This document shows positions 1-64,000 of a DNA stretch of 64,000 nucleotides, piece after piece (position 1 is the first letter of the stretch; every line of letters starts with the position of its first letter). The DNA comes from Opitutia bacterium (GTDB taxonomy: Bacteria > Verrucomicrobiota > Verrucomicrobiia > Opitutales > Opitutaceae): the NCBI GenBank assembly GCA_947452315.1, contig CANGCX010000001.1:46766-110765 (forward strand). The letters are read 5' to 3'. The translations under genes were made by a program, and so were the position numbers. The notes beneath the pieces are model-generated. The model had not been told where the DNA came from. It was given only the letters and a program-made list of their open reading frames with translations, and made no database searches.

Positions 1-1
1 T

Positions 2-487
2 GAAGCCAATCTCGCGCTGGCTCAGCCGCTCCCACCGTTTAATTTCTTTGATCCAGCGGCACCGATTTACACGCACGATCGCTATCTGCCTGCCTCTAAA
101 CTCAATAATTGCCACATCAATCATGCGGTAATCGGCGACGGATCAATCTTGGCTGATTCTAGCATTAAGCGCTGCGTTTTTGGCATCCGCTCTTTTGTCG
201 CCGAAGGCTGTACCTTGGAGGATAGCATCGTGATGGGTTCGGATTATTATGAAACCGAGGCGCAATTGGCCACGAACACTGAGCGAGGTCGACCACCGCT
301 GGGTGTGGGGAGAAATTGCCGGATTAAAGGCGCGATTATCGATAAAAATGCCCGTATCGGCGACGGATGCACTCTTGATGCGACTGGTAAGGCTGACGGT
401 AAATATGCCAATGGCGTGGTGATCATCCGTGACGGCGTACTCGTCGTGTCCAAGGGAGGTATATTACCGCCTGGAACGGTTGTCTGA
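2..487 (+). CDS. glgC: Glucose-1-phosphate adenylyltransferase, C-terminal part (5' cut by window edge)
   Basis: This is the last 161 codons of ADP-glucose pyrophosphorylase, which makes ADP-glucose from glucose-1-phosphate and ATP for glycogen synthesis in the cytoplasm. The open frame runs from base 2, well upstream of the first ATG in the ORF track. It begins EANLALAQPLPPFNFFDP and continues with APIYTHDRYLPASK, matching the join between the nucleotidyl-transferase domain and the left-handed beta-helix domain of GlgC. The hexapeptide-like repeats that follow (NCHINHAVIGDGSIL, CTLEDSIVMGSDYYE) are the regulatory and oligomerising domain. The catalytic N-terminus lies outside the window. The gene converges on lgt, with 68 bases between them and no clear terminator. 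Confidence 0.93.
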   Translation, partial: EANLALAQPLPPFNFFDPAAPIYTHDRYLPASKLNNCHINHAVIGDGSILADSSIKRCVFGIRSFVAEGCTLEDSIVMGSDYYETEAQLATNTERGRPPLGVGRNCRIKGAIIDKNARIGDGCTLDATGKADGKYANGVVIIRDGVLVVSKGGILPPGTVV

Positions 488-555
488 CCCGCTTGGGTAG
501 TATGCGCCGTTACCTAACGCGCCAAACGCCCTATTGCCGCGCTCCTGAGCGCGAG

Positions 556-1383
556 CTAGATGCTGCTATCATCACTGCGGCGAGAATATTTGATGAAAAT
601 TAGTCCACCTACGACTAGGAATAACGAATAAAAAGTGCCACGACTCAGGCCCATAATTAAACCTGCGTCAGGTTCTCGAAAAATTTCGCCGATCATGCGC
701 ATGGCCGCGTACGCCAGCCAAAATTCGCCGGTCAACCTTCCTGGTTGGGTACGAATCACAGGGCTACGCCAAAAACGCCATTGGATAAACACCAGCAGCA
801 ATGCACCCTCCAAAGCCGCTTGATATAACTGCGAGGGGTGCCTCGGCAAAATTTGATAAAGTGGTGTATCGGGCGCCGCACTGTGCCGGAAGATAATACC
901 CCAAGGCACATCGGTGATTTTCCCCCAAAGCTCACCGTTAATGAAATTGGCTATCCGGCCAAACATGAGCCCAGCTGCCGCACATGATGCGATGAGATCG
1001 CACACGTGTAAAAATGGGAGCTTTTGCGTTCGCGCGAATCCCCAGATTGCCACGCCCACCCCGATGAACCCGCCGTGACTGGCCATGCCCCCTTCCCATA
1101 ATTTTAATAGCGCTAGCGGATCTGAAAAAAAAGTCTGAGGTTGATATAAAATAAAATAACCTAGGCGGCCACCCAGCAGCACTCCAAACACTAGCCAGAC
1201 GATGAGATCGGGGATTTTTTCCACGCGTAATGCTGAACGACCAGCAAGAGCATAGCTTCGTAGCAACCAGCCGGCTGTGAGAAATCCCAACATGTAGGAA
1301 AGCCCGTAGTAACGGATGCCGATTGTGTCGGTGAACCGAATTAAAAATGGGCTAAGATCGTGCACCCAATAGGCGATGAACAT
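556..1383 (-). CDS. lgt: Prolipoprotein diacylglyceryl transferase
   Basis: Lgt is an inner-membrane enzyme that moves diacylglycerol from phosphatidylglycerol to the lipobox cysteine of preprolipoproteins, the first step of lipoprotein maturation. The 275-residue protein has the usual length and several membrane segments. The family signature FGRIANFINGELWG is at about residues 141-154, with the conserved Arg and Asn. GGMASHGG lies at about 98-105 and RHPSQLYQAALEG at about 181-193. It is the second gene of a two-gene minus-strand operon, 14 bases after the CNNM/CBS gene. Likely clients in this window are the Pal lipoprotein and the RND adaptor. Confidence 0.96.
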   Translation of the reverse strand: MFIAYWVHDLSPFLIRFTDTIGIRYYGLSYMLGFLTAGWLLRSYALAGRSALRVEKIPDLIVWLVFGVLLGGRLGYFILYQPQTFFSDPLALLKLWEGGMASHGGFIGVGVAIWGFARTQKLPFLHVCDLIASCAAAGLMFGRIANFINGELWGKITDVPWGIIFRHSAAPDTPLYQILPRHPSQLYQAALEGALLLVFIQWRFWRSPVIRTQPGRLTGEFWLAYAAMRMIGEIFREPDAGLIMGLSRGTFYSLFLVVGGLIFIKYSRRSDDSSI

Positions 1384-1397
1384 GGGTTTGATAGAAA

Positions 1398-2444
1398 TTA
1401 GATTTTAGGCTTACTCGACGACTTCGTCGATCGCTGTTGTTGAGACCGAGCGAGTTCGCGCATATCGACGGCGACGTCGTCATTTTCGAAGATTTCGCGG
1501 CCTAAGATATGTTCAATAATGTCTTCCATCGTAAGCACTCCAGCGGTCGCCCCAAATTCATCGACGACTATGAGCATTTTAGTGTGAACCTTTAGGCAGA
1601 GATGTAGGGCTTGAGCGACGGCTATCGTCTCGGGGATGAAATGGGCTTCCGTCATGAGTTGGGCGACGGTCAAAGTGTCCTGATCATTAGCTTTGGCTTT
1701 TAGTAGATCACGTCGTCGCACCAGACCGACGATGTCATCAATATTTCGACCGTACACGGGCATCCGGCCGAAAGGCACGCTGGGTATTTCGCGAAAAACC
1801 TCGGTGATCGTCGCATCGCGGCGTAAAGAGGTGATCACGGTGCGGGGCGTCATCAAGGTGCTCACGCGTACGTTGTCTAACGATAAAGCATTTGTTATGA
1901 TACTCGATTCGCTCTTGGTTAGAGTTCCTTGTTGGGCCCCGCGCTCAGCGAGGAGAAGGATTTCCTCCTCCGAGTGCTGTATCTCAGGTACATCGCGAAT
2001 GAATAACCTTACCACCACGTTGCATAAATACGTGATCGGCACTAGTGCTCGGCGCAGCCACCAAATCGGATACACCACATGCGGCTGCAGTGTTTTACGG
2101 TAAGCCACCCCGAGGCTTTTGGGCAGGACTTCGGAAAAAACCAGCACAGCCAAGGTTAGTAAACCAGAGAGGATACCGACCACCAGTTCATTGAACAACG
2201 TAGCGGCGAGGCTGCCAATTAGCATCGAACCGAGCGTGTTGGCGATGGTGTTGAGAGTTAAAATCGCCGAGATTGTCGCGTCGAGCTCGTGTTTGATGAT
2301 TTCTAAGCGCAGCCCGCGCCGCGGTCGGCTCTTTTTAAGACGCTCGATTTCTGTGACCGAAGTACTGAGCACAATTGCCTCCAGCATCGAACACATGAAA
2401 GAAAGGCCGAGCGTGAGTAGGATTGTGAGGATCAGCCATTGCAT
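1398..2444 (-). CDS. CNNM/CBS-domain membrane protein (HlyC/CorC-type transporter family)
   Basis: This is a 348-residue membrane protein of the CNNM (DUF21) plus CBS-pair family, whose members are linked to Mg2+/Co2+ efflux or membrane ion homeostasis. Three to four hydrophobic segments occupy about residues 1-150 (MQWLILTILLTLGLSFMCSM; SGLLTLAVLVFSEVLPKSLG). Two CBS motifs follow: MTPRTVITSLRRDATITEVF near residue 200 and LMTEAHFIPETIAVAQALHL near 265, ending with VVDEFGATAGVLTMEDIIEHILG. The C-terminal CorC_HlyC domain of longer homologues is missing; the protein ends in a basic Ser/Lys tail. It is the first gene of the operon with lgt. The exact ion and direction of transport are not evident from sequence. 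Confidence 0.88.
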   Translation of the reverse strand: MQWLILTILLTLGLSFMCSMLEAIVLSTSVTEIERLKKSRPRRGLRLEIIKHELDATISAILTLNTIANTLGSMLIGSLAATLFNELVVGILSGLLTLAVLVFSEVLPKSLGVAYRKTLQPHVVYPIWWLRRALVPITYLCNVVVRLFIRDVPEIQHSEEEILLLAERGAQQGTLTKSESSIITNALSLDNVRVSTLMTPRTVITSLRRDATITEVFREIPSVPFGRMPVYGRNIDDIVGLVRRRDLLKAKANDQDTLTVAQLMTEAHFIPETIAVAQALHLCLKVHTKMLIVVDEFGATAGVLTMEDIIEHILGREIFENDDVAVDMRELARSQQQRSTKSSSKPKI

Positions 2445-2550
2445 GACGCTAGTTTATGCACCTACCGCGCTTGGCGAATACAAACTGCGAATCGAAATCA
2501 ACGGGCAAAACAGCCTTGCCGCATTCAACCCTAGCGACCGTAGTTAGAGG

Positions 2551-3654
2551 ATGAGCGAACTACAACGCACTCCGTTGCGCGACTTCCATGCCGCCCATGG
2601 TGCCCGGCTCGTCGATTTTGCGGGATGGGAAATGCCCGTGCAGTACCGAAGTATTTTGGAGGAGCACAAGGTAGTGCGCCGGGCCGCCGGAATGTTCGAT
2701 GTCAGCCACATGGGCGAAGTTGATGTGCGTGGTCCTGAGGCAGCTAAGTTTTTGAATTACCTCGTCACAAACGACATCGATAAACTCTTTCCTGGTCGCG
2801 TGCTTTATTCGCCGATGTGTTATCCTAACGGCGGAGTTGTGGACGATCTGCTTGTTTACATGCGAGGCGCGGAAGATTATTTTTTGTGCATCAACGCAGG
2901 TAACATCGTTAAGGATCTCGCGTGGATCCGTGAGCAGGCCAAAGCGTTTTCTGTTACGATCACGGATCGCTGTTCTGATTACGCCTTACTGGCCATTCAA
3001 GGGCCCAAGGCTTTTGAGATCGTGCAGTCCTTGACTGGTGCGAAACTTGGTCTCGTTAAATATTATCACTTCACCGAGGGTACTGTTGCTGGCGTGCACT
3101 GCTTGATCAGTCGCACGGGTTACACCGGAGAAGACGGTTTCGAGCTATACCATGCGGCCGGCGATGCCGTCGCCTTGGCGGATGCCATTTTGACGGCTGG
3201 GGCTCCTCATGGGCTCGAACTCGCGGGTCTAGGTGCTCGCGACAGCCTCCGACTGGAAGCCGGCTATCCCTTGTATGGCCACGAAATCACGCAAGAAATC
3301 TCACCGCTCACCGCCGGCCTGGGTTGGACAGTCAAATTGAATAAAGGCTCTGATTTCATTGGCCGATCTGCACTTTTGGCGGAGAAGCATAATGGGGCTT
3401 CGCAACAAGTCGTTTTTTTTAAAACAGGCGATCGCCGTATCGTACGCGCTGATACGACAGTCTTGGACGCTGCCGGTTTAATTGTGGGGCGAGTTTTATC
3501 TGGTACGCTTTCGCCCATCCTTAACGAATCTATCGGCTCTGCGCTGGTTGCGACCTCGGCTGCCAATCAGGCTTTAGCAGTAGATATTCGTGGCGCGAAA
3601 TTAAATTTGCACCTCGTAAAACCACCCTTCGTCGCATTGAAAAAATCATCATGA
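2551..3654 (+). CDS. gcvT: Glycine cleavage system T protein (aminomethyltransferase)
   Basis: The T protein takes the aminomethyl group from the lipoyl arm of the H protein, releases ammonia and passes the one-carbon unit to tetrahydrofolate. At 367 residues it is full length. Typical GcvT sequence is seen throughout: RTPLRDFHAAHGARLVDFAGWEMPVQY at the start, then MFDVSHMGEV, SRTGYTGEDGFELY and GLGARDSLRLEAGYPLYGHE. The stop overlaps the gcvH start as ATGA, so translation is probably coupled. No glycine riboswitch is recognisable in the 106 bases upstream. gcvP is not in the window. Confidence 0.96.
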   Translation: MSELQRTPLRDFHAAHGARLVDFAGWEMPVQYRSILEEHKVVRRAAGMFDVSHMGEVDVRGPEAAKFLNYLVTNDIDKLFPGRVLYSPMCYPNGGVVDDLLVYMRGAEDYFLCINAGNIVKDLAWIREQAKAFSVTITDRCSDYALLAIQGPKAFEIVQSLTGAKLGLVKYYHFTEGTVAGVHCLISRTGYTGEDGFELYHAAGDAVALADAILTAGAPHGLELAGLGARDSLRLEAGYPLYGHEITQEISPLTAGLGWTVKLNKGSDFIGRSALLAEKHNGASQQVVFFKTGDRRIVRADTTVLDAAGLIVGRVLSGTLSPILNESIGSALVATSAANQALAVDIRGAKLNLHLVKPPFVALKKSS

Positions 3655-4034
3655 GCAACGTCCCTAGCCAACTCCGCTACGCTAAATCACACGAATGGCT
3701 TCATCTCGAAGCCGACGGAACCGCTACCATCGGTATCACTGATTACGCTCAGGCTGCACTAGGTGATATCACCTATGTGCAATTACCTAAGATAGGAGCT
3801 GCGCTAAAGGCGGGTGACACCTTTGGTGTCGTTGAATCAGTCAAAGCTGCCTCGGATCTATACCTGCCAGTTGCCGGAACGATTCTTGCCGTTAACTCAA
3901 CGCTTGATAGCGCGCCCGAAACGGTAAACACCGCACCCTACGAAGGGGGATGGATGTTAAAGCTAAAGCTATCTGATCCGTCGGCGGCTGCTTCGCTTAT
4001 GGACGCTGTTGCGTATCAGAATTCACTCAACTGA
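3651..4034 (+). CDS. gcvH: Glycine cleavage system H protein
   Basis: This small lipoyl-carrier protein shuttles the methylamine intermediate between the P, T and L proteins of glycine cleavage. The 127-residue length is standard. The lipoylation site is visible as GVVESVKAASDLYLPVAG, with the modified lysine at about residue 65. The family start RYAKSHEWLHLEADGTATIGITDYAQ and the ending YEGGWMLKLKLSD are also clear. Its start overlaps the gcvT stop (ATGA). A short inverted repeat, GGTTAT-TCA-ATAACC, just after the stop has no T-run and is not a convincing terminator. Confidence 0.96.
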   Translation: MSNVPSQLRYAKSHEWLHLEADGTATIGITDYAQAALGDITYVQLPKIGAALKAGDTFGVVESVKAASDLYLPVAGTILAVNSTLDSAPETVNTAPYEGGWMLKLKLSDPSAAASLMDAVAYQNSLN

Positions 4035-4073
4035 AGGGTTATTCAATAACCTCTGCTGGCGTGGAGGTGATTT

Positions 4074-5243
4074 TTGCAAAGCCTCTTCAGCCTCTTCACA
4101 CCGTCTATTCTCATCCCAATGCATCAATCACATCTTCGCGTTTTACGTCCTTTTTTTTTGATTTTGATGGGCCTGCTCTCGTTAGCTGGATGCAAGGACA
4201 AGCGTAGTGAGGTGCGCAAAGCTGCGGCTAATGCCGTGGTGCAACCGGTAGAAGTGATTCCTGTCGTGCGCCAGGATGTCACGGAGACACTGAGCTTGGT
4301 TGGTTCGGTCGCTCCAAATGAATCGGCTAGGATGCGCGCAGAAGTTGCAGGGTTAGTGCGTTCAATACATTTCGAGGAAGGCCAAAAGGTCGCCAAGGGC
4401 CAAATCCTTTTCACAATCGATGACACCGAACTGGTCGCTCAGACTACGCAAGCGCAGGAGGCATTCAAACTAGCCGAAATAAACCTGCAGCGAAGCCTCA
4501 CTTTGTTAGGTGCTCAAAACACAACTCAGGCCGCCCACGATCGAACAATATCAGAATATAATACTGCGAAGGCCCAGCTGACGATGCTGCGTAATCGACT
4601 CGAAAAAACTCAAATTCGGGCGCCCTTCGACGGTTTCATCGGAGCGCGAACCATTTCGCCAGGAGATTACGTCACTAACCAGTCCGCGCTTACGACTATC
4701 GATGATCTCAGTCGTTTAAAACTCGATTTTCAGGTGCCTGAACGCTTCCTGCGCCGCGTCAAAATTGGGACTTCTTTCCTCGTACGCTCGCGCTCTATGG
4801 ATTCAGAAAAAGCAGTAGCGGGTGAAGTTTATTTCGTTAGTTCTGTAATCAATGCAGATACTCGTTCGAGCGAAGCGAAGGGGTATCTGACCAACCCTCC
4901 ACCTGATTTGAAGCCCGGAATGTTTGCCAATGTAGAATTGGTTCTTGCTGTTCATAAGGCGGTTTTGACTGTGCCAGAAGGCTCGATTTTCAATTCCAGC
5001 AAAGGGCCGCAGGTCGTGGTGGTTCGCACGAGCGGTAGCAGCGAACCAACTGCAGATTTTGTCCCCGTTACTCTTGGTTTGCGGAGTAAAGGCCTCGTCG
5101 AGATTGAACCAGTTAAAAAGGAAACCGTGCTCGAGAAAGAATCCGTTGTCTCTTCGGGGGTAGGAGCCCTGATTTTATTTCAAGGAGCCAAGCTAGCGCC
5201 ACGTCCATTACGCAAAGAGTTTCGCGTCGATGGCGCGAATTGA
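4074..5243 (+). CDS. RND efflux pump periplasmic adaptor (membrane fusion protein)
   Basis: This is the periplasmic adaptor that joins an inner-membrane RND pump to an outer-membrane channel. A lipoprotein signal is visible: a basic stretch, a hydrophobic core and the lipobox LSLAGC. After it come a beta-barrel/lipoyl segment (SVAPNESARMRAEVAGLVRS, FEEGQKVAKGQILFTID), an alpha-hairpin (TQAQEAFKLAEINLQRSLTL), the second lipoyl half (IRAPFDGFIGARTISPGDYV) and a membrane-proximal region. Two starts are possible. A TTG at 4074 has a well-placed GGAGG six bases upstream. An ATG at 4119 gives a more normal lipoprotein signal but has no ribosome site. The pump gene begins 9 bases after the stop. No TolC-type gene is nearby. 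Confidence 0.92.
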   Translation: MQSLFSLFTPSILIPMHQSHLRVLRPFFLILMGLLSLAGCKDKRSEVRKAAANAVVQPVEVIPVVRQDVTETLSLVGSVAPNESARMRAEVAGLVRSIHFEEGQKVAKGQILFTIDDTELVAQTTQAQEAFKLAEINLQRSLTLLGAQNTTQAAHDRTISEYNTAKAQLTMLRNRLEKTQIRAPFDGFIGARTISPGDYVTNQSALTTIDDLSRLKLDFQVPERFLRRVKIGTSFLVRSRSMDSEKAVAGEVYFVSSVINADTRSSEAKGYLTNPPPDLKPGMFANVELVLAVHKAVLTVPEGSIFNSSKGPQVVVVRTSGSSEPTADFVPVTLGLRSKGLVEIEPVKKETVLEKESVVSSGVGALILFQGAKLAPRPLRKEFRVDGAN

Positions 5244-5252
5244 TCGAAGACC

Positions 5253-8200
5253 ATGATTCTTTCTGATCTATCCATCCGCCGCCCGGTCATTTGCTTGGTG
5301 GCCTCCATCATCATCATATTGGTAGGACTGCTGCGCTTTGGCGAAATGCCGGTGCGCGAATACCCCAATATCGATTCGCCGACGGTATCTATTATCGCCA
5401 ATTACCCTGGGGCTTCCGCGCAAGTCGTGGAATCAAAATTGACTGAGCCATTAGAGAAGGAGGTCGCTGCTATCGAGGGTATCCGGCTCATTCGGTCTAA
5501 TTCCGCCGAGCAACGCTCAACCATCACGATTGAATTCAATCTGGGTCGTAACATTGATGAAGCGGCCAATGATATCCGTGACCGCGTGAGTCGGGTGAAA
5601 CTTCCGCCCGAAATTGATGCTCCACGCGTATCAAAAGCTGATCCAGATTCTACGCCAATTTTGTCGTTATCGTTCAATTCTACGCGATTCACGCGATTGG
5701 AAATCGTTGAAATGCTCGACCGCATAGTCGTGCCGCGAGTGCAAACAGTTCCCGGCGTGGGCTCGATTATTGTAGACGGCCCACGTTACGCCATGCGGCT
5801 GTGGATCGATAGTGACCGACTTGCCGCATACAGTCTTACAGTGAGCGACGTGGAGAGCGCCCTGCGTCGGCAAAACGTCGAAGTTCCTAGCGGACGCATA
5901 GAATCCATCACGCGCGAATTCCCCATACGCTTCATTGCCAACTTGAATGAGGTTTCAGAATTCGAGAACCTCATTTTGGCTACTCGAGGCACCTATCAGG
6001 TCAAATTTAGTGACGTTGGTCGCGTCGAACTCGGTGCCGAAGAGTACCGCACGGACACCTTGTTTAAAGGTCGACCCACCGTGGGTGTTCAAATCTTGCG
6101 ACAATCACAGTCCAATTTGCTCGAGACCATCGAAGGTGTAAAAAAACTAATCCCGCTTTTTAAAACGCAGATGCCTGAGGGGATTAATATCGAAGTAAGT
6201 CGTGACGACTCGGCTTATATCTCACGCTCGGTTCAGGAAGTTTATAAAACACTTTACGAGGCTGCGATACTCGTAGTTTTGATGATTTTTTTGTTTTTGC
6301 GCAATTGGCGCGCAACTCTAATCCCCCTCGTTGCTATCCCTGTCTCGATAATCGGATCTTTCGCCATTATCGCGGCGTTGGGATTTTCGATCAATATTCT
6401 TACCCTCCTCGCTTTTGTGCTAGGCATCGGTCTTGTGGTAGACGACGCGATTGTGATGCTGGAAAATATCTACCGGCGAATTGAGCTCGGAGAAGAAGTA
6501 ATCTCGGCCTCCATTTTTGGCGCTCGCCAAGTCGCCTTTGCCGTCATTGCAACCACACTCACACTGGCGGCGGTTTTTGTACCGGTAGCTTTTCAATCTG
6601 GCCAGACAGGGCGTCTATTTTACGAGTTTGGCATCACACTCGCGGTCTCGGTACTTGTTTCGGCCTTTGTCGCTTTGACGCTTACGCCGATGTTGTGTTC
6701 GCGCCTACTTCGGCGCCACGAATCTAATGGAGAGTCTCACGGTTGGTTTTACAATAAAACCGAACCTTTTTTTGTTGGGATGACCGCTGTTTTCGCCCGA
6801 TGTCTGCAAGTTTCGCTGCGTTTCAAATATTCAGTTTTGTTTTTCGGTCTTTGTTTTGCGGTAGGTGGCGGATGGCTCTACACGCAACTTCAACGCGAAC
6901 TCGTTCCGATGGAAGACCGCGGTATTTTTACGATTAATATGGTTCCGCCAGTCGGCTCCACGCCGGAATACCTCAAGCTTTACTCGGCCGAAGCTGAACA
7001 GATGGCGCTTACGATACCAGAAATCGACCGCACGTTCATGCGCATGACCGAGACTAGTTCCTACATCAACGCTACGCTTAAGCTCTGGGAAGACCGCAAA
7101 CGCAAATCGCAGGAGATCACCGTTGATATGCGTAAAATGCTTCAAGCTAAAATGACAGGCGTCCAAGCCTCCGTTGCCGCAGGTCGGCCATTCGGTGGTG
7201 GCGGTGTCAAAGGCGCAGGAGCAGTTCAACTGGTTTTACAAGGACCGGAGTTCGATCAACTTCAAACTTCAGGACAGGAAATTCTGCGTCAGATGCGTGA
7301 GAGCGGTATTTTTGCTCAGCCTCGATTGGACCCTTCGCCGACGAAACCTCAACTGGATGTACGCGTTGATCGGGCTAAAGCCGCAGACTTACGCGTCGCC
7401 GTAAGCGATGTGGCCTCAACGTTAGAAACGATGCTAGGCAGTCGGCGTGTGACTCAATTCCAGCGTGGTAGTCAGCAATACTACGTCATGCTCCAAATCG
7501 AGGATGCCGAGCGGGTCACGCCTAACGATCTAGGCCGTCTTTATGTCAAATCCGGCACTGGGCATCTCGTGCAATTGAGTAATTTAGTTACTTGGTCTGA
7601 GAATACCGTACCGGAGAATTACCCTCACTTTAATCGTCTACGCTCAGTCACGGTTTCTTCTCAATTAGCTGACGGAGTTACTATTGGTGATGCAGTCGAA
7701 TTTTTACAACGTCAGGTTAGGGACGTGTTACCCGTAGGTTATTCGTATTCCTGGGACGGGGAATCACGTCAATATGTCGAAGGAGCCAGTGACACCTCGA
7801 AGCTCTTTGGACTGGCTCTTTTGTTCACGTTTTTGATTTTGGCTGCGCAATTTGAATCCTGGATTCATCCTCTCACTATTCTGACCGGAGTAGTCTTCGC
7901 TGTCGCTGGGGGAATTGCTGTCCTTTACTGTTCCAGATATTGGGGGGTGGCTATGACTGATAATATTTTCTCTAGATTTGGACTCATTCTCCTCATCGGA
8001 CTAGTGGCCAAAAACGGTATTCTAATCGTTGAATTCGCCAATCAGCTTCAAGTGGAAAAAGGAGTCGATGCCGCGCACGCCGTGTTTGAAGCAGCGACAC
8101 TACGTTTCCGACCGATTCTGATGACATCGGTTGCCACCATTCTTGGCGCCGTTCCCATTGCCTTTGCGCACGGCGCTGGCGCCGAGACGCGGAATCCCCT

Positions 8201-8396
8201 CGGTTTGGTTGTTGTCGGTGGATTAAGTATCGCGACCGCGCTCACTCTATTCGTCATCCCAATCGTGTACACGTTGATGGACAGAGCGTGCTTGAGGTTC
8301 ACGGGTAAAACCAGCGCCGATGGTCTTAAACAAGCACACCGTATCGAGCAGGAGACAATGGCACCTTTTCAATCGAACCCGACCGAATCTCGCTGA
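5253..8396 (+). CDS. RND family efflux transporter permease (AcrB/MexB type)
   Basis: This is a proton-driven inner-membrane pump of the hydrophobe/amphiphile efflux class, probably exporting drugs, detergents or lipophilic metabolites. At 1047 residues it has the normal length. The start MILSDLSIRRPVICLVASII is typical, as is FGEMPVREYPNIDSPTVSI. The proton-relay aspartate pair is in LGIGLVVDDAIVMLENIYRR near residue 400, and the TM10 lysine is in LLIGLVAKNGILIVEFANQ near 910. Two large periplasmic loops separate the membrane blocks. It forms an operon with the adaptor upstream. Substrate cannot be inferred from sequence. The stop lies 22 bases from the convergent transporter gene. Confidence 0.95.
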   Translation: MILSDLSIRRPVICLVASIIIILVGLLRFGEMPVREYPNIDSPTVSIIANYPGASAQVVESKLTEPLEKEVAAIEGIRLIRSNSAEQRSTITIEFNLGRNIDEAANDIRDRVSRVKLPPEIDAPRVSKADPDSTPILSLSFNSTRFTRLEIVEMLDRIVVPRVQTVPGVGSIIVDGPRYAMRLWIDSDRLAAYSLTVSDVESALRRQNVEVPSGRIESITREFPIRFIANLNEVSEFENLILATRGTYQVKFSDVGRVELGAEEYRTDTLFKGRPTVGVQILRQSQSNLLETIEGVKKLIPLFKTQMPEGINIEVSRDDSAYISRSVQEVYKTLYEAAILVVLMIFLFLRNWRATLIPLVAIPVSIIGSFAIIAALGFSINILTLLAFVLGIGLVVDDAIVMLENIYRRIELGEEVISASIFGARQVAFAVIATTLTLAAVFVPVAFQSGQTGRLFYEFGITLAVSVLVSAFVALTLTPMLCSRLLRRHESNGESHGWFYNKTEPFFVGMTAVFARCLQVSLRFKYSVLFFGLCFAVGGGWLYTQLQRELVPMEDRGIFTINMVPPVGSTPEYLKLYSAEAEQMALTIPEIDRTFMRMTETSSYINATLKLWEDRKRKSQEITVDMRKMLQAKMTGVQASVAAGRPFGGGGVKGAGAVQLVLQGPEFDQLQTSGQEILRQMRESGIFAQPRLDPSPTKPQLDVRVDRAKAADLRVAVSDVASTLETMLGSRRVTQFQRGSQQYYVMLQIEDAERVTPNDLGRLYVKSGTGHLVQLSNLVTWSENTVPENYPHFNRLRSVTVSSQLADGVTIGDAVEFLQRQVRDVLPVGYSYSWDGESRQYVEGASDTSKLFGLALLFTFLILAAQFESWIHPLTILTGVVFAVAGGIAVLYCSRYWGVAMTDNIFSRFGLILLIGLVAKNGILIVEFANQLQVEKGVDAAHAVFEAATLRFRPILMTSVATILGAVPIAFAHGAGAETRNPLGLVVVGGLSIATALTLFVIPIVYTLMDRACLRFTGKTSADGLKQAHRIEQETMAPFQSNPTESR

Positions 8397-8418
8397 TCGC
8401 TAACCAGAGCTTAGTTGT

Positions 8419-9708
8419 TTATTTAATCGAATTTGACTCCGTAGGTTCGAGATTTTTTGGGAACGAAACTCCCTCCCAGCGCGCAATCACAGCTGGAGCC
8501 GTGCAATGCCCTAAGACATTTACGCTCGTGCGTATGGGATCAATCAATGCGTCGATACCTAGTAGCAGTCCGAGTCCTTCCATCGGTAAACCGAAACTTT
8601 GAAACAACGCAGTGAGCACAACAAAATTAGCCCGCGGAATACCGGCGACGCCCTTACTCGTAAGTTTTAACGTGAGCAAAATCAGTAATTGTTGATCAAA
8701 CGAGAGCGGGACGTGGGCTGCCTGAGCGACAAACAACGTAGCAAGTCCAAGGAAAAGTGTACTCCCGCACAAATTTAGACTAAGGCTCAATGGAGCAACG
8801 ACACCAAGAATGCGGCTCGGAACACCAAAGCGCTCCATGTTTTCAAGCGTCTGAGGCAGAGCAGCCGCGCTGGAGGTCGTTCCAAAAGCGATCAGGAACG
8901 GTTCCCTTACAAAGTGAATAAATCGGCGGAGAGGGACTCCAAATAGAGCGATTGAGCCACCGAGAAATAATATCAGAAACAAAAGTTCTGCTCCCCAAGC
9001 GGCGATAAAAAGGCGAAACAAGCCGAATAAGACGTCCAAGCCACCGGAAGCGACGGTGCCCGAAATCGCCGCGAATACCGCGAGTGGAGCCAGATACATA
9101 ATCAAGTGGGTGAATCGAAACGCTACACCGACCACTGCATCCGCAAGAGCTAGGACCGGTTTGGCGCGCTCACCCGCGGACAAACACGCCACGCCGAATA
9201 AAAAGCTGAAAACAACGATCTGAAGCACATCGCCCCTAGCCATCGCATCAATGATGCTGGTTGGGAATGCATTCACAAACACGTCGAGAAATGAAAGTTT
9301 TTGCGCGGCCGGAATCGCTTGCGCAGCTAAAGTTACATGCGCACCTGGTTGGAAAATAACTGCTGCGAACCAACCAAGAAGTAGGGCTACGGTAGTCGCG
9401 ACTTCGAAATATAAAAACGATTTCCAGCCCAAGCGACCTAGGTCACGCATGCCGCCGATTCCGCCAACCGCGCGGACTAAGACGCCAAATAAGACCGGCG
9501 CTATGATGGCGCGAATTAAACGCAGGAAAATATCACTGATGAATTTAAGATGTCCTGCCGACTGAGGGGCGAGGAAACCAAAGGCGATACCACCGAGAGC
9601 AGCCAGTAGCATCCACTGCGCTAGAGAAATCTGGGTGATGAACGCGAACGCAGACTTGCGCGGCGTTAATTGGTTTGGAGCAACAGGGCTAGATTGTGTA
9701 AGAGACAT
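8419..9708 (-). CDS. Dicarboxylate/amino acid:cation symporter (DAACS family) with altered Na+ site residues
   Basis: This 429-residue membrane protein belongs to the GltP/DctA family of elevator transporters for acidic amino acids or dicarboxylates. HP1 is FGTTSSAAALPQTLENM (about 276-291), HP2 is SKGVAGIPRANF (about 351-362) and TM8 is GIDALIDPIRTSVNVLG (about 384-400). The TM8 residues matching GltPh D390, D394, R397 and N401 are present. Two sodium ligands are not: the TM7 NMDGT motif reads NLCGS (Cys314 for the Asp), and the TM8 Asp matching GltPh D405 is His401. Coupling ion and substrate may therefore differ from glutamate transporters. It lies 17 bases after the mauE-like gene and may be co-transcribed with that redox operon. 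Confidence 0.88.
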   Translation of the reverse strand: MSLTQSSPVAPNQLTPRKSAFAFITQISLAQWMLLAALGGIAFGFLAPQSAGHLKFISDIFLRLIRAIIAPVLFGVLVRAVGGIGGMRDLGRLGWKSFLYFEVATTVALLLGWFAAVIFQPGAHVTLAAQAIPAAQKLSFLDVFVNAFPTSIIDAMARGDVLQIVVFSFLFGVACLSAGERAKPVLALADAVVGVAFRFTHLIMYLAPLAVFAAISGTVASGGLDVLFGLFRLFIAAWGAELLFLILFLGGSIALFGVPLRRFIHFVREPFLIAFGTTSSAAALPQTLENMERFGVPSRILGVVAPLSLSLNLCGSTLFLGLATLFVAQAAHVPLSFDQQLLILLTLKLTSKGVAGIPRANFVVLTALFQSFGLPMEGLGLLLGIDALIDPIRTSVNVLGHCTAPAVIARWEGVSFPKNLEPTESNSIK

Positions 9709-9725
9709 GGGGTCAGGTTTTAATT

Positions 9726-10196
9726 TTAGGGTTTAATTAAAGAGGAAGAAATAGAGTTAGTTCGGCGCTGCAGCCAGACTGCAGCCCAAAGCATAAGACA
9801 GGCCCGTATAAGGGCTATAAAGGGCAAATTAATCCAAAGACCACGAGCGGATCCAAAGCAGCCGCAGTTCAAGTCCAAACCTCGAATCATTGCTTGAGTC
9901 AGCATCAGTACAAAAATCGAGGACATGGCCACGGCGAGTAAACTCACGCTCTGGCGCCAAAAACCAGTGATCAAGCCGACACCACAGATCAACTCAAGGC
10001 AGGGGAAGGCGACTGCGATAAGCCTACTGAGGAGATCGGGCATCGGTAGCTCGTAGGCTAGCAGATCGGCATGAAAACCGATGGGGTCAGAAATTTTTAG
10101 AAAACCCGCTAGGCAAAACACCGCGCCTAGCGCCCAACGTACCCCTAGTAGGGACTTGGGTGATATCCGCTGCAGAAATTTCCGGATAGATTTCAA
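9726..10196 (-). CDS. MauE/DoxX-like membrane protein, probable redox partner
   Basis: This is a 156-residue membrane protein with about four hydrophobic segments. It resembles the MauE family, which supports disulfide formation in methylamine dehydrogenase and often sits beside thioredoxin-fold proteins. The start region GVRWALGAVFCLAGFLKISDPIGF is typical. A conserved cysteine pair appears as LNCGCFG (Cys111, Cys113). The start codon is TTG, overlapping the stop of the 59-codon gene upstream in the string TTGA, which implies translational coupling. With the DsbA-like gene it makes a likely envelope thiol-redox operon. A role in methylamine metabolism is not implied because no mau structural genes are present. 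Confidence 0.82.
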   Translation of the reverse strand: MKSIRKFLQRISPKSLLGVRWALGAVFCLAGFLKISDPIGFHADLLAYELPMPDLLSRLIAVAFPCLELICGVGLITGFWRQSVSLLAVAMSSIFVLMLTQAMIRGLDLNCGCFGSARGLWINLPFIALIRACLMLWAAVWLQRRTNSISSSLIKP

Positions 10197-10372
10197 GAAG
10201 CTAACGGAATGACTTTAAAAACCGGAAGCGGGCGGGGGAATACGAGGCGTTGTTTAGGCCGAAACCAATCAAGTGCCAGACCTAGAGCAAGCGAGAGCAC
10301 ACCCAGAATCACTAGTCGAAAGGCCTGTCTTGTTCTCAGCGGGTGCCTCAGCGCGTTGAATATGGGGTGCAT
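10193..10372 (-). CDS. Small single-pass membrane protein, 59 aa (below the ORF-track cutoff)
   Basis: I translated this gene by hand; it is just too short for the ORF track. It begins with ATG, MHPIFNALRHPLRTRQAF, has a hydrophobic segment RLVILGVLSLALGLALDWF (about residues 19-37) and ends VFKVIPLAS. Position strongly supports it. The start is two bases after the TAA of the DsbA-like gene, and the TGA overlaps the TTG start of the MauE-like gene. The shape, a basic N-terminus, one helix and a short tail, predicts an N-in membrane protein with its C-terminus in the periplasm. I recognise no family. It could be a subunit of the DsbA/MauE redox pair, or the remnant N-terminal anchor of a longer protein. 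Confidence 0.68.
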   Translation of the reverse strand: MHPIFNALRHPLRTRQAFRLVILGVLSLALGLALDWFRPKQRLVFPRPLPVFKVIPLAS

Positions 10373-10374
10373 AG

Positions 10375-11052
10375 TTAAGGCGTTTTGAGCAACTCATCAA
10401 AGACCCGCTGAAACTGATCGAGCGTTTGGGCGCCAGCGATCGATGTTTCTGTGATCTGACCATTTGGTCCCATTTTCCAAATTAGAAAAGTCGGCGTGCC
10501 TTTGAGTTTAAGCCGAGTGTAGAGGGCGAAATCAGCCACGACGGCATTGCGGGTTGGGCGTTCGCGCAGACACATATCGAGTTCTTCGCGATTTATATGC
10601 GCGCTCTTGGCAACCAGTGACTCGAGCATACTGGGAGCGCGATGGGCGACTTGGAAGAGGCTGTCGAGCATGTCCCAGTATTTGCCTTGTTGGTGGGCGC
10701 AATGGGCTATGTCGAAAATTTTACTGAATTGATCAGAAGGATCGTCAGACGCGTTAAGCACGACCCACTGCACGTGGCCGGGCTTGATGTACTTCTCACT
10801 CAATCGAGGGAAAACCACCTCGTGGAATTTGCGGCAATGCGTGCATTTGAAGCTAGAGACTTCAACGACCACTATAGGGGCCTCGGCTGAACCTATGCTT
10901 GGTCGATTAGCCAAGACAATGGGAAGCCGCTGGCGAAATTCTGTCGCTGCAGAGCGGCGGATAGAAGACACAACTTCTTCCGCGTCGAGCGGATGGACTA
11001 AAATGCAACTAAACCCCAGAGCTACTAACAACAATCTACCGCAGAAAATCAT
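10375..11052 (-). CDS. DsbA-like thioredoxin-fold thiol oxidoreductase, exported
   Basis: This is a thioredoxin-fold protein of the DsbA/Thioredoxin_4 type, expected to make or shuffle disulfides in the periplasm. I start it at the internal ATG (225 aa) because MIFCGRLLLVALGFSCILVHPLDAEE is then an N-terminal signal peptide, with AAAGG about 8 bases upstream. The ORF-track start adds 26 unlikely residues. The redox motif is SFKCTHCRKFHEVVFP (Cys70, Cys73) and the cis-proline loop is KLKGTPTFLIW (Pro187). Extra cysteines are at 118 and 161. It is the first gene of a tight operon with the 59-aa membrane protein and the MauE-like protein, which may re-oxidise or reduce it. Confidence 0.88.
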   Translation of the reverse strand: MIFCGRLLLVALGFSCILVHPLDAEEVVSSIRRSAATEFRQRLPIVLANRPSIGSAEAPIVVVEVSSFKCTHCRKFHEVVFPRLSEKYIKPGHVQWVVLNASDDPSDQFSKIFDIAHCAHQQGKYWDMLDSLFQVAHRAPSMLESLVAKSAHINREELDMCLRERPTRNAVVADFALYTRLKLKGTPTFLIWKMGPNGQITETSIAGAQTLDQFQRVFDELLKTP

Positions 11053-11186
11053 TTTTAGTCTACCTTTGTTGGTATGCAGCGATGGACCATCAGAGAGCAA
11101 GTTGGTTGTTCTAAGAACAAAACGTAACAAAAATTCGGCGCCGGCAACGCTAACTCGCAGGCGAAGCCGGCGCCGAATTAAGGTGC

Positions 11187-14021
11187 TTAGAACTGGGTTT
11201 TGAGTCCAACCCGGAACATGCGGCCGACTTGGTCATAGAGACCGACATCGGTTGGGAGCGGGGTGGCGCCGCCGGATTTGGGCGCGTAAACTAGGCCTTT
11301 ATCTAGGACGTTTTGCACATTGAGATAAATTTCTAGGTCTTTGCGACCAAGGCGTAATTTGTAACCGACTTGAGCATCGACGTAGTTGGCGGATGTTACG
11401 TCGTTAAAATCGGTGGTTACACCGAGGATGCGGGTCTTGTCCCAAGTCATTGCACCGATGTAGCGATTTTGCACAAATGCAGTGTAACGGTCGCGAGAGT
11501 AATTAACTGATAAAGTGCCGCGCACGCGAGGAAGTGCGGTGGTACCGGAGGTGGCGTTGGCAGTAGCATTGCCCGCTTGGTTCAACATAGTGACGAGCGG
11601 GGAAATTTGGGTGTATTCGTCGACATAGCCGCCCAATGCACGGACAGTGAGATTGCCTGGCCTAGACCCGCGGAACCAAGACGAAAGCGGAATGCGGTAG
11701 CTAGCTTCGACATCAGTGCCGCGGTAAAACTCTGAGTTCAAGTTAACCGGGGAGGTCTGCGTGCGGATTACCGCGCGAGGGTCGGCATTTGTGGATCCAC
11801 GCGTGACGAAGGCACATAGCGGAGACGCGGGATTTAAATCGCATTCGCGTACCGCGTTGGCACCACCGGCGTTGAAGATAGCGTCGTCGATTTTAATAGT
11901 ATAAAAATCAACCGCGAGGTTGAAGCCTGTAAGCCAGGATGGTTGGTAGACAAAACCCACTACGGTAGAATTTGCGGTCTCGGGTTTCAGATCGCGGTTG
12001 CCCATGGCGATATTGGGCACGCCAGAGTAGGTCTTGCCCGTGCCGCCAGGAAAGTTGTCGTTAATTACGCCGTTAGTCTGGACGCCAGCCGAGAATAATT
12101 CGTTGAGGTTGGGGGCGCGGATGTCGTGAGAGCGGGAGCCACGGAAGCGAAAATCAGAGGAAATTTGCCATACTAGACCGGCTTTCCAAGTGTTGGCATC
12201 GCCACTGGTCGAGTAGTGCGTGCTGCGGCCAGCTAGGGTCGCTGTTACGCGTTTGGCTAGGAAGAGATCTTTGACGATTGGAATTTGAGTCTCGACGAAT
12301 TTTTCCAAGATTTTGTAGCCGCCACTGAATGGCTGAGTGTTGGCAAGGCGGTAGGCGCCAGCGGCTGACATAGCGTTGGGCGTGGTGGTAGATGTTAGGT
12401 CGCGCCATTGCAGACCCGTAGCCACGGATACGGCGCCGGCAGGGAGCTTGAAAAGGTCGCCGGTAAGGTTGGTGTCGGCGACATTTTGAACCGTGTAGTT
12501 GTCGTATTCGGAGCGACCCATCACGAAATCAAGCGCGGCTTTGGAGGGAGCGCCTGTGCCGAAAGGATTGAAGGGGGCGCATGCGGGGTTCGTCGAGGCG
12601 CTAGCGCATATGATCTGACCGTTGACCAAAATGGCGTCAGCGGCGGCGGTCATGTTGGCGGTGATGAGATTATTGGTGACTGGAATGCGTAGATCGTTGC
12701 TACCCCACTGATAGGAGGTTTCCCATGACCAATCGCCGATTTTGGCGATAATGCCTGCGAGGCCGCGGAGATTTTGGTCGTTGATGTGTGACTCGGTTAG
12801 CCCGCGCTCAAGGGTGAGCCGGTTCATGGTGAGTGACGTCACTCCCAATGTGTTCATCTGCGCGAGGAGTGTCGGAGCGAACTGCGCGAGATAGGCGTTG
12901 TTGTTTTTGATAGTAAGGGTGTGCGTGGTGGGACTGTTTTGCACGTCCATCTGCGATTCACCGTAGGATCCTTCAAGAAAGAAGGTTACTTTATCAGTTA
13001 ACTTGTAATCCGAGCGGGCAAACATGGCTTTGCGGGTGAGCGGACGTACAATTTCTTGCGACGTACCGACGCGGAAACCGTCGCCGCCATTTTGGAATCC
13101 CCCGGTGGTCCCTATGGTTGTGGAAATCGTGCCATAGTTATAGGGCTGTTGAACGCCGCCGGGGCCGAACATGATGCCGCGGATCAAAGCGTTGTTAGCG
13201 GTTGTGCCGCCCACACCTGTGACAATAAGCCCGCCCGGGGTATAGGGGGTGCGAATGTCATTCGCGCGGACTACTTTTGAAGTGTTGGTGGGGTCGGGAA
13301 TTTGGTTAGGCTCGCTAGTGCGGGTGGATCGGCCATCACCGTTAACACCTTCATTGACGAGATACTCGGCGCCGAAAATGAAGTGACCGCGCGAGCCCAG
13401 ATAATCGGTGCCGTAGCTTAATAAGGTTTTGTATTCCTTATTATCTCCGGCTTCGGCGACCCCGTAGACAAAGTCGGCTTTTACGCCGGTAAATTCTTTG
13501 TTAAGCACAAAATTAATTACACCGCCGACTGCATCGGAACCGTAGGCGGCTGAGGCGCCGCCATTGACGATATCCACATGGTCTACCAAGCCTTGCGGTA
13601 TCAGGTTGGCGTCGACTTGTCCCGTCGGGCCGCTAGGCGTGTAGCGACGACCATCGAGCAACGTGAGGGTACGAGTAACACCAAGTCCGCGCAAATTGAG
13701 GAAGTTGGCACTGTTATTGCCGGTACCACCGCCGACCGTTTGCCCACCACCCGGGGCGATTGCAGGCAATTGTTTGAGACCGTCAGCCATATTTGCAGGC
13801 GCTGCGGCGATAAGATTGATGCTATCCAAAACCAAGACAGGAGCGGGTGCCGTGAACGTACTCGCACTGGCGATGTGCGTACCTGAGACGCTAAAACTCT
13901 CAAGTTTCACGATCTCATTTGATGTGTCGCTTGGGCGATTTGTCGTGGGTGCGGTTTGAGCCCGCGCGTTAAGTATAGTGAGCAGTGCACTAAGCACCAC
14001 CATGGGAGTTTTTCGCGTCAT
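11187..14021 (-). CDS. TonB-dependent outer-membrane receptor
   Basis: This is a large outer-membrane beta-barrel receptor, powered through TonB/ExbB/ExbD, for uptake of an iron complex, vitamin or carbohydrate. I start it at the ATG giving 944 aa because MTRKTPMVVLSALLTILNARAQ is a signal peptide; the ORF track adds 59 unsupported residues. A possible TonB-box region, NEIVKLESFSVSGTHI, precedes the plug domain, which contains FLNLRGLGVTRTLTLLDGRR and GGASAAYGSDAVGGVINFVL. Barrel strands follow, with RGSRSHDIRAPNLNELFS and the C-terminal YDQVGRMFRVGLKTQF ending in Phe. No transporter or regulator next to it reveals the ligand. The gene is monocistronic. Confidence 0.94.
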   Translation of the reverse strand: MTRKTPMVVLSALLTILNARAQTAPTTNRPSDTSNEIVKLESFSVSGTHIASASTFTAPAPVLVLDSINLIAAAPANMADGLKQLPAIAPGGGQTVGGGTGNNSANFLNLRGLGVTRTLTLLDGRRYTPSGPTGQVDANLIPQGLVDHVDIVNGGASAAYGSDAVGGVINFVLNKEFTGVKADFVYGVAEAGDNKEYKTLLSYGTDYLGSRGHFIFGAEYLVNEGVNGDGRSTRTSEPNQIPDPTNTSKVVRANDIRTPYTPGGLIVTGVGGTTANNALIRGIMFGPGGVQQPYNYGTISTTIGTTGGFQNGGDGFRVGTSQEIVRPLTRKAMFARSDYKLTDKVTFFLEGSYGESQMDVQNSPTTHTLTIKNNNAYLAQFAPTLLAQMNTLGVTSLTMNRLTLERGLTESHINDQNLRGLAGIIAKIGDWSWETSYQWGSNDLRIPVTNNLITANMTAAADAILVNGQIICASASTNPACAPFNPFGTGAPSKAALDFVMGRSEYDNYTVQNVADTNLTGDLFKLPAGAVSVATGLQWRDLTSTTTPNAMSAAGAYRLANTQPFSGGYKILEKFVETQIPIVKDLFLAKRVTATLAGRSTHYSTSGDANTWKAGLVWQISSDFRFRGSRSHDIRAPNLNELFSAGVQTNGVINDNFPGGTGKTYSGVPNIAMGNRDLKPETANSTVVGFVYQPSWLTGFNLAVDFYTIKIDDAIFNAGGANAVRECDLNPASPLCAFVTRGSTNADPRAVIRTQTSPVNLNSEFYRGTDVEASYRIPLSSWFRGSRPGNLTVRALGGYVDEYTQISPLVTMLNQAGNATANATSGTTALPRVRGTLSVNYSRDRYTAFVQNRYIGAMTWDKTRILGVTTDFNDVTSANYVDAQVGYKLRLGRKDLEIYLNVQNVLDKGLVYAPKSGGATPLPTDVGLYDQVGRMFRVGLKTQF

Positions 14022-14251
14022 AGTTTTGGTGAATCGGATCGTTGAAATGACCCTCGAGGGTATGTCTATAATTCCACTTAAGTCGTGGGGTAGTTTACTG
14101 GCGGCATAATACATATCGATCATGTCAACTGGAGGCTCCTTATCGAGGATTAATCTGGTGTTAGTTCGAATTTGCGAGAGGACCACGAAGATAGACAATA
14201 GTTGACCCTCTACCGTGCCTAAAGGACCGGGTTTTCGTGCAGCCTACTGAG

Positions 14252-14273
14252 ATAAATGTCGAGTGACACTTAT
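14252..14273. promoter_or_regulatory. Near-palindrome upstream of the TonB-dependent receptor
   Basis: In the 345-base gap between typA and the receptor start there is an inverted repeat, ATAAATGTC-GAGT-GACACTTAT, with 9-base arms and one mismatch. It lies about 230 bases upstream of the chosen receptor start and could be an operator. A TTGACA hexamer on the minus strand nearer the gene has no well-spaced -10 box. Part of this repeat, ATGTCGAGTGAC, recurs at 44281, so an old mobile-element end is an alternative. Confidence 0.25.
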
Positions 14274-14304
14274 CCCAGGTATACGTCATTAATTTTATTT
14301 GATA

Positions 14305-14342
14305 CAAAAAACCCGCGGTGCATTCGATTGCATCCGCGGGTT
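14305..14342 (-). terminator. Rho-independent terminator of typA
   Basis: On the minus strand, AACCCGCGG and CCGCGGGTT form a perfect 9-bp stem around a 15-base interior that can pair further (ATGCA with TGCAT), followed by TTTTTTG. It begins about 25 bases after the typA stop and so ends that transcript. Confidence 0.88.
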
Positions 14343-14366
14343 GAGGGATTTAGTTTTTGGCTAAAA

Positions 14367-16181
14367 TTACTTGCCAGATTTGGCGGCTTTCTGACGGGCG
14401 CCGTTATTTAGAATGCGCTTACGTAGGCGCAGGCTCTTCGGGGTGACCTCGAGGAGTTCGTCGGCGGCGATGTATTCAATTGCACGCTCCAAGCTGAATT
14501 TGGCAGCTGGAATAAGGCCCGTGGCGACACCAGAACCCTGCGAACGAAAGTTCGTGAGGGCCTTTTCGCGGACGGCGTTACAGGCAATATCTTCGTTGCG
14601 AGGATTCTCGCCCAGGATCATGCCTTCGTAAACTTGTTCGCCAGGACCGACGAAGAGTTTGCCGCGTTCCTGCACCATGAGCAGTGCGTAGGTGGTGGTT
14701 TCGCCCGCTTCGGTCGCGATTAGCGTACCGGTGAGTCGCGTGAGCACTTCGCCTGCGTAGGGGCCGTATTCTTTAAACAAATGGCTTGTTATGCCACGCC
14801 CACTGGTGGCGTTGATCACGTCGATTTCCATGCCGATGAGACCACGCGTGGTGATGGTCGCCTCGATCATGGTAGAGTGCGAAAGCTTCTCCATGTTCGT
14901 GAGCTGGCCTTTGCGGTTGGCTAGATTTTGCATCACGGAACCGACGCACTCATCTGGCACCTCAACCCACACCGTCTCGTAGGGTTCGTGGCGAACACCG
15001 TCTACGATCTTCTCGATCACGGTCGGGCGAGACACGACAAGCTCAAAGCCTTCGCGGCGCATCGTTTCGACGAGTACGGCTACCTGCATGGCGCCGCGGG
15101 CTTTGACGTTAAATACGCCGGCCTTGTCGGAATCTTCGATGTAGATAGAAACATTGGTCTTCAACTCGCGCATGAGGCGTTCGCGGAGCTGACGTGAGGT
15201 GACGAGTTTGCCTTCTTGGCCGACGAGCGGTCCGTCGTTAACGGAGAACTGCATCTCCAGCGTCGGAGGATCAATTTGGGTGAAGGGCAGGGCGTGCGCA
15301 TCTTCGGCGACCGCTAGGGTGTCACCAATATCGACGTCTTCAAAGCCAGCAAGGCCGATGATGTTGCCCGCGTAGGCCGACTCGACTTCGCGCTGACCAA
15401 GACCAGTGAATTCAAAGATCTTGGTGATTTTAGAACGGATACGTTTACCGTCAGTGTTACGGACAACGAACACAGGGTCGCCGACTTTAACGACACCGCC
15501 TAGGATCTTGCCGACGGCGATACGCCCGACGTAATCAGACCAATCGATGTTGGAGACGAGCATGTGGAACGGCTCGTCGGGCTTTGCGAATGGCGGTGGG
15601 ACGTGGTCGATGATTGTCTGGAAGAGGGGGGTCATGTCCTTTTTCTCTTCGCCTAACTTGTACATCATGTAGCCATCGCGGCCGGATCCGTAAACGACAG
15701 GTGCATCAAATTGTTCTTCGGTGGCTTCGAGTTCCATCAGGAGCTCAAGGACCTTGTCGTACATCTTGGCTGGGTCAGCGTTATCACGATCGATCTTGTT
15801 AATGACGATTACTACCTTCAGGCCGTGCGCGAGGGCTTTACGAAGCACAAAGCGCGTCTGCGCTTGAGGACCGTCATAAGCGTCGATGACCAAGAGCACG
15901 CCATCGACCATGCGGAGGGCACGTTCAACTTCGCCGCCGAAGTCGGCGTGGCCAGGGGTGTCGAGAATGTTAACGATCTTACCCTGCCAGTGAACCGAGG
16001 TGTTCTTGGCTTTGATCGTGATGCCCTTCTCCTTCTCAAGGTCCATGGAGTCCATGGCACGCTCCGTGACTTGTTGGTTGGCGCGATAAACGCCACCTTC
16101 TTTGAGGAGCTTGTCGACGAGCGTGGTTTTGCCGTGGTCGACGTGAGCAATGATAGCGATGTTACGGATGTTCTGATTCAT
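14367..16181 (-). CDS. typA: Ribosome-associated GTPase TypA/BipA
   Basis: TypA (BipA) is a translational GTPase related to EF-G that binds the ribosome and helps large-subunit assembly, cold growth and stress responses. At 604 residues it is full length. The G motifs are IAIIAHVDHGKTTLVDKLL (G1), GITIKAK (G2), LDTPGHADFGGEVERAL (G3) and VINKIDRDNA (G4). The family C-terminus includes SGRGITSHLFKEYGPY, which lies in the region that distinguishes TypA from EF-G and LepA. It follows the exported esterase gene by 120 bases on the same strand and ends at a strong terminator. The basic tail RKRILNNGARQKAAKSGK is normal for the family. Confidence 0.97.
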   Translation of the reverse strand: MNQNIRNIAIIAHVDHGKTTLVDKLLKEGGVYRANQQVTERAMDSMDLEKEKGITIKAKNTSVHWQGKIVNILDTPGHADFGGEVERALRMVDGVLLVIDAYDGPQAQTRFVLRKALAHGLKVVIVINKIDRDNADPAKMYDKVLELLMELEATEEQFDAPVVYGSGRDGYMMYKLGEEKKDMTPLFQTIIDHVPPPFAKPDEPFHMLVSNIDWSDYVGRIAVGKILGGVVKVGDPVFVVRNTDGKRIRSKITKIFEFTGLGQREVESAYAGNIIGLAGFEDVDIGDTLAVAEDAHALPFTQIDPPTLEMQFSVNDGPLVGQEGKLVTSRQLRERLMRELKTNVSIYIEDSDKAGVFNVKARGAMQVAVLVETMRREGFELVVSRPTVIEKIVDGVRHEPYETVWVEVPDECVGSVMQNLANRKGQLTNMEKLSHSTMIEATITTRGLIGMEIDVINATSGRGITSHLFKEYGPYAGEVLTRLTGTLIATEAGETTTYALLMVQERGKLFVGPGEQVYEGMILGENPRNEDIACNAVREKALTNFRSQGSGVATGLIPAAKFSLERAIEYIAADELLEVTPKSLRLRKRILNNGARQKAAKSGK

Positions 16182-16301
16182 AGCGCGGAGACGTTCTGTT
16201 CTTTGGAAAAGAGAAGAACGTGCTCTCCACCTCCGCCGAAGGCAAGGCCGAAGGCGGTTTGAAGCCGAAAAGACACTTATAGCCCTGTGGGGCTGTAAAT
16301 A

Positions 16302-17189
16302 TCAGAGCAGAAACTTGCGTTCGCGTAGCCAGTAAAGACATTGTTCAGCCCAAGGTGGAGCCGGCTTACCGGGGCGACCGAGGCCGAGACCGTGAGCGCC
16401 TTTTTCATAAATATGCAGAGAATACGGCACATGCGCAACCCGTAGCGCTGACGCGAAGAGATGGGCATTTTCCACGGGAACTGTTTTGTCTTCCATCGTA
16501 TGCCAGATAAACGTGGGGGTAGTTTGCGCCGTGACCTGCAACTCGCTGGAGAGATAGCGAACCAGCTCAGGATCAGGATTTTCGCCGAGTAGATTTTTTC
16601 GCGAACCCACGTGACCGAATTCTAATAAACTGATCACAGGATAGCACAAAATAGCGACATCTGGACGAGAACTCTCGCGCTCAACCAAATCGGCATCGTC
16701 TGGTTTTCCTGCATCGAAGTGCGTCGCCAAGCTCGAGGCTAAATGCCCGCCGGCTGAAGAACCGATCACGCCAATCCGTGCCGGATCGAGTCCATCGCGC
16801 TTGGCCCATGTGCGCAACAATCGTAAAGCGCGCGCCGCATCGTTCAGCATCGCTGGATGCCGATACCCCGCCGAACCCAAACGGTATTTAAGGACGTAGC
16901 AGGTGACGCCTTGCGCAGCAAACCACTCAGCGTAACCCGCGCCTTCGTGGTCGGCTAGATGGGCATAACCGCCACCGGGCAAGACAAGCAACGAAGCGCC
17001 GTTAGCCTTACCCGCGGCTGGGGCAAATAAGGTGAGCGTGGGAATATCTTGAGGTTTTTCTCCTAGTGCTCCCGGAGCTGCCTTACTCCAAAGAGGTACC
17101 GCTGGGGCCAAAGGAGCGGCGAATAACGAGGTGGAAAAAATAATCGCGATAAAGCCAAACCAGACGCCGGGATTTTTTGATAACTTCAT
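16302..17189 (-). CDS. Exported alpha/beta hydrolase, acetylxylan-esterase-like
   Basis: This is a secreted or periplasmic esterase of the BD-FAE/xylanase-associated alpha/beta-hydrolase group, which removes acyl groups from carbohydrates. MKLSKNPGVWFGFIAIIFSTSLFAAP is a signal peptide. The oxyanion-hole motif is VLPGGGYAHLADHEG near residue 70. The nucleophile elbow is GVIGSSAGGHLASSLA, with Ser about 146. The acid residue is in HTMEDKTVPVENA and the catalytic His in EKGAHGLGLGR. The length of 295 residues is normal. It lies between hrpB, transcribed divergently, and typA, with no functional link to either. A polysaccharide deacetylation role is suggested by family only. Confidence 0.84.
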   Translation of the reverse strand: MKLSKNPGVWFGFIAIIFSTSLFAAPLAPAVPLWSKAAPGALGEKPQDIPTLTLFAPAAGKANGASLLVLPGGGYAHLADHEGAGYAEWFAAQGVTCYVLKYRLGSAGYRHPAMLNDAARALRLLRTWAKRDGLDPARIGVIGSSAGGHLASSLATHFDAGKPDDADLVERESSRPDVAILCYPVISLLEFGHVGSRKNLLGENPDPELVRYLSSELQVTAQTTPTFIWHTMEDKTVPVENAHLFASALRVAHVPYSLHIYEKGAHGLGLGRPGKPAPPWAEQCLYWLRERKFLL

Positions 17190-17308
17190 AAAGTAAGGGG
17201 TCCACGAAGTATGTTATTATTACTTCCATTGGCAAGGCTCGGCGCAGCCTTCGCGCTGTTGGCTTGCTTCGTTACGTTCACGGTAAACTCTCGTATTTTA
17301 CGTCTGCT

Positions 17309-19852
17309 ATGCGCCCTTCTGCTCTGCCCATCTACGAACTCGAACCTGTTGTCGTGAGCGCTCTGCGCGCCGGCGCTCGCTTGATCGTGCAGGCGCCCAC
17401 CGGTTCGGGTAAGTCCACGCAGATTCCGCAGATGCTGCTTCATCACGGCTTCCTTGAAGGCGGTGAAGTCGTCGTCTTGCAGCCGCGCCGCCTTGCCGCG
17501 CGTATGTTGGCCAAACGCGTCGCCGAAGAGGTTGGAACCGCCTTGGGCGACGTAGTAGGCTACCAGATTCGACTTGAGTCTAAGGTCTCCGCTAGGACCC
17601 GTGTACGGTTTGTCACCGAGGGTATTTTGCTCCGTCAAATGTCGTTTGATCCCAATCTGCGCGGGATCAATGCGCTCGTCTTTGATGAATTTCACGAACG
17701 CCATCTTTACGGTGACATCTCGCTCGCACGGGCGCTGCAGATACAGCGCACCACGCGGCCGGATCTCAAAATTATTGTGATGTCTGCGACACTTGATGCC
17801 GGTTTGCTGCGCGACTACCTCGCGCCGTGTGACGTGCTGGTGTCGCAAGGCCGGAGTTTTCCGGTAAAAATCGAGTATCTAGCAAAAAGTGTGAATTTTG
17901 AGAATGAGCCCGTATGGGACGTAGCTGCGCGAGAATGTGAACGTATCGCACGCCTAATCGATGGCGACATTCTCGTGTTCATGCCCGGGGCCTATGAGAT
18001 CAATCGTAGTCTCCAGGCGATACAAAATGGCCGCGAGTTGCGGGATTTTGTGAGTTTCCCACTCCATGGCGAATTACCGCCAGACCAACAAGATCGCGCT
18101 GTAGCGCGGACGTCAGCGCGCAAAATAATAGTCTCCACTAACGTTGCAGAAACTTCCCTCACCATCGACGGTGTAACCGCAGTGATCGATTGTGGCCTCG
18201 CGCGCATGGCCCGCTTTGATCCGCATCGAGGCATCAATACTCTGCTCATCGAAAAAATTTCTGCAGCGAGCGCAGATCAACGAGCCGGCCGAGCCGGCCG
18301 TACCGCGCCTGGCGTTTGCGTGAGGCTCTGGACAGAACGCGAGCATGGTACGCGCTCGCTCCAAGAGTTGCCTGAGGTGAAACGCCTCGATCTATCCGAG
18401 GTCGTCTTAACGCTCAAATCAAGTGGCATTGACGATGTGTTTGGCTTTCCCTGGCTGGAGAAGCCAGACGCGCGAGCACTAGAACGCGCGGAATTACTAC
18501 TCGCGGATTTAGGTGCGCTTTCCGGTCAACTTCGCTCGATCACCGAACTAGGCCGTAAGATGCTGCGCTTTCCTGTGCATCCACGTTACGCGCGTATGTT
18601 GCTCGCAGCCCAAGAGCGAGGATGCGTGCGCCCTGTTGCTCTCATGGCGGCACTCACGCAGGGACGTAATTTTTTGCTGCGTGGTTCCGCGAAAGATATC
18701 GAACAAGCGCGAGAAGACATACTCGGAGACGAACACGAGAGTGATTTCTTCCTGCTTATGCGTGCTTGGAGTTACGCGGATAAAAATAATTACAGCCTCG
18801 ATGCGTGTCGGCGGCTCGGTATCCATGCACAAGGCGCCCGTGCGGTTGGTCCACTTTACGAACAGTTTCTGGAAATCGCGCGAAAGGAAGGTCTCGACAC
18901 CACTGACTCGCGCCTCGATTCCGTCGCAGTGCGGAAGTGTGTGCTCGCTGGATTTTCCGATCAACTCGGCAAACGACTCGACGCTGGCACGCTGCGCGTT
19001 GAGCTCGTCCACGGGCGCCGTGGCGTGTTGGCTAGGGAAAGCGGGATTCAACAAGCCCGGTTACTCGTAGCGGCGGAAATAAGTGAAATCGGCCGCGGAG
19101 ATGGCGAGGTAAATACCTTGCTCACGCTCGCAACTGCCATCGAAGAACCCTGGTTAAAAGAAATTTTCCCAGACGATTACGGCGAAGCTCGTGGCGTCCT
19201 CTACGACGAACAAGCGAGGCGTGTGGTCGCGCGCAAAGAAAAACGCTTTCGGGATCTCGTGCTCGAGGCCAAGGGCAACTCCGACGATGTGCCGATGAAC
19301 GAGGCCGCCGCACTGCTAACCAAAGAAGTTCTAGCAGGACGGATCACAATTGATGCTTGGGATGATACCGTAGAACAGTGGATCGTGCGTGTGAATCGCT
19401 TGGCCGAGTGGTTCCCTGAGCTGGAGGTCAATTTACTAACTGATGCCGACCGCAGCACACTGATTGAGCAAATTTGTTTCGGTGAAACGAGTTCGCGTGG
19501 TGTGAAAGAAAAAGCCGTCATGCCTGTGTTGCGCGATTGGCTCACTGCTGAGCAGCTCGCGGTGCTCGACGATTATTTGCCGGAAAAACTCACGATGGGG
19601 AACGGTCGAAAAGCTAAGCTCAGCTACAATAAAGAAGGCCCGCCGATCATGAGTGCGCGCATTCAGGAACTGTATGGGGTTGAGGGCAAATTTACGATCG
19701 GTCACGGACGCGTGCCGGTGAAATTTGAGGTGCTCGCGCCCAATCATCGCGCCATTCAAGTAACGGACGACCTCACAAGTTTCTGGCGCGACATGTACCC
19801 GAAGGTTAAAGCCGAACTCTCGCGCCGCTACCCGCGGCACGAGTGGCGCTGA
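17309..19852 (+). CDS. hrpB: ATP-dependent helicase HrpB
   Basis: HrpB is a DEAH-box RNA/DNA helicase of superfamily 2 whose precise role is poorly defined. I use the ATG at 17309 (847 aa, MRPSALPIYELEPVV) because the 15 extra residues of the ORF-track start do not match the family. Motif I is QAPTGSGKSTQIP, motif II FDEFHER, motif III MSATLD, motif V STNVAETSLTIDGV and motif VI ADQRAGRAGRTAPG. The HA2 region and the HrpB-specific C-terminal domain follow (FKVNLLTD-like ELEVNLLTDADRS, YNKEGPPIMSARIQELYG). It is divergent from the esterase and converges on the GH2 gene with only 9 bases between stops. Confidence 0.96.
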   Translation: MRPSALPIYELEPVVVSALRAGARLIVQAPTGSGKSTQIPQMLLHHGFLEGGEVVVLQPRRLAARMLAKRVAEEVGTALGDVVGYQIRLESKVSARTRVRFVTEGILLRQMSFDPNLRGINALVFDEFHERHLYGDISLARALQIQRTTRPDLKIIVMSATLDAGLLRDYLAPCDVLVSQGRSFPVKIEYLAKSVNFENEPVWDVAARECERIARLIDGDILVFMPGAYEINRSLQAIQNGRELRDFVSFPLHGELPPDQQDRAVARTSARKIIVSTNVAETSLTIDGVTAVIDCGLARMARFDPHRGINTLLIEKISAASADQRAGRAGRTAPGVCVRLWTEREHGTRSLQELPEVKRLDLSEVVLTLKSSGIDDVFGFPWLEKPDARALERAELLLADLGALSGQLRSITELGRKMLRFPVHPRYARMLLAAQERGCVRPVALMAALTQGRNFLLRGSAKDIEQAREDILGDEHESDFFLLMRAWSYADKNNYSLDACRRLGIHAQGARAVGPLYEQFLEIARKEGLDTTDSRLDSVAVRKCVLAGFSDQLGKRLDAGTLRVELVHGRRGVLARESGIQQARLLVAAEISEIGRGDGEVNTLLTLATAIEEPWLKEIFPDDYGEARGVLYDEQARRVVARKEKRFRDLVLEAKGNSDDVPMNEAAALLTKEVLAGRITIDAWDDTVEQWIVRVNRLAEWFPELEVNLLTDADRSTLIEQICFGETSSRGVKEKAVMPVLRDWLTAEQLAVLDDYLPEKLTMGNGRKAKLSYNKEGPPIMSARIQELYGVEGKFTIGHGRVPVKFEVLAPNHRAIQVTDDLTSFWRDMYPKVKAELSRRYPRHEWR

Positions 19853-19861
19853 CAACAGAGG

Positions 19862-22800
19862 TTACTTCAAGGACCCGCCATTCACAAAGACGATATACAT
19901 GCCGGCTTCCTTAATGCGGGTGTCCTCAGTGTTAGCCCCAAGAGTGAAGCTGGCGTCTTTAATGGTTGTTTGGGCGAAAAGACTCAGTGATTGGCCTAAG
20001 ACGATGATCTTGGCGCCAGTGGGCTTGAACTGCTTTGTTAGCCAAGCGGGACGAGGCAGGCGATCGTCATGAGCAATGGTCACAGTACTACCGGAGTTAA
20101 CGGCTATTTCCATCAAATCCACGGCGCTGTAAGTTGAGTCTCGGTCGTCTGCTTGCACCCAATCTGAGCCAAGGAGTTCGGCCGGTAGCGCAGGGAACGG
20201 CGTCTCGGCGTTAACGTAAGCATTTTTGCCCGGACGTGCGTCAACCTCTACGTGCACAATGGCAGCGTTTGGTGCGGTGTAGTTCAACGTTTTGATGAAT
20301 TTGCCGAGCATGATCGGGCCGCTGGCCTTCACGGTTGCTGTCGCGGTCGGAGAGATCGAGCGGGTGGGCGCTTGATTGGGAAGATTCACGTGACCAGCGA
20401 TGGGGGCGGCTCCGGTAAAGGCGTTAGCGGTGATTTCCACGCTAGCGGATGAAAGGCCAGTGCTCGCGGCGGTGAGGATGAGTTTGCCCGGATTGCGACT
20501 AGCACGCACAGCGACGCGGTTAATGCCGGCTTCCAGGTCGAGAAAAAGGTTGTTCGTTGAATCTAGTTTTCCGCTGTTGTAGCCGCCACGCCAAGTTCCT
20601 GGACCACTAAAGGTGAAATCGACCCGAGGCTGCACGGTGGGGCATCGCTGGCCTTGAGCATCTACGGCTTCAATGTCTATCAAGGCGATGTCAGAGCCAT
20701 CGGCGCGCAGGCCACCTGGAGCGGTAATAACCGTGAGGCGAAGAGCAACCGGGGTGCCGGCGGTACGTTTCGAGTCGTTGGCAACTACTACTCCGTTGTT
20801 TTTTGCCACGGCCTTGAGTTCTCCGGGGACATACGTAACTTCGGAAAACGTGAAGAGGTAACGGTCCGAACGTTTGCCTAAACCGAGAGATTGTCCGTTG
20901 AGATACAGTTCTACCTCGGAAGCATTAGAAGCGACGTAAATGACTTTTTTGGTGCCTGCTGGGTACGTCCAATGGCCGATGATTTTAACTTGGGGTTCTT
21001 CTGTCCACATAGCAGTCATAACATCGAAAGCAGGCTTGGGTAGACGCACAGCGTCGACTTCACCACTATTGCGAGCGACCTCGACCGCGACGCGGCCACC
21101 ACTGGTGCTGTCGGAGAAGATCCAATTGCCGCCACCAGCGTGATTGTCAGCGCCGAGTTTTTTCACGTAGTGGCTGACTTCGTTGACGGCGAATTGTTCA
21201 GAGTTGAGCTGGTATGTTTGTCCTTTGGCTTCAGGGTATCCAAAGTTGGGCGGCGAAAAATTATCCCACACGCGTCGCGGGGATTCTTCGCGATTATATT
21301 CCCCTTCGACGACGGGCAGACGTGCGATTTCACGACCACCTTCCGTACCTACACCCACATCCATAAATTCCGCGGTGATGGCATCAGCGCGTCTATGGGT
21401 GTAGGCGCGACCTCCGTGCGGATCATATTTATCCATGTAGCCTCGGAGCTCTTTGGCGTGGGCACGCGTGATCTTCTGGTTGCCGCCTTCCCAAAGCAGA
21501 ATCGAAGGATTGTTGCGGAAATAAATAATGGCGTCACGGAACACGCTGGCGCGGAGCTGCCAAGCACCACCAATAGTGTCGTGTTCACCATCTGCGCCGG
21601 GTTGAAGCGCGACGATACCAAGACGGTCACCAGCGGAAATTTGCGCTGGCCCTGCGGCAGCGTGGCCCCAACGCACGAAGTTGCCACCACCGGCACGCAT
21701 GAGCTCTAGAGTATAAAAATGCAGCCAATCTGGAAGCGCAGCACCAAGCCCGGCCCATTCGTTAGTGGGTTTCTGACCCCATCCGTGTAGTTTCAAGTGC
21801 TGGCCATTAATATAAAACCCGGAAGCTGCTTCCCAGCGGACGTGCCGTATACCGAGCGGGATTTCACAGGTGTCGATCGTTTCACCCGCTATGCGGAGCG
21901 ATGATACCACGCGGTAAACGTGCGGATATGCGGGTTCCCAAAGTTTAGGATTTGCTAATTTAGCGGAAAATTTAAATTCAACGGATGCTCCGGCCGCGAC
22001 GGACTTTTTTTCCGATAATTTCATGACAGAGTGTCCGGTTGAGTCGAAAATTTCCGCGTGGAGTTCTGCCTCCGCGGCAGTGGTGCGCTCGTTGCGCGCT
22101 GGAACCTCTAGACCGATGAGCGCAGATTTTTCATTGATCTCAGTGGCGTAGGCGTAGGGTCCAGCCGTCTCCAAGAAACTGTAGAGCGGAAGGCAAATGT
22201 GTAGCGGGTCGGTGACGTAGAGTCGAACATTGCGGTAAAGACCACCGTGCGCGGGATGCCAGTGCGGGTTATTCCACGGAATTTGATCGGCGTTGAGATC
22301 GGCTAGATTTTCGGGGATGGATTCGTTGAACTGCTCGGAAAGCTTCGCGAGATTAGGGTGGGTCTTCTCATTAGTCGCGGCCTGCGCGGAAATCGAAGGA
22401 TCTAGCGGGTCTTTCATGAAACGGTTATCACACATAACGGCGAGTACGTTGGGCTGTCCGGCGGGCCGAAGGTGCGCAGTGAGATCAAAGCCAAAGGGAG
22501 TGAAGCCGGATTTACTCACGCCCAAAAGTTGGCCATTGAGGTATACCTCAGCGATTTGGCGGGCTGCCTCGAACTCGATAAAAACTTTTTTACCCATACT
22601 TGAGGCAGGTAGGGTGAATGTTTTTCGGTACCAAGTGCGTCCGCTCCATTGGATCTGTTCGCCGCGGTGGCCGGGGGTAGACCAATTGTCGAAAGTGTCG
22701 GTATCGTTGTATGTGTGAGGGGCTGAAACCATGGCCCAAGCGGAGTCGTCATAGGTTACGGCGGACGCACCGGCTGGGTCAGCTTTCAGGAATCGCCAAT

Positions 22801-22909
22801 CAGGATTAAAATTTAATGTTATGCGTTCGGCGGCGCTAAGAGCGGATAATAGCAGGCCGAATGTTACAGCGAGACAGAGGGATAGCCGGTGAGCGGATGG
22901 GTAACGCAT
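19862..22909 (-). CDS. Exported glycoside hydrolase family 2 protein with unusual acid/base motif
   Basis: This 1015-residue secreted protein (signal MRYPSAHRLSLCLAVTFGLLLSALSAAE) has GH2 architecture: a jelly-roll sugar-binding domain (about 30-220, with SAPHTYNDTDTFDNW), an immunoglobulin-like domain (about 230-350), a TIM barrel (about 355-600) and further beta domains, including a DUF4982-like part with EVELYLNGQSLG near 670 and an invasin-like region. GH2 enzymes cleave beta-galactosides, mannosides, glucuronides and relatives. At the usual GNE acid/base site the protein reads NPSILLWEGGNQKI, with Gln478 where Glu is expected. A nucleophile candidate is VVEGEYNRE (Glu535 or Glu537). Either Glu474 takes over, or the enzyme belongs to a subgroup with different chemistry. 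Substrate is unknown. Confidence 0.87.
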   Translation of the reverse strand: MRYPSAHRLSLCLAVTFGLLLSALSAAERITLNFNPDWRFLKADPAGASAVTYDDSAWAMVSAPHTYNDTDTFDNWSTPGHRGEQIQWSGRTWYRKTFTLPASSMGKKVFIEFEAARQIAEVYLNGQLLGVSKSGFTPFGFDLTAHLRPAGQPNVLAVMCDNRFMKDPLDPSISAQAATNEKTHPNLAKLSEQFNESIPENLADLNADQIPWNNPHWHPAHGGLYRNVRLYVTDPLHICLPLYSFLETAGPYAYATEINEKSALIGLEVPARNERTTAAEAELHAEIFDSTGHSVMKLSEKKSVAAGASVEFKFSAKLANPKLWEPAYPHVYRVVSSLRIAGETIDTCEIPLGIRHVRWEAASGFYINGQHLKLHGWGQKPTNEWAGLGAALPDWLHFYTLELMRAGGGNFVRWGHAAAGPAQISAGDRLGIVALQPGADGEHDTIGGAWQLRASVFRDAIIYFRNNPSILLWEGGNQKITRAHAKELRGYMDKYDPHGGRAYTHRRADAITAEFMDVGVGTEGGREIARLPVVEGEYNREESPRRVWDNFSPPNFGYPEAKGQTYQLNSEQFAVNEVSHYVKKLGADNHAGGGNWIFSDSTSGGRVAVEVARNSGEVDAVRLPKPAFDVMTAMWTEEPQVKIIGHWTYPAGTKKVIYVASNASEVELYLNGQSLGLGKRSDRYLFTFSEVTYVPGELKAVAKNNGVVVANDSKRTAGTPVALRLTVITAPGGLRADGSDIALIDIEAVDAQGQRCPTVQPRVDFTFSGPGTWRGGYNSGKLDSTNNLFLDLEAGINRVAVRASRNPGKLILTAASTGLSSASVEITANAFTGAAPIAGHVNLPNQAPTRSISPTATATVKASGPIMLGKFIKTLNYTAPNAAIVHVEVDARPGKNAYVNAETPFPALPAELLGSDWVQADDRDSTYSAVDLMEIAVNSGSTVTIAHDDRLPRPAWLTKQFKPTGAKIIVLGQSLSLFAQTTIKDASFTLGANTEDTRIKEAGMYIVFVNGGSLK

Positions 22910-22965
22910 GGGAATTATGGTGCCCAGAGCCGCGTCAACGGCTAGGCGAAAACACGATCAATTGC

Positions 22966-23712
22966 TTAAATTGTTAACAGTGGTGTCGCTGAAGCTGAAG
23001 GCTTCTGCACTTCAACGGGCGTCGGAATATAGCGACGGCGGATTGGCGTCAGAACGCGCTCGGCGGGGGTGCGGTAGGCGCGACGACGATAGCCCGCGAG
23101 AGCAGGGTCTGATGCGCAGCGAATCTGGTAGGCCTGCATTCGAGCGAAAAGGTCATGCAGCTGAGCCGGAAGGGGATATGCGTCTAGACCAGATTTTTCT
23201 AGAGCCAATAGCAACTCATGCGTAGTTTCTAGTGTAGAAAGACAGCCGGCCTGGGGTTGTTGTTTGATGATGAAACGGCTTGGGGCGGTCGGTGTGAACA
23301 TCACACGTGGTAGCCGTTGAAGGCTTGGGCTCAATCGGAGCATTTTACGAGCACCGCTCCACGTCCCATCGAGTAAAAAAAGTACTAAGCGTCGCCCGCT
23401 GAGATCCGTCTCGGTAAGGGCTCCAGTGGTTAGATTGCGCGCGGTGGGTCCGGGATAAACCAAGACTGGGAAGTTGGTCGGATCTGCGATGAGCGCTTGG
23501 ACGAGTTCATGGGTGTCGAAAGTTAAACCCATATGGATCTCGCTGGTTGTAAGACAAAGATGCGTCAGACGCCCCGTCCCAGCTTTCTCATGTTTGAATT
23601 CTTTAGGGTGCATGAGATAGACGAATTTCGTCCGCGTCGGCATGGGCGTAATCGAGCTGCACCAGCAGAGAGACTGCGGCCAAAAACAACGGTAACATGT
23701 GATGCGACTCAT
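22966..23712 (-). CDS. DTW-domain tRNA-uridine aminocarboxypropyltransferase (TapT-like)
   Basis: DTW-domain proteins transfer the 3-amino-3-carboxypropyl group of S-adenosylmethionine to uridine (acp3U) in tRNA. The 248-residue protein has the cysteine-rich start CYRCFWPQSLCWC (zinc-binding-like, residues 6-18), the region MHPKEFKHEKAGTGRL, and the name-giving motif as LLDGTWSGARKM (Asp115-Trp118). FTPTAPSRFIIKQQPQAGCLSTLE matches the substrate-binding end of the family. It is transcribed away from trmO, another tRNA modification gene, across a 152-base shared upstream region, so the two may be linked functionally. Position of modification (U20 or U47) cannot be told from sequence. Confidence 0.88.
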   Translation of the reverse strand: MSRITCYRCFWPQSLCWCSSITPMPTRTKFVYLMHPKEFKHEKAGTGRLTHLCLTTSEIHMGLTFDTHELVQALIADPTNFPVLVYPGPTARNLTTGALTETDLSGRRLVLFLLDGTWSGARKMLRLSPSLQRLPRVMFTPTAPSRFIIKQQPQAGCLSTLETTHELLLALEKSGLDAYPLPAQLHDLFARMQAYQIRCASDPALAGYRRRAYRTPAERVLTPIRRRYIPTPVEVQKPSASATPLLTI

Positions 23713-23864
23713 GCTGAGTTTGAGATTGGGGCTGTACCGGCTGCGGGGTCAATGCGCGCCGCGTGATCTCAAGTAAGGGGGGAGTGCACGTAACCAAAGC
23801 CTAGCGCAGCGTCTTCGCAGTGCGACATTGCGATCCAGCTATTAGGCTCACTAGATTTTGATCG

Positions 23865-24605
23865 ATGCCAGCTGATTTTCAATCTTCGCGTGAACCGCAA
23901 CCTTTGCGGCCGGTCGCCCTGCTTCGCACGCCTTTCATAGAGAAATTCGGCGTACCGCGGCAAAGCGGGCTAGTGCCGGAGGCGGAGGGGCTCGTGGTGT
24001 TTACACCGGAGTTTGCCCGGGAAGAATTCGTCCGTGGGCTGGAGGCGTTCTCTCATATTTGGCTCATCACGCAGTTTCATCATAACGAATCCTGGACGGG
24101 ATCAGCTACCGTGCGTCCGCCGCGGCTTGGGGGTAACGAGCGCGTGGGAGTTTTCGCCTCGCGCTCTCCGAATCGGCCCAACGGCCTAGGTCTGAGCTTG
24201 GTTCGCTTGATCGCTGTGGAGAAGACGCCAACTTTAATGCTGCGCGTCTCAGGTATTGATGCGGTAGACGGGACACCCGTTTTCGACATCAAACCGTATT
24301 TACCCTGGTGCGAGGCGCCCTTCGAAGCGCGCGCTGATTGGGCGCAAGCGGCGCCGACGGCTCGCGCGGCGGAAAATGTACTCATACCTCCCGAGCTATC
24401 GCTTCACGTGCTAAGCACGACGCCGGAAAACGGTACGGCAACCTTGGCGCTAGTGAGGCATCTTTTACAGCACAACCATCAACCCGCCTATCAACACGAC
24501 GCCTCGCGTCTTTACGGCATGAGCGTGGCGGGTTGGAACGTGCGCTGGCGGTTGCTTGAGGGCGATCGCGTTGAGGTATGCGCGCTGGAGCGCTTGGGCG
24601 CGTAG
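23865..24605 (+). CDS. trmO: tRNA (t6A37) N6-methyltransferase TrmO
   Basis: TrmO methylates N6-threonylcarbamoyl-adenosine at position 37 of some tRNAs using S-adenosylmethionine, with a beta-barrel fold unlike other methyltransferases. The protein of 246 residues contains [38 protein letters not shown] and [22 protein letters not shown], the core of the TsaA/TrmO domain. [20 protein letters not shown] completes the binding site. A helical C-terminal region follows, as in longer homologues. The helicase gene starts about 50 bases downstream on the same strand, so the two are probably one transcript. Confidence 0.93.
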
Positions 24606-24654
24606 TGAGTGCGCAAGGCTTGTCTTATACGCATGTAATCGGCGTTGTGCGGGT

Positions 24655-27219
<2,565 letters not shown>

Positions 27220-27297
27220 GTCATTCGTGGATTAAGTTGGCTGGAGCAATTTCGAATTCGCTTGGGGCGAAAGGATGTAGGCGTTCATTCTTCTAGG

Positions 27298-28476
27298 ATG
27301 GAAGCGCCGCTACCATTTATTGTTCATGTCGATGCTGATGCATTTTTCGTCGGATGTGAACAGGCACGGCGACCAGAATTACGCGGAAAAAAATGCGCAG
27401 TAGGCGGAACCGAACGTGGGATTATTTCCTCAGCTAGCTACGAAGCGCGAGCGTGTGGAGTGTATACACCCATGCCGACGAGCCAGGCGATGCGCGTGTG
27501 TCCGGATCTGATCATGATCCCGCATACAAGCGGTCTCTACGGCCAAGTTTCCGAGGCTATGTTTGATCTGTGCGAATCGATCACGCCTTGGGTGCAAAGG
27601 AACTCGATTGATGAAGGTTATCTCGACTTGGCTGTTTGTGGGCTCAAAAACACGGCCGAGGTAGAGGTCTTGGTGCGAAAGTTGCAGCAAAGAATTTGGG
27701 ATCAATTAAGGATCACTGTCTCCATGGGCATCGCAGCAAACAAGCTGGTCGCACAGATCGCCAGCAAGCTGAAGAAGCCTCAGGGATTTGTCGTCGTGCC
27801 GGTCGGCTCCGAGCGAGAATTTTTAGCGCCCCTAAGCATCGGGAAATTACCGGGGATCGGAGCAAAGACTGAGGCCACTTTAGCTGAGTTTGGAATAAAA
27901 CTTATCGGCGATGTATGTGTGCGCAGTGAGCGTGAATTAAAGCAGGCGTTTGGCAGTGATTGGGCCGCGGTAATTGCAATGGCACGAGGCGAAGACGATC
28001 GTCCCGTAGAAACAACCACGCCAGATGCGAAGAGTTATTCACAACAAGAGACATTTGCTGAGGATGTCGGTGATTTCTCTGTTATTGAGCGCGTAGCGAA
28101 ACGAATGATTGATGAATTATTGCCAAAAGTGCGGGCAGATAGAAAACGCGTTAAGACTATCACAGTTAGGGTGCGCTATGGTGATTTTACGCAGACCTCA
28201 CAGGGCAAAAGTTTAGCGGAGGCTAGTGATCTGGAGGCGCCTTTTTACCCTCTGTTGGGTTCGTTGCTGCGCGAGTCATGGAACCAATGTCGAAAATTGC
28301 GTTTGGTGAGCGTACGTTTTTCCGGCGTTGAAGAGAATGGGGCTCAATTGGAGATGTTTGCACAGGCTGATGAAAAACGCCGAAAGCTGGCTGCTGTTTT
28401 GGATCGATTAAATTCAGTCGGGACTTCGGCGGGTGTGTCCCGAGGTCATCAATTGAGTCGCGCAAAGCGGGATTAA
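27298..28476 (+). CDS. dinB: DNA polymerase IV (Y-family translesion polymerase)
   Basis: DinB copies past damaged bases with low fidelity as part of damage tolerance. I use the ATG at 27298 (392 aa, MEAPLPFIVHVDADAFF) over the upstream TTG, because family proteins begin just before the first catalytic motif. Catalytic acids are in HVDADAFFVGCEQ and NSIDEGYLDLAV. The fingers motif is SSASYEARACGVYTPMP. The helix-hairpin-helix motif is IGKLPGIGAKTEATLAEFGI and the little-finger domain follows. No LexA box was recognised upstream. It does not sit beside imuA or dnaE2, so it is not a mutasome ImuB. A C-terminal clamp-binding motif was not clear. Confidence 0.92.
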   Translation: MEAPLPFIVHVDADAFFVGCEQARRPELRGKKCAVGGTERGIISSASYEARACGVYTPMPTSQAMRVCPDLIMIPHTSGLYGQVSEAMFDLCESITPWVQRNSIDEGYLDLAVCGLKNTAEVEVLVRKLQQRIWDQLRITVSMGIAANKLVAQIASKLKKPQGFVVVPVGSEREFLAPLSIGKLPGIGAKTEATLAEFGIKLIGDVCVRSERELKQAFGSDWAAVIAMARGEDDRPVETTTPDAKSYSQQETFAEDVGDFSVIERVAKRMIDELLPKVRADRKRVKTITVRVRYGDFTQTSQGKSLAEASDLEAPFYPLLGSLLRESWNQCRKLRLVSVRFSGVEENGAQLEMFAQADEKRRKLAAVLDRLNSVGTSAGVSRGHQLSRAKRD

Positions 28477-28566
28477 TCGGGGGGAGGGGCGACAATTATC
28501 ATGTTTTTCGCTTATGAATTCATGAAATGAATTGGTCTGAGGCCTTTCAGTGTATTTGTTGCGGTG

Positions 28567-29364
28567 ATGGCGAACGATGACATAGTAAAACGGATCGAGG
28601 CGGCGAAACTCGCGGTGAAATCACAGACGGCTTTGTTGCACGCCGAATTCGGTCGGGCGGAAAGTCGCTGGAAAAGCGACGGCACACGAGTCACAGCGAT
28701 CGATGTCGCGATTTCAGAAAATATTTTCCGCGAGTTGGCTGCGCAATTCCCAGATGATCAATTCTTCAGTGAAGAACTAGCGGAGTCTGAAGCAGCAATT
28801 CCAGTGCGCGCGACATATTCATGGGTGCTAGATCCGATTGATGGGACTAATAATTTCGCGCTAGGCATTCCGTATTGCGCGATTTCATTGGCATTGTGCG
28901 AACGAGGTGAGCCGATCTACGGGGTAGTGTACGATTTGAGTCGACGGGTTTTGATGCATGGAGGCCCGGGATTTGGGATGCACGATGGGGAGCGCGTCGT
29001 ATCAGTCCTTAACTTGGCGCCGCATCGCGAGAGTATCGTAGGGTTTCATCGACCATTCGATCCAGCATGGTTACCGGCAACCCAGTCGGTACTCACACAA
29101 TTTAAGATTCGTGGGCTGGGGAGTGCTACCTTGCATCTAGCTTATGTAGCGGCGGGTTTGTTTGATGGCTGCGTGGATTTTAATGTGAAGATTTGGGATT
29201 TGGCCGCAGCAATTCCGCTGGTTCGCGCGGCGGGCGGCGAAGTCACTTTTATCAATGGAGCACAATTGCCGATGCAGTCGTTTGATCTAAAAATGGGTCG
29301 GATTGTTTACATCGCCGGAGGGCCTATCGTGGCGGCTCGGTTAAGGGAGTTGGTTCAGGGCTAA
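28567..29364 (+). CDS. Inositol monophosphatase family phosphatase
   Basis: This belongs to the Mg2+-dependent inositol-phosphatase fold, whose members hydrolyse inositol-1-phosphate, histidinol phosphate, PAP or sugar phosphates. The 265-residue protein carries the metal-site motifs: FFSEELAES (first Glu), WVLDPIDGTNNFALGIPYC (Asp-Pro-Ile-Asp-Gly-Thr) and KIWDLAAAIPLVRAAGGEVTF (C-terminal Trp-Asp). GTG at 28564 and ATG at 28567 are adjacent in frame; ATG is taken. It stands alone between dinB and a bidirectional terminator. Substrate is not predictable: there is no histidine or inositol operon around it. Confidence 0.9.
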   Translation: MANDDIVKRIEAAKLAVKSQTALLHAEFGRAESRWKSDGTRVTAIDVAISENIFRELAAQFPDDQFFSEELAESEAAIPVRATYSWVLDPIDGTNNFALGIPYCAISLALCERGEPIYGVVYDLSRRVLMHGGPGFGMHDGERVVSVLNLAPHRESIVGFHRPFDPAWLPATQSVLTQFKIRGLGSATLHLAYVAAGLFDGCVDFNVKIWDLAAAIPLVRAAGGEVTFINGAQLPMQSFDLKMGRIVYIAGGPIVAARLRELVQG

Positions 29365-29365
29365 C

Positions 29366-29394
29366 AAAAAAGCCGGCTTTGCAGCCGGCTTTTG
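29366..29394. terminator. Bidirectional terminator between convergent genes
   Basis: AGCCGGCT-TTGC-AGCCGGCT is a perfect 8-bp stem with a 4-base loop, flanked by AAAAAA on the left and TTTT on the right. It can end the phosphatase transcript on the plus strand and the nuclease transcript on the minus strand. Confidence 0.88.
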
Positions 29395-29427
29395 CGAATT
29401 ATAGGCTACGTAAGCCTTTCAGCTTAG

Positions 29428-30786
29428 TTAGACCTGATAGGTTTGGAGCGGAACCGGATCGAGAATGGTGCTATTTGGCATCTGTGCTTTAAGCTGAGTC
29501 ATGAACCAAGCGCGGGCTGCAGGATCACCATGGGTGAGAACGACACTGCGCGCTTCGGTCTGGACGGCAAATTGCACGAGCTCTTCGCGATCGGCGTGGC
29601 CGCTGAGTTCGAAGCGTTCCACGCGAGCTTTGATTTTGGTTTTAACGTTCGCGGTTTTGAAGAGGAACGTGTCGCCCGGGGCGGAAGCGAGGAGTTCTCC
29701 ACCGGGGGTTTCGGGGTCGCAGTAACCGACGAAGCCAATCGTGTTGCGGGCATTACCTAATAGTCCGGAAGCGAGGGTGTAACTAGGGGTGCGCTCCACG
29801 AGCATGCCGGAACTTATGATGTACAGGGCGTTTTGACCAGGATCTTGGCCTGCCACCAGTTTGCGAGGCGCCGGTTTGATTTTTAGTTCCTTAATGATGC
29901 CACGGTTAAATTGAACGTGTTTGGTCTTGCGACTGATTTCATCGAAATAATCGGCGAGATCCATCCCTAGGCCGGAAGCAAAAATAGGGAAGTCGACGAG
30001 TTTGCCGAATTTGCGGGCGTCATGGATAATCGTCAGCACTTCTTGCATGCGGCCTAGCGCAAATACTGGAATGAGGAAGGAGCCACCACGTTGAATGGTG
30101 TCATTAATGCTCGCGACCAAGCGGATCATTTCCTCGGAACGACTTTTACCGATTGGGCGTTCGGTAGTTCCGCGAGTCGTTTCCGTGACGACGGTATCAA
30201 AGTGGCCAGCTGGAAAGCGCGCGCCTTTTAAGGTGCGTTGATCGGTGAACAGGACATCGCCGGTGAAAAAGATTGCGCGGTTTTTGTAGACGAGTTCGAC
30301 CGCGGCAGCTCCCGCAACGTGACCGGCGGGATGAAACACGATCTCGATTTCATCTTTGGCGCCACGGAAGTGTTTAGCCTGATTGAAGTTTAATCCGATC
30401 ATGCGTTTGCCGCAACGATCGATTTCCTCATGAGTGAACAGCGGATAATCGGGAATGTTGGCCTCTTCGCGTTGGCGCATCATCACGTTGGCGGAATTGT
30501 GCAGCATGCGCTCAATGAGCATGCGACTGGAGGTCGTCATTAACACAGGGGTGTTGGGATGCTCGCGCATCAACACCGGCAGACTGCCGATATGATCCAA
30601 GTGGCAGTGCGTGATAATGATAAGATCCAGGGGCTTATCGCGAATCAGCGAAAGATCAGGGGAGGCGGCACGGCCGACTTCTTTGGGATTTAAGCCGCAG
30701 TCAATGACGATGCGGAGTTCGCCGAGCTCGATGAACATCGAATTGGCACCGATGCCACCTGCGCGGTTGAGGTCTGTTAACTTCAT
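29428..30786 (-). CDS. Metallo-beta-lactamase/beta-CASP fold ribonuclease-like protein
   Basis: This protein belongs to the zinc-dependent MBL plus beta-CASP family (YSH1/CPSF73-like), which includes RNA endo- and exonucleases. I use the internal ATG (452 aa, MKLTDLNRAGGIGANSMFIE). The zinc motif is IIITHCHLDHIGSLPVL. Further family motifs are FHPAGHVAGAAAVEL (His ligand), IFFTGDVLFTDQ (Asp ligand) and the beta-CASP domain at about 190-370. The C-terminal RNA-specificity part carries RFELSGHADREELVQF and VVLTHGDPAARAWF. It lacks the extra domains of RNase J. It shares a bidirectional terminator with the phosphatase gene. RNA is the likely substrate by family. Confidence 0.9.
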   Translation of the reverse strand: MKLTDLNRAGGIGANSMFIELGELRIVIDCGLNPKEVGRAASPDLSLIRDKPLDLIIITHCHLDHIGSLPVLMREHPNTPVLMTTSSRMLIERMLHNSANVMMRQREEANIPDYPLFTHEEIDRCGKRMIGLNFNQAKHFRGAKDEIEIVFHPAGHVAGAAAVELVYKNRAIFFTGDVLFTDQRTLKGARFPAGHFDTVVTETTRGTTERPIGKSRSEEMIRLVASINDTIQRGGSFLIPVFALGRMQEVLTIIHDARKFGKLVDFPIFASGLGMDLADYFDEISRKTKHVQFNRGIIKELKIKPAPRKLVAGQDPGQNALYIISSGMLVERTPSYTLASGLLGNARNTIGFVGYCDPETPGGELLASAPGDTFLFKTANVKTKIKARVERFELSGHADREELVQFAVQTEARSVVLTHGDPAARAWFMTQLKAQMPNSTILDPVPLQTYQV

Positions 30787-30900
30787 GAAAGAAACAGCCA
30801 ACACGAGATCACCGACGAGAACGAGAACGAATTTTTAAGTTCGGCCCCGCGAGTACCCGTAAATCATTAGGCAACCATGAAATAAGTCACATTTACTACC

Positions 30901-31323
30901 TTAGGTCGGTATCTTAAGATCAAATGGCGGTAACACGACGTGGATTTTACGTCCAGTCTCGTCGACTCCATGAAAGGAACCCGTCGCCCGAGCTTCACAG
31001 CCGGTCACATGGTAACTGTTGTATGAGAAGCGCTCACCGGGTGCGAGGCGCGGGGTTTCACCTATGATTTTATCACCTTCAATAACCAAATGAGAACCGT
31101 CAGCATGTTCCAGGACCCACTTGCGGCCGAGTAGAGTGATCGTGTGTTCGGAGCTGTTGTGAATCGTTACGAAATAAACAAACGCATGCGGTTTCTCCAT
31201 GGGGAGGCTGGCACCGCCGTGATGGTAAGTGATTTTATCTAGTGAAGCGCTAAGACCGGGGATTTCGTAGGAGCTGCTGGACACAAGATGAAACAGACGT
31301 ACAATCCAGTAACGAGCAAGCAT
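30901..31323 (-). CDS. apaG: ApaG domain protein
   Basis: ApaG is a small fibronectin-III-like beta-sandwich protein. In enterobacteria it is tied to Co2+ resistance and Mg2+ efflux, though its biochemical role is unclear. The 140-residue product contains HAFVYFVTIHNSSEHTITLLGRKWVLEHADG, VIGETPRLAPGERFSYNSYH and ATGSFHGVDETGRKIHVVLPPFDL, which covers the full domain. The ORF starts at ATG. The usual neighbours ksgA and apaH are absent. It is divergent from purH across 67 bases. Confidence 0.92.
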   Translation of the reverse strand: MLARYWIVRLFHLVSSSSYEIPGLSASLDKITYHHGGASLPMEKPHAFVYFVTIHNSSEHTITLLGRKWVLEHADGSHLVIEGDKIIGETPRLAPGERFSYNSYHVTGCEARATGSFHGVDETGRKIHVVLPPFDLKIPT

Positions 31324-31390
31324 ACGCTAAGGCGGACATAATTTAGCTTCGAGCTTGCGGCGCATCGTTGGCCTGCGCAAAAAACGCACC

Positions 31391-32947
31391 ATGGCTAAAT
31401 ACGCGCTTCTTTCGGTCAGCGATAAACAGGGTCTGGCAGAATTCGCGGCGTCGCTGGTGCGAACACACGGCTACACGCTCTTGTCGACCGGCGGCACAGC
31501 CAAGTTGCTCGCGGAAAAAGGCCTGCCTGTCACTGAAGTGGGTAACCACACTGGTTTTCCTGAAATCATGGAAGGACGCGTAAAAACGCTGCACCCTAAA
31601 ATCCACGGTGGCCTCCTATGTCGCCGCGATAAACCCGAACACCTTGCCCAAGCTCGTGAAAACCAGATCGAACTCATCGATCTCGTTGTGGTTAATCTTT
31701 ATCCTTTTGAGGCCACAGTGGCCAAACCTCACGTTGAGTTCGAGGAAGCCATCGAGAATATCGATATCGGCGGGCCTTCCATGTTGCGAAGCGCGGCAAA
31801 AAATCACGCGAGCGTCACTGTCGTGTGCGATCCGGTTGATTACTCGAGCGTGCTGACAGCGTTTGCTGCAGGCGAGGGGAGCGAAATGCTTAACGGCCTG
31901 CGCCGACGCCTCGCCCTCAAGGTCTTTCAGCGCACAGCCAGCTACGACTCAGCCATTGCTGGTTACTTAGCGACTCAGGCCGATACACCCGACCTTGAGG
32001 CCTTGAGCGGTCTGCCCGGCACACTTTCGCTTTCATGGAAAAAAGCACAAAACCTACGCTATGGCGAAAACCCGCACCAGCACGCAGCTCTCTACGGCAC
32101 CTTTCATGAGCATTACGAACAGCTCCAAGGCAAAGAGCTGAGCTATAATAATATTTTAGATATAACCGCCGCCACCTATCTCATCGGCGAATTTGAACGT
32201 CCCACCGTAGCGATTTTGAAACACACCAATCCATGTGGTGTAGCCAGTGCAGATACGTTACTTGAAGCTTGGGACAAAGCCTACGCAACTGACAGGCAAG
32301 CCCCCTTTGGCGGTATTATTATTGTCAACGCCACGCTTGATGCCGATCTCGCCAAGTTGATTGCGGAAATCTTCACCGAGGTCATCATTGCTCCTCGATT
32401 CACCGTTGAGGCTCTCGCTATTTTTTCCAAAAAGAAAAATCTGCGCCTTATGATTGCCAAAGCGGGTATAGGCGCGGATGCGTTGCAGGAAATACGATCC
32501 GTAATCGGAGGAGTGCTAGTGCAAGATCGAGACCGCACCCTAGGTAATGTGCGTGAATTCAAAGTCGTGACCCAGCGTCAACCCACGGCCGATGAATGGA
32601 GCGCCATGTTGTTTGGCTGGAAAGTCGGCAAACACGTCAAATCAAACTCGATTATTTATTGCCGCGGTGAGCAAACACTCGGCGTGGGTGCAGGTCAAAT
32701 GGCTCGGGTGGATAGCTCACGCATAGCGGTGTGGAAAGCCGGTGAGGCTGGCTTAGATCTACGAGGCTCGGTCGTGGCGAGTGAAGCACTTTTCCCCTTC
32801 GCGGACGGTTTGATTGCGGCGGCGGAGGCCGGTGCGACATGTGCGATTCAACCCGGCGGTTCCGTCCGTGATCCCGAGGTGATTGCGGCAGCCGATGCCC
32901 GCGGTATGGCCATGGTTTTTACCGGATCGCGTCATTTTAAGCATTAA
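31391..32947 (+). CDS. purH: Bifunctional AICAR transformylase/IMP cyclohydrolase
   Basis: PurH carries out the last two steps of purine synthesis, formylating AICAR and closing the ring to IMP. The ATG at 31391 gives 518 aa, the usual length. The MGS-like IMP cyclohydrolase domain is N-terminal ([52 protein letters not shown]). The transformylase domain holds [27 protein letters not shown] and [26 protein letters not shown]. The dipeptidase gene follows 58 bases downstream on the same strand. Confidence 0.97.
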
Positions 32948-33005
32948 TCGAGCTTCCGACGATTTCCGGTTGGCGATCCGCTTGGATCGCCTCCAACGTA
33001 ATGGG

Positions 33006-34382
33006 ATGTTCGACCCGGTAGAAAAACTCAAAGAATTCATCCGTCATCCCTCGGTTTCCGCCGACTCCAAATTTCGCGAAGGCATGCGCGGAGCGCAGAA
33101 CTTCGTCTCGGATTTACTCGGGTCGATGGGATTTAGTGTCGAGGTCGTCGCGACTGACCTGCACCCCATAATTTTGGCCAGCCGTGGCACCAACCCATCT
33201 TGGCCTCATGTCGTTGTCTATGGGCACTACGATGTTCAACCTGCCGATCCTTTGAATCTATGGACATCGCCTGCCTTTGAACCCACTGTGCGGGGTAATC
33301 GTATTTATGGCCGTGGGGCGGCCGATAACAAAGGTCCTTTGATGACCAACATCACTGCGATTGCTCGACTTCTCGAAAAACATCCCAATCTGCCATTGCG
33401 TATCACCTTTCTCATTGAAGGCGAAGAGGAGATGGGCAGCCCTAGCTTCCCGAAGTTTCTAGAAAAATACAAAGATCGTTTACGCGAGGCGGACTTCGTT
33501 TATTTGTCGGACACCGCCTTGCCAAACGAACACCAGGTCGTGCTTACCTGCGGATTGCGCGGATTAACTTTATTCGACGTGCAGATCACTGGAGCAAAAG
33601 GGGATCTGCACTCGGGTCTGCACGGCGGAGTGTTGCGTAATCCGATTCAAGCACTGGCGGAGATCATTGCTACTCTCCATACTCCGGATGGCCGAGTGAA
33701 TGTGCCTGGCTTCTACGATGATGTGCTCGATGTTCACCCTTGGGAACGTGATGAATTAAAAAAACTCGGAGCAGACGAAAAAGCTTATGCGGAGTTCCTT
33801 GGCATTGACACATTCTACACCACACCGGGCTTTTCACCTTTTGAATCCTCCCGTTTTCAACCGACGCTAGAACTTAACGGCATAGGTGGCGGCTATCAAG
33901 GTGAAGGTACAAAAACAGTCATACCGAGCAAAGCCTTCGCCAAAATCAGCTGCCGACTTGTGCCCAATCAGCAGCCGGATAAAATTAAAAAACTCGTCAT
34001 GGATGCGATCCGTGCCCGCACGCCCAAGGGGGTCAAACTTGAGTTTATCGATCAACATAAAGGGGATCCTTATGTGGTGGTACCGCCAGGACGTTCTAAC
34101 ACGCCGAAGAATCAATCCCCTGTATTGGCTCGTGCCTTTCAGGCTGCCGATACAGCGATCAGCTCAGTTTGGGGGCGTGCCCCGCTTTATCTGCGCGAAG
34201 GAGGTAGCGTACCCATCATTGCCGACATCAAGCGCGTAACAGGCTTAGATTCTGTGATGTTTGGGCTCTTTCTACCCGAGGATAACCTTCATGCACCGAA
34301 CGAGAGTTTCAATTTGGACGTCATGAAGAAAGGCATAGAGACAACAGAGCGAATTTTTGCTGATTTGGCTGGCGTGAGGTAA
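33006..34382 (+). CDS. M20 family dipeptidase
   Basis: This is a cytoplasmic zinc metallopeptidase of family M20 (carnosinase/CNDP-like). The ORF-track start adds 41 residues that overlap purH; I take the ATG at 33006 (458 aa, MFDPVEKLKEFIRHPSVS). Zinc and catalytic residues are visible in VVVYGHYDVQPADP, YGRGAADNKGPL and LIEGEEEMGSPSF (catalytic Glu pair). The dimerisation lid follows, with GLRGLTLFDVQITGAKGDLH and SGLHGGVLRNP. The C-terminal His is probably in LPEDNLHAPNESFNL. Substrate dipeptides are unknown. Confidence 0.93.
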   Translation: MFDPVEKLKEFIRHPSVSADSKFREGMRGAQNFVSDLLGSMGFSVEVVATDLHPIILASRGTNPSWPHVVVYGHYDVQPADPLNLWTSPAFEPTVRGNRIYGRGAADNKGPLMTNITAIARLLEKHPNLPLRITFLIEGEEEMGSPSFPKFLEKYKDRLREADFVYLSDTALPNEHQVVLTCGLRGLTLFDVQITGAKGDLHSGLHGGVLRNPIQALAEIIATLHTPDGRVNVPGFYDDVLDVHPWERDELKKLGADEKAYAEFLGIDTFYTTPGFSPFESSRFQPTLELNGIGGGYQGEGTKTVIPSKAFAKISCRLVPNQQPDKIKKLVMDAIRARTPKGVKLEFIDQHKGDPYVVVPPGRSNTPKNQSPVLARAFQAADTAISSVWGRAPLYLREGGSVPIIADIKRVTGLDSVMFGLFLPEDNLHAPNESFNLDVMKKGIETTERIFADLAGVR

Positions 34383-34423
34383 GTCCCGTTTAAGCGGGAG
34401 CATAGCCTCGGCATTTGTGCACA

Positions 34424-34456
34424 AAAAAGCCCCAGCCTAGCGGCTGGGGCTTTTAA
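34424..34456. terminator. Bidirectional terminator between dipeptidase gene and pal
   Basis: AGCCCCAGCC-TAGC-GGCTGGGGCT is a perfect 10-bp stem with a 4-base loop, flanked by AAAAA and TTTT. It serves the plus-strand dipeptidase transcript and the minus-strand pal transcript. Confidence 0.9.
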
Positions 34457-34477
34457 ATTTACTGAAAGGCAAATCGA

Positions 34478-35041
34478 TTACTGCTTTTTGATGATCACCA
34501 ATTCGACACGGCGATCCTTCTTCATTTCTTCATCGGTGCCACTCTTCTTCGATTCTTCGCTGCCCTTGGAAAGCGTTTCGAGTTTATCTGCCGAGACTTT
34601 GAGGGTCTCTAGGTATTTTTTGGCTGCACTCGCACGGCGATCGCCGAGGCCTAAATTGTATTCAGAGGTGCCGCGCCAGTCAGCGTGACCTTCGAGGAGA
34701 AGACGCTGGTCGGGATTCTTTTCCAGATATTCTTTGGCCGCTTTTAGTTTCGCGCGTTCGTCGGGCTTGGAGATGTCCGAGCGATCGAATTCAAAATAGA
34801 CCGCTCCGAGCAAGCCGCGGATGGTGTGGCCATCATCAATGATGCCATCACCGAGACGCTGTTGCAGTCCGGAGTTTTGGTCCGCCGTGGTTGATACGTC
34901 CTGCGGGTTGATGTTACCGCCGGTGTTGGGTCCGATAAGCGTGGCGCTCGGATCCGGACGCACCGGTTTCTTGGCGCAGCCGCTTAAAACGACGGTCGCG
35001 CTGAGAGCGAGAAGGAGGAAATGCTTCGAAACAAGTTTCAT
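34478..35041 (-). CDS. pal: Peptidoglycan-associated lipoprotein (OmpA family)
   Basis: Pal is an outer-membrane lipoprotein that binds peptidoglycan and, with the Tol proteins, keeps the envelope joined during division. The signal peptide ends in the lipobox VVLSGC, after MKLVSKHFLLLALSA. The OmpA domain starts at about residue 75 (LLGAVYFEFDRSDISKPDE) and has the peptidoglycan-binding region LLLEGHADWRGTSEYNLGLGDRRA, where TSEYNLGLGDRRA matches Pal. The length, 187 aa, is normal. A charged tail (KGSEESKKSGTDEEMKKDRR) is typical. tolB is not adjacent; the ExbB/ExbD/TonB-like genes are 26 kb away. Confidence 0.93.
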   Translation of the reverse strand: MKLVSKHFLLLALSATVVLSGCAKKPVRPDPSATLIGPNTGGNINPQDVSTTADQNSGLQQRLGDGIIDDGHTIRGLLGAVYFEFDRSDISKPDERAKLKAAKEYLEKNPDQRLLLEGHADWRGTSEYNLGLGDRRASAAKKYLETLKVSADKLETLSKGSEESKKSGTDEEMKKDRRVELVIIKKQ

Positions 35042-35058
35042 GGCGTGGATTTAGATAA

Positions 35059-35070
35059 AGTTAGCTAACT
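35059..35070. promoter_or_regulatory. Perfect 12-bp palindrome upstream of pal
   Basis: AGTTAGCTAACT is a perfect palindrome centred about 24 bases before the pal start codon, in the likely leader or promoter region. It could bind a regulator. No consensus promoter could be placed with confidence, so function is open. Confidence 0.2.
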
Positions 35071-35193
35071 AAGCTATTGGCCCAAGCATTTGGGGCGGCA
35101 AGAAATTTAGAGAGGTTTCTTCTATTAGGTGATGCTAAGGTTTAACGCCTACCAGCGTCGCGCCTGCTCGCCAGAGTCAAAAATGCTCACCGG

Positions 35194-35268
35194 TGGTGGG
35201 CTGGCCGGGATTCGAACCCGGAACCAACAACTTAAAAGGATGCTGCTCTACCATTGAGCTACCAGCCC
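35194..35268 (-). tRNA. tRNA-Lys (anticodon UUU)
   Basis: The minus strand folds as a 75-nt tRNA with encoded CCA. The acceptor stem is GGGCTGG with CCAGCCC, the D stem GCTC/GAGC, the anticodon loop CTTTTAA (anticodon TTT) and the T arm CCGGG-TTCGAAT-CCCGG, with discriminator A. The anticodon stem is GCATC/GTTGT, with one G-U pair and one U-U mismatch at the fourth pair. That is unusual, but the rest is intact, so it is probably functional. Confidence 0.93.
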
Positions 35269-35378
35269 TAGACCGATGGAACTGCGGAAAATGGGTAGCG
35301 CGCGATGGGCTTGGCAAGAAATTTCTCCGCGACATTGCAGTCTCGATTGACCGCGAGCAAAGCTAGGAGCTATCTGCT

Positions 35379-36044
35379 GTGACTCCGCTAAAGAAATTGG
35401 GAACAATCGAACAGTACACGCATCAGAATGAGGCAGCACGTATGTCCTCAAAAGCTCAAGAAGTAGCCTTGGATCATGCCTTGGTAGCCCGCTTTAAAAA
35501 CGGCGACCAATCGGCATTCGACGAAATGGTCACTCGTTATTGGGATCGGATTTATTCGATGGTGCATCAACTTCTGCGCAATCAGCAAGACGCCGAGGAG
35601 GTCACCCAAGATGCGTTCATTCGCGCGCATCGCGGTCTTGTGAATTTCCGCGGTGATTCCGCCTTCTCCACTTGGCTGTACCAGATCGCAACCAATTTGG
35701 CGCGCAACCGCTATTGGTATTGGTGGCGCCGTAAGCGCGATAAATCCGTATCATTCGATGCGCCTCTCAGTGCTGATAATGACACAACCCTGGCTGATAT
35801 TATTCCAGCCGAGGTTGAGACGCCTGATGATATCACGGTAACGACCGAGTTTGTGGCTCGCATCGCCAAAGGCATGGAGAAAATCAGCGCCAAGCATCGT
35901 GAGATTCTCACGCTGCGAAACATCAAGAATCTGTCTTACGAAGAGATCGCTGAGATTTTAAATATTTCTGTTGGTACGGTTAAAAGCCGCATTGCTCGCG
36001 CCCGCGATAGCCTGAAATCAAAACTAGGAGAGGATTTTAAATGA
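35379..36044 (+). CDS. ECF RNA polymerase sigma factor (RpoE-like)
   Basis: This is a sigma-70 factor of the extracytoplasmic-function class that directs RNA polymerase to a stress or envelope regulon. Region 2 is ARFKNGDQSAFDEMVTRYWDRIYSMVHQLL with RNQQDAEEVTQDAFIRAHRGL. The core contact FRGDSAFSTWLYQIATNLARNRYW follows, and region 4 is ILTLRNIKNLSYEEIAEILNISVGTVKSRIARARDSLK. The GTG start at 35379 has AGGAG nine bases upstream; an internal ATG at 35442 would give about 200 aa. The downstream gene overlaps by ATGA and is its probable anti-sigma factor. Confidence 0.93.
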   Translation: MTPLKKLGTIEQYTHQNEAARMSSKAQEVALDHALVARFKNGDQSAFDEMVTRYWDRIYSMVHQLLRNQQDAEEVTQDAFIRAHRGLVNFRGDSAFSTWLYQIATNLARNRYWYWWRRKRDKSVSFDAPLSADNDTTLADIIPAEVETPDDITVTTEFVARIAKGMEKISAKHREILTLRNIKNLSYEEIAEILNISVGTVKSRIARARDSLKSKLGEDFK

Positions 36045-36742
36045 ACGACGCCGAATTTATCGAACTGCTTAATCTTTATCTCGACCACGAGATCAGCGCC
36101 GTCGACGCGCGTCGGCTAGAAGCGGAAGTCACCAGTAATCCCGCGCGCCACAAAATCTATCGTGAGTACTGCCAAATGCAGAAGGCCTGTGTCGTCTTGG
36201 CTCAAGCCTCCGCGCTCGAAACTGCTAACACCCCAGCGGAATCAAATGTGGTGCGCTTCGAGGAATCAGCTCCGCGTTGGAGCTTGGGTTTTTACACGCT
36301 AGCGGCGTGTGCTGCAGCTGCCTGTGTTGCGGTGGTAGCGGTTATGCGCAATGGACACGACTCGGCCAATTTGGCCGCCCTAGCGCCTGAAACAACCATC
36401 ATCACCAATGGGCAATTTACGCCGGTCTCAGCCCTCGCTAACAACGCGCGTGATTTGCCGCGCACCGTCTCTGTGGCTTCGAGAAATGCCGATTTGAAGC
36501 CCGCTTTTGCCGCCTACACGACTCGTTCAATTGCCGAACAATCCAAAGTGACTCAACTTGACCGCAACGATGCTCGTTTCGACTGGATGCAACGCGTTCA
36601 AGTCAGCTCCATGCCCCGTGTCATGGCGGAGGATTTACGCTTCGATCAGACGACCAATCTAGCACCCGAGAAAAACAACTTCCGTAACCGGCGCCCAATC
36701 GACGCTCGTTTTGAGCAAGCGGCTCATCAATTTCAACGTTGA
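36041..36742 (+). CDS. Probable membrane anti-sigma factor without a canonical zinc motif
   Basis: This 233-residue protein overlaps the sigma gene by four bases and is probably its membrane-bound antagonist. The N-terminal 55 residues (MNDAEFIELLNLYLDHEISAVDARRLEAEV) have the helical form of an anti-sigma domain. The His-x3-Cys-x2-Cys zinc motif is not seen; the only cysteines there are in YCQMQKACV, spaced differently. One membrane segment, LGFYTLAACAAAACVAVVAVM, is at about residues 87-107. The rest is a low-complexity, presumably periplasmic, tail with no recognised domain. It could signal envelope state to the sigma factor. The signal is unknown. Confidence 0.78.
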   Translation: MNDAEFIELLNLYLDHEISAVDARRLEAEVTSNPARHKIYREYCQMQKACVVLAQASALETANTPAESNVVRFEESAPRWSLGFYTLAACAAAACVAVVAVMRNGHDSANLAALAPETTIITNGQFTPVSALANNARDLPRTVSVASRNADLKPAFAAYTTRSIAEQSKVTQLDRNDARFDWMQRVQVSSMPRVMAEDLRFDQTTNLAPEKNNFRNRRPIDARFEQAAHQFQR

Positions 36743-36754
36743 GTGCTGGATAAT

Positions 36755-37360
36755 TCAGCTAAGGGCTTTTTTGATCAAAGCCTCAGTGGAGGCAGACGCT
36801 CCTAAAGCGAGAGCAGCCTGCCTAATGGCGGTATCGGCATCGGGCGCTTTGTAACCAAGCGCAACCAAAGCGGAGATGGCATCTCGATGCGAGCTGGCTG
36901 GAGCGGCACTGGAACCGGAACTTGCTTGGAGGTTATTTTTCGCTCCACCACCGGTGAGCTCAACCTTCGACTTGAGTTCGACTACCAGGCGTTCAGCCGT
37001 TTTTTTACCAATGCCGGGGCATTTCGCCAACAAGCCAATATCACCACTACGAATAGCTGATTCTAGTGATTCCACTGAAAGGCGGCTCATGATTCCGAGC
37101 GCGCTCTTTGGACCAATTCCCGTTACATGGTCGATCATCAGCCGGAAAAAATCTCGATCCGCAACGGTAGCAAAACCGTACAAAGTCTGCGCGTCCTCCC
37201 GGTAAATTACGTGCGTGTGCAATTTCACCTCGGAGCCTGTAGACGGAAGCTTCTCCGCGCTGGTGAGTGGGATGTTAACCTCGTAGCTAAAGCCATTCAG
37301 CTCGACAATGGCGTGAAGCGGAGTGGCTGATACGAGAATTCCTTTTATGGAAGTGATCAC
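36755..37360 (-). CDS. ruvA: Holliday junction branch migration protein RuvA
   Basis: RuvA binds four-way DNA junctions and loads the RuvB motor during recombinational repair. The 201-residue protein has domain I (MITSIKGILVSATPLHAIVELNGFSYEVNIPL; THVIYREDAQTLYGFA), the helix-hairpin-helix pairs of domain II (VTGIGPKSALGIMSRL; KCPGIGKKTAERLVVELK) and a C-terminal RuvB-binding domain (AISALVALGYKAPDADTAI). ruvB and ruvC are not next to it. It converges on the anti-sigma gene, with 12 bases between stops. Confidence 0.97.
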   Translation of the reverse strand: MITSIKGILVSATPLHAIVELNGFSYEVNIPLTSAEKLPSTGSEVKLHTHVIYREDAQTLYGFATVADRDFFRLMIDHVTGIGPKSALGIMSRLSVESLESAIRSGDIGLLAKCPGIGKKTAERLVVELKSKVELTGGGAKNNLQASSGSSAAPASSHRDAISALVALGYKAPDADTAIRQAALALGASASTEALIKKALS

Positions 37361-37385
37361 GATGATGTAAGCTGGGCCTGGTGGG

Positions 37386-38117
37386 TTATTTCAAGCCGAG
37401 CACGTCTTGCATATCATAAAGTCCAGCTCCGCGTCCGACGAGCCATTGGGCGGCGCGCAGTGATCCGCGGGCAAAAATGCCGCGATCGCTGGCTTTGTGC
37501 GTCAACTCTAGACGTTCTCCCAGTGCGGCAAACATGACGGTGTGATCGCCCACCACGTCTCCGCCGCGCAACGCGTGAATTCCTATTTCCGTGGGCGTGC
37601 GCTCGCCGGTGATGCCTTCACGGCCGTGGCGTAAAGCCTCCGAGGTTAGCTTGCGCTCCTCCATGATGATCTCAAGCAAACGAGCGGCGGTGCCACTGGG
37701 AGCATCCTTTTTGAAGCGATGATGCATCTCGACTACTTCGACATCGTAATCCGAACCTAGAATCGCCGAGGCTCGACGTGTAAGGGCAAAGAGTAAATTT
37801 ACGCCAATAGAGAAATTTCCCGCCCACACGCAGGGGACCTTTTGAGCCAGGTTAAGTAAACGTGTTTTCTCTTCTGCGGAGTGACCGGTGGTGCCGATCA
37901 CAATTGGTTTTTTGTGTGCTAAAGCTAGCTCGAGCAAACCCTCAGTCGCTCGATGAGTGCTAAAATCAATGATCACATCGCACGCGGCAATATGATCAGC
38001 CACCACATCACCCGCATCCAAGCACGCGCAGAGTGAGACCCCGGCATCAGATGCCGCCGCGGCGATAGCTTGGCCCATGCGACCGCGCGAACCATTCAGT
38101 AATACTTTAATGGACAT
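37386..38117 (-). CDS. dapB: 4-hydroxy-tetrahydrodipicolinate reductase
   Basis: DapB reduces hydroxy-tetrahydrodipicolinate with NAD(P)H in the lysine and diaminopimelate pathway. The 243 residues include the nucleotide-binding start IKVLLNGSRGRMGQAIAAAA, where family members usually have GxxGRMG. Others are VIDFSTHRATEGLLELA, VIGTTGHSAEEK, FSIGVNLLFALTRRA, and the catalytic stretch VEMHHRFKKDAPSGTAARLLE with His and Lys. The ending HALRGGDVVGDHTVMF is also typical. It follows dapA by 10 bases in one operon. Confidence 0.96.
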   Translation of the reverse strand: MSIKVLLNGSRGRMGQAIAAAASDAGVSLCACLDAGDVVADHIAACDVIIDFSTHRATEGLLELALAHKKPIVIGTTGHSAEEKTRLLNLAQKVPCVWAGNFSIGVNLLFALTRRASAILGSDYDVEVVEMHHRFKKDAPSGTAARLLEIIMEERKLTSEALRHGREGITGERTPTEIGIHALRGGDVVGDHTVMFAALGERLELTHKASDRGIFARGSLRAAQWLVGRGAGLYDMQDVLGLK

Positions 38118-38127
38118 TGGAGTTTTT

Positions 38128-39015
38128 TTAACGGTCTAGCGCAGACAGGACTAGGGTTAATTTCTGCGCACTCTCTTTACTGATTTCGCTCAACGGTAAA
38201 CGGACCTCCGCGCTGCCGATGATACCCGCCCGCACCAAAGCAAATTTGATCGGGCTGGGATTAGACTCGATGAAGATCGCTTTGAACATTGGGTATAAGC
38301 GACGATGCGATTTGAGCGCCTTGGTGAAATCTCCAGCCAAAGCGAGTCTCACCATGTTGCTGATGTCGCGCGCATAAAGATTTGAGGCCACACTGATCAC
38401 GCCCTCGGCACCCACGGCCATGAAGGGCAGGGTGAGGGAGTCATCTCCGCTAAGAACGGTAATGTCGGCTCCGAGCGCGTGTTTGAGTTGATCGACACGA
38501 TCCACGCTGCCGCCTGCCTCTTTAATCCAGCGCACATGTTTATATTTTGCGCGCAAACGTTCAACGACAGGTATGCCAATTTCAATACCACAGCGCCCGG
38601 GGATGGAGTAGAGAATGATCGGTTTATCGGTAGCCTCAGCGACTGCACTAAAATGCCGGAAAAGTCCTTCAGCTCCGGGTTTGTTATAATAGGGCGCCAC
38701 AACCAACATGGCATCAGCCCCAACGGCATGGGCCTGCTGTGTGAGCTCGACCGCTTCCTGAGTGGAGTTTGAGCCGGTACCAGCAATGACAGGTACGCGC
38801 CCACGCGTCATTTCCACGGTGGCCTCGATTATTTCAATATGTTCTTCGTGATTTACCGTCGGCGATTCTCCTGTGGTGCCCACAGGCACCAAGCCGTCGA
38901 TCCCTCCACGAATCTGGTGTTCAATCAACCGCTTTAGATCGCCATGAGCGATCCGGCCCTTCTGAAAAGGCGTAACAAGTGCGGTGATTGTACCGGTAAG
39001 CGGACGTGTTTTCAT
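38128..39015 (-). CDS. dapA: 4-hydroxy-tetrahydrodipicolinate synthase
   Basis: DapA condenses pyruvate with aspartate semialdehyde, the first committed step to lysine and diaminopimelate. I use the ATG at 39015 (295 aa, MKTRPLTGTITALVTPF); the ORF-track start adds 45 unrelated residues. Family sequences are GLVPVGTTGESPTVNHEEH, VIAGTGSNSTQEAVELTQQA and VVAPYYNKPGAEGLFRHF. PIILYSIPGRCGIEIGIPVV and the Schiff-base lysine in RWIKEAGGSVDRV are also clear. SGDDSLTLPFMAVGAEGVISV follows. It is first in the dapA-dapB operon. Confidence 0.96.
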   Translation of the reverse strand: MKTRPLTGTITALVTPFQKGRIAHGDLKRLIEHQIRGGIDGLVPVGTTGESPTVNHEEHIEIIEATVEMTRGRVPVIAGTGSNSTQEAVELTQQAHAVGADAMLVVAPYYNKPGAEGLFRHFSAVAEATDKPIILYSIPGRCGIEIGIPVVERLRAKYKHVRWIKEAGGSVDRVDQLKHALGADITVLSGDDSLTLPFMAVGAEGVISVASNLYARDISNMVRLALAGDFTKALKSHRRLYPMFKAIFIESNPSPIKFALVRAGIIGSAEVRLPLSEISKESAQKLTLVLSALDR

Positions 39016-39314
39016 GAAATGTTTGCGTTGTTTTACAACAATCTTGAGTAACCCTGCGTTGCAATTCGTTTTATGATTGCTGGTAGTCAATGGCTTTCCG
39101 ACTTCCCTCAAGATGCAACCGGGCTCTTCGGGCTTTCGTTTAAAAATCAATAACAGCTATCTGAGTAAAAAAGCGGGGTAGAACTAGGACAAAGCCTGTT
39201 TTTTGGGGGCATTTTTTTAGCAAAATTTAGCGCACCAAGAGGTATTCTAATCGTCCCAATATTTTTAGGGCTTGGATTCACCGTCGTCGGGCGCTTGTCT
39301 TAGCGGTTTCTACC
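39016..39314. other. Divergent intergenic region between dapA and fabD
   Basis: About 300 bases without a gene lie between the dapA start and the fabD start, so it must hold both promoters. Minus-strand bases just ahead of dapA include the small inverted repeat TTGTTGTAAAACAACG. The part nearest fabD is AT-rich (GGCATTTTTTTAGCAAAATTTAG). I looked for a lysine riboswitch ahead of dapA and could not make its conserved junctions. No confident promoter boxes were placed. Confidence 0.4.
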
Positions 39315-40223
39315 ATGGGATTGGCATTATTATTCGCAGGTCAGGGTGCTCAAAAAACGGGCATGGGTAAATCGCTTTACGCGGGTTCCCCTGCGGCGCG
39401 TGCGCTATACGATGAAGCCAATCGGGTTTTGGGCTGGGATCTCGCTCATATGAGTTTTGAGGGCCCTGATGCCGCCCTCACACCCACCAAAGTCTGTCAA
39501 CCGGCGCTTTTTGTGCATGGCATGGCGTTACTTGCAGCTCTGCGCGAACAAGGCAAAGCATCCGAAATCAACTTCGCCCTAGGCCTAAGCTTAGGTGAAG
39601 TCACAGCTTATGCCGCCGCAGGCGTTTTCGACTTCACCACGGGATTAAAGATAGTGGCCGAACGTGGACGGCTGATGCAATTGGCCTGTGAGCAAACCTC
39701 AGGCGCCATGGCGGCGGTTATCGGCGAAGAGCGCACCAGTGTTGCTGAGCTCTGCCGCGACTTCGATGTCGAAGCGGCTAACTTCAACGCACCCGGACAA
39801 ATCATTATTTCTGGTGAAAACACCAAAATCGCCGCTGCTGTCGCTGGCGCCAAAGAGCGGGGAATGAAAAAAGTCATCCCGTTAAACGTTGCCGGTGCCT
39901 ATCACTCGCGACTCATGGAGCCGGCCCGTGTGGCATTTGCTGCTTATCTCGAAAGCGTGCCGTTTGCGGCTCCAAAATTCACCGTCTTCACCAATACCAC
40001 GGGTCAAGCGATCGCCGATCCTGCGGCCATCAAAAACGCCTTGGTAAAACAAGTTGTTTCATCCGTGCTTTGGGAGGATTGCATGCGCCAGGCCGCAGCG
40101 GCTGGGGCGAGTACGTTTTGGGAACTAGGACCGGGAGGCGTGCTGACTGGGTTGGCCCGTCGCACCGAAAAATCCTGGTCTGTAAAAAATTTCAGCGAAT
40201 TCACCGATCTTTCTAATGCCTGA
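39315..40223 (+). CDS. fabD: Malonyl-CoA:ACP transacylase
   Basis: FabD loads malonyl groups onto acyl carrier protein for fatty acid elongation. The 302-residue protein shows the family start LLFAGQGAQKTGMGKSLY, the nucleophile elbow as GLSLGEVTAYAAAGVFD (Ser about 93; usual GHSLGE), the conserved Arg in VAERGRLMQ, and the catalytic His in LNVAGAYHSRLMEPAR. WELGPGGVLTGLARR ends the domain. The stop overlaps the lepA start by eight bases. It is the only malonyl transferase in the window and could also feed the unusual ketosynthase/ACP locus 10 kb away. Confidence 0.95.
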   Translation: MGLALLFAGQGAQKTGMGKSLYAGSPAARALYDEANRVLGWDLAHMSFEGPDAALTPTKVCQPALFVHGMALLAALREQGKASEINFALGLSLGEVTAYAAAGVFDFTTGLKIVAERGRLMQLACEQTSGAMAAVIGEERTSVAELCRDFDVEAANFNAPGQIIISGENTKIAAAVAGAKERGMKKVIPLNVAGAYHSRLMEPARVAFAAYLESVPFAAPKFTVFTNTTGQAIADPAAIKNALVKQVVSSVLWEDCMRQAAAAGASTFWELGPGGVLTGLARRTEKSWSVKNFSEFTDLSNA

Positions 40224-42024
40224 GCCGATGTCCGCCAAAAACACCCGCAATTTCTGCATCATCGCCCACGTCGACCATGGCAAAACGACGCTTTCCGACC
40301 GACTGCTTGAGCACACCAACACCGTTTCGCAACGCGTACTGACCGCGCAGCATCTAGACTCGATGGACCTCGAAAAAGAACGAGGTATCACGATCAAGTC
40401 GCATCCGGTCACGATGACTTACCGAGCGAAAGACGGCCAGGACTACAAACTCAATCTAATGGACACGCCCGGCCACGTGGACTTCTCCTACGAGGTTTCG
40501 CGCAGCCTCGCAGCCTGCGAAGGTGCTGTTCTGTTGATCGACGCGGCCCAAGGCGTGGAAGCGCAGACAGTCGCCAACGCTCATCTGGCCTTCGGTCAAA
40601 ACCTCAAGATCATCCCGGTTATTAACAAAATCGATCTTCCGAGTGCTAATCTCGAACTGTGCACCCGCCAACTAGAGGATATTCTCACGATTCCTGCTGA
40701 GGAAGCGATTCTCGCCAGTGGAAAATCTGGGATCGGTATTGTAGATATTTTAGAGGCTGTGGTAGCCCGCGTTCCTTCACCACGCTGGAGCGATTATCCG
40801 CAGGCTAGGATTTTGGTGTTTGATTCACTTTACGACGCCTACCGTGGCTGCATCGCGTATGTGCGCGTGTTCTCGGGCTCCATCAAAGCGCATGACATGA
40901 TGATGCTCATGAGCACCGGCCAAAAAGCTGAAGTGAAAGAAGTCGGCATTTTCACGCCGAAAATGGAGAAATGTGCGGTACTGAACGCCGGCGATGTCGG
41001 TTACATTGTCTCCAGTATCAAGACTCCATCCGAGGTGAAAACCGGCGATACCATCACTATCGCTGCACGACCCGCCACGGAAATGTTGCCTGGCTATAAG
41101 GAAGTTCGCCCCATGGTTTTCTGTGGGCTCTATCCCCTAGAGAGCGATGATTACGAAAAATTGAAAGCCGGCCTTGGCCGCCTCCAACTCAATGATGCAG
41201 CCTTCGTGTATTCCTCGGAAAGCTCACTGGCATTAGGTTTCGGCTTTCGTTGTGGTTTCCTCGGCTTGCTCCACATGGAAATTATTCAGGAGCGCGTGCG
41301 TCGCGAGCATGATGTAGAAATCATCTCCACGTACCCAAGCGTCATTTATCACATCGTTAAACAAGGCGGAGAAGAGATTGATGTGGATAATCCCGTGAAC
41401 ATGCCCGATCCCGGCACGATACTAGAAATCCGAGAGCCGACGATTCGTGCGTCCATAATCATACCCAACGATTCGATGGGAGACATGCTCTCGATCATTA
41501 TGGAAAAGCGTGGCGTCTGCGAGCATACTGATACGCTCGATATGAATCGAGTAATGCTTCGCTGCGTTCTTCCGCTCAATGAAATCCTCGTCGATTTCAA
41601 CGATCGCCTCAAGAGCGTAACGCATGGTTACGGCTCCATGGATTACGAACTCGGCGATTACATGGCTTCGGATCTTGTGAAGATGGACATCATGATCAAC
41701 GGAGATCCCGTGGATGCATTTGCGTGTATCGTCCATCGTGAAAAGGCCGAAGCCAAGGGCCGCCAACTTTGCGAAAAACTCGCCGAGATCATCCCTCCCC
41801 AGATGTTCAAAGTCGCCATCCAAGCCGCTATCGGTGGTAAAATCATCGCACGCGATAACGTGAAGGAAATGCGTAAGGACGTCACGGCGAAGTGTTATGG
41901 CGGTGACATCAGCCGAAAGCGCAAGCTCCTCGATAAACAAAAAGAGGGTAAAAAGAAAATGAAACAGATCGGCAAAGTTTCGATCCCACCGGATGCCTTC
42001 ATTAAGGTTCTCCAAAATAACTAA
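40216..42024 (+). CDS. lepA: Elongation factor 4 (LepA)
   Basis: LepA is a ribosomal GTPase that aids 30S assembly and translation under stress. The 602-residue protein has G1 IAHVDHGKTTLSDRLLE, G3 LMDTPGHVDFSYEVSRSL, G4 VINKIDLPSAN and the LepA C-terminal domain (YGSMDYELGDYMASDLVKMDI; RDNVKEMRKDVTAKCYGGDISRKRKLL). It starts inside the end of fabD; an ATG four codons later (MSAKNTRNFCI) would remove the overlap. lepB follows 12 bases later, the common lepA-lepB arrangement. Confidence 0.97.
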   Translation: MPEPMSAKNTRNFCIIAHVDHGKTTLSDRLLEHTNTVSQRVLTAQHLDSMDLEKERGITIKSHPVTMTYRAKDGQDYKLNLMDTPGHVDFSYEVSRSLAACEGAVLLIDAAQGVEAQTVANAHLAFGQNLKIIPVINKIDLPSANLELCTRQLEDILTIPAEEAILASGKSGIGIVDILEAVVARVPSPRWSDYPQARILVFDSLYDAYRGCIAYVRVFSGSIKAHDMMMLMSTGQKAEVKEVGIFTPKMEKCAVLNAGDVGYIVSSIKTPSEVKTGDTITIAARPATEMLPGYKEVRPMVFCGLYPLESDDYEKLKAGLGRLQLNDAAFVYSSESSLALGFGFRCGFLGLLHMEIIQERVRREHDVEIISTYPSVIYHIVKQGGEEIDVDNPVNMPDPGTILEIREPTIRASIIIPNDSMGDMLSIIMEKRGVCEHTDTLDMNRVMLRCVLPLNEILVDFNDRLKSVTHGYGSMDYELGDYMASDLVKMDIMINGDPVDAFACIVHREKAEAKGRQLCEKLAEIIPPQMFKVAIQAAIGGKIIARDNVKEMRKDVTAKCYGGDISRKRKLLDKQKEGKKKMKQIGKVSIPPDAFIKVLQNN

Positions 42025-42036
42025 AACTGCTCCGCC

Positions 42037-43335
42037 ATGTTCGGTTTTTTCCAGTCGCAGGATAAGAAAATGCTCGAGAACGCCGAGAACTGGCTCGAGC
42101 TTGCCGAGAAGATCTATCATTTCCGCCGTGACGTCTTGCCCACCGCTCAACTCGGAAAACTCACACAACAAATCGATTCACTGCGCGAAGGCATTAAGCA
42201 GCGCCTCGATGCGGCCAAGCTCAAGTTAAGAATCGAGCAAGCCGAAGCGGTTATGCGTGAAACCGGAGGAGCCGTATATCCGAAAAACGCGCTTGTTGAA
42301 AACGTAGAATTTTTCGTCGTAGCCGCCTTGGTGATCTTGGGTATCCGCACTTATGTGGCCCAACCGTTCAAAATTCCCACGAACTCAATGTGGCCGACTT
42401 ATTACGGGATGACGGGCGAAAATCACACGAGTGCGACCGAACCTCCGAGTAAATTGGGCCAGGCCTTCCGATTTCTCGCCTATGGCGCGCAACGCTTCGA
42501 AGCAATCGCTCCACGCGGGGGTGAGGTGACAGCGCCGTTCTTCAGTAACGGCCGTATGGCTTATACTATTCAGCCCGATAGGAGCTGGTTTATTTTTCCC
42601 ACTCAGGTGAAGGAATACACCTTCTACGTCGATGGGGCTCCGGCGACGATGCGTGTTCCGATGGATTTCGGTGATTTTGACCGCATGCTGTTTGAAACCT
42701 ATTTTGGTAGCGAACGCGATTTCACGTCGCAATGGCCGCGTTTAGTCCGAGCAGCCGCAGGTCACGATTCCCTTCTTAAAGTTGATGCTAACACGGGCGC
42801 AAGCGCGAGCGTGAGGATCATTTCCTTGGGACGCACCGTTAAGGCCGGCGAAGCGTTATTGCGTTTTGATCTATTAACTGGGGATCAACTCTTCGTAGAT
42901 CGGTTAAGCTTTCATTTTGTCCAACCCAAGACGGGGCAGGGCTTTGTTTTTCGCACCGGCAACATCGCAGGAATCGGCCAAGACCAATACTACATCAAAC
43001 GATTAGTCGGGGTGCCAGGTGATGTTCTCGAAATTAAAGAACCCGGAATCATTCGTAACGGTGCGCCCATAACTGGGTCAGAAGCTTTTGACGCCAACGC
43101 CAAACGAAGTGGACTTTACCGCGGTTATTTTAACGCGGATCCGCGATATGGATCAAAGTATCTTCAGGCTGGGGAAAAAGTTAGTATCCCGAAAGACGGC
43201 TTCTTCGCCATGGGTGATAACTCGGGCAACAGCCAAGATAGTCGCTATTGGGGTTTTGTGCCGCTCAAAGATGCCGTTGGTCGACCCTTAATTATTTATT
43301 ATCCATTCACAGCTCGTTGGGGAATAGCGCGCTAA
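42037..43335 (+). CDS. lepB: Signal peptidase I, long form
   Basis: LepB cuts signal peptides from exported proteins at the outer face of the inner membrane. At 432 residues it is longer than the E. coli enzyme (324). The extra length includes an N-terminal coiled-coil-like region (residues 10-75, KKMLENAENWLELAEKIYHF) before the single clear membrane segment FFVVAALVILGIRTYV, and a large insert after the catalytic serine. Ser117 is in KIPTNSMWPTYYG. The general-base lysine is in YYIKRLVGVPGDVL, and FFAMGDNSGNSQDSRYWGFV completes the active site. It is the last gene of fabD-lepA-lepB. Confidence 0.94.
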   Translation: MFGFFQSQDKKMLENAENWLELAEKIYHFRRDVLPTAQLGKLTQQIDSLREGIKQRLDAAKLKLRIEQAEAVMRETGGAVYPKNALVENVEFFVVAALVILGIRTYVAQPFKIPTNSMWPTYYGMTGENHTSATEPPSKLGQAFRFLAYGAQRFEAIAPRGGEVTAPFFSNGRMAYTIQPDRSWFIFPTQVKEYTFYVDGAPATMRVPMDFGDFDRMLFETYFGSERDFTSQWPRLVRAAAGHDSLLKVDANTGASASVRIISLGRTVKAGEALLRFDLLTGDQLFVDRLSFHFVQPKTGQGFVFRTGNIAGIGQDQYYIKRLVGVPGDVLEIKEPGIIRNGAPITGSEAFDANAKRSGLYRGYFNADPRYGSKYLQAGEKVSIPKDGFFAMGDNSGNSQDSRYWGFVPLKDAVGRPLIIYYPFTARWGIAR

Positions 43336-43504
43336 AATAGCTCTGGGCCTGAGTCTATCGAAGTTGTGAAGGCGTAGAGCTTCACTTCACACGGCTTAAT
43401 TACTTGCGCTCGTCAATAACATGACGGCCACCGCACAATAAATATTATGTTTAATATTATGCTTAAGCGCACGTCTTGACGGCGCGCGTTGTGGTGCCGG
43501 AAAG

Positions 43505-43610
43505 GCGCCCAGACCTCCGACGCTTATCTGGCGCAGATCGGCGGCATCAGCTGGCCTCACCCTCGCAACCTTTGACACAGGCATACCCGGCTCGCACCTC
43601 ATCGCCTGAT
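43505..43610 (+). pseudogene. C-terminal remnant of a VapC-type PIN toxin, frameshifted
   Basis: Two adjoining frames together read as the end of a PIN-domain toxin. One frame gives GAQTSDAYLAQIGGIS and the next, after a shift near base 43553, gives GLTLATFDTGIPGSHLIA and a stop. TSDAYLA and LATFD are the C-terminal acidic and core motifs of one common VapC subfamily. No matching N-terminus is present in the 170 bases between lepB and this point, which hold no gene I can recognise. It is a decayed fragment; the antisense 68-aa ORF in the track is its shadow. Confidence 0.6.
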
Positions 43611-43681
43611 TCGCCCGCCGGCCCTCGCCTCCGTTCGACTACTGAGTGACAGGAATCCGGAGAGACCAGCAAAGCAGAGAT

Positions 43682-43930
43682 TCACGAGCGCACCAGCCGC
43701 GACCGTGAGAAACGTAACTCCGGCGGTGCGCTGACCCGTGGACTGGCGCGGAATCGCCCTAGAGTTTCTAGATTTTCCGCCTCGCGGTTTCCTGCGGCAA
43801 AGCCGGCGCGCAATTCTGCCAGGACCACGAGCGGAAGAAAAATAAGATTGGCCCGGCGGACGATTTCGACCCGGCTCGGTGTGCCTCGCAGGAAGTCGCT
43901 GTAAGCAGTGGTGTCGAGCGCGACGTTCAT
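43682..43930 (-). pseudogene. Truncated VapC-like PIN toxin, N-terminal part
   Basis: The 82-aa product begins like a PIN-domain ribonuclease toxin: MNVALDTTAYSDFLRGTPS carries the first active-site Asp, and IFLPLVVLAELRAGFAAGN the conserved Glu. Normal members are 125-140 aa with two more acidic residues near the end. Here the reading ends in an unrelated basic tail (LRFSRSRLVRS), so the second half is lost and activity is unlikely. It starts directly at the stop of the antitoxin-like gene, the usual order for such pairs. Local GC looks higher than in the flanking housekeeping genes. Confidence 0.7.
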
Positions 43931-44158
43931 CTACTTAGAGACCGCTTCGTCAACCTGCTCGAAGGCCTGGATCGCAGAGTCGAACGCAGGGTCATCGCGC
44001 CACGTGCCGATCAGCGAATCGAGATCGTGATGGGTGGCGACTGAAGCAGCCTGCGAGCGGCTGAGAAACGCAGCGAGCCACGCGGCGAGTCGCGCCGCCT
44101 CCGTCTTGGGGAGGCGCTCGATGGCATGCTCGATTTCGGTGATGGTACTCACGGCCAT
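43931..44158 (-). CDS. Antitoxin-like protein of a VapBC-type pair
   Basis: This is a 75-aa protein beginning MAVSTITEIEHAIERLPKTEAARLAAWLAAFL, typical of small antitoxins encoded before PIN toxins. The C-terminal part, DDPAFDSAIQAFEQVDEAVSK, would be the toxin-binding tail. It is intact while its toxin is truncated, so it may be a leftover, or it may still neutralise related toxins elsewhere. No DNA-binding motif is obvious. It starts with ATG and abuts the toxin fragment with no gap. Confidence 0.68.
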   Translation of the reverse strand: MAVSTITEIEHAIERLPKTEAARLAAWLAAFLSRSQAASVATHHDLDSLIGTWRDDPAFDSAIQAFEQVDEAVSK

Positions 44159-44397
44159 GAGAGTGGCGGCACCGTGCTCCGATTCAAGCCGGCAGTTTCA
44201 AGCGACCAACCGCCCGACATAACATAGAGAGCAGGTTTATCCGCCAAATCTCCACTAGGGCTTTTTCGGCGGCGGAGTGGATGTCGAGTGACGCAAAAGT
44301 TGGGACATTAGTGTAAACTGTCCATTGCTCAATCGTTCCCTTGGGCAAATCACGCACGGGTGACGAGTGGATTTCAAGCGGTTAGCCTTGTTGCGCG
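44159..44397. other. Gene-free spacer with possible decayed mobile-element end
   Basis: No coding region is apparent. Bases 44281-44323 contain ATGTCGAGTGACGCAAAAGT followed by GGGACATTAGTGTAAACTGTCC, a patch resembling a degenerate inverted repeat (GGACA/TGTCC). The 12-mer ATGTCGAGTGAC also occurs at 14256-14267. This is compatible with a decayed insertion-sequence end, but no transposase fragment was seen. Confidence 0.25.
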
Positions 44398-45363
44398 TCA
44401 CTTCCACCCTATCCGCTCTTTTTCTATGACCAAAGGGCGCTTAGTGACTTTGGTATGAATAGATCCGAGGTATTCGCCCAAAATCCCGATAAAAAACAAC
44501 TGCACCGAAGCAAAGAAGAACAAGCCTATTACAACCGGCGCGATCCCAAGGGCAAAGCGCTCCCAAAATATGAGCTTGTACACGAGGTAGGCAAAACCGA
44601 CGAGGAAGGATAAAGCAGACGCACCAAAGCCGACCATTGTCGCTAGTCGTAGCGGCACCTTGGAGTGACTCGTGATTCCCAGCATCGCGACGTCGTAAAG
44701 GGTGTAGAAATTATTTTTGGTGATCCCGCGCTTACGCAGGGGTTGCTCGTAAGGTACACGCGCGACCGGATAACCTAGTTCGCACACCAAACCCCGCACG
44801 TAGGGGTAAGGATCTTCCATCGCGCGCAAGTCCTCAATTACCTTGCGATCGTAAAGCCCGAAGCCGGTGGCGTTCTCGATCAATTCCACGTCAGCTAACC
44901 GTTTGACCACTTTGTAATAAAGGCGGCGCAACGTAAAAAATAACCATGATTCCTCGCTTTGGATCTTCTGCCCCATCACCACGGCGTATCCCTCACGCCA
45001 TTTTTTTATAAGCTCCGTAACCAACTCAGGCGGATCCTGTAAATCTGAAGCCATCACGACAACCGCATCACCGCTCACCTCCAACAGTCCGTGATAGGGT
45101 GAACGGACGTGACCAAAATTGCGCTGATTTAAAATGGCCTTTACCGGCAAGCCCCCCGCGGGTTGGCGCTCGGTTTGAGCGACGAGCTTCCTCAACTCAT
45201 CTTGGGTTCCGTCGGTGGAAGCGTTGTCGATAAAAACCAATTCGCATGCCAAGTCGGGCAATTCCGCGACGACCGCCGTCAACCGTTGGTGCAGCAAAGT
45301 TACATTATCCCGCTCGTTAAAGCAGGGCGCCAAAAGGGTAAGAGAGCGAGCTGTTGAAGTCAT
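44398..45363 (-). CDS. Membrane-anchored family 2 glycosyltransferase (DPM1/GtrB-like)
   Basis: This family 2 enzyme is of the polyprenyl-phosphate glycosyltransferase type, which loads a sugar from a nucleotide donor onto undecaprenyl phosphate or extends a lipid-linked glycan at the inner membrane. The 321 residues have a GT-A catalytic domain (LLAPCFNERDNVTLLHQRL; FIDNASTDGTQDELRKL; MASDLQDPPELVTELI with the DxD-type site) and two C-terminal membrane helices (LATMVGFGASALSFLVGFAY; PVVIGLFFFASVQLFFIGIL). It lies 126 bases downstream of the OleB-like gene, so it may be the distal gene of that operon or independent. galE at the far end of the cluster could supply its donor sugar. Confidence 0.88.
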   Translation of the reverse strand: MTSTARSLTLLAPCFNERDNVTLLHQRLTAVVAELPDLACELVFIDNASTDGTQDELRKLVAQTERQPAGGLPVKAILNQRNFGHVRSPYHGLLEVSGDAVVVMASDLQDPPELVTELIKKWREGYAVVMGQKIQSEESWLFFTLRRLYYKVVKRLADVELIENATGFGLYDRKVIEDLRAMEDPYPYVRGLVCELGYPVARVPYEQPLRKRGITKNNFYTLYDVAMLGITSHSKVPLRLATMVGFGASALSFLVGFAYLVYKLIFWERFALGIAPVVIGLFFFASVQLFFIGILGEYLGSIHTKVTKRPLVIEKERIGWK

Positions 45364-45489
45364 GACGATGCAGCCAGAGGTGACAGTCCCGAGAGACTAC
45401 CGCAAGCTTGGGCCATGAATACTAGGCTTAGTAACGGGAATCGAAACAGCTCTCTTTGCGGAGTCCCGATCTTAGGCTTCATGGTAGAT

Positions 45490-46386
45490 TCAGGCCCTAA
45501 GAATAAATTCCGATACCTTAGACCTGACCGGTGCGCCGCCATCATCTAAAATATAATGTCCGCAATCCGGTAAATAATGGACCGTAGTACCTGGGAAAAC
45601 CTTAAGCCACCGATCGCGAAAATGATCGTTGAAGCAGAAGTCTCTGCCTCCCCAAACGATCAATTTTGGATTAGGTTTAAATCGAACAAGATTTTGTTCA
45701 ATGAAAGCTAATGTAGGTCGGCTTGGATGATTAAGCTCCAAAGGGATGTCCTGAACAAAAGCGTTCACTGCGACTCGATCATCCCAATTAGAATAAGGCA
45801 GCAAATAGCCCCTCTGCTCATCCTTGGAAAGTTTACGTTGGTTCATTGACATCCAGACTGCAGGTGCGGCGAAGCCGTTGAGACCTCGGACTAGCAATTT
45901 ACCTAAAATGGGTATGCGACAGATCGAAATTCGCCGTGGAATTTGATCTGAAACAAAGGCTGCGGTGTTAAGAATGGTAATCTTTCCAATTAATTCCGGA
46001 TGGCGGGCGGCGAAGCCAAAACCTATGGCTCCACCCCAATCGTGCACGACTAGATGGACGAGTTTAAGATCGAGGCTTTTTATCAAGGCCTCGATGTCTG
46101 TGATGCGATTATCTAAGGTGTAATCGTAATGCTGGGGTTTATCGGATAACCCCATGCCGATGTGATCAGGCGCAATACAACGTATGTTTGGCGACAAATC
46201 CCGGATCAGATCACGATAAAAAAAGGACCAGGTCGGATTGCCATGCAACATAAGCACCGCCACATCTTGGCGTGGGCCTTCGTCGACAAAACTCATCTTA
46301 GCACCTGAAGGAGTGGCAAAAGATTTGGGCGCGAAGGGATATAACTTCGCTATCCCATCTGCGATTTTTAGAAGCAGCTTTACCAT
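45490..46386 (-). CDS. OleB-like alpha/beta hydrolase (haloalkane-dehalogenase fold)
   Basis: This alpha/beta hydrolase is closely like OleB, the enzyme that decarboxylates beta-lactones to olefins, and like haloalkane dehalogenases. I start it at an ATG that overlaps the OleA-like stop (298 aa, about the length of known OleB); the ORF-track start is an upstream TTG. Residue numbers below count from that TTG start; subtract 7 for the ATG form. The oxyanion motif is LMLHGNPTWSFFYRDLI, followed by CIAPDHIGMGLSDKPQHYDY. The nucleophile is an Asp, as expected, in LVVHDWGGAIGFGF (Asp123, Trp124), and the C-terminal His is in YLPDCGHYILDD. Neighbours point to OleB rather than a dehalogenase, yet OleC, which makes the beta-lactone, is absent. 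Confidence 0.82.
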   Translation of the reverse strand: MVKLLLKIADGIAKLYPFAPKSFATPSGAKMSFVDEGPRQDVAVLMLHGNPTWSFFYRDLIRDLSPNIRCIAPDHIGMGLSDKPQHYDYTLDNRITDIEALIKSLDLKLVHLVVHDWGGAIGFGFAARHPELIGKITILNTAAFVSDQIPRRISICRIPILGKLLVRGLNGFAAPAVWMSMNQRKLSKDEQRGYLLPYSNWDDRVAVNAFVQDIPLELNHPSRPTLAFIEQNLVRFKPNPKLIVWGGRDFCFNDHFRDRWLKVFPGTTVHYLPDCGHYILDDGGAPVRSKVSEFILRA

Positions 46387-47411
46387 TCGAGTGCGAGCAT
46401 CAGGCAATTTAGGCCACTACCGATTCCCAGTAAGCCCACGCGGTCACCCGGTTTGACCGCACCTTGTTGAGCTGCGAGAGCCAAGGTGGCAGGCAAGGAT
46501 ACCGACCCCATGTTGCCCAAGGTCTCAAAAGTGGAAAAATCCTTACTCAGATCAAGGCTCAGCGTCTCGTACAGTTTTCGTCGATGCACCGAGCCAACTT
46601 GGTGGCAAATAAAACGATCTATTGCGTCCGCGCTGAGACCTGTGGTGGTTGCGAAATCCGCCCAAGTAGCTCGAGCAAGCTCGACGCCAGCGATGAGTAA
46701 TTGCTCTGAATCGGTCTGCATTGCGAGCGACTCCGCGCCGTGCGTATCGCCCTGACACAAATCGCTGTGCTGCGTGGCAGCACGAGCGACACCCCCGAGC
46801 AATTTGTGTCCGTTTGGAGCGAGGTCTTGGTGGCAAATTAATGCACCTACTGCGCCCGAACCGATGGTGAGATTAGCGAAAAACGGTTTGATCTCATTTC
46901 GTGTAAGATTTTTTTCGCGTAGAGTGCGTAACGTTTGTTCGACCAGCGGGCGCCCGTGTTCACCCGCAACTACTAAGGCGCAGCGAATCTGTCCGCTCTC
47001 GATCATGGAAGCTGCCACGGTCAAAGAATTTAGAAATCCTAGACAAGCGTTAGAGACATCAAAAATCTGAGCCGTCGCCGGCAGGCCGATTTTCCGATGC
47101 GCAAACGAAGCCGTCGCCGGCTCCAGCATGTCTCGCGATACGGCGGCATGAATAAAAAGCTCCACCTGTTCTGGCTTGAGCTTAGAAGCAGCGAACACGG
47201 CTTTGCCGGCTGCGGCGCTCGCATCCGAGGGGCGCGTGGCATCAGACCAGACGCGTCGCTCACGAATCCCAGTCATTAGCTCGAGCCGGCCGAAGGGAAG
47301 CTTGAGACGCTCGTAAAGCGGCCGCAACTGTTCCTCGATCGCGGCCGAGGAAAGGATTTCTTCGGGCAGCGCGACGGCGAGGGCTTCGATGCGAACTTTG
47401 GAGAATCTCAT
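46380..47411 (-). CDS. OleA-like thiolase (head-to-head acyl condensing enzyme)
   Basis: OleA joins two fatty acyl thioesters by non-decarboxylative Claisen condensation to a beta-keto acid. The 343-residue protein matches OleA better than FabH: VSRDMLEPATAS holds the OleA-specific glutamate (Glu97), FDVSNACLGFLNSL the catalytic Cys123, FICHQVGSVHRRKL the His270, and TLGNMGSVSLPATL the Asn300. The ending VGLLGIGSGLNCLMLALEW is nearly the OleA ending. It overlaps the FabI-like stop as ATGA, and the OleB-like gene starts within its end. No OleC ligase or OleD reductase is nearby. A FabH-like priming role for a special fatty acid pathway is the alternative. Confidence 0.85.
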   Translation of the reverse strand: MRFSKVRIEALAVALPEEILSSAAIEEQLRPLYERLKLPFGRLELMTGIRERRVWSDATRPSDASAAAGKAVFAASKLKPEQVELFIHAAVSRDMLEPATASFAHRKIGLPATAQIFDVSNACLGFLNSLTVAASMIESGQIRCALVVAGEHGRPLVEQTLRTLREKNLTRNEIKPFFANLTIGSGAVGALICHQDLAPNGHKLLGGVARAATQHSDLCQGDTHGAESLAMQTDSEQLLIAGVELARATWADFATTTGLSADAIDRFICHQVGSVHRRKLYETLSLDLSKDFSTFETLGNMGSVSLPATLALAAQQGAVKPGDRVGLLGIGSGLNCLMLALEW

Positions 47412-48229
47412 GTCGCAGATGAGTCCATGCGCATCGCTAGACGAATGACTTCCTTATCGAAGAAATTGTTACCGAGTCCGGCGTCCACCACGAGTGTCGC
47501 GCCATTGATGCCACTGCTGCGTTCGCTAAGTAAAAACACGGCGGTATCTGCTATCTCTGCAGTCGAAAGATTTCGTTTTCGGAATGTCAGTTTTTCCGCG
47601 TACAGATAGCTTTCCAGGTAGCCGGGAATACCGGCCGATGCGCTGGTTTTAAGCGGACCTGCGCCGACGACATTGAAACGAACTTCGCTATCCGCGCTGA
47701 AAGATTTGGCGAGAAACCGCGTGCACGAATCGAGCGCGGCTTTGATCGGGCCCATATAGCCGTAGTTATCTGGCGTTACGAGCAACGATGAAATGCCTAT
47801 CGTCACCACAGAGGCGTTCTTCGCAAGCAACGGCTTAAAAGCATTTGCGATTTCTACCAAAGAAAATGCTGAGATCGCTGTCGCTTGTAGAAAATCAGCT
47901 CGTTTCGTTTCGTGAAACGCTTTGAAGCCATCGCTGTAATTTGCGAATGCGATCGAGTGAACGATGCCATGCAACATCTTGTGGCCGGCGGCAGCGATTT
48001 CACCTGCGATTCGATTTGCCGCACCTTCTTGTTCTACATCGCAGATAAAGACAGGCTTGCCGCCTAGGAGCGAAGCAAGCGATTGCCGCCGCATTTCTGA
48101 ACGCACACTGTAAAGGACTTTGGCCCCCTGCTCCTCAAGCGACTTGGCAATAAACCAAGCGACACTCTTGCGATTGGCGACACCGAAGACCAAAAACGTT
48201 TTACCGGAAACTTGCAGGAAATCACTCAT
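47408..48229 (-). CDS. FabI-like enoyl-ACP reductase paralogue lacking one active-site tyrosine
   Basis: This 273-residue Rossmann-fold protein belongs to the FabI branch of short-chain dehydrogenases. It has the divergent glycine motif VFGVANRKSVAWFIAKSL, the loop IVHSIAFAN, the Tyr-x6-Lys pair in NYGYMGPIKAALD (Tyr156, Lys163) and FNVVGAGPLKTSASAGI. The second tyrosine of E. coli FabI (Tyr146) aligns with Ile146 here. It may still reduce enoyl-ACP, or be specialised for an unusual acyl chain, or act on a keto group. It overlaps its neighbours on both sides by ATGA, so it is translationally tied to the OleA-like and FabZ-like genes. The housekeeping enoyl reductase is presumably elsewhere. 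Confidence 0.85.
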   Translation of the reverse strand: MSDFLQVSGKTFLVFGVANRKSVAWFIAKSLEEQGAKVLYSVRSEMRRQSLASLLGGKPVFICDVEQEGAANRIAGEIAAAGHKMLHGIVHSIAFANYSDGFKAFHETKRADFLQATAISAFSLVEIANAFKPLLAKNASVVTIGISSLLVTPDNYGYMGPIKAALDSCTRFLAKSFSADSEVRFNVVGAGPLKTSASAGIPGYLESYLYAEKLTFRKRNLSTAEIADTAVFLLSERSSGINGATLVVDAGLGNNFFDKEVIRLAMRMDSSAT

Positions 48230-48669
48230 GCTTTAGGCGCGCTGGCGGGGGTAGTCCATGCGACCGTAAAATCCACGGTAAGCACGCGCTTATCAGCGCT
48301 TTTAATACTGCCGCTCATCATGGTGAAACCTCCAAGCGATTCTTTTTTCTTCACCTCAATAACAATGGTTTCTCCGGGATATACTGGATTACGAAAACGC
48401 ACGTCACTGATCTTCGCCATGAGCGGCACGCCGGCAGGCGTCCCCTGCCCTGCGGCTTGGCGAGCCAAATATAAGGCGCCCGTCTGAAACACCGCTTCGC
48501 AGAGCAATACACCAGGTGTAATCGGTGCACCGGGATAGTGGCCTTTGTAAAATTCTTCGTCAGCGCGCAGTGTGCGTTTCGCGATTAAGCCATCGGGTGT
48601 TTCCGAAACGATTTCATCAACAAAAAGAAAAGGAGGACGATGCGGAATAAGATCAGTAACTTGGCTCAT
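48226..48669 (-). CDS. FabZ-like 3-hydroxyacyl-ACP dehydratase
   Basis: This hot-dog-fold dehydratase removes water from 3-hydroxyacyl-ACP. The 147-residue protein has LIPHRPPFLFVDEIVSETPD at the start and the active-site stretch FYKGHYPGAPITPGVLLCEA, with His44 and Glu58. FRNPVYPGETIVIEVKKKES completes the fold. It lies between flavoprotein B (5-base gap) and the FabI-like gene (ATGA overlap), separate from any lpx genes, so a dedicated role in the cluster pathway is more likely than general lipid synthesis. Confidence 0.9.
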   Translation of the reverse strand: MSQVTDLIPHRPPFLFVDEIVSETPDGLIAKRTLRADEEFYKGHYPGAPITPGVLLCEAVFQTGALYLARQAAGQGTPAGVPLMAKISDVRFRNPVYPGETIVIEVKKKESLGGFTMMSGSIKSADKRVLTVDFTVAWTTPASAPKA

Positions 48670-48674
48670 AGGAA

Positions 48675-50132
48675 TTAGACCGGAGTTGATGCCGGCGCAC
48701 CTTGTTTAAGAGCGAAAAGATATTTATCCACTTTATTGGCCGTGATAATCCCATAGTTAATCGTACCTAACCAACCCGACATAATAATGCCCACGCTTCC
48801 GGCGTGGAATAACCCCGGAAGTTTTTCGGAAAGATGCATCGAGACAGGAAGACCTTCAAATTTTGTGCCGAACGAAGTGCCATTAAGATGCGTGGTGTAG
48901 CGTTCGATGGTTCGGGGCGTAGCGGCCTCTTTCCAATCGATCTTGTCGCGCACGCCCGGAATGAATTTCTCCAGAGCTACGAGTGATTCCTCTATCATGC
49001 GCAGCTTGTGAGCCTCGTAATCATCCTCAGAAAGCGATTTCCAGTCAGGATAAAGACCGTTAAGAGAAGCCACGACCGTGTAACGATCAGAGCCGGGACG
49101 CGTATCAGGATAGTACACCGAAAACGTCCGGCTTGTAGTGTGAAAATGCGTGAGCTCTTCGTTGCTATACTGTGGAGCGGCGGAGGTGAAAACGAGGTCG
49201 CCGATATGCGGAATGCTTTCACCTTTTCGGATACCGAAATAGACTTGGCAGGAACTGGAATTGATTCGAACCGCCCGCGCTTGCTCGATAAAATCGACGG
49301 GGAAGTTTTCTTCACCTGCGAGCCGGAAGATCGTATTTTTGATATTGGCGTTGGACAGGACTGCTTTGGCGCGTATGACGCGGCCATTGCCCGCAACGAT
49401 ACCGCACGCCACTTTCTTGCCGTCGCGTTCTTCGACTAGGATTTTATCGACAAGAACTTTTTTGCGCATCTCGACGCCGTTTTTCTTTAATTCGACGACC
49501 ATTTTATCGATGAGATCATCGGATCCGCCGCGAAATGTATAAACGCCAGCCCCCATGAAGTTGGAGAACACAATACCGAAAGTGATCGCAGGGTCATCGA
49601 AATTGGAGCCATTAGCGTAAGATATCGGCTCCATCAACAATCGGTGCACATCGGGGCGCCCAGGAAAGAACCGATTCAGCATCTGCCCGGTGGTCTCCGG
49701 GTTGTTGTCGTAATAATTCATCGCCCGGAGGTAGTCGTAAAACGCTTCAACCTCGGTGCGTTGTAGTTTAAATTGATCGACGAGTACGCGGGTGTAATCT
49801 TCACGAGTGAACGTCGTCCACACGTCCATTTGCGGGTTCACAAATCGAATGTCCTTTAATTGAACAATAGCATCGGAAATTTCCTTCGTCCAATACCGGC
49901 GACAGGACTTGATCATACCGCTAGGAAAACCGTGCAACGAAATATCAAAAATGTGCCCACCTTTCCGCGTGAACCAGGTGGCGAGTCCGCCAAATTGATA
50001 ATGATGCTCGACCAAGAGCACGCGGTGGCCGGCCTTCGCGAGCGCATTTGCACCCGTGAGGCCGCCTAAGCCGCTGCCGATCACAATCACATCGTACTCG
50101 TCGGCGACACCTTTGAGCCAATCGTAAGCCAT
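48675..50132 (-). CDS. CrtI/RetSat-like FAD-dependent oxidoreductase B
   Basis: This flavoprotein is of the phytoene-desaturase/retinol-saturase superfamily, about 485 aa from the ATG I chose (the ORF-track TTG adds 13 residues). The FAD-binding start is [20 protein letters not shown] with the acidic end of strand two at [16 protein letters not shown]. Other family parts are [20 protein letters not shown] and the C-terminal FAD motif [22 protein letters not shown]. Members desaturate, saturate or isomerise long polyene or acyl chains. No carotenoid genes (crtE, crtB) are near, and it sits among fatty-acid elongation genes, so an acyl-chain substrate is inferred. Location is probably cytoplasmic, membrane-associated. 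Confidence 0.85.
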
Positions 50133-50172
50133 GGAGCGACCAAGGTGAGCCGCCGTATGGCCAAAGCGCAAC

Positions 50173-51030
50173 TCAGAGTTTAAGTCCGCGCAGATATTTG
50201 AACGATTCAGGAATAGACCGAAGCGGAAACATCGTCTCGTCTTCGAGAAAATAGTGCTTCACGCCGATTTTTTGGGCAGCGCTAAGCACTTCTTTCCAAT
50301 TAATCTGTCCGTCGCCGACGGCTACTTTTGCCATCGCGGGACTGCCTCCGGTGTGGGTGCCACGTTGGAAATCCTTTAACATATCTTTAATGTGCAACAT
50401 CGAAAAGCGGTTAGGGTATTTGGCCAAGAGCGCCGCGGGATCGATACCCGTGATGAAAACCCAGTACACATCCATCTGGTAAGTCACGAGGTCCGGCTGC
50501 GTCTCACGGACCAGCAGATCAAACATTGTTTCCCCCTTGCCTGCTGCAGTCTCGCGAAACTCTAGACCGTGCGGGTGGTAGCCGAACATCAATCCAGCTT
50601 TTTTGCACGTTGCGCCCCATTCATTGAATTTGGCGGCCATAGAGTGAGCCATTTCCTCACTAAACGGCTTAGTCTTGCTTACTGGTGGATAAGGCACGAC
50701 CACGTACTTGAGCCCTAAAGCCTTAGCCTCAGTGATGACAGCGTTGATATCTTTTTCAAAAAGCCCGTAGCCAAAGTGTCCGCTTACCGGAGAGAGGCTG
50801 CGCTTCTTTAACTCAGAGACATATTCGTCGGGTTTCAATGAACCGGTGCCAGCCACTTCAACTTCTTTCACGCCATAAGACTGAGCGAGATCGAGTGCGC
50901 CCGTGGTGCTTTCCTTCGCCTGAGCGCGTAAACTGTATAGTTGAAGACCGAGACGATCTTGGAAGTCCGATCCCAATAGGCGACTTACGAGAATCGCCGC
51001 AACTAAAATGAATCTGAATGTATTATTCAT
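50173..51030 (-). CDS. Exported xylose-isomerase-like TIM-barrel protein (sugar phosphate isomerase/epimerase family)
   Basis: The 285-residue product starts [21 protein letters not shown], a signal peptide, then has the TIM-barrel family of AP endonuclease 2/xylose isomerase: [64 protein letters not shown] and [12 protein letters not shown]. Candidate metal ligands are in HPHGLEF, MDVYW, LHIKD and HYFLEDET. Such exported proteins are common in Verrucomicrobia and planctomycetes and are assumed to act on carbohydrates. It lies between the two CrtI-like genes on the same strand with gaps of 30 and 40 bases. A role in a lipid pathway is not obvious, so it may be a passenger. Confidence 0.86.
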
Positions 51031-51060
51031 GGGGATGGGTATACCCAACGAATACGGCTC

Positions 51061-52488
51061 TTAGTTTTTTTGCAAGATATGAAAGTTCGCCATCGAAATA
51101 CCGCTCAACATTGCTCCTATAATACCCAAAAAACCTTGGTCGGTACCGCAAAGATAAACGTTTTCCAGCGGAGTGCGACCTTGGCGGTGCTTGATTGGGG
51201 CGCCATAAATTGCCCCTCCGATGTGTCCCGTGAATTTGGTGATAGTACGCGGAGTAAACATGTCCGTCGTGATCGTGGCTTCCGCCAGAATGGAGTCACT
51301 TATGCTTGGGAGGAATCGCCGCGCACTGCGTTGCACCTCTGCGAAACAATGTGTTTTTTGCGCTTGGTAACTCTCCTCGGCCAACGGCGCCCATTGATCG
51401 TAGCACGCGAGACAAGTAACTCGGAAAACACCCTCGGAGAGTTGGCGGTCAGGTCCGAAATCAAAATTGTTGGGCAAACAAATCACGCCACTTCGAGTAT
51501 CCAAGGATGCGGACGGACACGCATAATCGAAACGAGCTGAGTCATTAAAAAATACGATCGTGTCACTCCCCCACCCGATTGCCGCAGGTTGGCATTTTAA
51601 AATTGAAATCGTTTCGACGAAGGAAAGCCGACCGGTCTCGAGGGGCGCCGCTTGAGGAGCCAACCCAATCAAACGTTCGGTCTCCGGTGCGCCGATAGAT
51701 GAGATGACGTGCGTAGCTGTAATTTCTTCGCCTGAATCGAGCAGCAGAGCAGTCGCGCGACCTTCGCGGGATATAATTTTTTGCACACCGCATTTCATGC
51801 GACGCTCCCCCCCTGCTTGGCGGTACTTGTCCAATAGCACCCGCAGAATCACCCGAACCCCATCAAAAGGCCGCGCAAAGCCCTCGAGAAAAAGCGCCTT
51901 AAACATGATCACGAATTGGCCAAACTCCATGTCGTGCTCTTGTGCACTGCCGTAGTACATGACCGGGCAAAAAAGCATGTCTTCAAGCAAGGCGTCTTTG
52001 ATGTGCGTACGCACGACGGCGCGGGCGGAGATCGGTGCGACATCTAGCGAAACATCATCGTAGGTTTTGATGGCAGCTACGAGTGTGCGGAAACCGTCGA
52101 TTTCTTTGGGGAACTGCGTCGCTACCTCGTTCTCGAAAACCGCAAAATCATTGGTGAAGCGCAGAGAAGTTTCGCCGTTGGGCCCGAAAGCGACCCGGGA
52201 TTGTTTTTGCTCACATAGCGCGAATTCGGCGCGATCAATTCGCAATTGGCGCAACAGTTTAGTTAGGGGTGTTCCTTTCACGCCCGGCCTGACAAAGTTC
52301 GTCAACGCGTGCAGGCCGACGTCAAATTTGCGCCCAGAGATACTGTAAAAACTATTAAGACCTCCGGTCGCGTTGTGGCGCTCGAAAATACAGACTTTTT
52401 TTCCGAAGTGCGCCAAGCGGATCCCCGCGGCCAAACCCGACATACCCGCGCCAATGATTGCGACATCGTAGTGGCTGCAGGAGTTCAT
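51061..52488 (-). CDS. CrtI-like FAD-dependent oxidoreductase A
   Basis: This is the second phytoene-desaturase-superfamily flavoprotein, 475 aa from the internal ATG (MNSCSHYDVAIIGAGMSGLA); the ORF-track start adds 40 unrelated residues. The dinucleotide-binding motif is DVAIIGAGMSGLAAGIRLAH, then CIFERHNATGGLNSFYSISG and FDVGLHALTNFV. The central part is ITATHVISSIGAPETERLIG. The C-terminal FAD site is ENVYLCGTDQGFLGIIGAMLSG. It differs widely from flavoprotein B, so the two probably do different steps rather than being a recent duplication. It is separated from the upstream ACP gene by a hairpin. The reaction is unknown; desaturation or double-bond isomerisation of ACP-bound chains is a guess. 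Confidence 0.84.
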   Translation of the reverse strand: MNSCSHYDVAIIGAGMSGLAAGIRLAHFGKKVCIFERHNATGGLNSFYSISGRKFDVGLHALTNFVRPGVKGTPLTKLLRQLRIDRAEFALCEQKQSRVAFGPNGETSLRFTNDFAVFENEVATQFPKEIDGFRTLVAAIKTYDDVSLDVAPISARAVVRTHIKDALLEDMLFCPVMYYGSAQEHDMEFGQFVIMFKALFLEGFARPFDGVRVILRVLLDKYRQAGGERRMKCGVQKIISREGRATALLLDSGEEITATHVISSIGAPETERLIGLAPQAAPLETGRLSFVETISILKCQPAAIGWGSDTIVFFNDSARFDYACPSASLDTRSGVICLPNNFDFGPDRQLSEGVFRVTCLACYDQWAPLAEESYQAQKTHCFAEVQRSARRFLPSISDSILAEATITTDMFTPRTITKFTGHIGGAIYGAPIKHRQGRTPLENVYLCGTDQGFLGIIGAMLSGISMANFHILQKN

Positions 52489-52504
52489 GCTTGGTGCGTG
52501 GGCA

Positions 52505-52535
52505 GAGAAAAGGCCGGGAAGACGATTCCCGGCCT
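52505..52535 (-). terminator. Intercistronic hairpin, terminator-like, after the ACP gene
   Basis: On the minus strand AGGCCGGGAA-TCGTC-TTCCCGGCCT is a perfect 10-bp stem with a 5-base loop, followed by TTTCTCT. It lies in the 68-base gap between the ACP and flavoprotein A genes. It may cause partial termination, or protect the upstream mRNA end, giving more ketosynthase/ACP than downstream enzymes. Confidence 0.65.
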
Positions 52536-52556
52536 GAGTTTGAAATCGATCGACAA

Positions 52557-52820
52557 TCAGCCTTTGGCGGCAATAGCGATGAACTTGGGCGTCAAATACT
52601 CGGCGCAACTGTCAAGTGAAGCTAGGTGTTGGTAATCAGCCTCGGGCACTTCGATGCTATGGCGCTTGCGGAGCTCCATGACGATATCGAGGAAATCCAT
52701 GCTATCGAGTTGAAGTTGATCGCGTAGGCGTACTTCAGGTTTCACATTCGAAAGGTCTTCGTCGGGCGCGATATCGGCGATGATGTCGAGTACGACTTGC
52801 TTGCATTCGTCTTTGGTCAT
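52557..52820 (-). CDS. Acyl carrier protein, cluster-dedicated
   Basis: This carrier protein is 87 aa from the internal ATG (MTKDECKQVVLDIIADIAPDE). Its phosphopantetheine serine is in the motif LQLDSMDFLDIVMELRKRH (Ser40), where LDSMDF stands for the usual DSLD-type sequence. The long helix after it and the acidic character are normal. It lies 19 bases after the ketosynthase gene and probably carries the chain for that enzyme, the FabZ-like dehydratase and the FabI-like reductase. The DSM rather than DSL motif marks it as specialised. The general acpP is presumably elsewhere. The ORF-track start at 52862 overlaps the ketosynthase end and is less likely. Confidence 0.9.
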   Translation of the reverse strand: MTKDECKQVVLDIIADIAPDEDLSNVKPEVRLRDQLQLDSMDFLDIVMELRKRHSIEVPEADYQHLASLDSCAEYLTPKFIAIAAKG

Positions 52821-52839
52821 GGTGCGGTAGAATTCGGGA

Positions 52840-54078
52840 TTAGGTGGTAAAGCGTTTAACAATCAACGCGGAATTTATGCCCAGCATCCCAAAAGAATTA
52901 TTAAGAATAGTGTCTACTCTTGCAACCTTCCGCGGTTGATTGAGCACAAGACCGGGCAAAGCGCACGCAGGATCAAGATCATCAACATTAATTGAAGGGT
53001 GCACGGTAAAGTCGTTAAAGGATGGGAGATTGCCCGCAAGTTCGAGCGCCCCGGCCGCACCCATGCAATGTCCAATATAGCCCTTGGTGTTGTTGATGTA
53101 GGTCTCGGGACAGCCCTCTCCAAACACCGCACGGATCGCTTCGCATTCTTGGATATCGCCCAACGGCGTGGCCGTAGCGTGGGTGTTCACGATGTGGATA
53201 TCACTCGGCTTGAGCCCGGCGCGCGTAATGGCGGCGCGGATGCACTCAGCCTGACGCGTAGGATTGGGCAACACGTAGTCCGATGCATCGGAGTTGACGT
53301 GATAACCGGCAATTTCGGCATAGATTTTGGCTCCCCGCGCCTGAGCGTCTTCGAGGCGCTCGAGCGTATACAAACACCCCCCCTCGGATATGACGATGCC
53401 GTTGCGGGCTTTATCGAAGGGGCGCGAGGCTTTGAGCGGATCTTCATGCTGCGCGAGTGCGTTTTGAGATTTGAAACCTGCGAAAATCCCAAAGGTGTGA
53501 ATGCTTTCGCTGATTCCTCCGCAGATCGCGAAATCCACTTCACCCAGTCGCAACATTTGCGCGGCGTGAATCAGGCCCATATTCCCTGCCGCGCAAGCAG
53601 CACCGATAGTGTAAGCCGGACCGGTGATACCGAGGTTGAGCGAGGTTTCGCCGGCAGGGTTATTGGCGACTGTGCGGGGATTGTGATAGTGCGACCAGAA
53701 CTTCGTATCGTAGTTAAATTTCGAAATATTGTAGATTTCGTTCTCGGTCTCAACGTTACCATGTTCGGTACAACCGATGTAAATGCCAACGCGGTCCTTG
53801 GGCAGCATTTCAAAATTAACCCCACAGTCCGTTAATGCCTCACGCGCGCAATAAATAGAAATGGATCCCGCCCGCGTTCCTACGCGGAGTTCTTTTTTCT
53901 TTTGGTACTTTAATGGGTCGTAGTGACATACGCCCGCTAGCTGGGTCCCCATGTAGCGGATCTCCATGCGCTCGATTCCGGCGATGCCGCTCAGAAGATT
54001 TTGCCGAAATTCGGCCAAAGAATTGCCGTTGGGGGCCGTGAGACCAACTCCGGTGATGACGATACGCGCGGGCTTCAT
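52840..54078 (-). CDS. FabF-like beta-ketoacyl-ACP synthase, cluster-dedicated
   Basis: This condensing enzyme extends ACP-bound acyl chains with malonyl-ACP. The 412-residue protein has the complete Cys-His-His triad: TIGAACAAGNMGLI (Cys162), HIVNTHATATPLGDIQECEA (His300) and NNTKGYIGHCMGAAGALELA (His337). The end SFGMLGINSALIVKRF is standard. Differences from housekeeping FabF, such as ACAAGNMG and KGYIGHCMG, indicate a specialised branch. It is the first gene of the operon, with its start 62 bases from the divergent galE. No chain-length-factor partner lacking the Cys is present, which argues against an aromatic polyketide. Confidence 0.91.
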   Translation of the reverse strand: MKPARIVITGVGLTAPNGNSLAEFRQNLLSGIAGIERMEIRYMGTQLAGVCHYDPLKYQKKKELRVGTRAGSISIYCAREALTDCGVNFEMLPKDRVGIYIGCTEHGNVETENEIYNISKFNYDTKFWSHYHNPRTVANNPAGETSLNLGITGPAYTIGAACAAGNMGLIHAAQMLRLGEVDFAICGGISESIHTFGIFAGFKSQNALAQHEDPLKASRPFDKARNGIVISEGGCLYTLERLEDAQARGAKIYAEIAGYHVNSDASDYVLPNPTRQAECIRAAITRAGLKPSDIHIVNTHATATPLGDIQECEAIRAVFGEGCPETYINNTKGYIGHCMGAAGALELAGNLPSFNDFTVHPSINVDDLDPACALPGLVLNQPRKVARVDTILNNSFGMLGINSALIVKRFTT

Positions 54079-54140
54079 GCTTGTGTAAGAGGAAATCGCT
54101 AGCCATCTCGCCTACGAAAGCAATAAAACCCTCCATTCTT

Positions 54141-55133
54141 ATGAACGTTCTCGTCGTCGGAGGCGCCGGCTACATCGGCAGTCATTGTGTTCGCCAGTTG
54201 CTCATCACAGGCCATCGGCCTGTCGTGATCGACAATCTCGTTTTCGGACACCGCGGAGCCGTCGCTCCTACAGTACCATTCTACGCGGCAGATCTGGGTG
54301 ATGAAAAAATCGTCGGCGAGATACTGGTTCGCGAAAAAATCGATGCTGTCATGCATTTTGCGGCGTTCGCCTACGTCGGTGAATCCGTAACCGATCCGCT
54401 AAAATATTATTTCAACAACGTCGTTGCAACTCTTGGTCTGTTGCGCGCGATGCACGTGCATGGCGTAAAGAAATTCGTCTTTTCGTCCACCTGCGCCACC
54501 TACGGCATTCCCGCCGGCATGCCGATTGTCGAGACGATGCCCCAGGCTCCAATCAATCCCTACGGTCAGACCAAGCTGGACATCGAGAACGCCCTCAAGG
54601 CACTAGCGCTCGCCCACGGCCTCAGCTTTGCTGCCTTTCGTTATTTTAATGCTGCTGGTGCAGCCGAGGACGCGGAGATCGGTGAAGACCACATCCCTGA
54701 ATCACACCTTATACCACTCGCAATCCAAGCCGCGACAGGCCAACGCGCTGCACTGCAAGTTTTCGGAAACGATTATCCAACTCCCGATGGGACTTGCCTG
54801 CGTGACTACGTCCATGTCGACGATCTGAGCCGCGCCCACATCGCGGTTTTTAAGAAACTCGAAAAACCGGGCACTGCGCTTTTTTATAATCTAGGCACCG
54901 GCAAACCCACTTCTGTACTCGAGGTCATCCGAGCCGTTGAAAATGTAACCGGCCTAAAAGTACCCCACGCGTTCGCCCCTCGCCGTGCCGGTGACCCACC
55001 CGCCCTCTATGCGAATTCCTCCAAAGCCATCGACGAACTAGGTTGGCAGATTAAATTCAATAACATCGAATCCATCGTCGCAACGGCTTGGAGCTGGCAC
55101 CAGAAATCGCCGCAAGGCTTTGCCGATCGCTAA
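54141..55133 (+). CDS. galE: UDP-glucose 4-epimerase
   Basis: GalE interconverts UDP-glucose and UDP-galactose with bound NAD+. The ATG at 54141 gives 330 aa, as usual. The NAD motif is NVLVVGGAGYIGSHCVRQLL; FAAFAYVGESVTDPLKYY and the catalytic SSTCATYG with NPYGQTKLDIE (Tyr-x3-Lys) are clear; RYFNAAGAAEDAEIGEDH and the C-terminal substrate-binding TPDGTCLRDYVHV follow. It is divergent from the lipid-like operon and only three bases separate its stop from that of the convergent esterase/SMP-30 gene. It may supply sugar donors for the glycosyltransferase at 44.4 kb, but a general role is equally likely. Confidence 0.95.
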   Translation: MNVLVVGGAGYIGSHCVRQLLITGHRPVVIDNLVFGHRGAVAPTVPFYAADLGDEKIVGEILVREKIDAVMHFAAFAYVGESVTDPLKYYFNNVVATLGLLRAMHVHGVKKFVFSSTCATYGIPAGMPIVETMPQAPINPYGQTKLDIENALKALALAHGLSFAAFRYFNAAGAAEDAEIGEDHIPESHLIPLAIQAATGQRAALQVFGNDYPTPDGTCLRDYVHVDDLSRAHIAVFKKLEKPGTALFYNLGTGKPTSVLEVIRAVENVTGLKVPHAFAPRRAGDPPALYANSSKAIDELGWQIKFNNIESIVATAWSWHQKSPQGFADR

Positions 55134-55136
55134 GGC

Positions 55137-56906
55137 TTAGAGCCGCGGTGCAGTAGGTTTCAGCGGCGGCGCCCAAGCATTGACGCCAACAGTGTTGAGT
55201 CGGCGCTTAAAGACTTTGTCACCGCTCGTCACATAGAGCGTATCGAATTTTTCTCCACCGAAAACAAGGTTGGAGCAACGCCCATTTGGCAAAGGCAGGA
55301 TGCACTGTACGCGACCGGCCTGATCGCAAATTTGAATCCCCAGCCTCGTCGCCACATAGAGACGACCATCACGATCCACTTTCAGGCCATCAGCAAAACT
55401 CTGGTCCTCGCCGTCAGGTTCGTGCAGCCAGTAATATCGCTGTTTATGCGCGAGCGAGCCATCGGATTGGATTTGATAGCTGTAAACCCAGTGCGAGCGG
55501 TAATCAGAAACGTAGAGCAACGTCTGATCCGGCGAGAGCGCGATTCCATTTGAGAAACGTAAGCCTACGTCCACTTCGAGCGGCTCACGACTACCCGGGC
55601 GCAGCAGCCAGATGCGGCTTGGCTCGTTCGAAGACGCGACCGGAGAATTCGTGAAGTAGACGTTTCCATTATGGGCCACGACGAGATCGTTACCGCGATT
55701 TCCAAGCGCCAAAACCGTCGTACGTCCGTCCGTTTCACGTGTGAGCACATTAGGAATGATGCCCGATACTGAAAAGAGTCGCCCGTCAGGGCCGAAGGCT
55801 TGGCCCGAAGCTTTCTCACAGTTGGCGTTTACCTCCGCCAAAGCACCATCGAGGCCAATTCGATGTGTCACATTACGGCCGGTGTCATTGAAGAAAACCT
55901 CTCCACGCGTGTTTACCGCAGGTGCATCGGTATTTTGAAAACCGTCGCCGGCGAGTTGCCAGCCTTCGCCCGCGATCAAAAGGGCCGCGAGCGTGGTGTT
56001 TTTCGTTGGGGCGACGTTGCGAACGAGCTCAGGCCAGCCTTGCCAGAGCCAGCGTATCGCCTCGGGAAAAAGCATTGTACCGTGTTTACCGCTGTGCGCG
56101 CCTTCACCCCAGGCGTGACGCACGTCGTAGCCTGAGAAGACCAACGAGCGCTCCATCGACTGATTCGCCATCCACCAATCGCCGGCGTAGATATTATTGT
56201 CATTCGTTCCATCCTGAAGAAACACGCGCAGAGCCTTAGGCTCGTATTTGCGGATGAGCGTCGAATAACGATCTCCACCACGCAGTCCGACGTAGGTACC
56301 GATTGCACTGAACACACGTGAAAACGCATCCGCTCTCTCCCAAGCCGCCGTGAACGCAGCAATGGCTCCGCTACTCGATCCACCAATTGCGCGATCATTA
56401 CCAGCGCGCGAAAGTCGGATCGTACGACCGTCGGAAGTTTTATGTGATTCCACGGCCGGTAACACTTCATCGAGAATAAACCGCGCGTATGCATCACCGA
56501 GGCCATCGTATTCGTAGCTGCGATTAAAACGATCAAGCGCGTGTGCCGCATCAGCTATTTTCACGATGCCCGGCCGCACAAATACACCGATCAATACTGG
56601 GATTTCTCCACGGGCTATGAGATTATCGAAGACCACGGGTGCGTTCCACTGCACGCCGTCTTGGTTTACGTAGACACATGCGGGCTTGGTACCGTCGTAT
56701 TGGCGCGGCACGTAGATCGTAACTTCCCTCGTGGTGCCGGGGAAAATCTTGGCGCTCGCATGCTCAAACTTGATGAGCTCGCCCTGTGGCACGCCCGGTT
56801 GCGGCTTAGAATCCGGGCCAGGCAAGTAATCGTCAGCCGCGGCAAGCTTCAGTGCGGCGATAATGAAAAAAGCAAAAAAAAATGTGAAACGCAGAAGAGT
56901 TTTCAT
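55137..56906 (-). CDS. Exported esterase fused to SMP-30/gluconolactonase-like beta-propeller
   Basis: This 589-residue secreted protein (signal MKTLLRFTFFFAFFIIAALKLAAA) has two enzyme-like domains. Residues 30-295 form an alpha/beta-hydrolase of the esterase-D/enterochelin-esterase type, with VTIYVPRQYDGTKPACVYVN, nucleophile motif AIGGSSSGAIAAFTAAW and a late His in GAHSGKHGTMLFPEAI. Residues 310-585 form an SMP-30/gluconolactonase-like six-bladed propeller, with GEVFFNDTGRN, SNGIALSPDQTLLYVSDYRS and DGLKVDRDGRLYVAT. The fusion suggests two steps on an acylated or lactone sugar. It follows the ThuA gene on the same strand after a terminator. Confidence 0.87.
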   Translation of the reverse strand: MKTLLRFTFFFAFFIIAALKLAAADDYLPGPDSKPQPGVPQGELIKFEHASAKIFPGTTREVTIYVPRQYDGTKPACVYVNQDGVQWNAPVVFDNLIARGEIPVLIGVFVRPGIVKIADAAHALDRFNRSYEYDGLGDAYARFILDEVLPAVESHKTSDGRTIRLSRAGNDRAIGGSSSGAIAAFTAAWERADAFSRVFSAIGTYVGLRGGDRYSTLIRKYEPKALRVFLQDGTNDNNIYAGDWWMANQSMERSLVFSGYDVRHAWGEGAHSGKHGTMLFPEAIRWLWQGWPELVRNVAPTKNTTLAALLIAGEGWQLAGDGFQNTDAPAVNTRGEVFFNDTGRNVTHRIGLDGALAEVNANCEKASGQAFGPDGRLFSVSGIIPNVLTRETDGRTTVLALGNRGNDLVVAHNGNVYFTNSPVASSNEPSRIWLLRPGSREPLEVDVGLRFSNGIALSPDQTLLYVSDYRSHWVYSYQIQSDGSLAHKQRYYWLHEPDGEDQSFADGLKVDRDGRLYVATRLGIQICDQAGRVQCILPLPNGRCSNLVFGGEKFDTLYVTSGDKVFKRRLNTVGVNAWAPPLKPTAPRL

Positions 56907-56944
56907 TAGGGGCTAAGGTGAAATTGAGAAAGCTATCCAGAAGC

Positions 56945-56974
56945 ACAAAAAAACGCCGGAGATTAACCGGCGTT
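56945..56974 (-). terminator. Terminator after the ThuA gene
   Basis: On the minus strand AACGCCGG and CCGGCGTT form a perfect 8-bp stem around a 7-base loop, followed by TTTTTTTG. It lies just after the ThuA stop and should separate that gene from the esterase/SMP-30 gene. Confidence 0.87.
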
Positions 56975-56987
56975 AAACTGGAGAAAA

Positions 56988-57965
56988 TTACTTCTGCGCT
57001 GACTTGGCGGCTGGCGGTGCTTTGGGCGGCGGCGGCGCTTCGTAAGCCGGCAACACGTTCGCTTGCGGCGCGGCTTTAGCCAAATTAGGCGTGATATCGG
57101 CGTCGACACGGCGTAGCGACCAGTTCAGCGCACCGGCCAACAACGAGCGCACGGCCGGATGATTCCAAATGTCGTCGCGATGACCGAGGCTGGTGTAGAA
57201 CACGCGTCCTTTGCCGTGCATTCGCACCCAGGTCGAGGGATACGGCGGGCGTTGATACTCGGCGCCCTTCATGCCGGCGGTGTCTTGGACCAAAAGCACG
57301 TGCATATCGGGCGCAAAATTTTTCAACGAATACCATTCCTCGATCGGTGCGAAGTCGGCGGGCATCGCCGCCATACCAGGGAATTTTGCATCGACCGTGA
57401 TAAGTCGGGAGGTCTGTTGCGCGCCATGACGGATGAATTCACCGCCGATCATTTTGACGTAGTCATCCGCCTTGTCGCCGTCGTCGAGAAACCGCTCCGG
57501 CACGTGCGCGTTACGACCGTAAGAGTGAAACGAATCCGTGGCGCTGTGAATGCCGAGGAATCCTTTGCCATTAGCGATAGCTTGGAGTAGTGCAGTTTTG
57601 CCGGCGGGCGTCATTGGCGGGTTACTGTCGCCACGCGGATCGCTCTTCATTTTTGTCAAATCACCCGTGGTGTAAAAAAAGTAAGCGTCGAATTGCGCGA
57701 GGTATTCCGGCGTGAACAAGCTACCGTCTTTGGAAAAGGTGAACTCAATATTGTTCTCCGCACCGAGGGCCTTAAGGACAGGATAGGCATAGCCAAACTT
57801 GGGTTCGCCGTATGTTTTAATTGCATCATGCTCGAAGCCCGATGACTTGCTGAAAAAGAGCACTTTCTTTTTGGATACTGGTAATTCAGCGGCAAAACTC
57901 GAGGATATTGAGGCGAGAACGAGACACGCCATTGCACGGCCAAGCATATGAAGGGATGATTTCAT
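56988..57965 (-). CDS. Exported ThuA-domain protein (trehalose-utilisation-like)
   Basis: The 325-residue product has a signal peptide (MKSSLHMLGRAMACLVLASISSSFAA) and a ThuA domain, a class-I-glutamine-amidotransferase-like fold found in carbohydrate catabolism loci. Visible parts are KKVLFFSKSSGFEHDAI, YFFYTTGDLTKM, GKGFLGIHSATDSFHSY, MIGGEFIRHGAQQ and VRMHGKGRVFYTSLGHRDDIW. The tail after residue 290 is rich in Pro and Ala (APPPPKAPPAAKSAQK). Such proteins are abundant in Verrucomicrobia and planctomycetes and are linked to oxidised sugars; the reaction of this one cannot be told. It precedes the esterase/SMP-30 gene. Confidence 0.89.
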   Translation of the reverse strand: MKSSLHMLGRAMACLVLASISSSFAAELPVSKKKVLFFSKSSGFEHDAIKTYGEPKFGYAYPVLKALGAENNIEFTFSKDGSLFTPEYLAQFDAYFFYTTGDLTKMKSDPRGDSNPPMTPAGKTALLQAIANGKGFLGIHSATDSFHSYGRNAHVPERFLDDGDKADDYVKMIGGEFIRHGAQQTSRLITVDAKFPGMAAMPADFAPIEEWYSLKNFAPDMHVLLVQDTAGMKGAEYQRPPYPSTWVRMHGKGRVFYTSLGHRDDIWNHPAVRSLLAGALNWSLRRVDADITPNLAKAAPQANVLPAYEAPPPPKAPPAAKSAQK

Positions 57966-58006
57966 GGGGTTAATAATTGAGGGGGCGATTTGTAGCTAAG
58001 GCAACT

Positions 58007-59521
58007 TCAGGACTTTTTCTTAGCGAGAGTCACACGCTTACGCGGAGCTTTCGTTTCGGCGACCAGGATTGGCGCGGGTGCCATTCCTAATAAACGGGTG
58101 GCTTGAGTAACATCGCCATCACTGGCCTGAAGTGCGCGCATACGCAGAGCCGACTCGATCTGCGACAACATCGGTTTACCATCGCGGGCTAATTCCGCGA
58201 ACAGAAAATCGTACGCACGCTCCAACGTAAGCACGTTATTTTGCGACAGCTTCGAATCGATCGACGCGCTCGGGATCACATCCGAAGCCGGCGTCGCTTC
58301 AATCGGCAAACCACTCCCCTCGCCGGCGGATTCAAGGATTTCGTTCGGCAAGTTTTTAACGAGAATTGCATCACCTTGTGCGATCACGGCGCTGCGGTAG
58401 ATCACATTTTCCAACTCTCGGACGTTGCCCGGCCATCGATAACGCACGAGAATCGCCATGGCTTCGGGCGAGACTTTGCTCACGCGAGCTTTGCGCTGCT
58501 TGATGAGATTTTGCAGGCAGAAATCCACGATTTGCGGCACATCATCGCCGCGCTCACGCAGGGCCGGCATTCGAATGCGCACGACATTAAGTCTGTAGTA
58601 TAGATCTTCGCGAAAGGTTTTCGCTTTCACCATTTCTTCAAGATCCTTGTTGGTTGCGGCCAAAATGCGGACGTCCACTCGAATCGTTTCAGTGCCACCA
58701 ACACGTTGGATGTCGCCTTGTTGAAGAACGCGCAGGATTTTCGTCTGCGTGGCGAGGGCCATATCGCCGATCTCATCGAGGAAAATCGTGCCGCCATCAC
58801 AGAGTTCAAATTTTCCGAGGCGCTGTCCCGTTGCGCCGGTGAAAGACCCCTTCTCGTGGCCAAAAAGTTCACTTTCGATTAAGTTATCGGGAATCGCAGC
58901 GCAGTTAACAGCTATGAAGGGTTTGGCGGCGCGATGGCTGTGCTTCCAGATCGAGCGAGCGACGAGTTCTTTGCCCGTGCCGCTCTCCCCGGTGATCATG
59001 ACGTTCACATCGCTAGCTGTGACTTGGCCGATGACTTTAAAGACGTCCTGCATGACAGGCGAAGAACCGACAATACCTTCGCGGTAATCATCGGCGTTGA
59101 TCGTGGGTTTGTAATCGCCGACCGCTCGGAGGTCAGCGTGGGCCTTTAGGGCGTTTTCGGCGAGCGCCAGGACCTTGGCGGGGTCGAACGGCTTCATCAC
59201 ATAGTCAAACGCGCCGTATTTCATGGCCTCGATCGCTGTCTGGGCCGTGCCAAACGCTGTCATGAGCACGACGAGTTGCTTAGGATTGGCCGAGCGGATG
59301 TGTTGCAACGCTTCTATACCGCTCATGCCACTCATTCGGACATCGAGAAATACGAGATCAGGCGCGGGGCCTTTCTTGACCATAGCGATGCCAAGTTCGC
59401 CGCTGGCAGCTTCTGTCACCTGGTATCGACGCGAACCAAGTACGCGCGTGAGCGAATAACGAATTTCAGCATCATCATCGATGACGAGGATGGTCGGAGA
59501 TTTAACGGCGTGGTCAGACAT
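58007..59521 (-). CDS. NtrC-family sigma-54-dependent response regulator
   Basis: This is a two-component regulator that activates RNA polymerase with sigma-54. I start at the internal ATG (504 aa, [20 protein letters not shown]). The receiver has the acidic pair in VIDDDAEIR and the phosphoacceptor Asp60 in [13 protein letters not shown]. The AAA+ domain has [15 protein letters not shown] (Walker A), [19 protein letters not shown] (sigma-54 contact loop, GSFTGA instead of GAFTGA) and [19 protein letters not shown] (Walker B). The Fis-like tail begins [26 protein letters not shown], but then reads [17 protein letters not shown] rather than a recognition helix. No histidine kinase is adjacent, so it is an orphan here. 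Confidence 0.92.
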
Positions 59522-59594
59522 GTTGCGGAGGCGAACCCAAAGGTTTCGGGCGATGGTGCTGGCGATTTCCGCAAGCGCGCTTTGATTACTCCGC

Positions 59595-60365
59595 ATGCTC
59601 GGTTGGTCAATAAACTTGTTCCGCATCCGCGGTATAACACTCGCAATACACGTTAGTTTTTTTGCGCTGCTAGGTTATATCGCTTGGGAGGGTTGGCTTG
59701 AAGCGGGCTTGGAGGGCGCTGCATGGAGTGTGGCCATTTTAGGGACTTTTTTCTCCTGTGTTGTGCTGCATGAACTCGGACATTCCTTTACCGCAATGCA
59801 TTTCGGGATCGGGGTGCGACGAATCTTACTCATGCCTATCGGAGGCATGGCAGAATTTGAATCGATTCCTCGCGAGCCACGCAGGGAATTACTCATTACG
59901 ATAGCAGGCCCAGCTGTAAATTTTGCTATCGCTGGGATGTTGTGGCTAGTTGTTGGGGCGCCGAACCGATGGTCACTCTCGAACTATGAGGCGGACCCCA
60001 TCGGCTTCGCGCATCTACTACTGCACTGGAATCTTCTTATGGGCTGCTTTAATTTAATCCCTGTGTTTCCCATGGATGGCGGGCGCATATTACGCGCCTT
60101 GCTCGCCACTCGGCTACCTTACACTCGCGCCACGTTTTGGGCCGCTACAATCGGCAAGATCCTTGCCGCATCTGGAGCCTTAGTCGCGGTGTTTTGGTGG
60201 GAAACCTACCTAACAGCCGTCCTCTTTCTTTTTATTTTTTATGCTGGCGAGATGGAGTACCGCGCCCTGCTCCGGCATGAGCTCATCGAGGCTCACTGGC
60301 GCCAAACCCTCTCACAGCTCGACGCGATACCTCCAGAAGACCCACCGATGATCAACCCGGGTTAG
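59595..60365 (+). CDS. Site-2 protease family (M50) intramembrane metalloprotease
   Basis: This is a membrane zinc protease homologue of the SpoIVFB/site-2 type, 256 aa with about six hydrophobic segments. The zinc motif [16 protein letters not shown] (His59, Glu60, His63) is in a membrane helix. The third ligand is in [35 protein letters not shown], between them, is usual for the rhomboid-unrelated M50B group. No CBS domains follow. Members process membrane-bound regulators. It is divergent from the response regulator with 73 bases between starts, so the two may be co-regulated. The substrate is unknown; an anti-sigma protein such as the one at 36 kb is speculative. Confidence 0.9.
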
Positions 60366-60457
60366 CTCTAGGTTTTGCAAAATTTAATAACTTTCTGAAA
60401 AAACTCCTTGCGTTCGGCCCATGAATTTTGATTTTTCCAAACCTCGCGCAAGCGATC

Positions 60458-60533
60458 GGGCTCTTAGCTCAGTTGGTAGAGCGCCTCAATGGCATTGAGG
60501 AGGTCAACGGTTCGAACCCGTTAGGGTCCACCA
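60458..60533 (+). tRNA. tRNA-Ala (anticodon GGC)
   Basis: A 76-nt cloverleaf with encoded CCA. The acceptor arm is GGGCTCT with AGGGTCC, including the G3-U70 pair that identifies alanine tRNAs. The D arm is GCTC/GAGC, the anticodon stem CCTCA/TGAGG with loop ATGGCAT (GGC), and the T arm AACGG-TTCGAAC-CCGTT. A strong terminator follows at once. Confidence 0.97.
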
Positions 60534-60538
60534 TTTTG

Positions 60539-60572
60539 GGCCGGGAATTCGCAAGAATTCCCGGCCTTTTTT
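60539..60572 (+). terminator. Terminator after tRNA-Ala
   Basis: GGCCGGGAATTC-GCAA-GAATTCCCGGCC is a perfect 12-bp stem with a GCAA tetraloop, followed by TTTTTT. It lies 6 bases after the tRNA CCA end. Confidence 0.95.
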
Positions 60573-60633
60573 GTGCCCCGATCGCTCAAGTCCATGACAA
60601 CCATCCTGAGGCGCCTCACCCTGTAGCTTGCGT

Positions 60634-61572
60634 TTACTCTGCGTCTTCCTCGCGCATCCGGAACTCGAGTTCTACGGTTTCGCCTTTCTTATCTGGGCGC
60701 GCGCCGATCGATTTAGTCCGAGCAAAGGCCTCGCGCACCGAGCGGTCAAATTCTTCACTACCTGAGGATTTACTGATGCGAACCCGAGAGATTGAGCCAT
60801 CCGAGCCCACGTAAAACTCCACGCGAGCCATGAGCGCATCGCTCAGACCAGAGGGTTTCTCGTGATTTTCCTTTAAGCGGGCTTTTAACAGAGAGAAATA
60901 TCGCTCCATCAAGGTTCCATCCTCCGCCGTCAACGCCTTGCCGCCCGCGCCGCCCTTGGTGTTCTTGGGGCTGCCACCGATTACGCCCTCTCGAATCCCT
61001 TGACCAACGGGCTCAATCTTAGAGCTGCCTCCTTTGGCTTTGGCCACGGCCTTAGCCTTGTTTGCCTTATCGAAAGCTTCCTTAGTCATTTTGGCCTCAG
61101 CCTCCCGCTCTTTCTTGATCTCCTGTTTAGCCTTAGCTTCTGCACGTTTCACTTTTTTCGTGATCTGATTTTTGAAATTGGGCACAGTAGGTTCCGCGGG
61201 TTTGGCCGAGGCTTTTTCCGGTTTGGGCTTCTCTACCGGAGCCTTTTCGGGCTGGGCTTTCTCAATTGGCGCTGGCGTGATCGGCGAAGGTTCAGGTGCA
61301 GACAGAGGCGCGGGTGCGATTGGCTCAGGCGTCGGCTCAATCTGCGGCGCAGGCGTGGTCGGCAAGTCTATCTTCACGCCCGTGGGCGAACCTAGGGCGG
61401 GCGCCTCCGTGGCCATGTAATTGTCGCCCGCTCCAGCAACCAGTTCAAAGACCTTGGGGGCATTCTTGACCTGCTGGTTGACCGCGTAACTGAGCAGCAA
61501 CGCCAGCACTACCAGCGCGCCATGTAAGGCGAGCGATAGCATAAATGCGGGCGTATGTTGATTTTCAGACAT
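60634..61572 (-). CDS. TonB/TolA-like energy transducer
   Basis: This is a periplasm-spanning protein that transmits proton-motive force from ExbB/ExbD to the outer membrane. The 312 residues have one N-terminal membrane segment (FMLSLALHGALVVLALLLSYAV), a long Pro/Glu/Lys/Ala-rich spacer (about 70-200, repeated EKAPVEKPKPEKASAKP and a coiled, Lys/Ala-rich TolA-like part), and a C-terminal TonB domain (VEFYVGSDGSISRVRISKSSGSEEFDRSVREA). The spacer resembles TolA more than TonB, so the set may be a Tol system acting with Pal, or the partner of the receptor at 11 kb. It is third in exbB-exbD-tonB, 36 bases after exbD. Confidence 0.88.
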   Translation of the reverse strand: MSENQHTPAFMLSLALHGALVVLALLLSYAVNQQVKNAPKVFELVAGAGDNYMATEAPALGSPTGVKIDLPTTPAPQIEPTPEPIAPAPLSAPEPSPITPAPIEKAQPEKAPVEKPKPEKASAKPAEPTVPNFKNQITKKVKRAEAKAKQEIKKEREAEAKMTKEAFDKANKAKAVAKAKGGSSKIEPVGQGIREGVIGGSPKNTKGGAGGKALTAEDGTLMERYFSLLKARLKENHEKPSGLSDALMARVEFYVGSDGSISRVRISKSSGSEEFDRSVREAFARTKSIGARPDKKGETVELEFRMREEDAE

Positions 61573-61608
61573 GGCGCGGTGCAGCGACGATGAGGCGGTC
61601 GGTCAACG

Positions 61609-62037
61609 TCAGTTGGTTGTCTGCGTATCGAAGGTAATCTTGAAAAGTTTCTGCTTCTTCAATTCGTCCATCACGGTGATGAATTGCTGCGCAGTTGTCT
61701 TCGCATCCATACGTATGCGGAAAACGGGCGGTTTGGGCATCGCAGCAAAACGCATAAGCTCGCTCGCCAGTTGTCCTGAAGCAATCGAACGGCCTGCGAG
61801 CGCGCACGAGCCATCAGCTCGGATCGTGATGCTTTCAAATTTATCGTCGGGATCTGGCTTGGTTTGTATGCTTTTCGATTCCACAGGCAGGTTCACTGGC
61901 AACGTCTGCTCTTGGTTGATCAAAGGGGTCGCGATCATGAAAATGATCAGGAGCGTAAACCCCAGGTCGATGAGGTTCGTCACGTTCAGCTCCGAGATCG
62001 GGTGCTGCGCGTGTTTGCGGCGAAAAGTGCGTGCCAT
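61609..62037 (-). CDS. ExbD/TolR-family proton channel subunit
   Basis: This 142-residue inner-membrane protein has one N-terminal membrane helix, INVTNLIDLG-type (ELNVTNLIDLGFTLLIIFMIATPL), whose Asp is the proton-path residue. Its periplasmic domain starts QTLPVNLPVESKS and includes ITIRADGSCALAG and PPVFRIRMDAKTTAQQFITVMDELKK. Together with the ExbB-like protein it forms the proton-driven motor. The gene lies 9 bases after exbB and 36 bases before tonB. Confidence 0.93.
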   Translation of the reverse strand: MARTFRRKHAQHPISELNVTNLIDLGFTLLIIFMIATPLINQEQTLPVNLPVESKSIQTKPDPDDKFESITIRADGSCALAGRSIASGQLASELMRFAAMPKPPVFRIRMDAKTTAQQFITVMDELKKQKLFKITFDTQTTN

Positions 62038-62046
62038 GGTCGCGGT

Positions 62047-62751
62047 TTACTTCGATTCCAACTCGATGCGGTCGGCCAGCGAGCTCGCGTAGTTTTCCAA
62101 TTCGGTCACGAGTTGTTTCGATTTACCGAGGAGAAAATTATAACCGAACACCGAGGGAATCGCCACCACGAGGCCCGCGATCGTCGTGAGCAACGCCGCG
62201 GAGACACCAGGCGCAAGGGTCTTGATGCTCGCCGAATCCTGCACCGCCACTGCACTGAACGCTTCCATAACGCCCCAAACCGTGCCCAACATCCCAAGAA
62301 AGGGAGCACCCGTGACGATGGTTGCTAGGAAAATCATGCTCGATTCATATCGTAGCGTCTGACGCGAGAGAGCGCGTTGCAGGGCGTTCTCCGCGTGCTC
62401 GAGGCGTGCACGCGAGGTGTCAGCGCCTTTTTCTTTACCTATCGCCGCCGCGCGCCAGTACGCCTCGACCGCATCAGCAAACAAATCCGCATACGGAATC
62501 ATCCTTTTTGAACGAAACGACTCGGGTAGATCTAGCAGCGATTTTTGGTCGCGCAGGTGCGATTCAAACGCGTGGTTGTAGGACGCCAACCGCTTCAGCT
62601 CGTAGTGCTTTTGAAACATGATAGTCCAAGCGATCACGCTGAACACAGCCAGTCCTACCGTGATGATTTGTCCGGCGGGATCGCAGCGGATAAACACTTC
62701 GATCATGTTGGTCGACGCTAGGACGGGAGTAAAAAATGAGGGCAATGACAT
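62047..62751 (-). CDS. ExbB/TolQ/MotA-family proton channel subunit
   Basis: This is a three-helix inner-membrane protein of 234 aa from the internal ATG (MSLPSFFTPVLASTNMIEVF). The first helix is QIITVGLAVFSVIAWTIMFQ. The family region MIFLATIVTGAPFLGMLGTVWGVMEAF and TLAPGVSAALLTTIAGLVVAIPSVFGYNF cover helices two and three, with the conserved GTVWG and T-rich pore motif. It drives the TonB/TolA-like transducer through ExbD. It is the first gene of the operon and is divergent from the PfkB-family kinase gene. Confidence 0.93.
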   Translation of the reverse strand: MSLPSFFTPVLASTNMIEVFIRCDPAGQIITVGLAVFSVIAWTIMFQKHYELKRLASYNHAFESHLRDQKSLLDLPESFRSKRMIPYADLFADAVEAYWRAAAIGKEKGADTSRARLEHAENALQRALSRQTLRYESSMIFLATIVTGAPFLGMLGTVWGVMEAFSAVAVQDSASIKTLAPGVSAALLTTIAGLVVAIPSVFGYNFLLGKSKQLVTELENYASSLADRIELESK

Positions 62752-62877
62752 AGTCGTGCGTCGAGAGTTGGCGGTTTTGCCGGATGCCTTCAATGGAAAT
62801 TCCGATCACCTTGCGCGAATCTGTTTGCGACCTCGCTTCACCAATTTTTCCCTGCAACGTCATGTCTTGCCCCTCAA

Positions 62878-63993
62878 ATGGACTTTAAAACCCGCACCCT
62901 CCAAGAACTCCGCGATCACCGCGGCTCCCTCGCCCAGAAAAACGTCCTCGTCGGCTTCGATGGTTTCGTCGACACGATTGTGACCGCCGTTGACCAACGC
63001 GCCGGCCAAGGCGATAATTTCACCCCGTTCAGCGGCATCGCCGCATTCGGCCAACGCATTCTAGGCGCCGCCGGCAAGAGCACCAATCTCGAGTTCTACC
63101 CGCGCATGGATAAGCTCGGAGGCAACGGCCCCATCATGGGGAATGCCCTCTTAGCACACGGCGCCCGCGTGACCTACGTTGGTGCCCTCGGCCGCGGCAA
63201 CGTCCACCCCGTCTTCGCTGACTTCGCTTCACGCGCCCGAGTAATCTCGTTCGCCGAGCCCGCACACACCACCGCCGTAGAGTTCCCCGACGGCAAGCTC
63301 ATGCTCGGTACAATGCGTAGCCTCGATGACATCACGCCCGCTAACGTCACGACCGCACTCGGAGGCATCGACGGCTACCGCGCGGCCCTCGCCGCCAGCG
63401 ATCTCGTAGCCCTCGTTAACTGGACGATGATTCCCAATATGACTGCGATCTTCACCGATCTGGTCCAACGCGTCCTCCCTGCTCTACCCGTTCGCCAAGG
63501 CCGCACATTCTTCTTCGACCTAGCCGACCCCGAGAAACGCTCCGCCGCAGACCTTGTCTACGCTCTTGAGACGATCGCCCTGTTCGAGCAATTCGGCCGT
63601 GTCACCCTCGGACTCAACCTCAAAGAAGCTCAACAAGTATTCGCCGCCCTAGGCTTCCCAGCCGTCGCCGAAACCGAAACGGGTCTGCGCGCGATGGCAG
63701 AGAAAATACGCACCCGCCTTGATCTCACTACAGTTGTCGTTCACCCTAAAGAATCTGCCGCTTGCGCCACCCGCGATGGAACATGGTGGATTCCCGGGCC
63801 TTACGTCGCCCAGCCGCTCATCACCACCGGCGCCGGCGACCATTTCAATGCCGGCTTCTCCGCCGCCCAACTCATCGGTTGCTCCCCCGAAGCCTGCCTC
63901 GGCGCTGGCGTTTGCACCAGCGGCCACTACGTCCGCACCGCCCAGAGCCCGTCCCTCACCGACCTCGAAACCTTCCTCGCCAACTGGCGCTGA
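62878..63993 (+). CDS. PfkB-family carbohydrate kinase
   Basis: This kinase, 371 aa, phosphorylates a sugar or nucleoside with ATP. Family features are NVLVGFDGFVDTIV at the start, YPRMDKLGGNGPIMGNALLAHGARVTYVGALG (substrate site, GGNG), TVVVHPKESAACATRDG, and the C-terminal anion hole and catalytic base LITTGAGDHFNAGFSAAQLIG (Asp in GAGDHFN). The substrate cannot be inferred from sequence and no sugar operon surrounds it. Third codon positions are much richer in C than in, for example, the RND pump genes, so the gene may be highly expressed or of different history. Confidence 0.92.
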   Translation: MDFKTRTLQELRDHRGSLAQKNVLVGFDGFVDTIVTAVDQRAGQGDNFTPFSGIAAFGQRILGAAGKSTNLEFYPRMDKLGGNGPIMGNALLAHGARVTYVGALGRGNVHPVFADFASRARVISFAEPAHTTAVEFPDGKLMLGTMRSLDDITPANVTTALGGIDGYRAALAASDLVALVNWTMIPNMTAIFTDLVQRVLPALPVRQGRTFFFDLADPEKRSAADLVYALETIALFEQFGRVTLGLNLKEAQQVFAALGFPAVAETETGLRAMAEKIRTRLDLTTVVVHPKESAACATRDGTWWIPGPYVAQPLITTGAGDHFNAGFSAAQLIGCSPEACLGAGVCTSGHYVRTAQSPSLTDLETFLANWR

Positions 63994-64000
63994 TCGCCTC

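Follow-up and report, generated by a model that had tools for sequence, protein, structure and literature searches.

The window analyzed here is a 64-kb stretch (G000:C1:46766-110765) of a genome assembled into 175 contigs (2.77 Mb, 84% complete), probably that of a verrucomicrobial, Opitutae-like bacterium. It carries a run of nine genes on one strand, in the order fabF-acp-crtI1-(iolE)-crtI2-fabZ-fabI-oleA-oleB, so that oleAB closes the run. From FabF to OleB, the intergenic gaps are no longer than 12 bp, or the genes overlap. The features of the run and its flank are as follows:

44398..45363, minus strand: GT2 glycosyltransferase, 126 bp downstream of oleB
45490..46407, minus strand: oleB, alpha/beta hydrolase of the haloalkane dehalogenase/OleB type, by homology a cis-beta-lactone decarboxylase (the start is possibly the alternative ATG at 46386)
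46380..47411, minus strand: oleA, predicted head-to-head acyl condensing thiolase (E97, C123, H270, N300)
47408..48229, minus strand: FabI-like enoyl-ACP reductase, with 4-bp overlaps with both neighbors
48226..48669, minus strand: FabZ-like 3-hydroxyacyl-ACP dehydratase
48675..50171, minus strand: CrtI2, a CrtI/carotenoid isomerase-like FAD oxidoreductase that co-occurs with OleA phylum-wide
50173..51048, minus strand: IolE/AP_endonuc_2-type protein, between crtI1 and crtI2
51061..52608, minus strand: CrtI1, another CrtI-like FAD oxidoreductase (the listed TTG start is probably too far upstream)
52557..52862, minus strand: acyl carrier protein (ACP)
52840..54078, minus strand: FabF-like ketosynthase; the genome has three KAS I/II-type genes, this one included

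Two of these genes probably do not belong to the pathway discussed below. The IolE-like gene was not seen in the clusters of relatives and is probably a passenger, and the GT2 gene is not conserved beside oleB in relatives. The N-terminus of the IolE/xylose-isomerase-like protein resembles a signal peptide. Separately, at 43682-44158 (minus strand), a short ORF (43931-44158) is directly followed by an 82-aa ORF resembling the start of a PIN/VapC-type protein. This is possibly a VapBC-like pair in which the second gene is shortened; PADLOC returned no match for the 82-aa ORF.

The initial annotation named the two last genes of the run OleA and OleB, and both names are upheld, as is the placement of the two genes, which overlap on the minus strand. 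The OleA protein matches the NF006720/PRK09258 model with 451 bits (cut-off 285), versus 106 bits for FabH, and Xanthomonas OleA matches the same model with 474 bits. The top PDB matches are all X. campestris OleA (3row and others, 1.7e-65), with FabH far weaker (about 1e-19). In the alignment, E97, C123, H270, and N300 correspond to E117, C143, H285, and N315 of the characterized OleA and are invariant between them, so that both the Glu-Pro general base (E97-P98) and the Cys/His/Asn set are present. Phylogeny agrees: the window thiolase clusters with OleA, apart from both FabH proteins of its own genome. These residues, together with the family assignment, suggest that the protein would condense two long acyl chains head to head.

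For OleB, the evidence comprises the HGNPTW and HDWGG motifs, the catalytic residues D123, D256, and H284 (an Asp nucleophile plus Asp/His), and 40% identity to the OleB of the Xanthomonas oleABCD cluster. Several residues that are common to all OleB proteins aligned are absent from DhaA. The tree also separates OleB from the haloalkane dehalogenases, with support of only 90/95 and with two long branches as the outgroup.

A divergent OleA (39-41% identity) occurs in f49, a different family of the phylum (G143 and G215; L123 9567-10607 and L133 9736-10776). In these two genomes there is no OleB match near the divergent OleA and no CrtI2 match genome-wide. It may represent a subtype of OleA that gives a different product.

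No OleC or OleD match was found in the 64 kb (tblastn, 1e-3), as the initial annotation had observed; the sole 3Beta_HSD match within the window is a GalE. Of the two explanations offered there, the first, that the missing genes lie elsewhere, turned out to be right. An overlapping oleC-oleD pair is located at the start of another contig of the same genome (C78). Because oleC is broken by the contig edge, only its 3′ 232 codons (the C-terminal 232 residues) are present, and the N-terminal half falls outside the assembly. The end of this AMP-binding gene is overlapped by the start of oleD, a 380-codon SDR. The best model for OleD is NF042422 (2-alkyl-3-oxoalkanoate reductase), at 376 bits, under its cut-off of 580. 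The OleC fragment ranks PRK09274 first (255.9 bits), with olefin beta-lactone synthetase models second (216.9 bits) and third, and it shares 57% identity over 227 residues with the full-length OleC of a relative, G035. The latter gives the same ranking, with PRK09274 at 620.7 bits ahead of both olefin beta-lactone synthetase models (500.5 bits for the Xanthomonas one). Both OleC and OleD score under the curated cut-offs set for the NCBIfam models specific to Xanthomonas and Shewanella, as expected for a genome from another phylum.

The split arrangement is not peculiar to this genome. Among 103 genomes of the order, 82 have OleA and 86 have OleD: both occur in 80 (i.e., 80 of the 82 genomes with OleA), OleA only in two, OleD only in six, and neither in 15 (raw counts that ignore shared ancestry). 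Where loci were fetched, OleB adjoins OleA in 19 of 20 OleA loci, and OleD has OleC beside it or close by in 18 of 20 OleD loci; no second OleA or OleB lies beside oleCD in the 20 oleCD loci fetched. In five genomes in which both genes are on one long contig (G035, G020, G032, G090, G094), oleAB and oleCD are 0.37-2.3 Mb apart. Thus, in place of the canonical single-locus oleABCD layout, oleAB and oleCD are at separate loci, and the ole pathway is divided between them in a conserved manner rather than truncated.

We consider it very likely that the genome encodes a complete OleABCD pathway for long-chain alkenes, distributed over two loci, with oleAB closing an operon that has its own FabF, ACP, FabZ, and FabI and two CrtI-like flavoproteins. 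This degree of confidence does not extend to a polyunsaturated chain supply, which is weighed separately below. In the predicted sequence of reactions, OleA would condense two acyl chains head to head, OleD would reduce the resulting beta-keto acid, OleC would close the beta-lactone, and OleB would decarboxylate the lactone to the alkene. The roles of OleD and OleC, encoded elsewhere in the genome, are assigned from family membership, as is that of OleB.

All four Ole proteins of the systems known from Xanthomonas campestris, Stenotrophomonas, and Shewanella are thus represented, with the catalytic residues of OleA retained. Identity to the Xanthomonas/Stenotrophomonas set is about 35-47% for all four proteins (OleC was compared via the G035 relative). 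The difference is one of arrangement: there are two loci rather than one cluster, and oleAB shares its operon with FASII and CrtI-like genes. The occurrence of oleABCD in Opitutae was reported previously (PMC5673642), as was oleC in PVC genomes, including Opitutaceae, from Lake A (PMC10176705). We found no publication that describes either the division into two loci or the link between CrtI2 and OleA, but our search did not include the Sukovich 2010 survey, so a prior description is possible.

The initial annotation made no use of the FASII and CrtI-like genes of the operon, and these are relevant to the question of which chains OleA receives. In 16 of the 20 loci from the order, oleA has FabI as its neighbor, with FabI and FabZ upstream; in 12 of the 20, CrtI2 lies inside the 20 kb around OleA. 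The full gene set was found again in four genomes of the same family (G035, G080, G180, G183) and in one of another family (G032). In two genomes from another family of the phylum (G275 and G290; L121 and L122, about 6400-10750), FabF-ACP-CrtI1 is divergent beside OleA, unlike in the window.

The association between CrtI2 and OleA reaches well beyond the operon. Of 289 genomes surveyed in the phylum, both are present in 73, OleA only in five, CrtI2 only in four, and neither in 207 (Fisher p = 6e-57, a value that ignores shared ancestry). Outside the order, the corresponding counts are 31, 5, 3, and 207 (p = 9e-31, with the same caveat), and there the two genes are on different contigs or far apart. 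A search of 21 gammaproteobacterial ole genomes gave no CrtI2. On its own, such an empty result means little, but this query was positive in 73 of 78 OleA genomes of the phylum.

Two further known kinds of system come close to this arrangement. One is the pfa-ole coupling behind hentriacontanonaene (C31:9) in Photobacterium, Shewanella, and Geobacter bemidjiensis, in which a dedicated chain-making synthase feeds the ole pathway and adjoins it in some strains; for Photobacterium, an interaction of OleA with the Pfa synthase has been reported, probably through the ACP domains of the synthase (PMC6463001; PMC4882568). Here, a Pfa synthase was rejected as the chain source, and with it a Pfa-type PUFA supply, because none of the 103 genomes of the order has a PfaA above the TIGR02813 cut-off; discrete FASII proteins and CrtI-like flavoproteins are present instead. 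The other comprises the clusters of Kuenenia (ladderane candidates) and Desulfotalea psychrophila, in which FabF, ACP, FabZ, and phytoene-desaturase-like genes are likewise grouped (compared by published description only; PMC2649909, PMC4790861). Desulfotalea, with its FASII/phytoene-desaturase-like clusters, is a producer of polyunsaturated hydrocarbons (PMC2649909). In contrast to those clusters, the operon includes oleA and oleB, and no radical SAM gene was detected among the ten proteins of the run that were scanned, so it does not qualify as a ladderane-type cluster.

By analogy with the Photobacterium coupling and the Desulfotalea clusters, the FASII-CrtI module would most likely be the maker of the acyl chains for OleA, and these would probably be polyunsaturated. 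A more specific version is that the discrete proteins of the FASII set act with the CrtI-like FAD enzymes as a Pfa-independent synthase of polyunsaturated chains that supplies OleA, an undescribed route to polyunsaturated long-chain hydrocarbons, with CrtI2 introducing or isomerizing double bonds on ACP-bound chains. We put this forward tentatively, at slightly less than an even chance.

Its main competitor is that saturated or monounsaturated chains from core FASII feed the ole pathway, and that FabF-ACP-CrtI-FabZ-FabI belong to the synthesis of a different lipid and have no more than the operon in common with oleAB. The olefins of Xanthomonas and Stenotrophomonas do come from core FASII chains (PMC6463001), and several genomes have CrtI2 away from oleA. 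However, throughout the phylum CrtI2 is kept where OleA is kept and lost where it is lost, even when the two are unlinked, and that no CrtI2 turned up in the gammaproteobacterial ole genomes searched also counts against this explanation, which we regard as rather unlikely. A good deal less probable is that the CrtI-like genes encode carotenoid enzymes. Although the best fold and profile matches of these proteins are carotenoid desaturases or isomerases, their scores are far under the carotenoid cut-offs, and the CrtI2 structure model is of low confidence (pLDDT 63.6), so that its fold match to carotenoid desaturases supports the superfamily only. Moreover, no phytoene/squalene synthase (PF00494) match was found in the 84% complete genome, and the phytoene-desaturase-like proteins of Kuenenia made no lycopene (PMC4790861), which makes a non-carotenoid role of such proteins plausible. 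The other branch of the initial annotation, in which OleA and OleB work alone and OleB acts on a beta-keto acid or thioester to give a ketone or free acid, could appeal to the content of the 64 kb and to the reported spontaneous decarboxylation of the OleA product to a ketone without OleBCD (PMC6463001), but it is rejected as highly improbable given that oleC and oleD are in the genome and that OleD is kept with OleA throughout the order.

With oleCD in the genome and the split conserved, OleB can meet the usual beta-lactone, and there is no need for a new substrate. Its substrate is therefore most likely the usual cis-beta-lactone, as its sequence also suggests, and its product a long-chain alkene.

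One practical consequence is that 64-kb windows, or rules requiring a clustered oleABCD, would wrongly label such genomes as incomplete. If CrtI2 is a chain-modifying enzyme, as the Pfa-independent route from the FASII-CrtI module would have it, then it would open Pfa-independent polyene synthesis in bacteria to genetic study and offer a way to test what the phytoene-desaturase-like genes do in the Kuenenia and Desulfotalea clusters.
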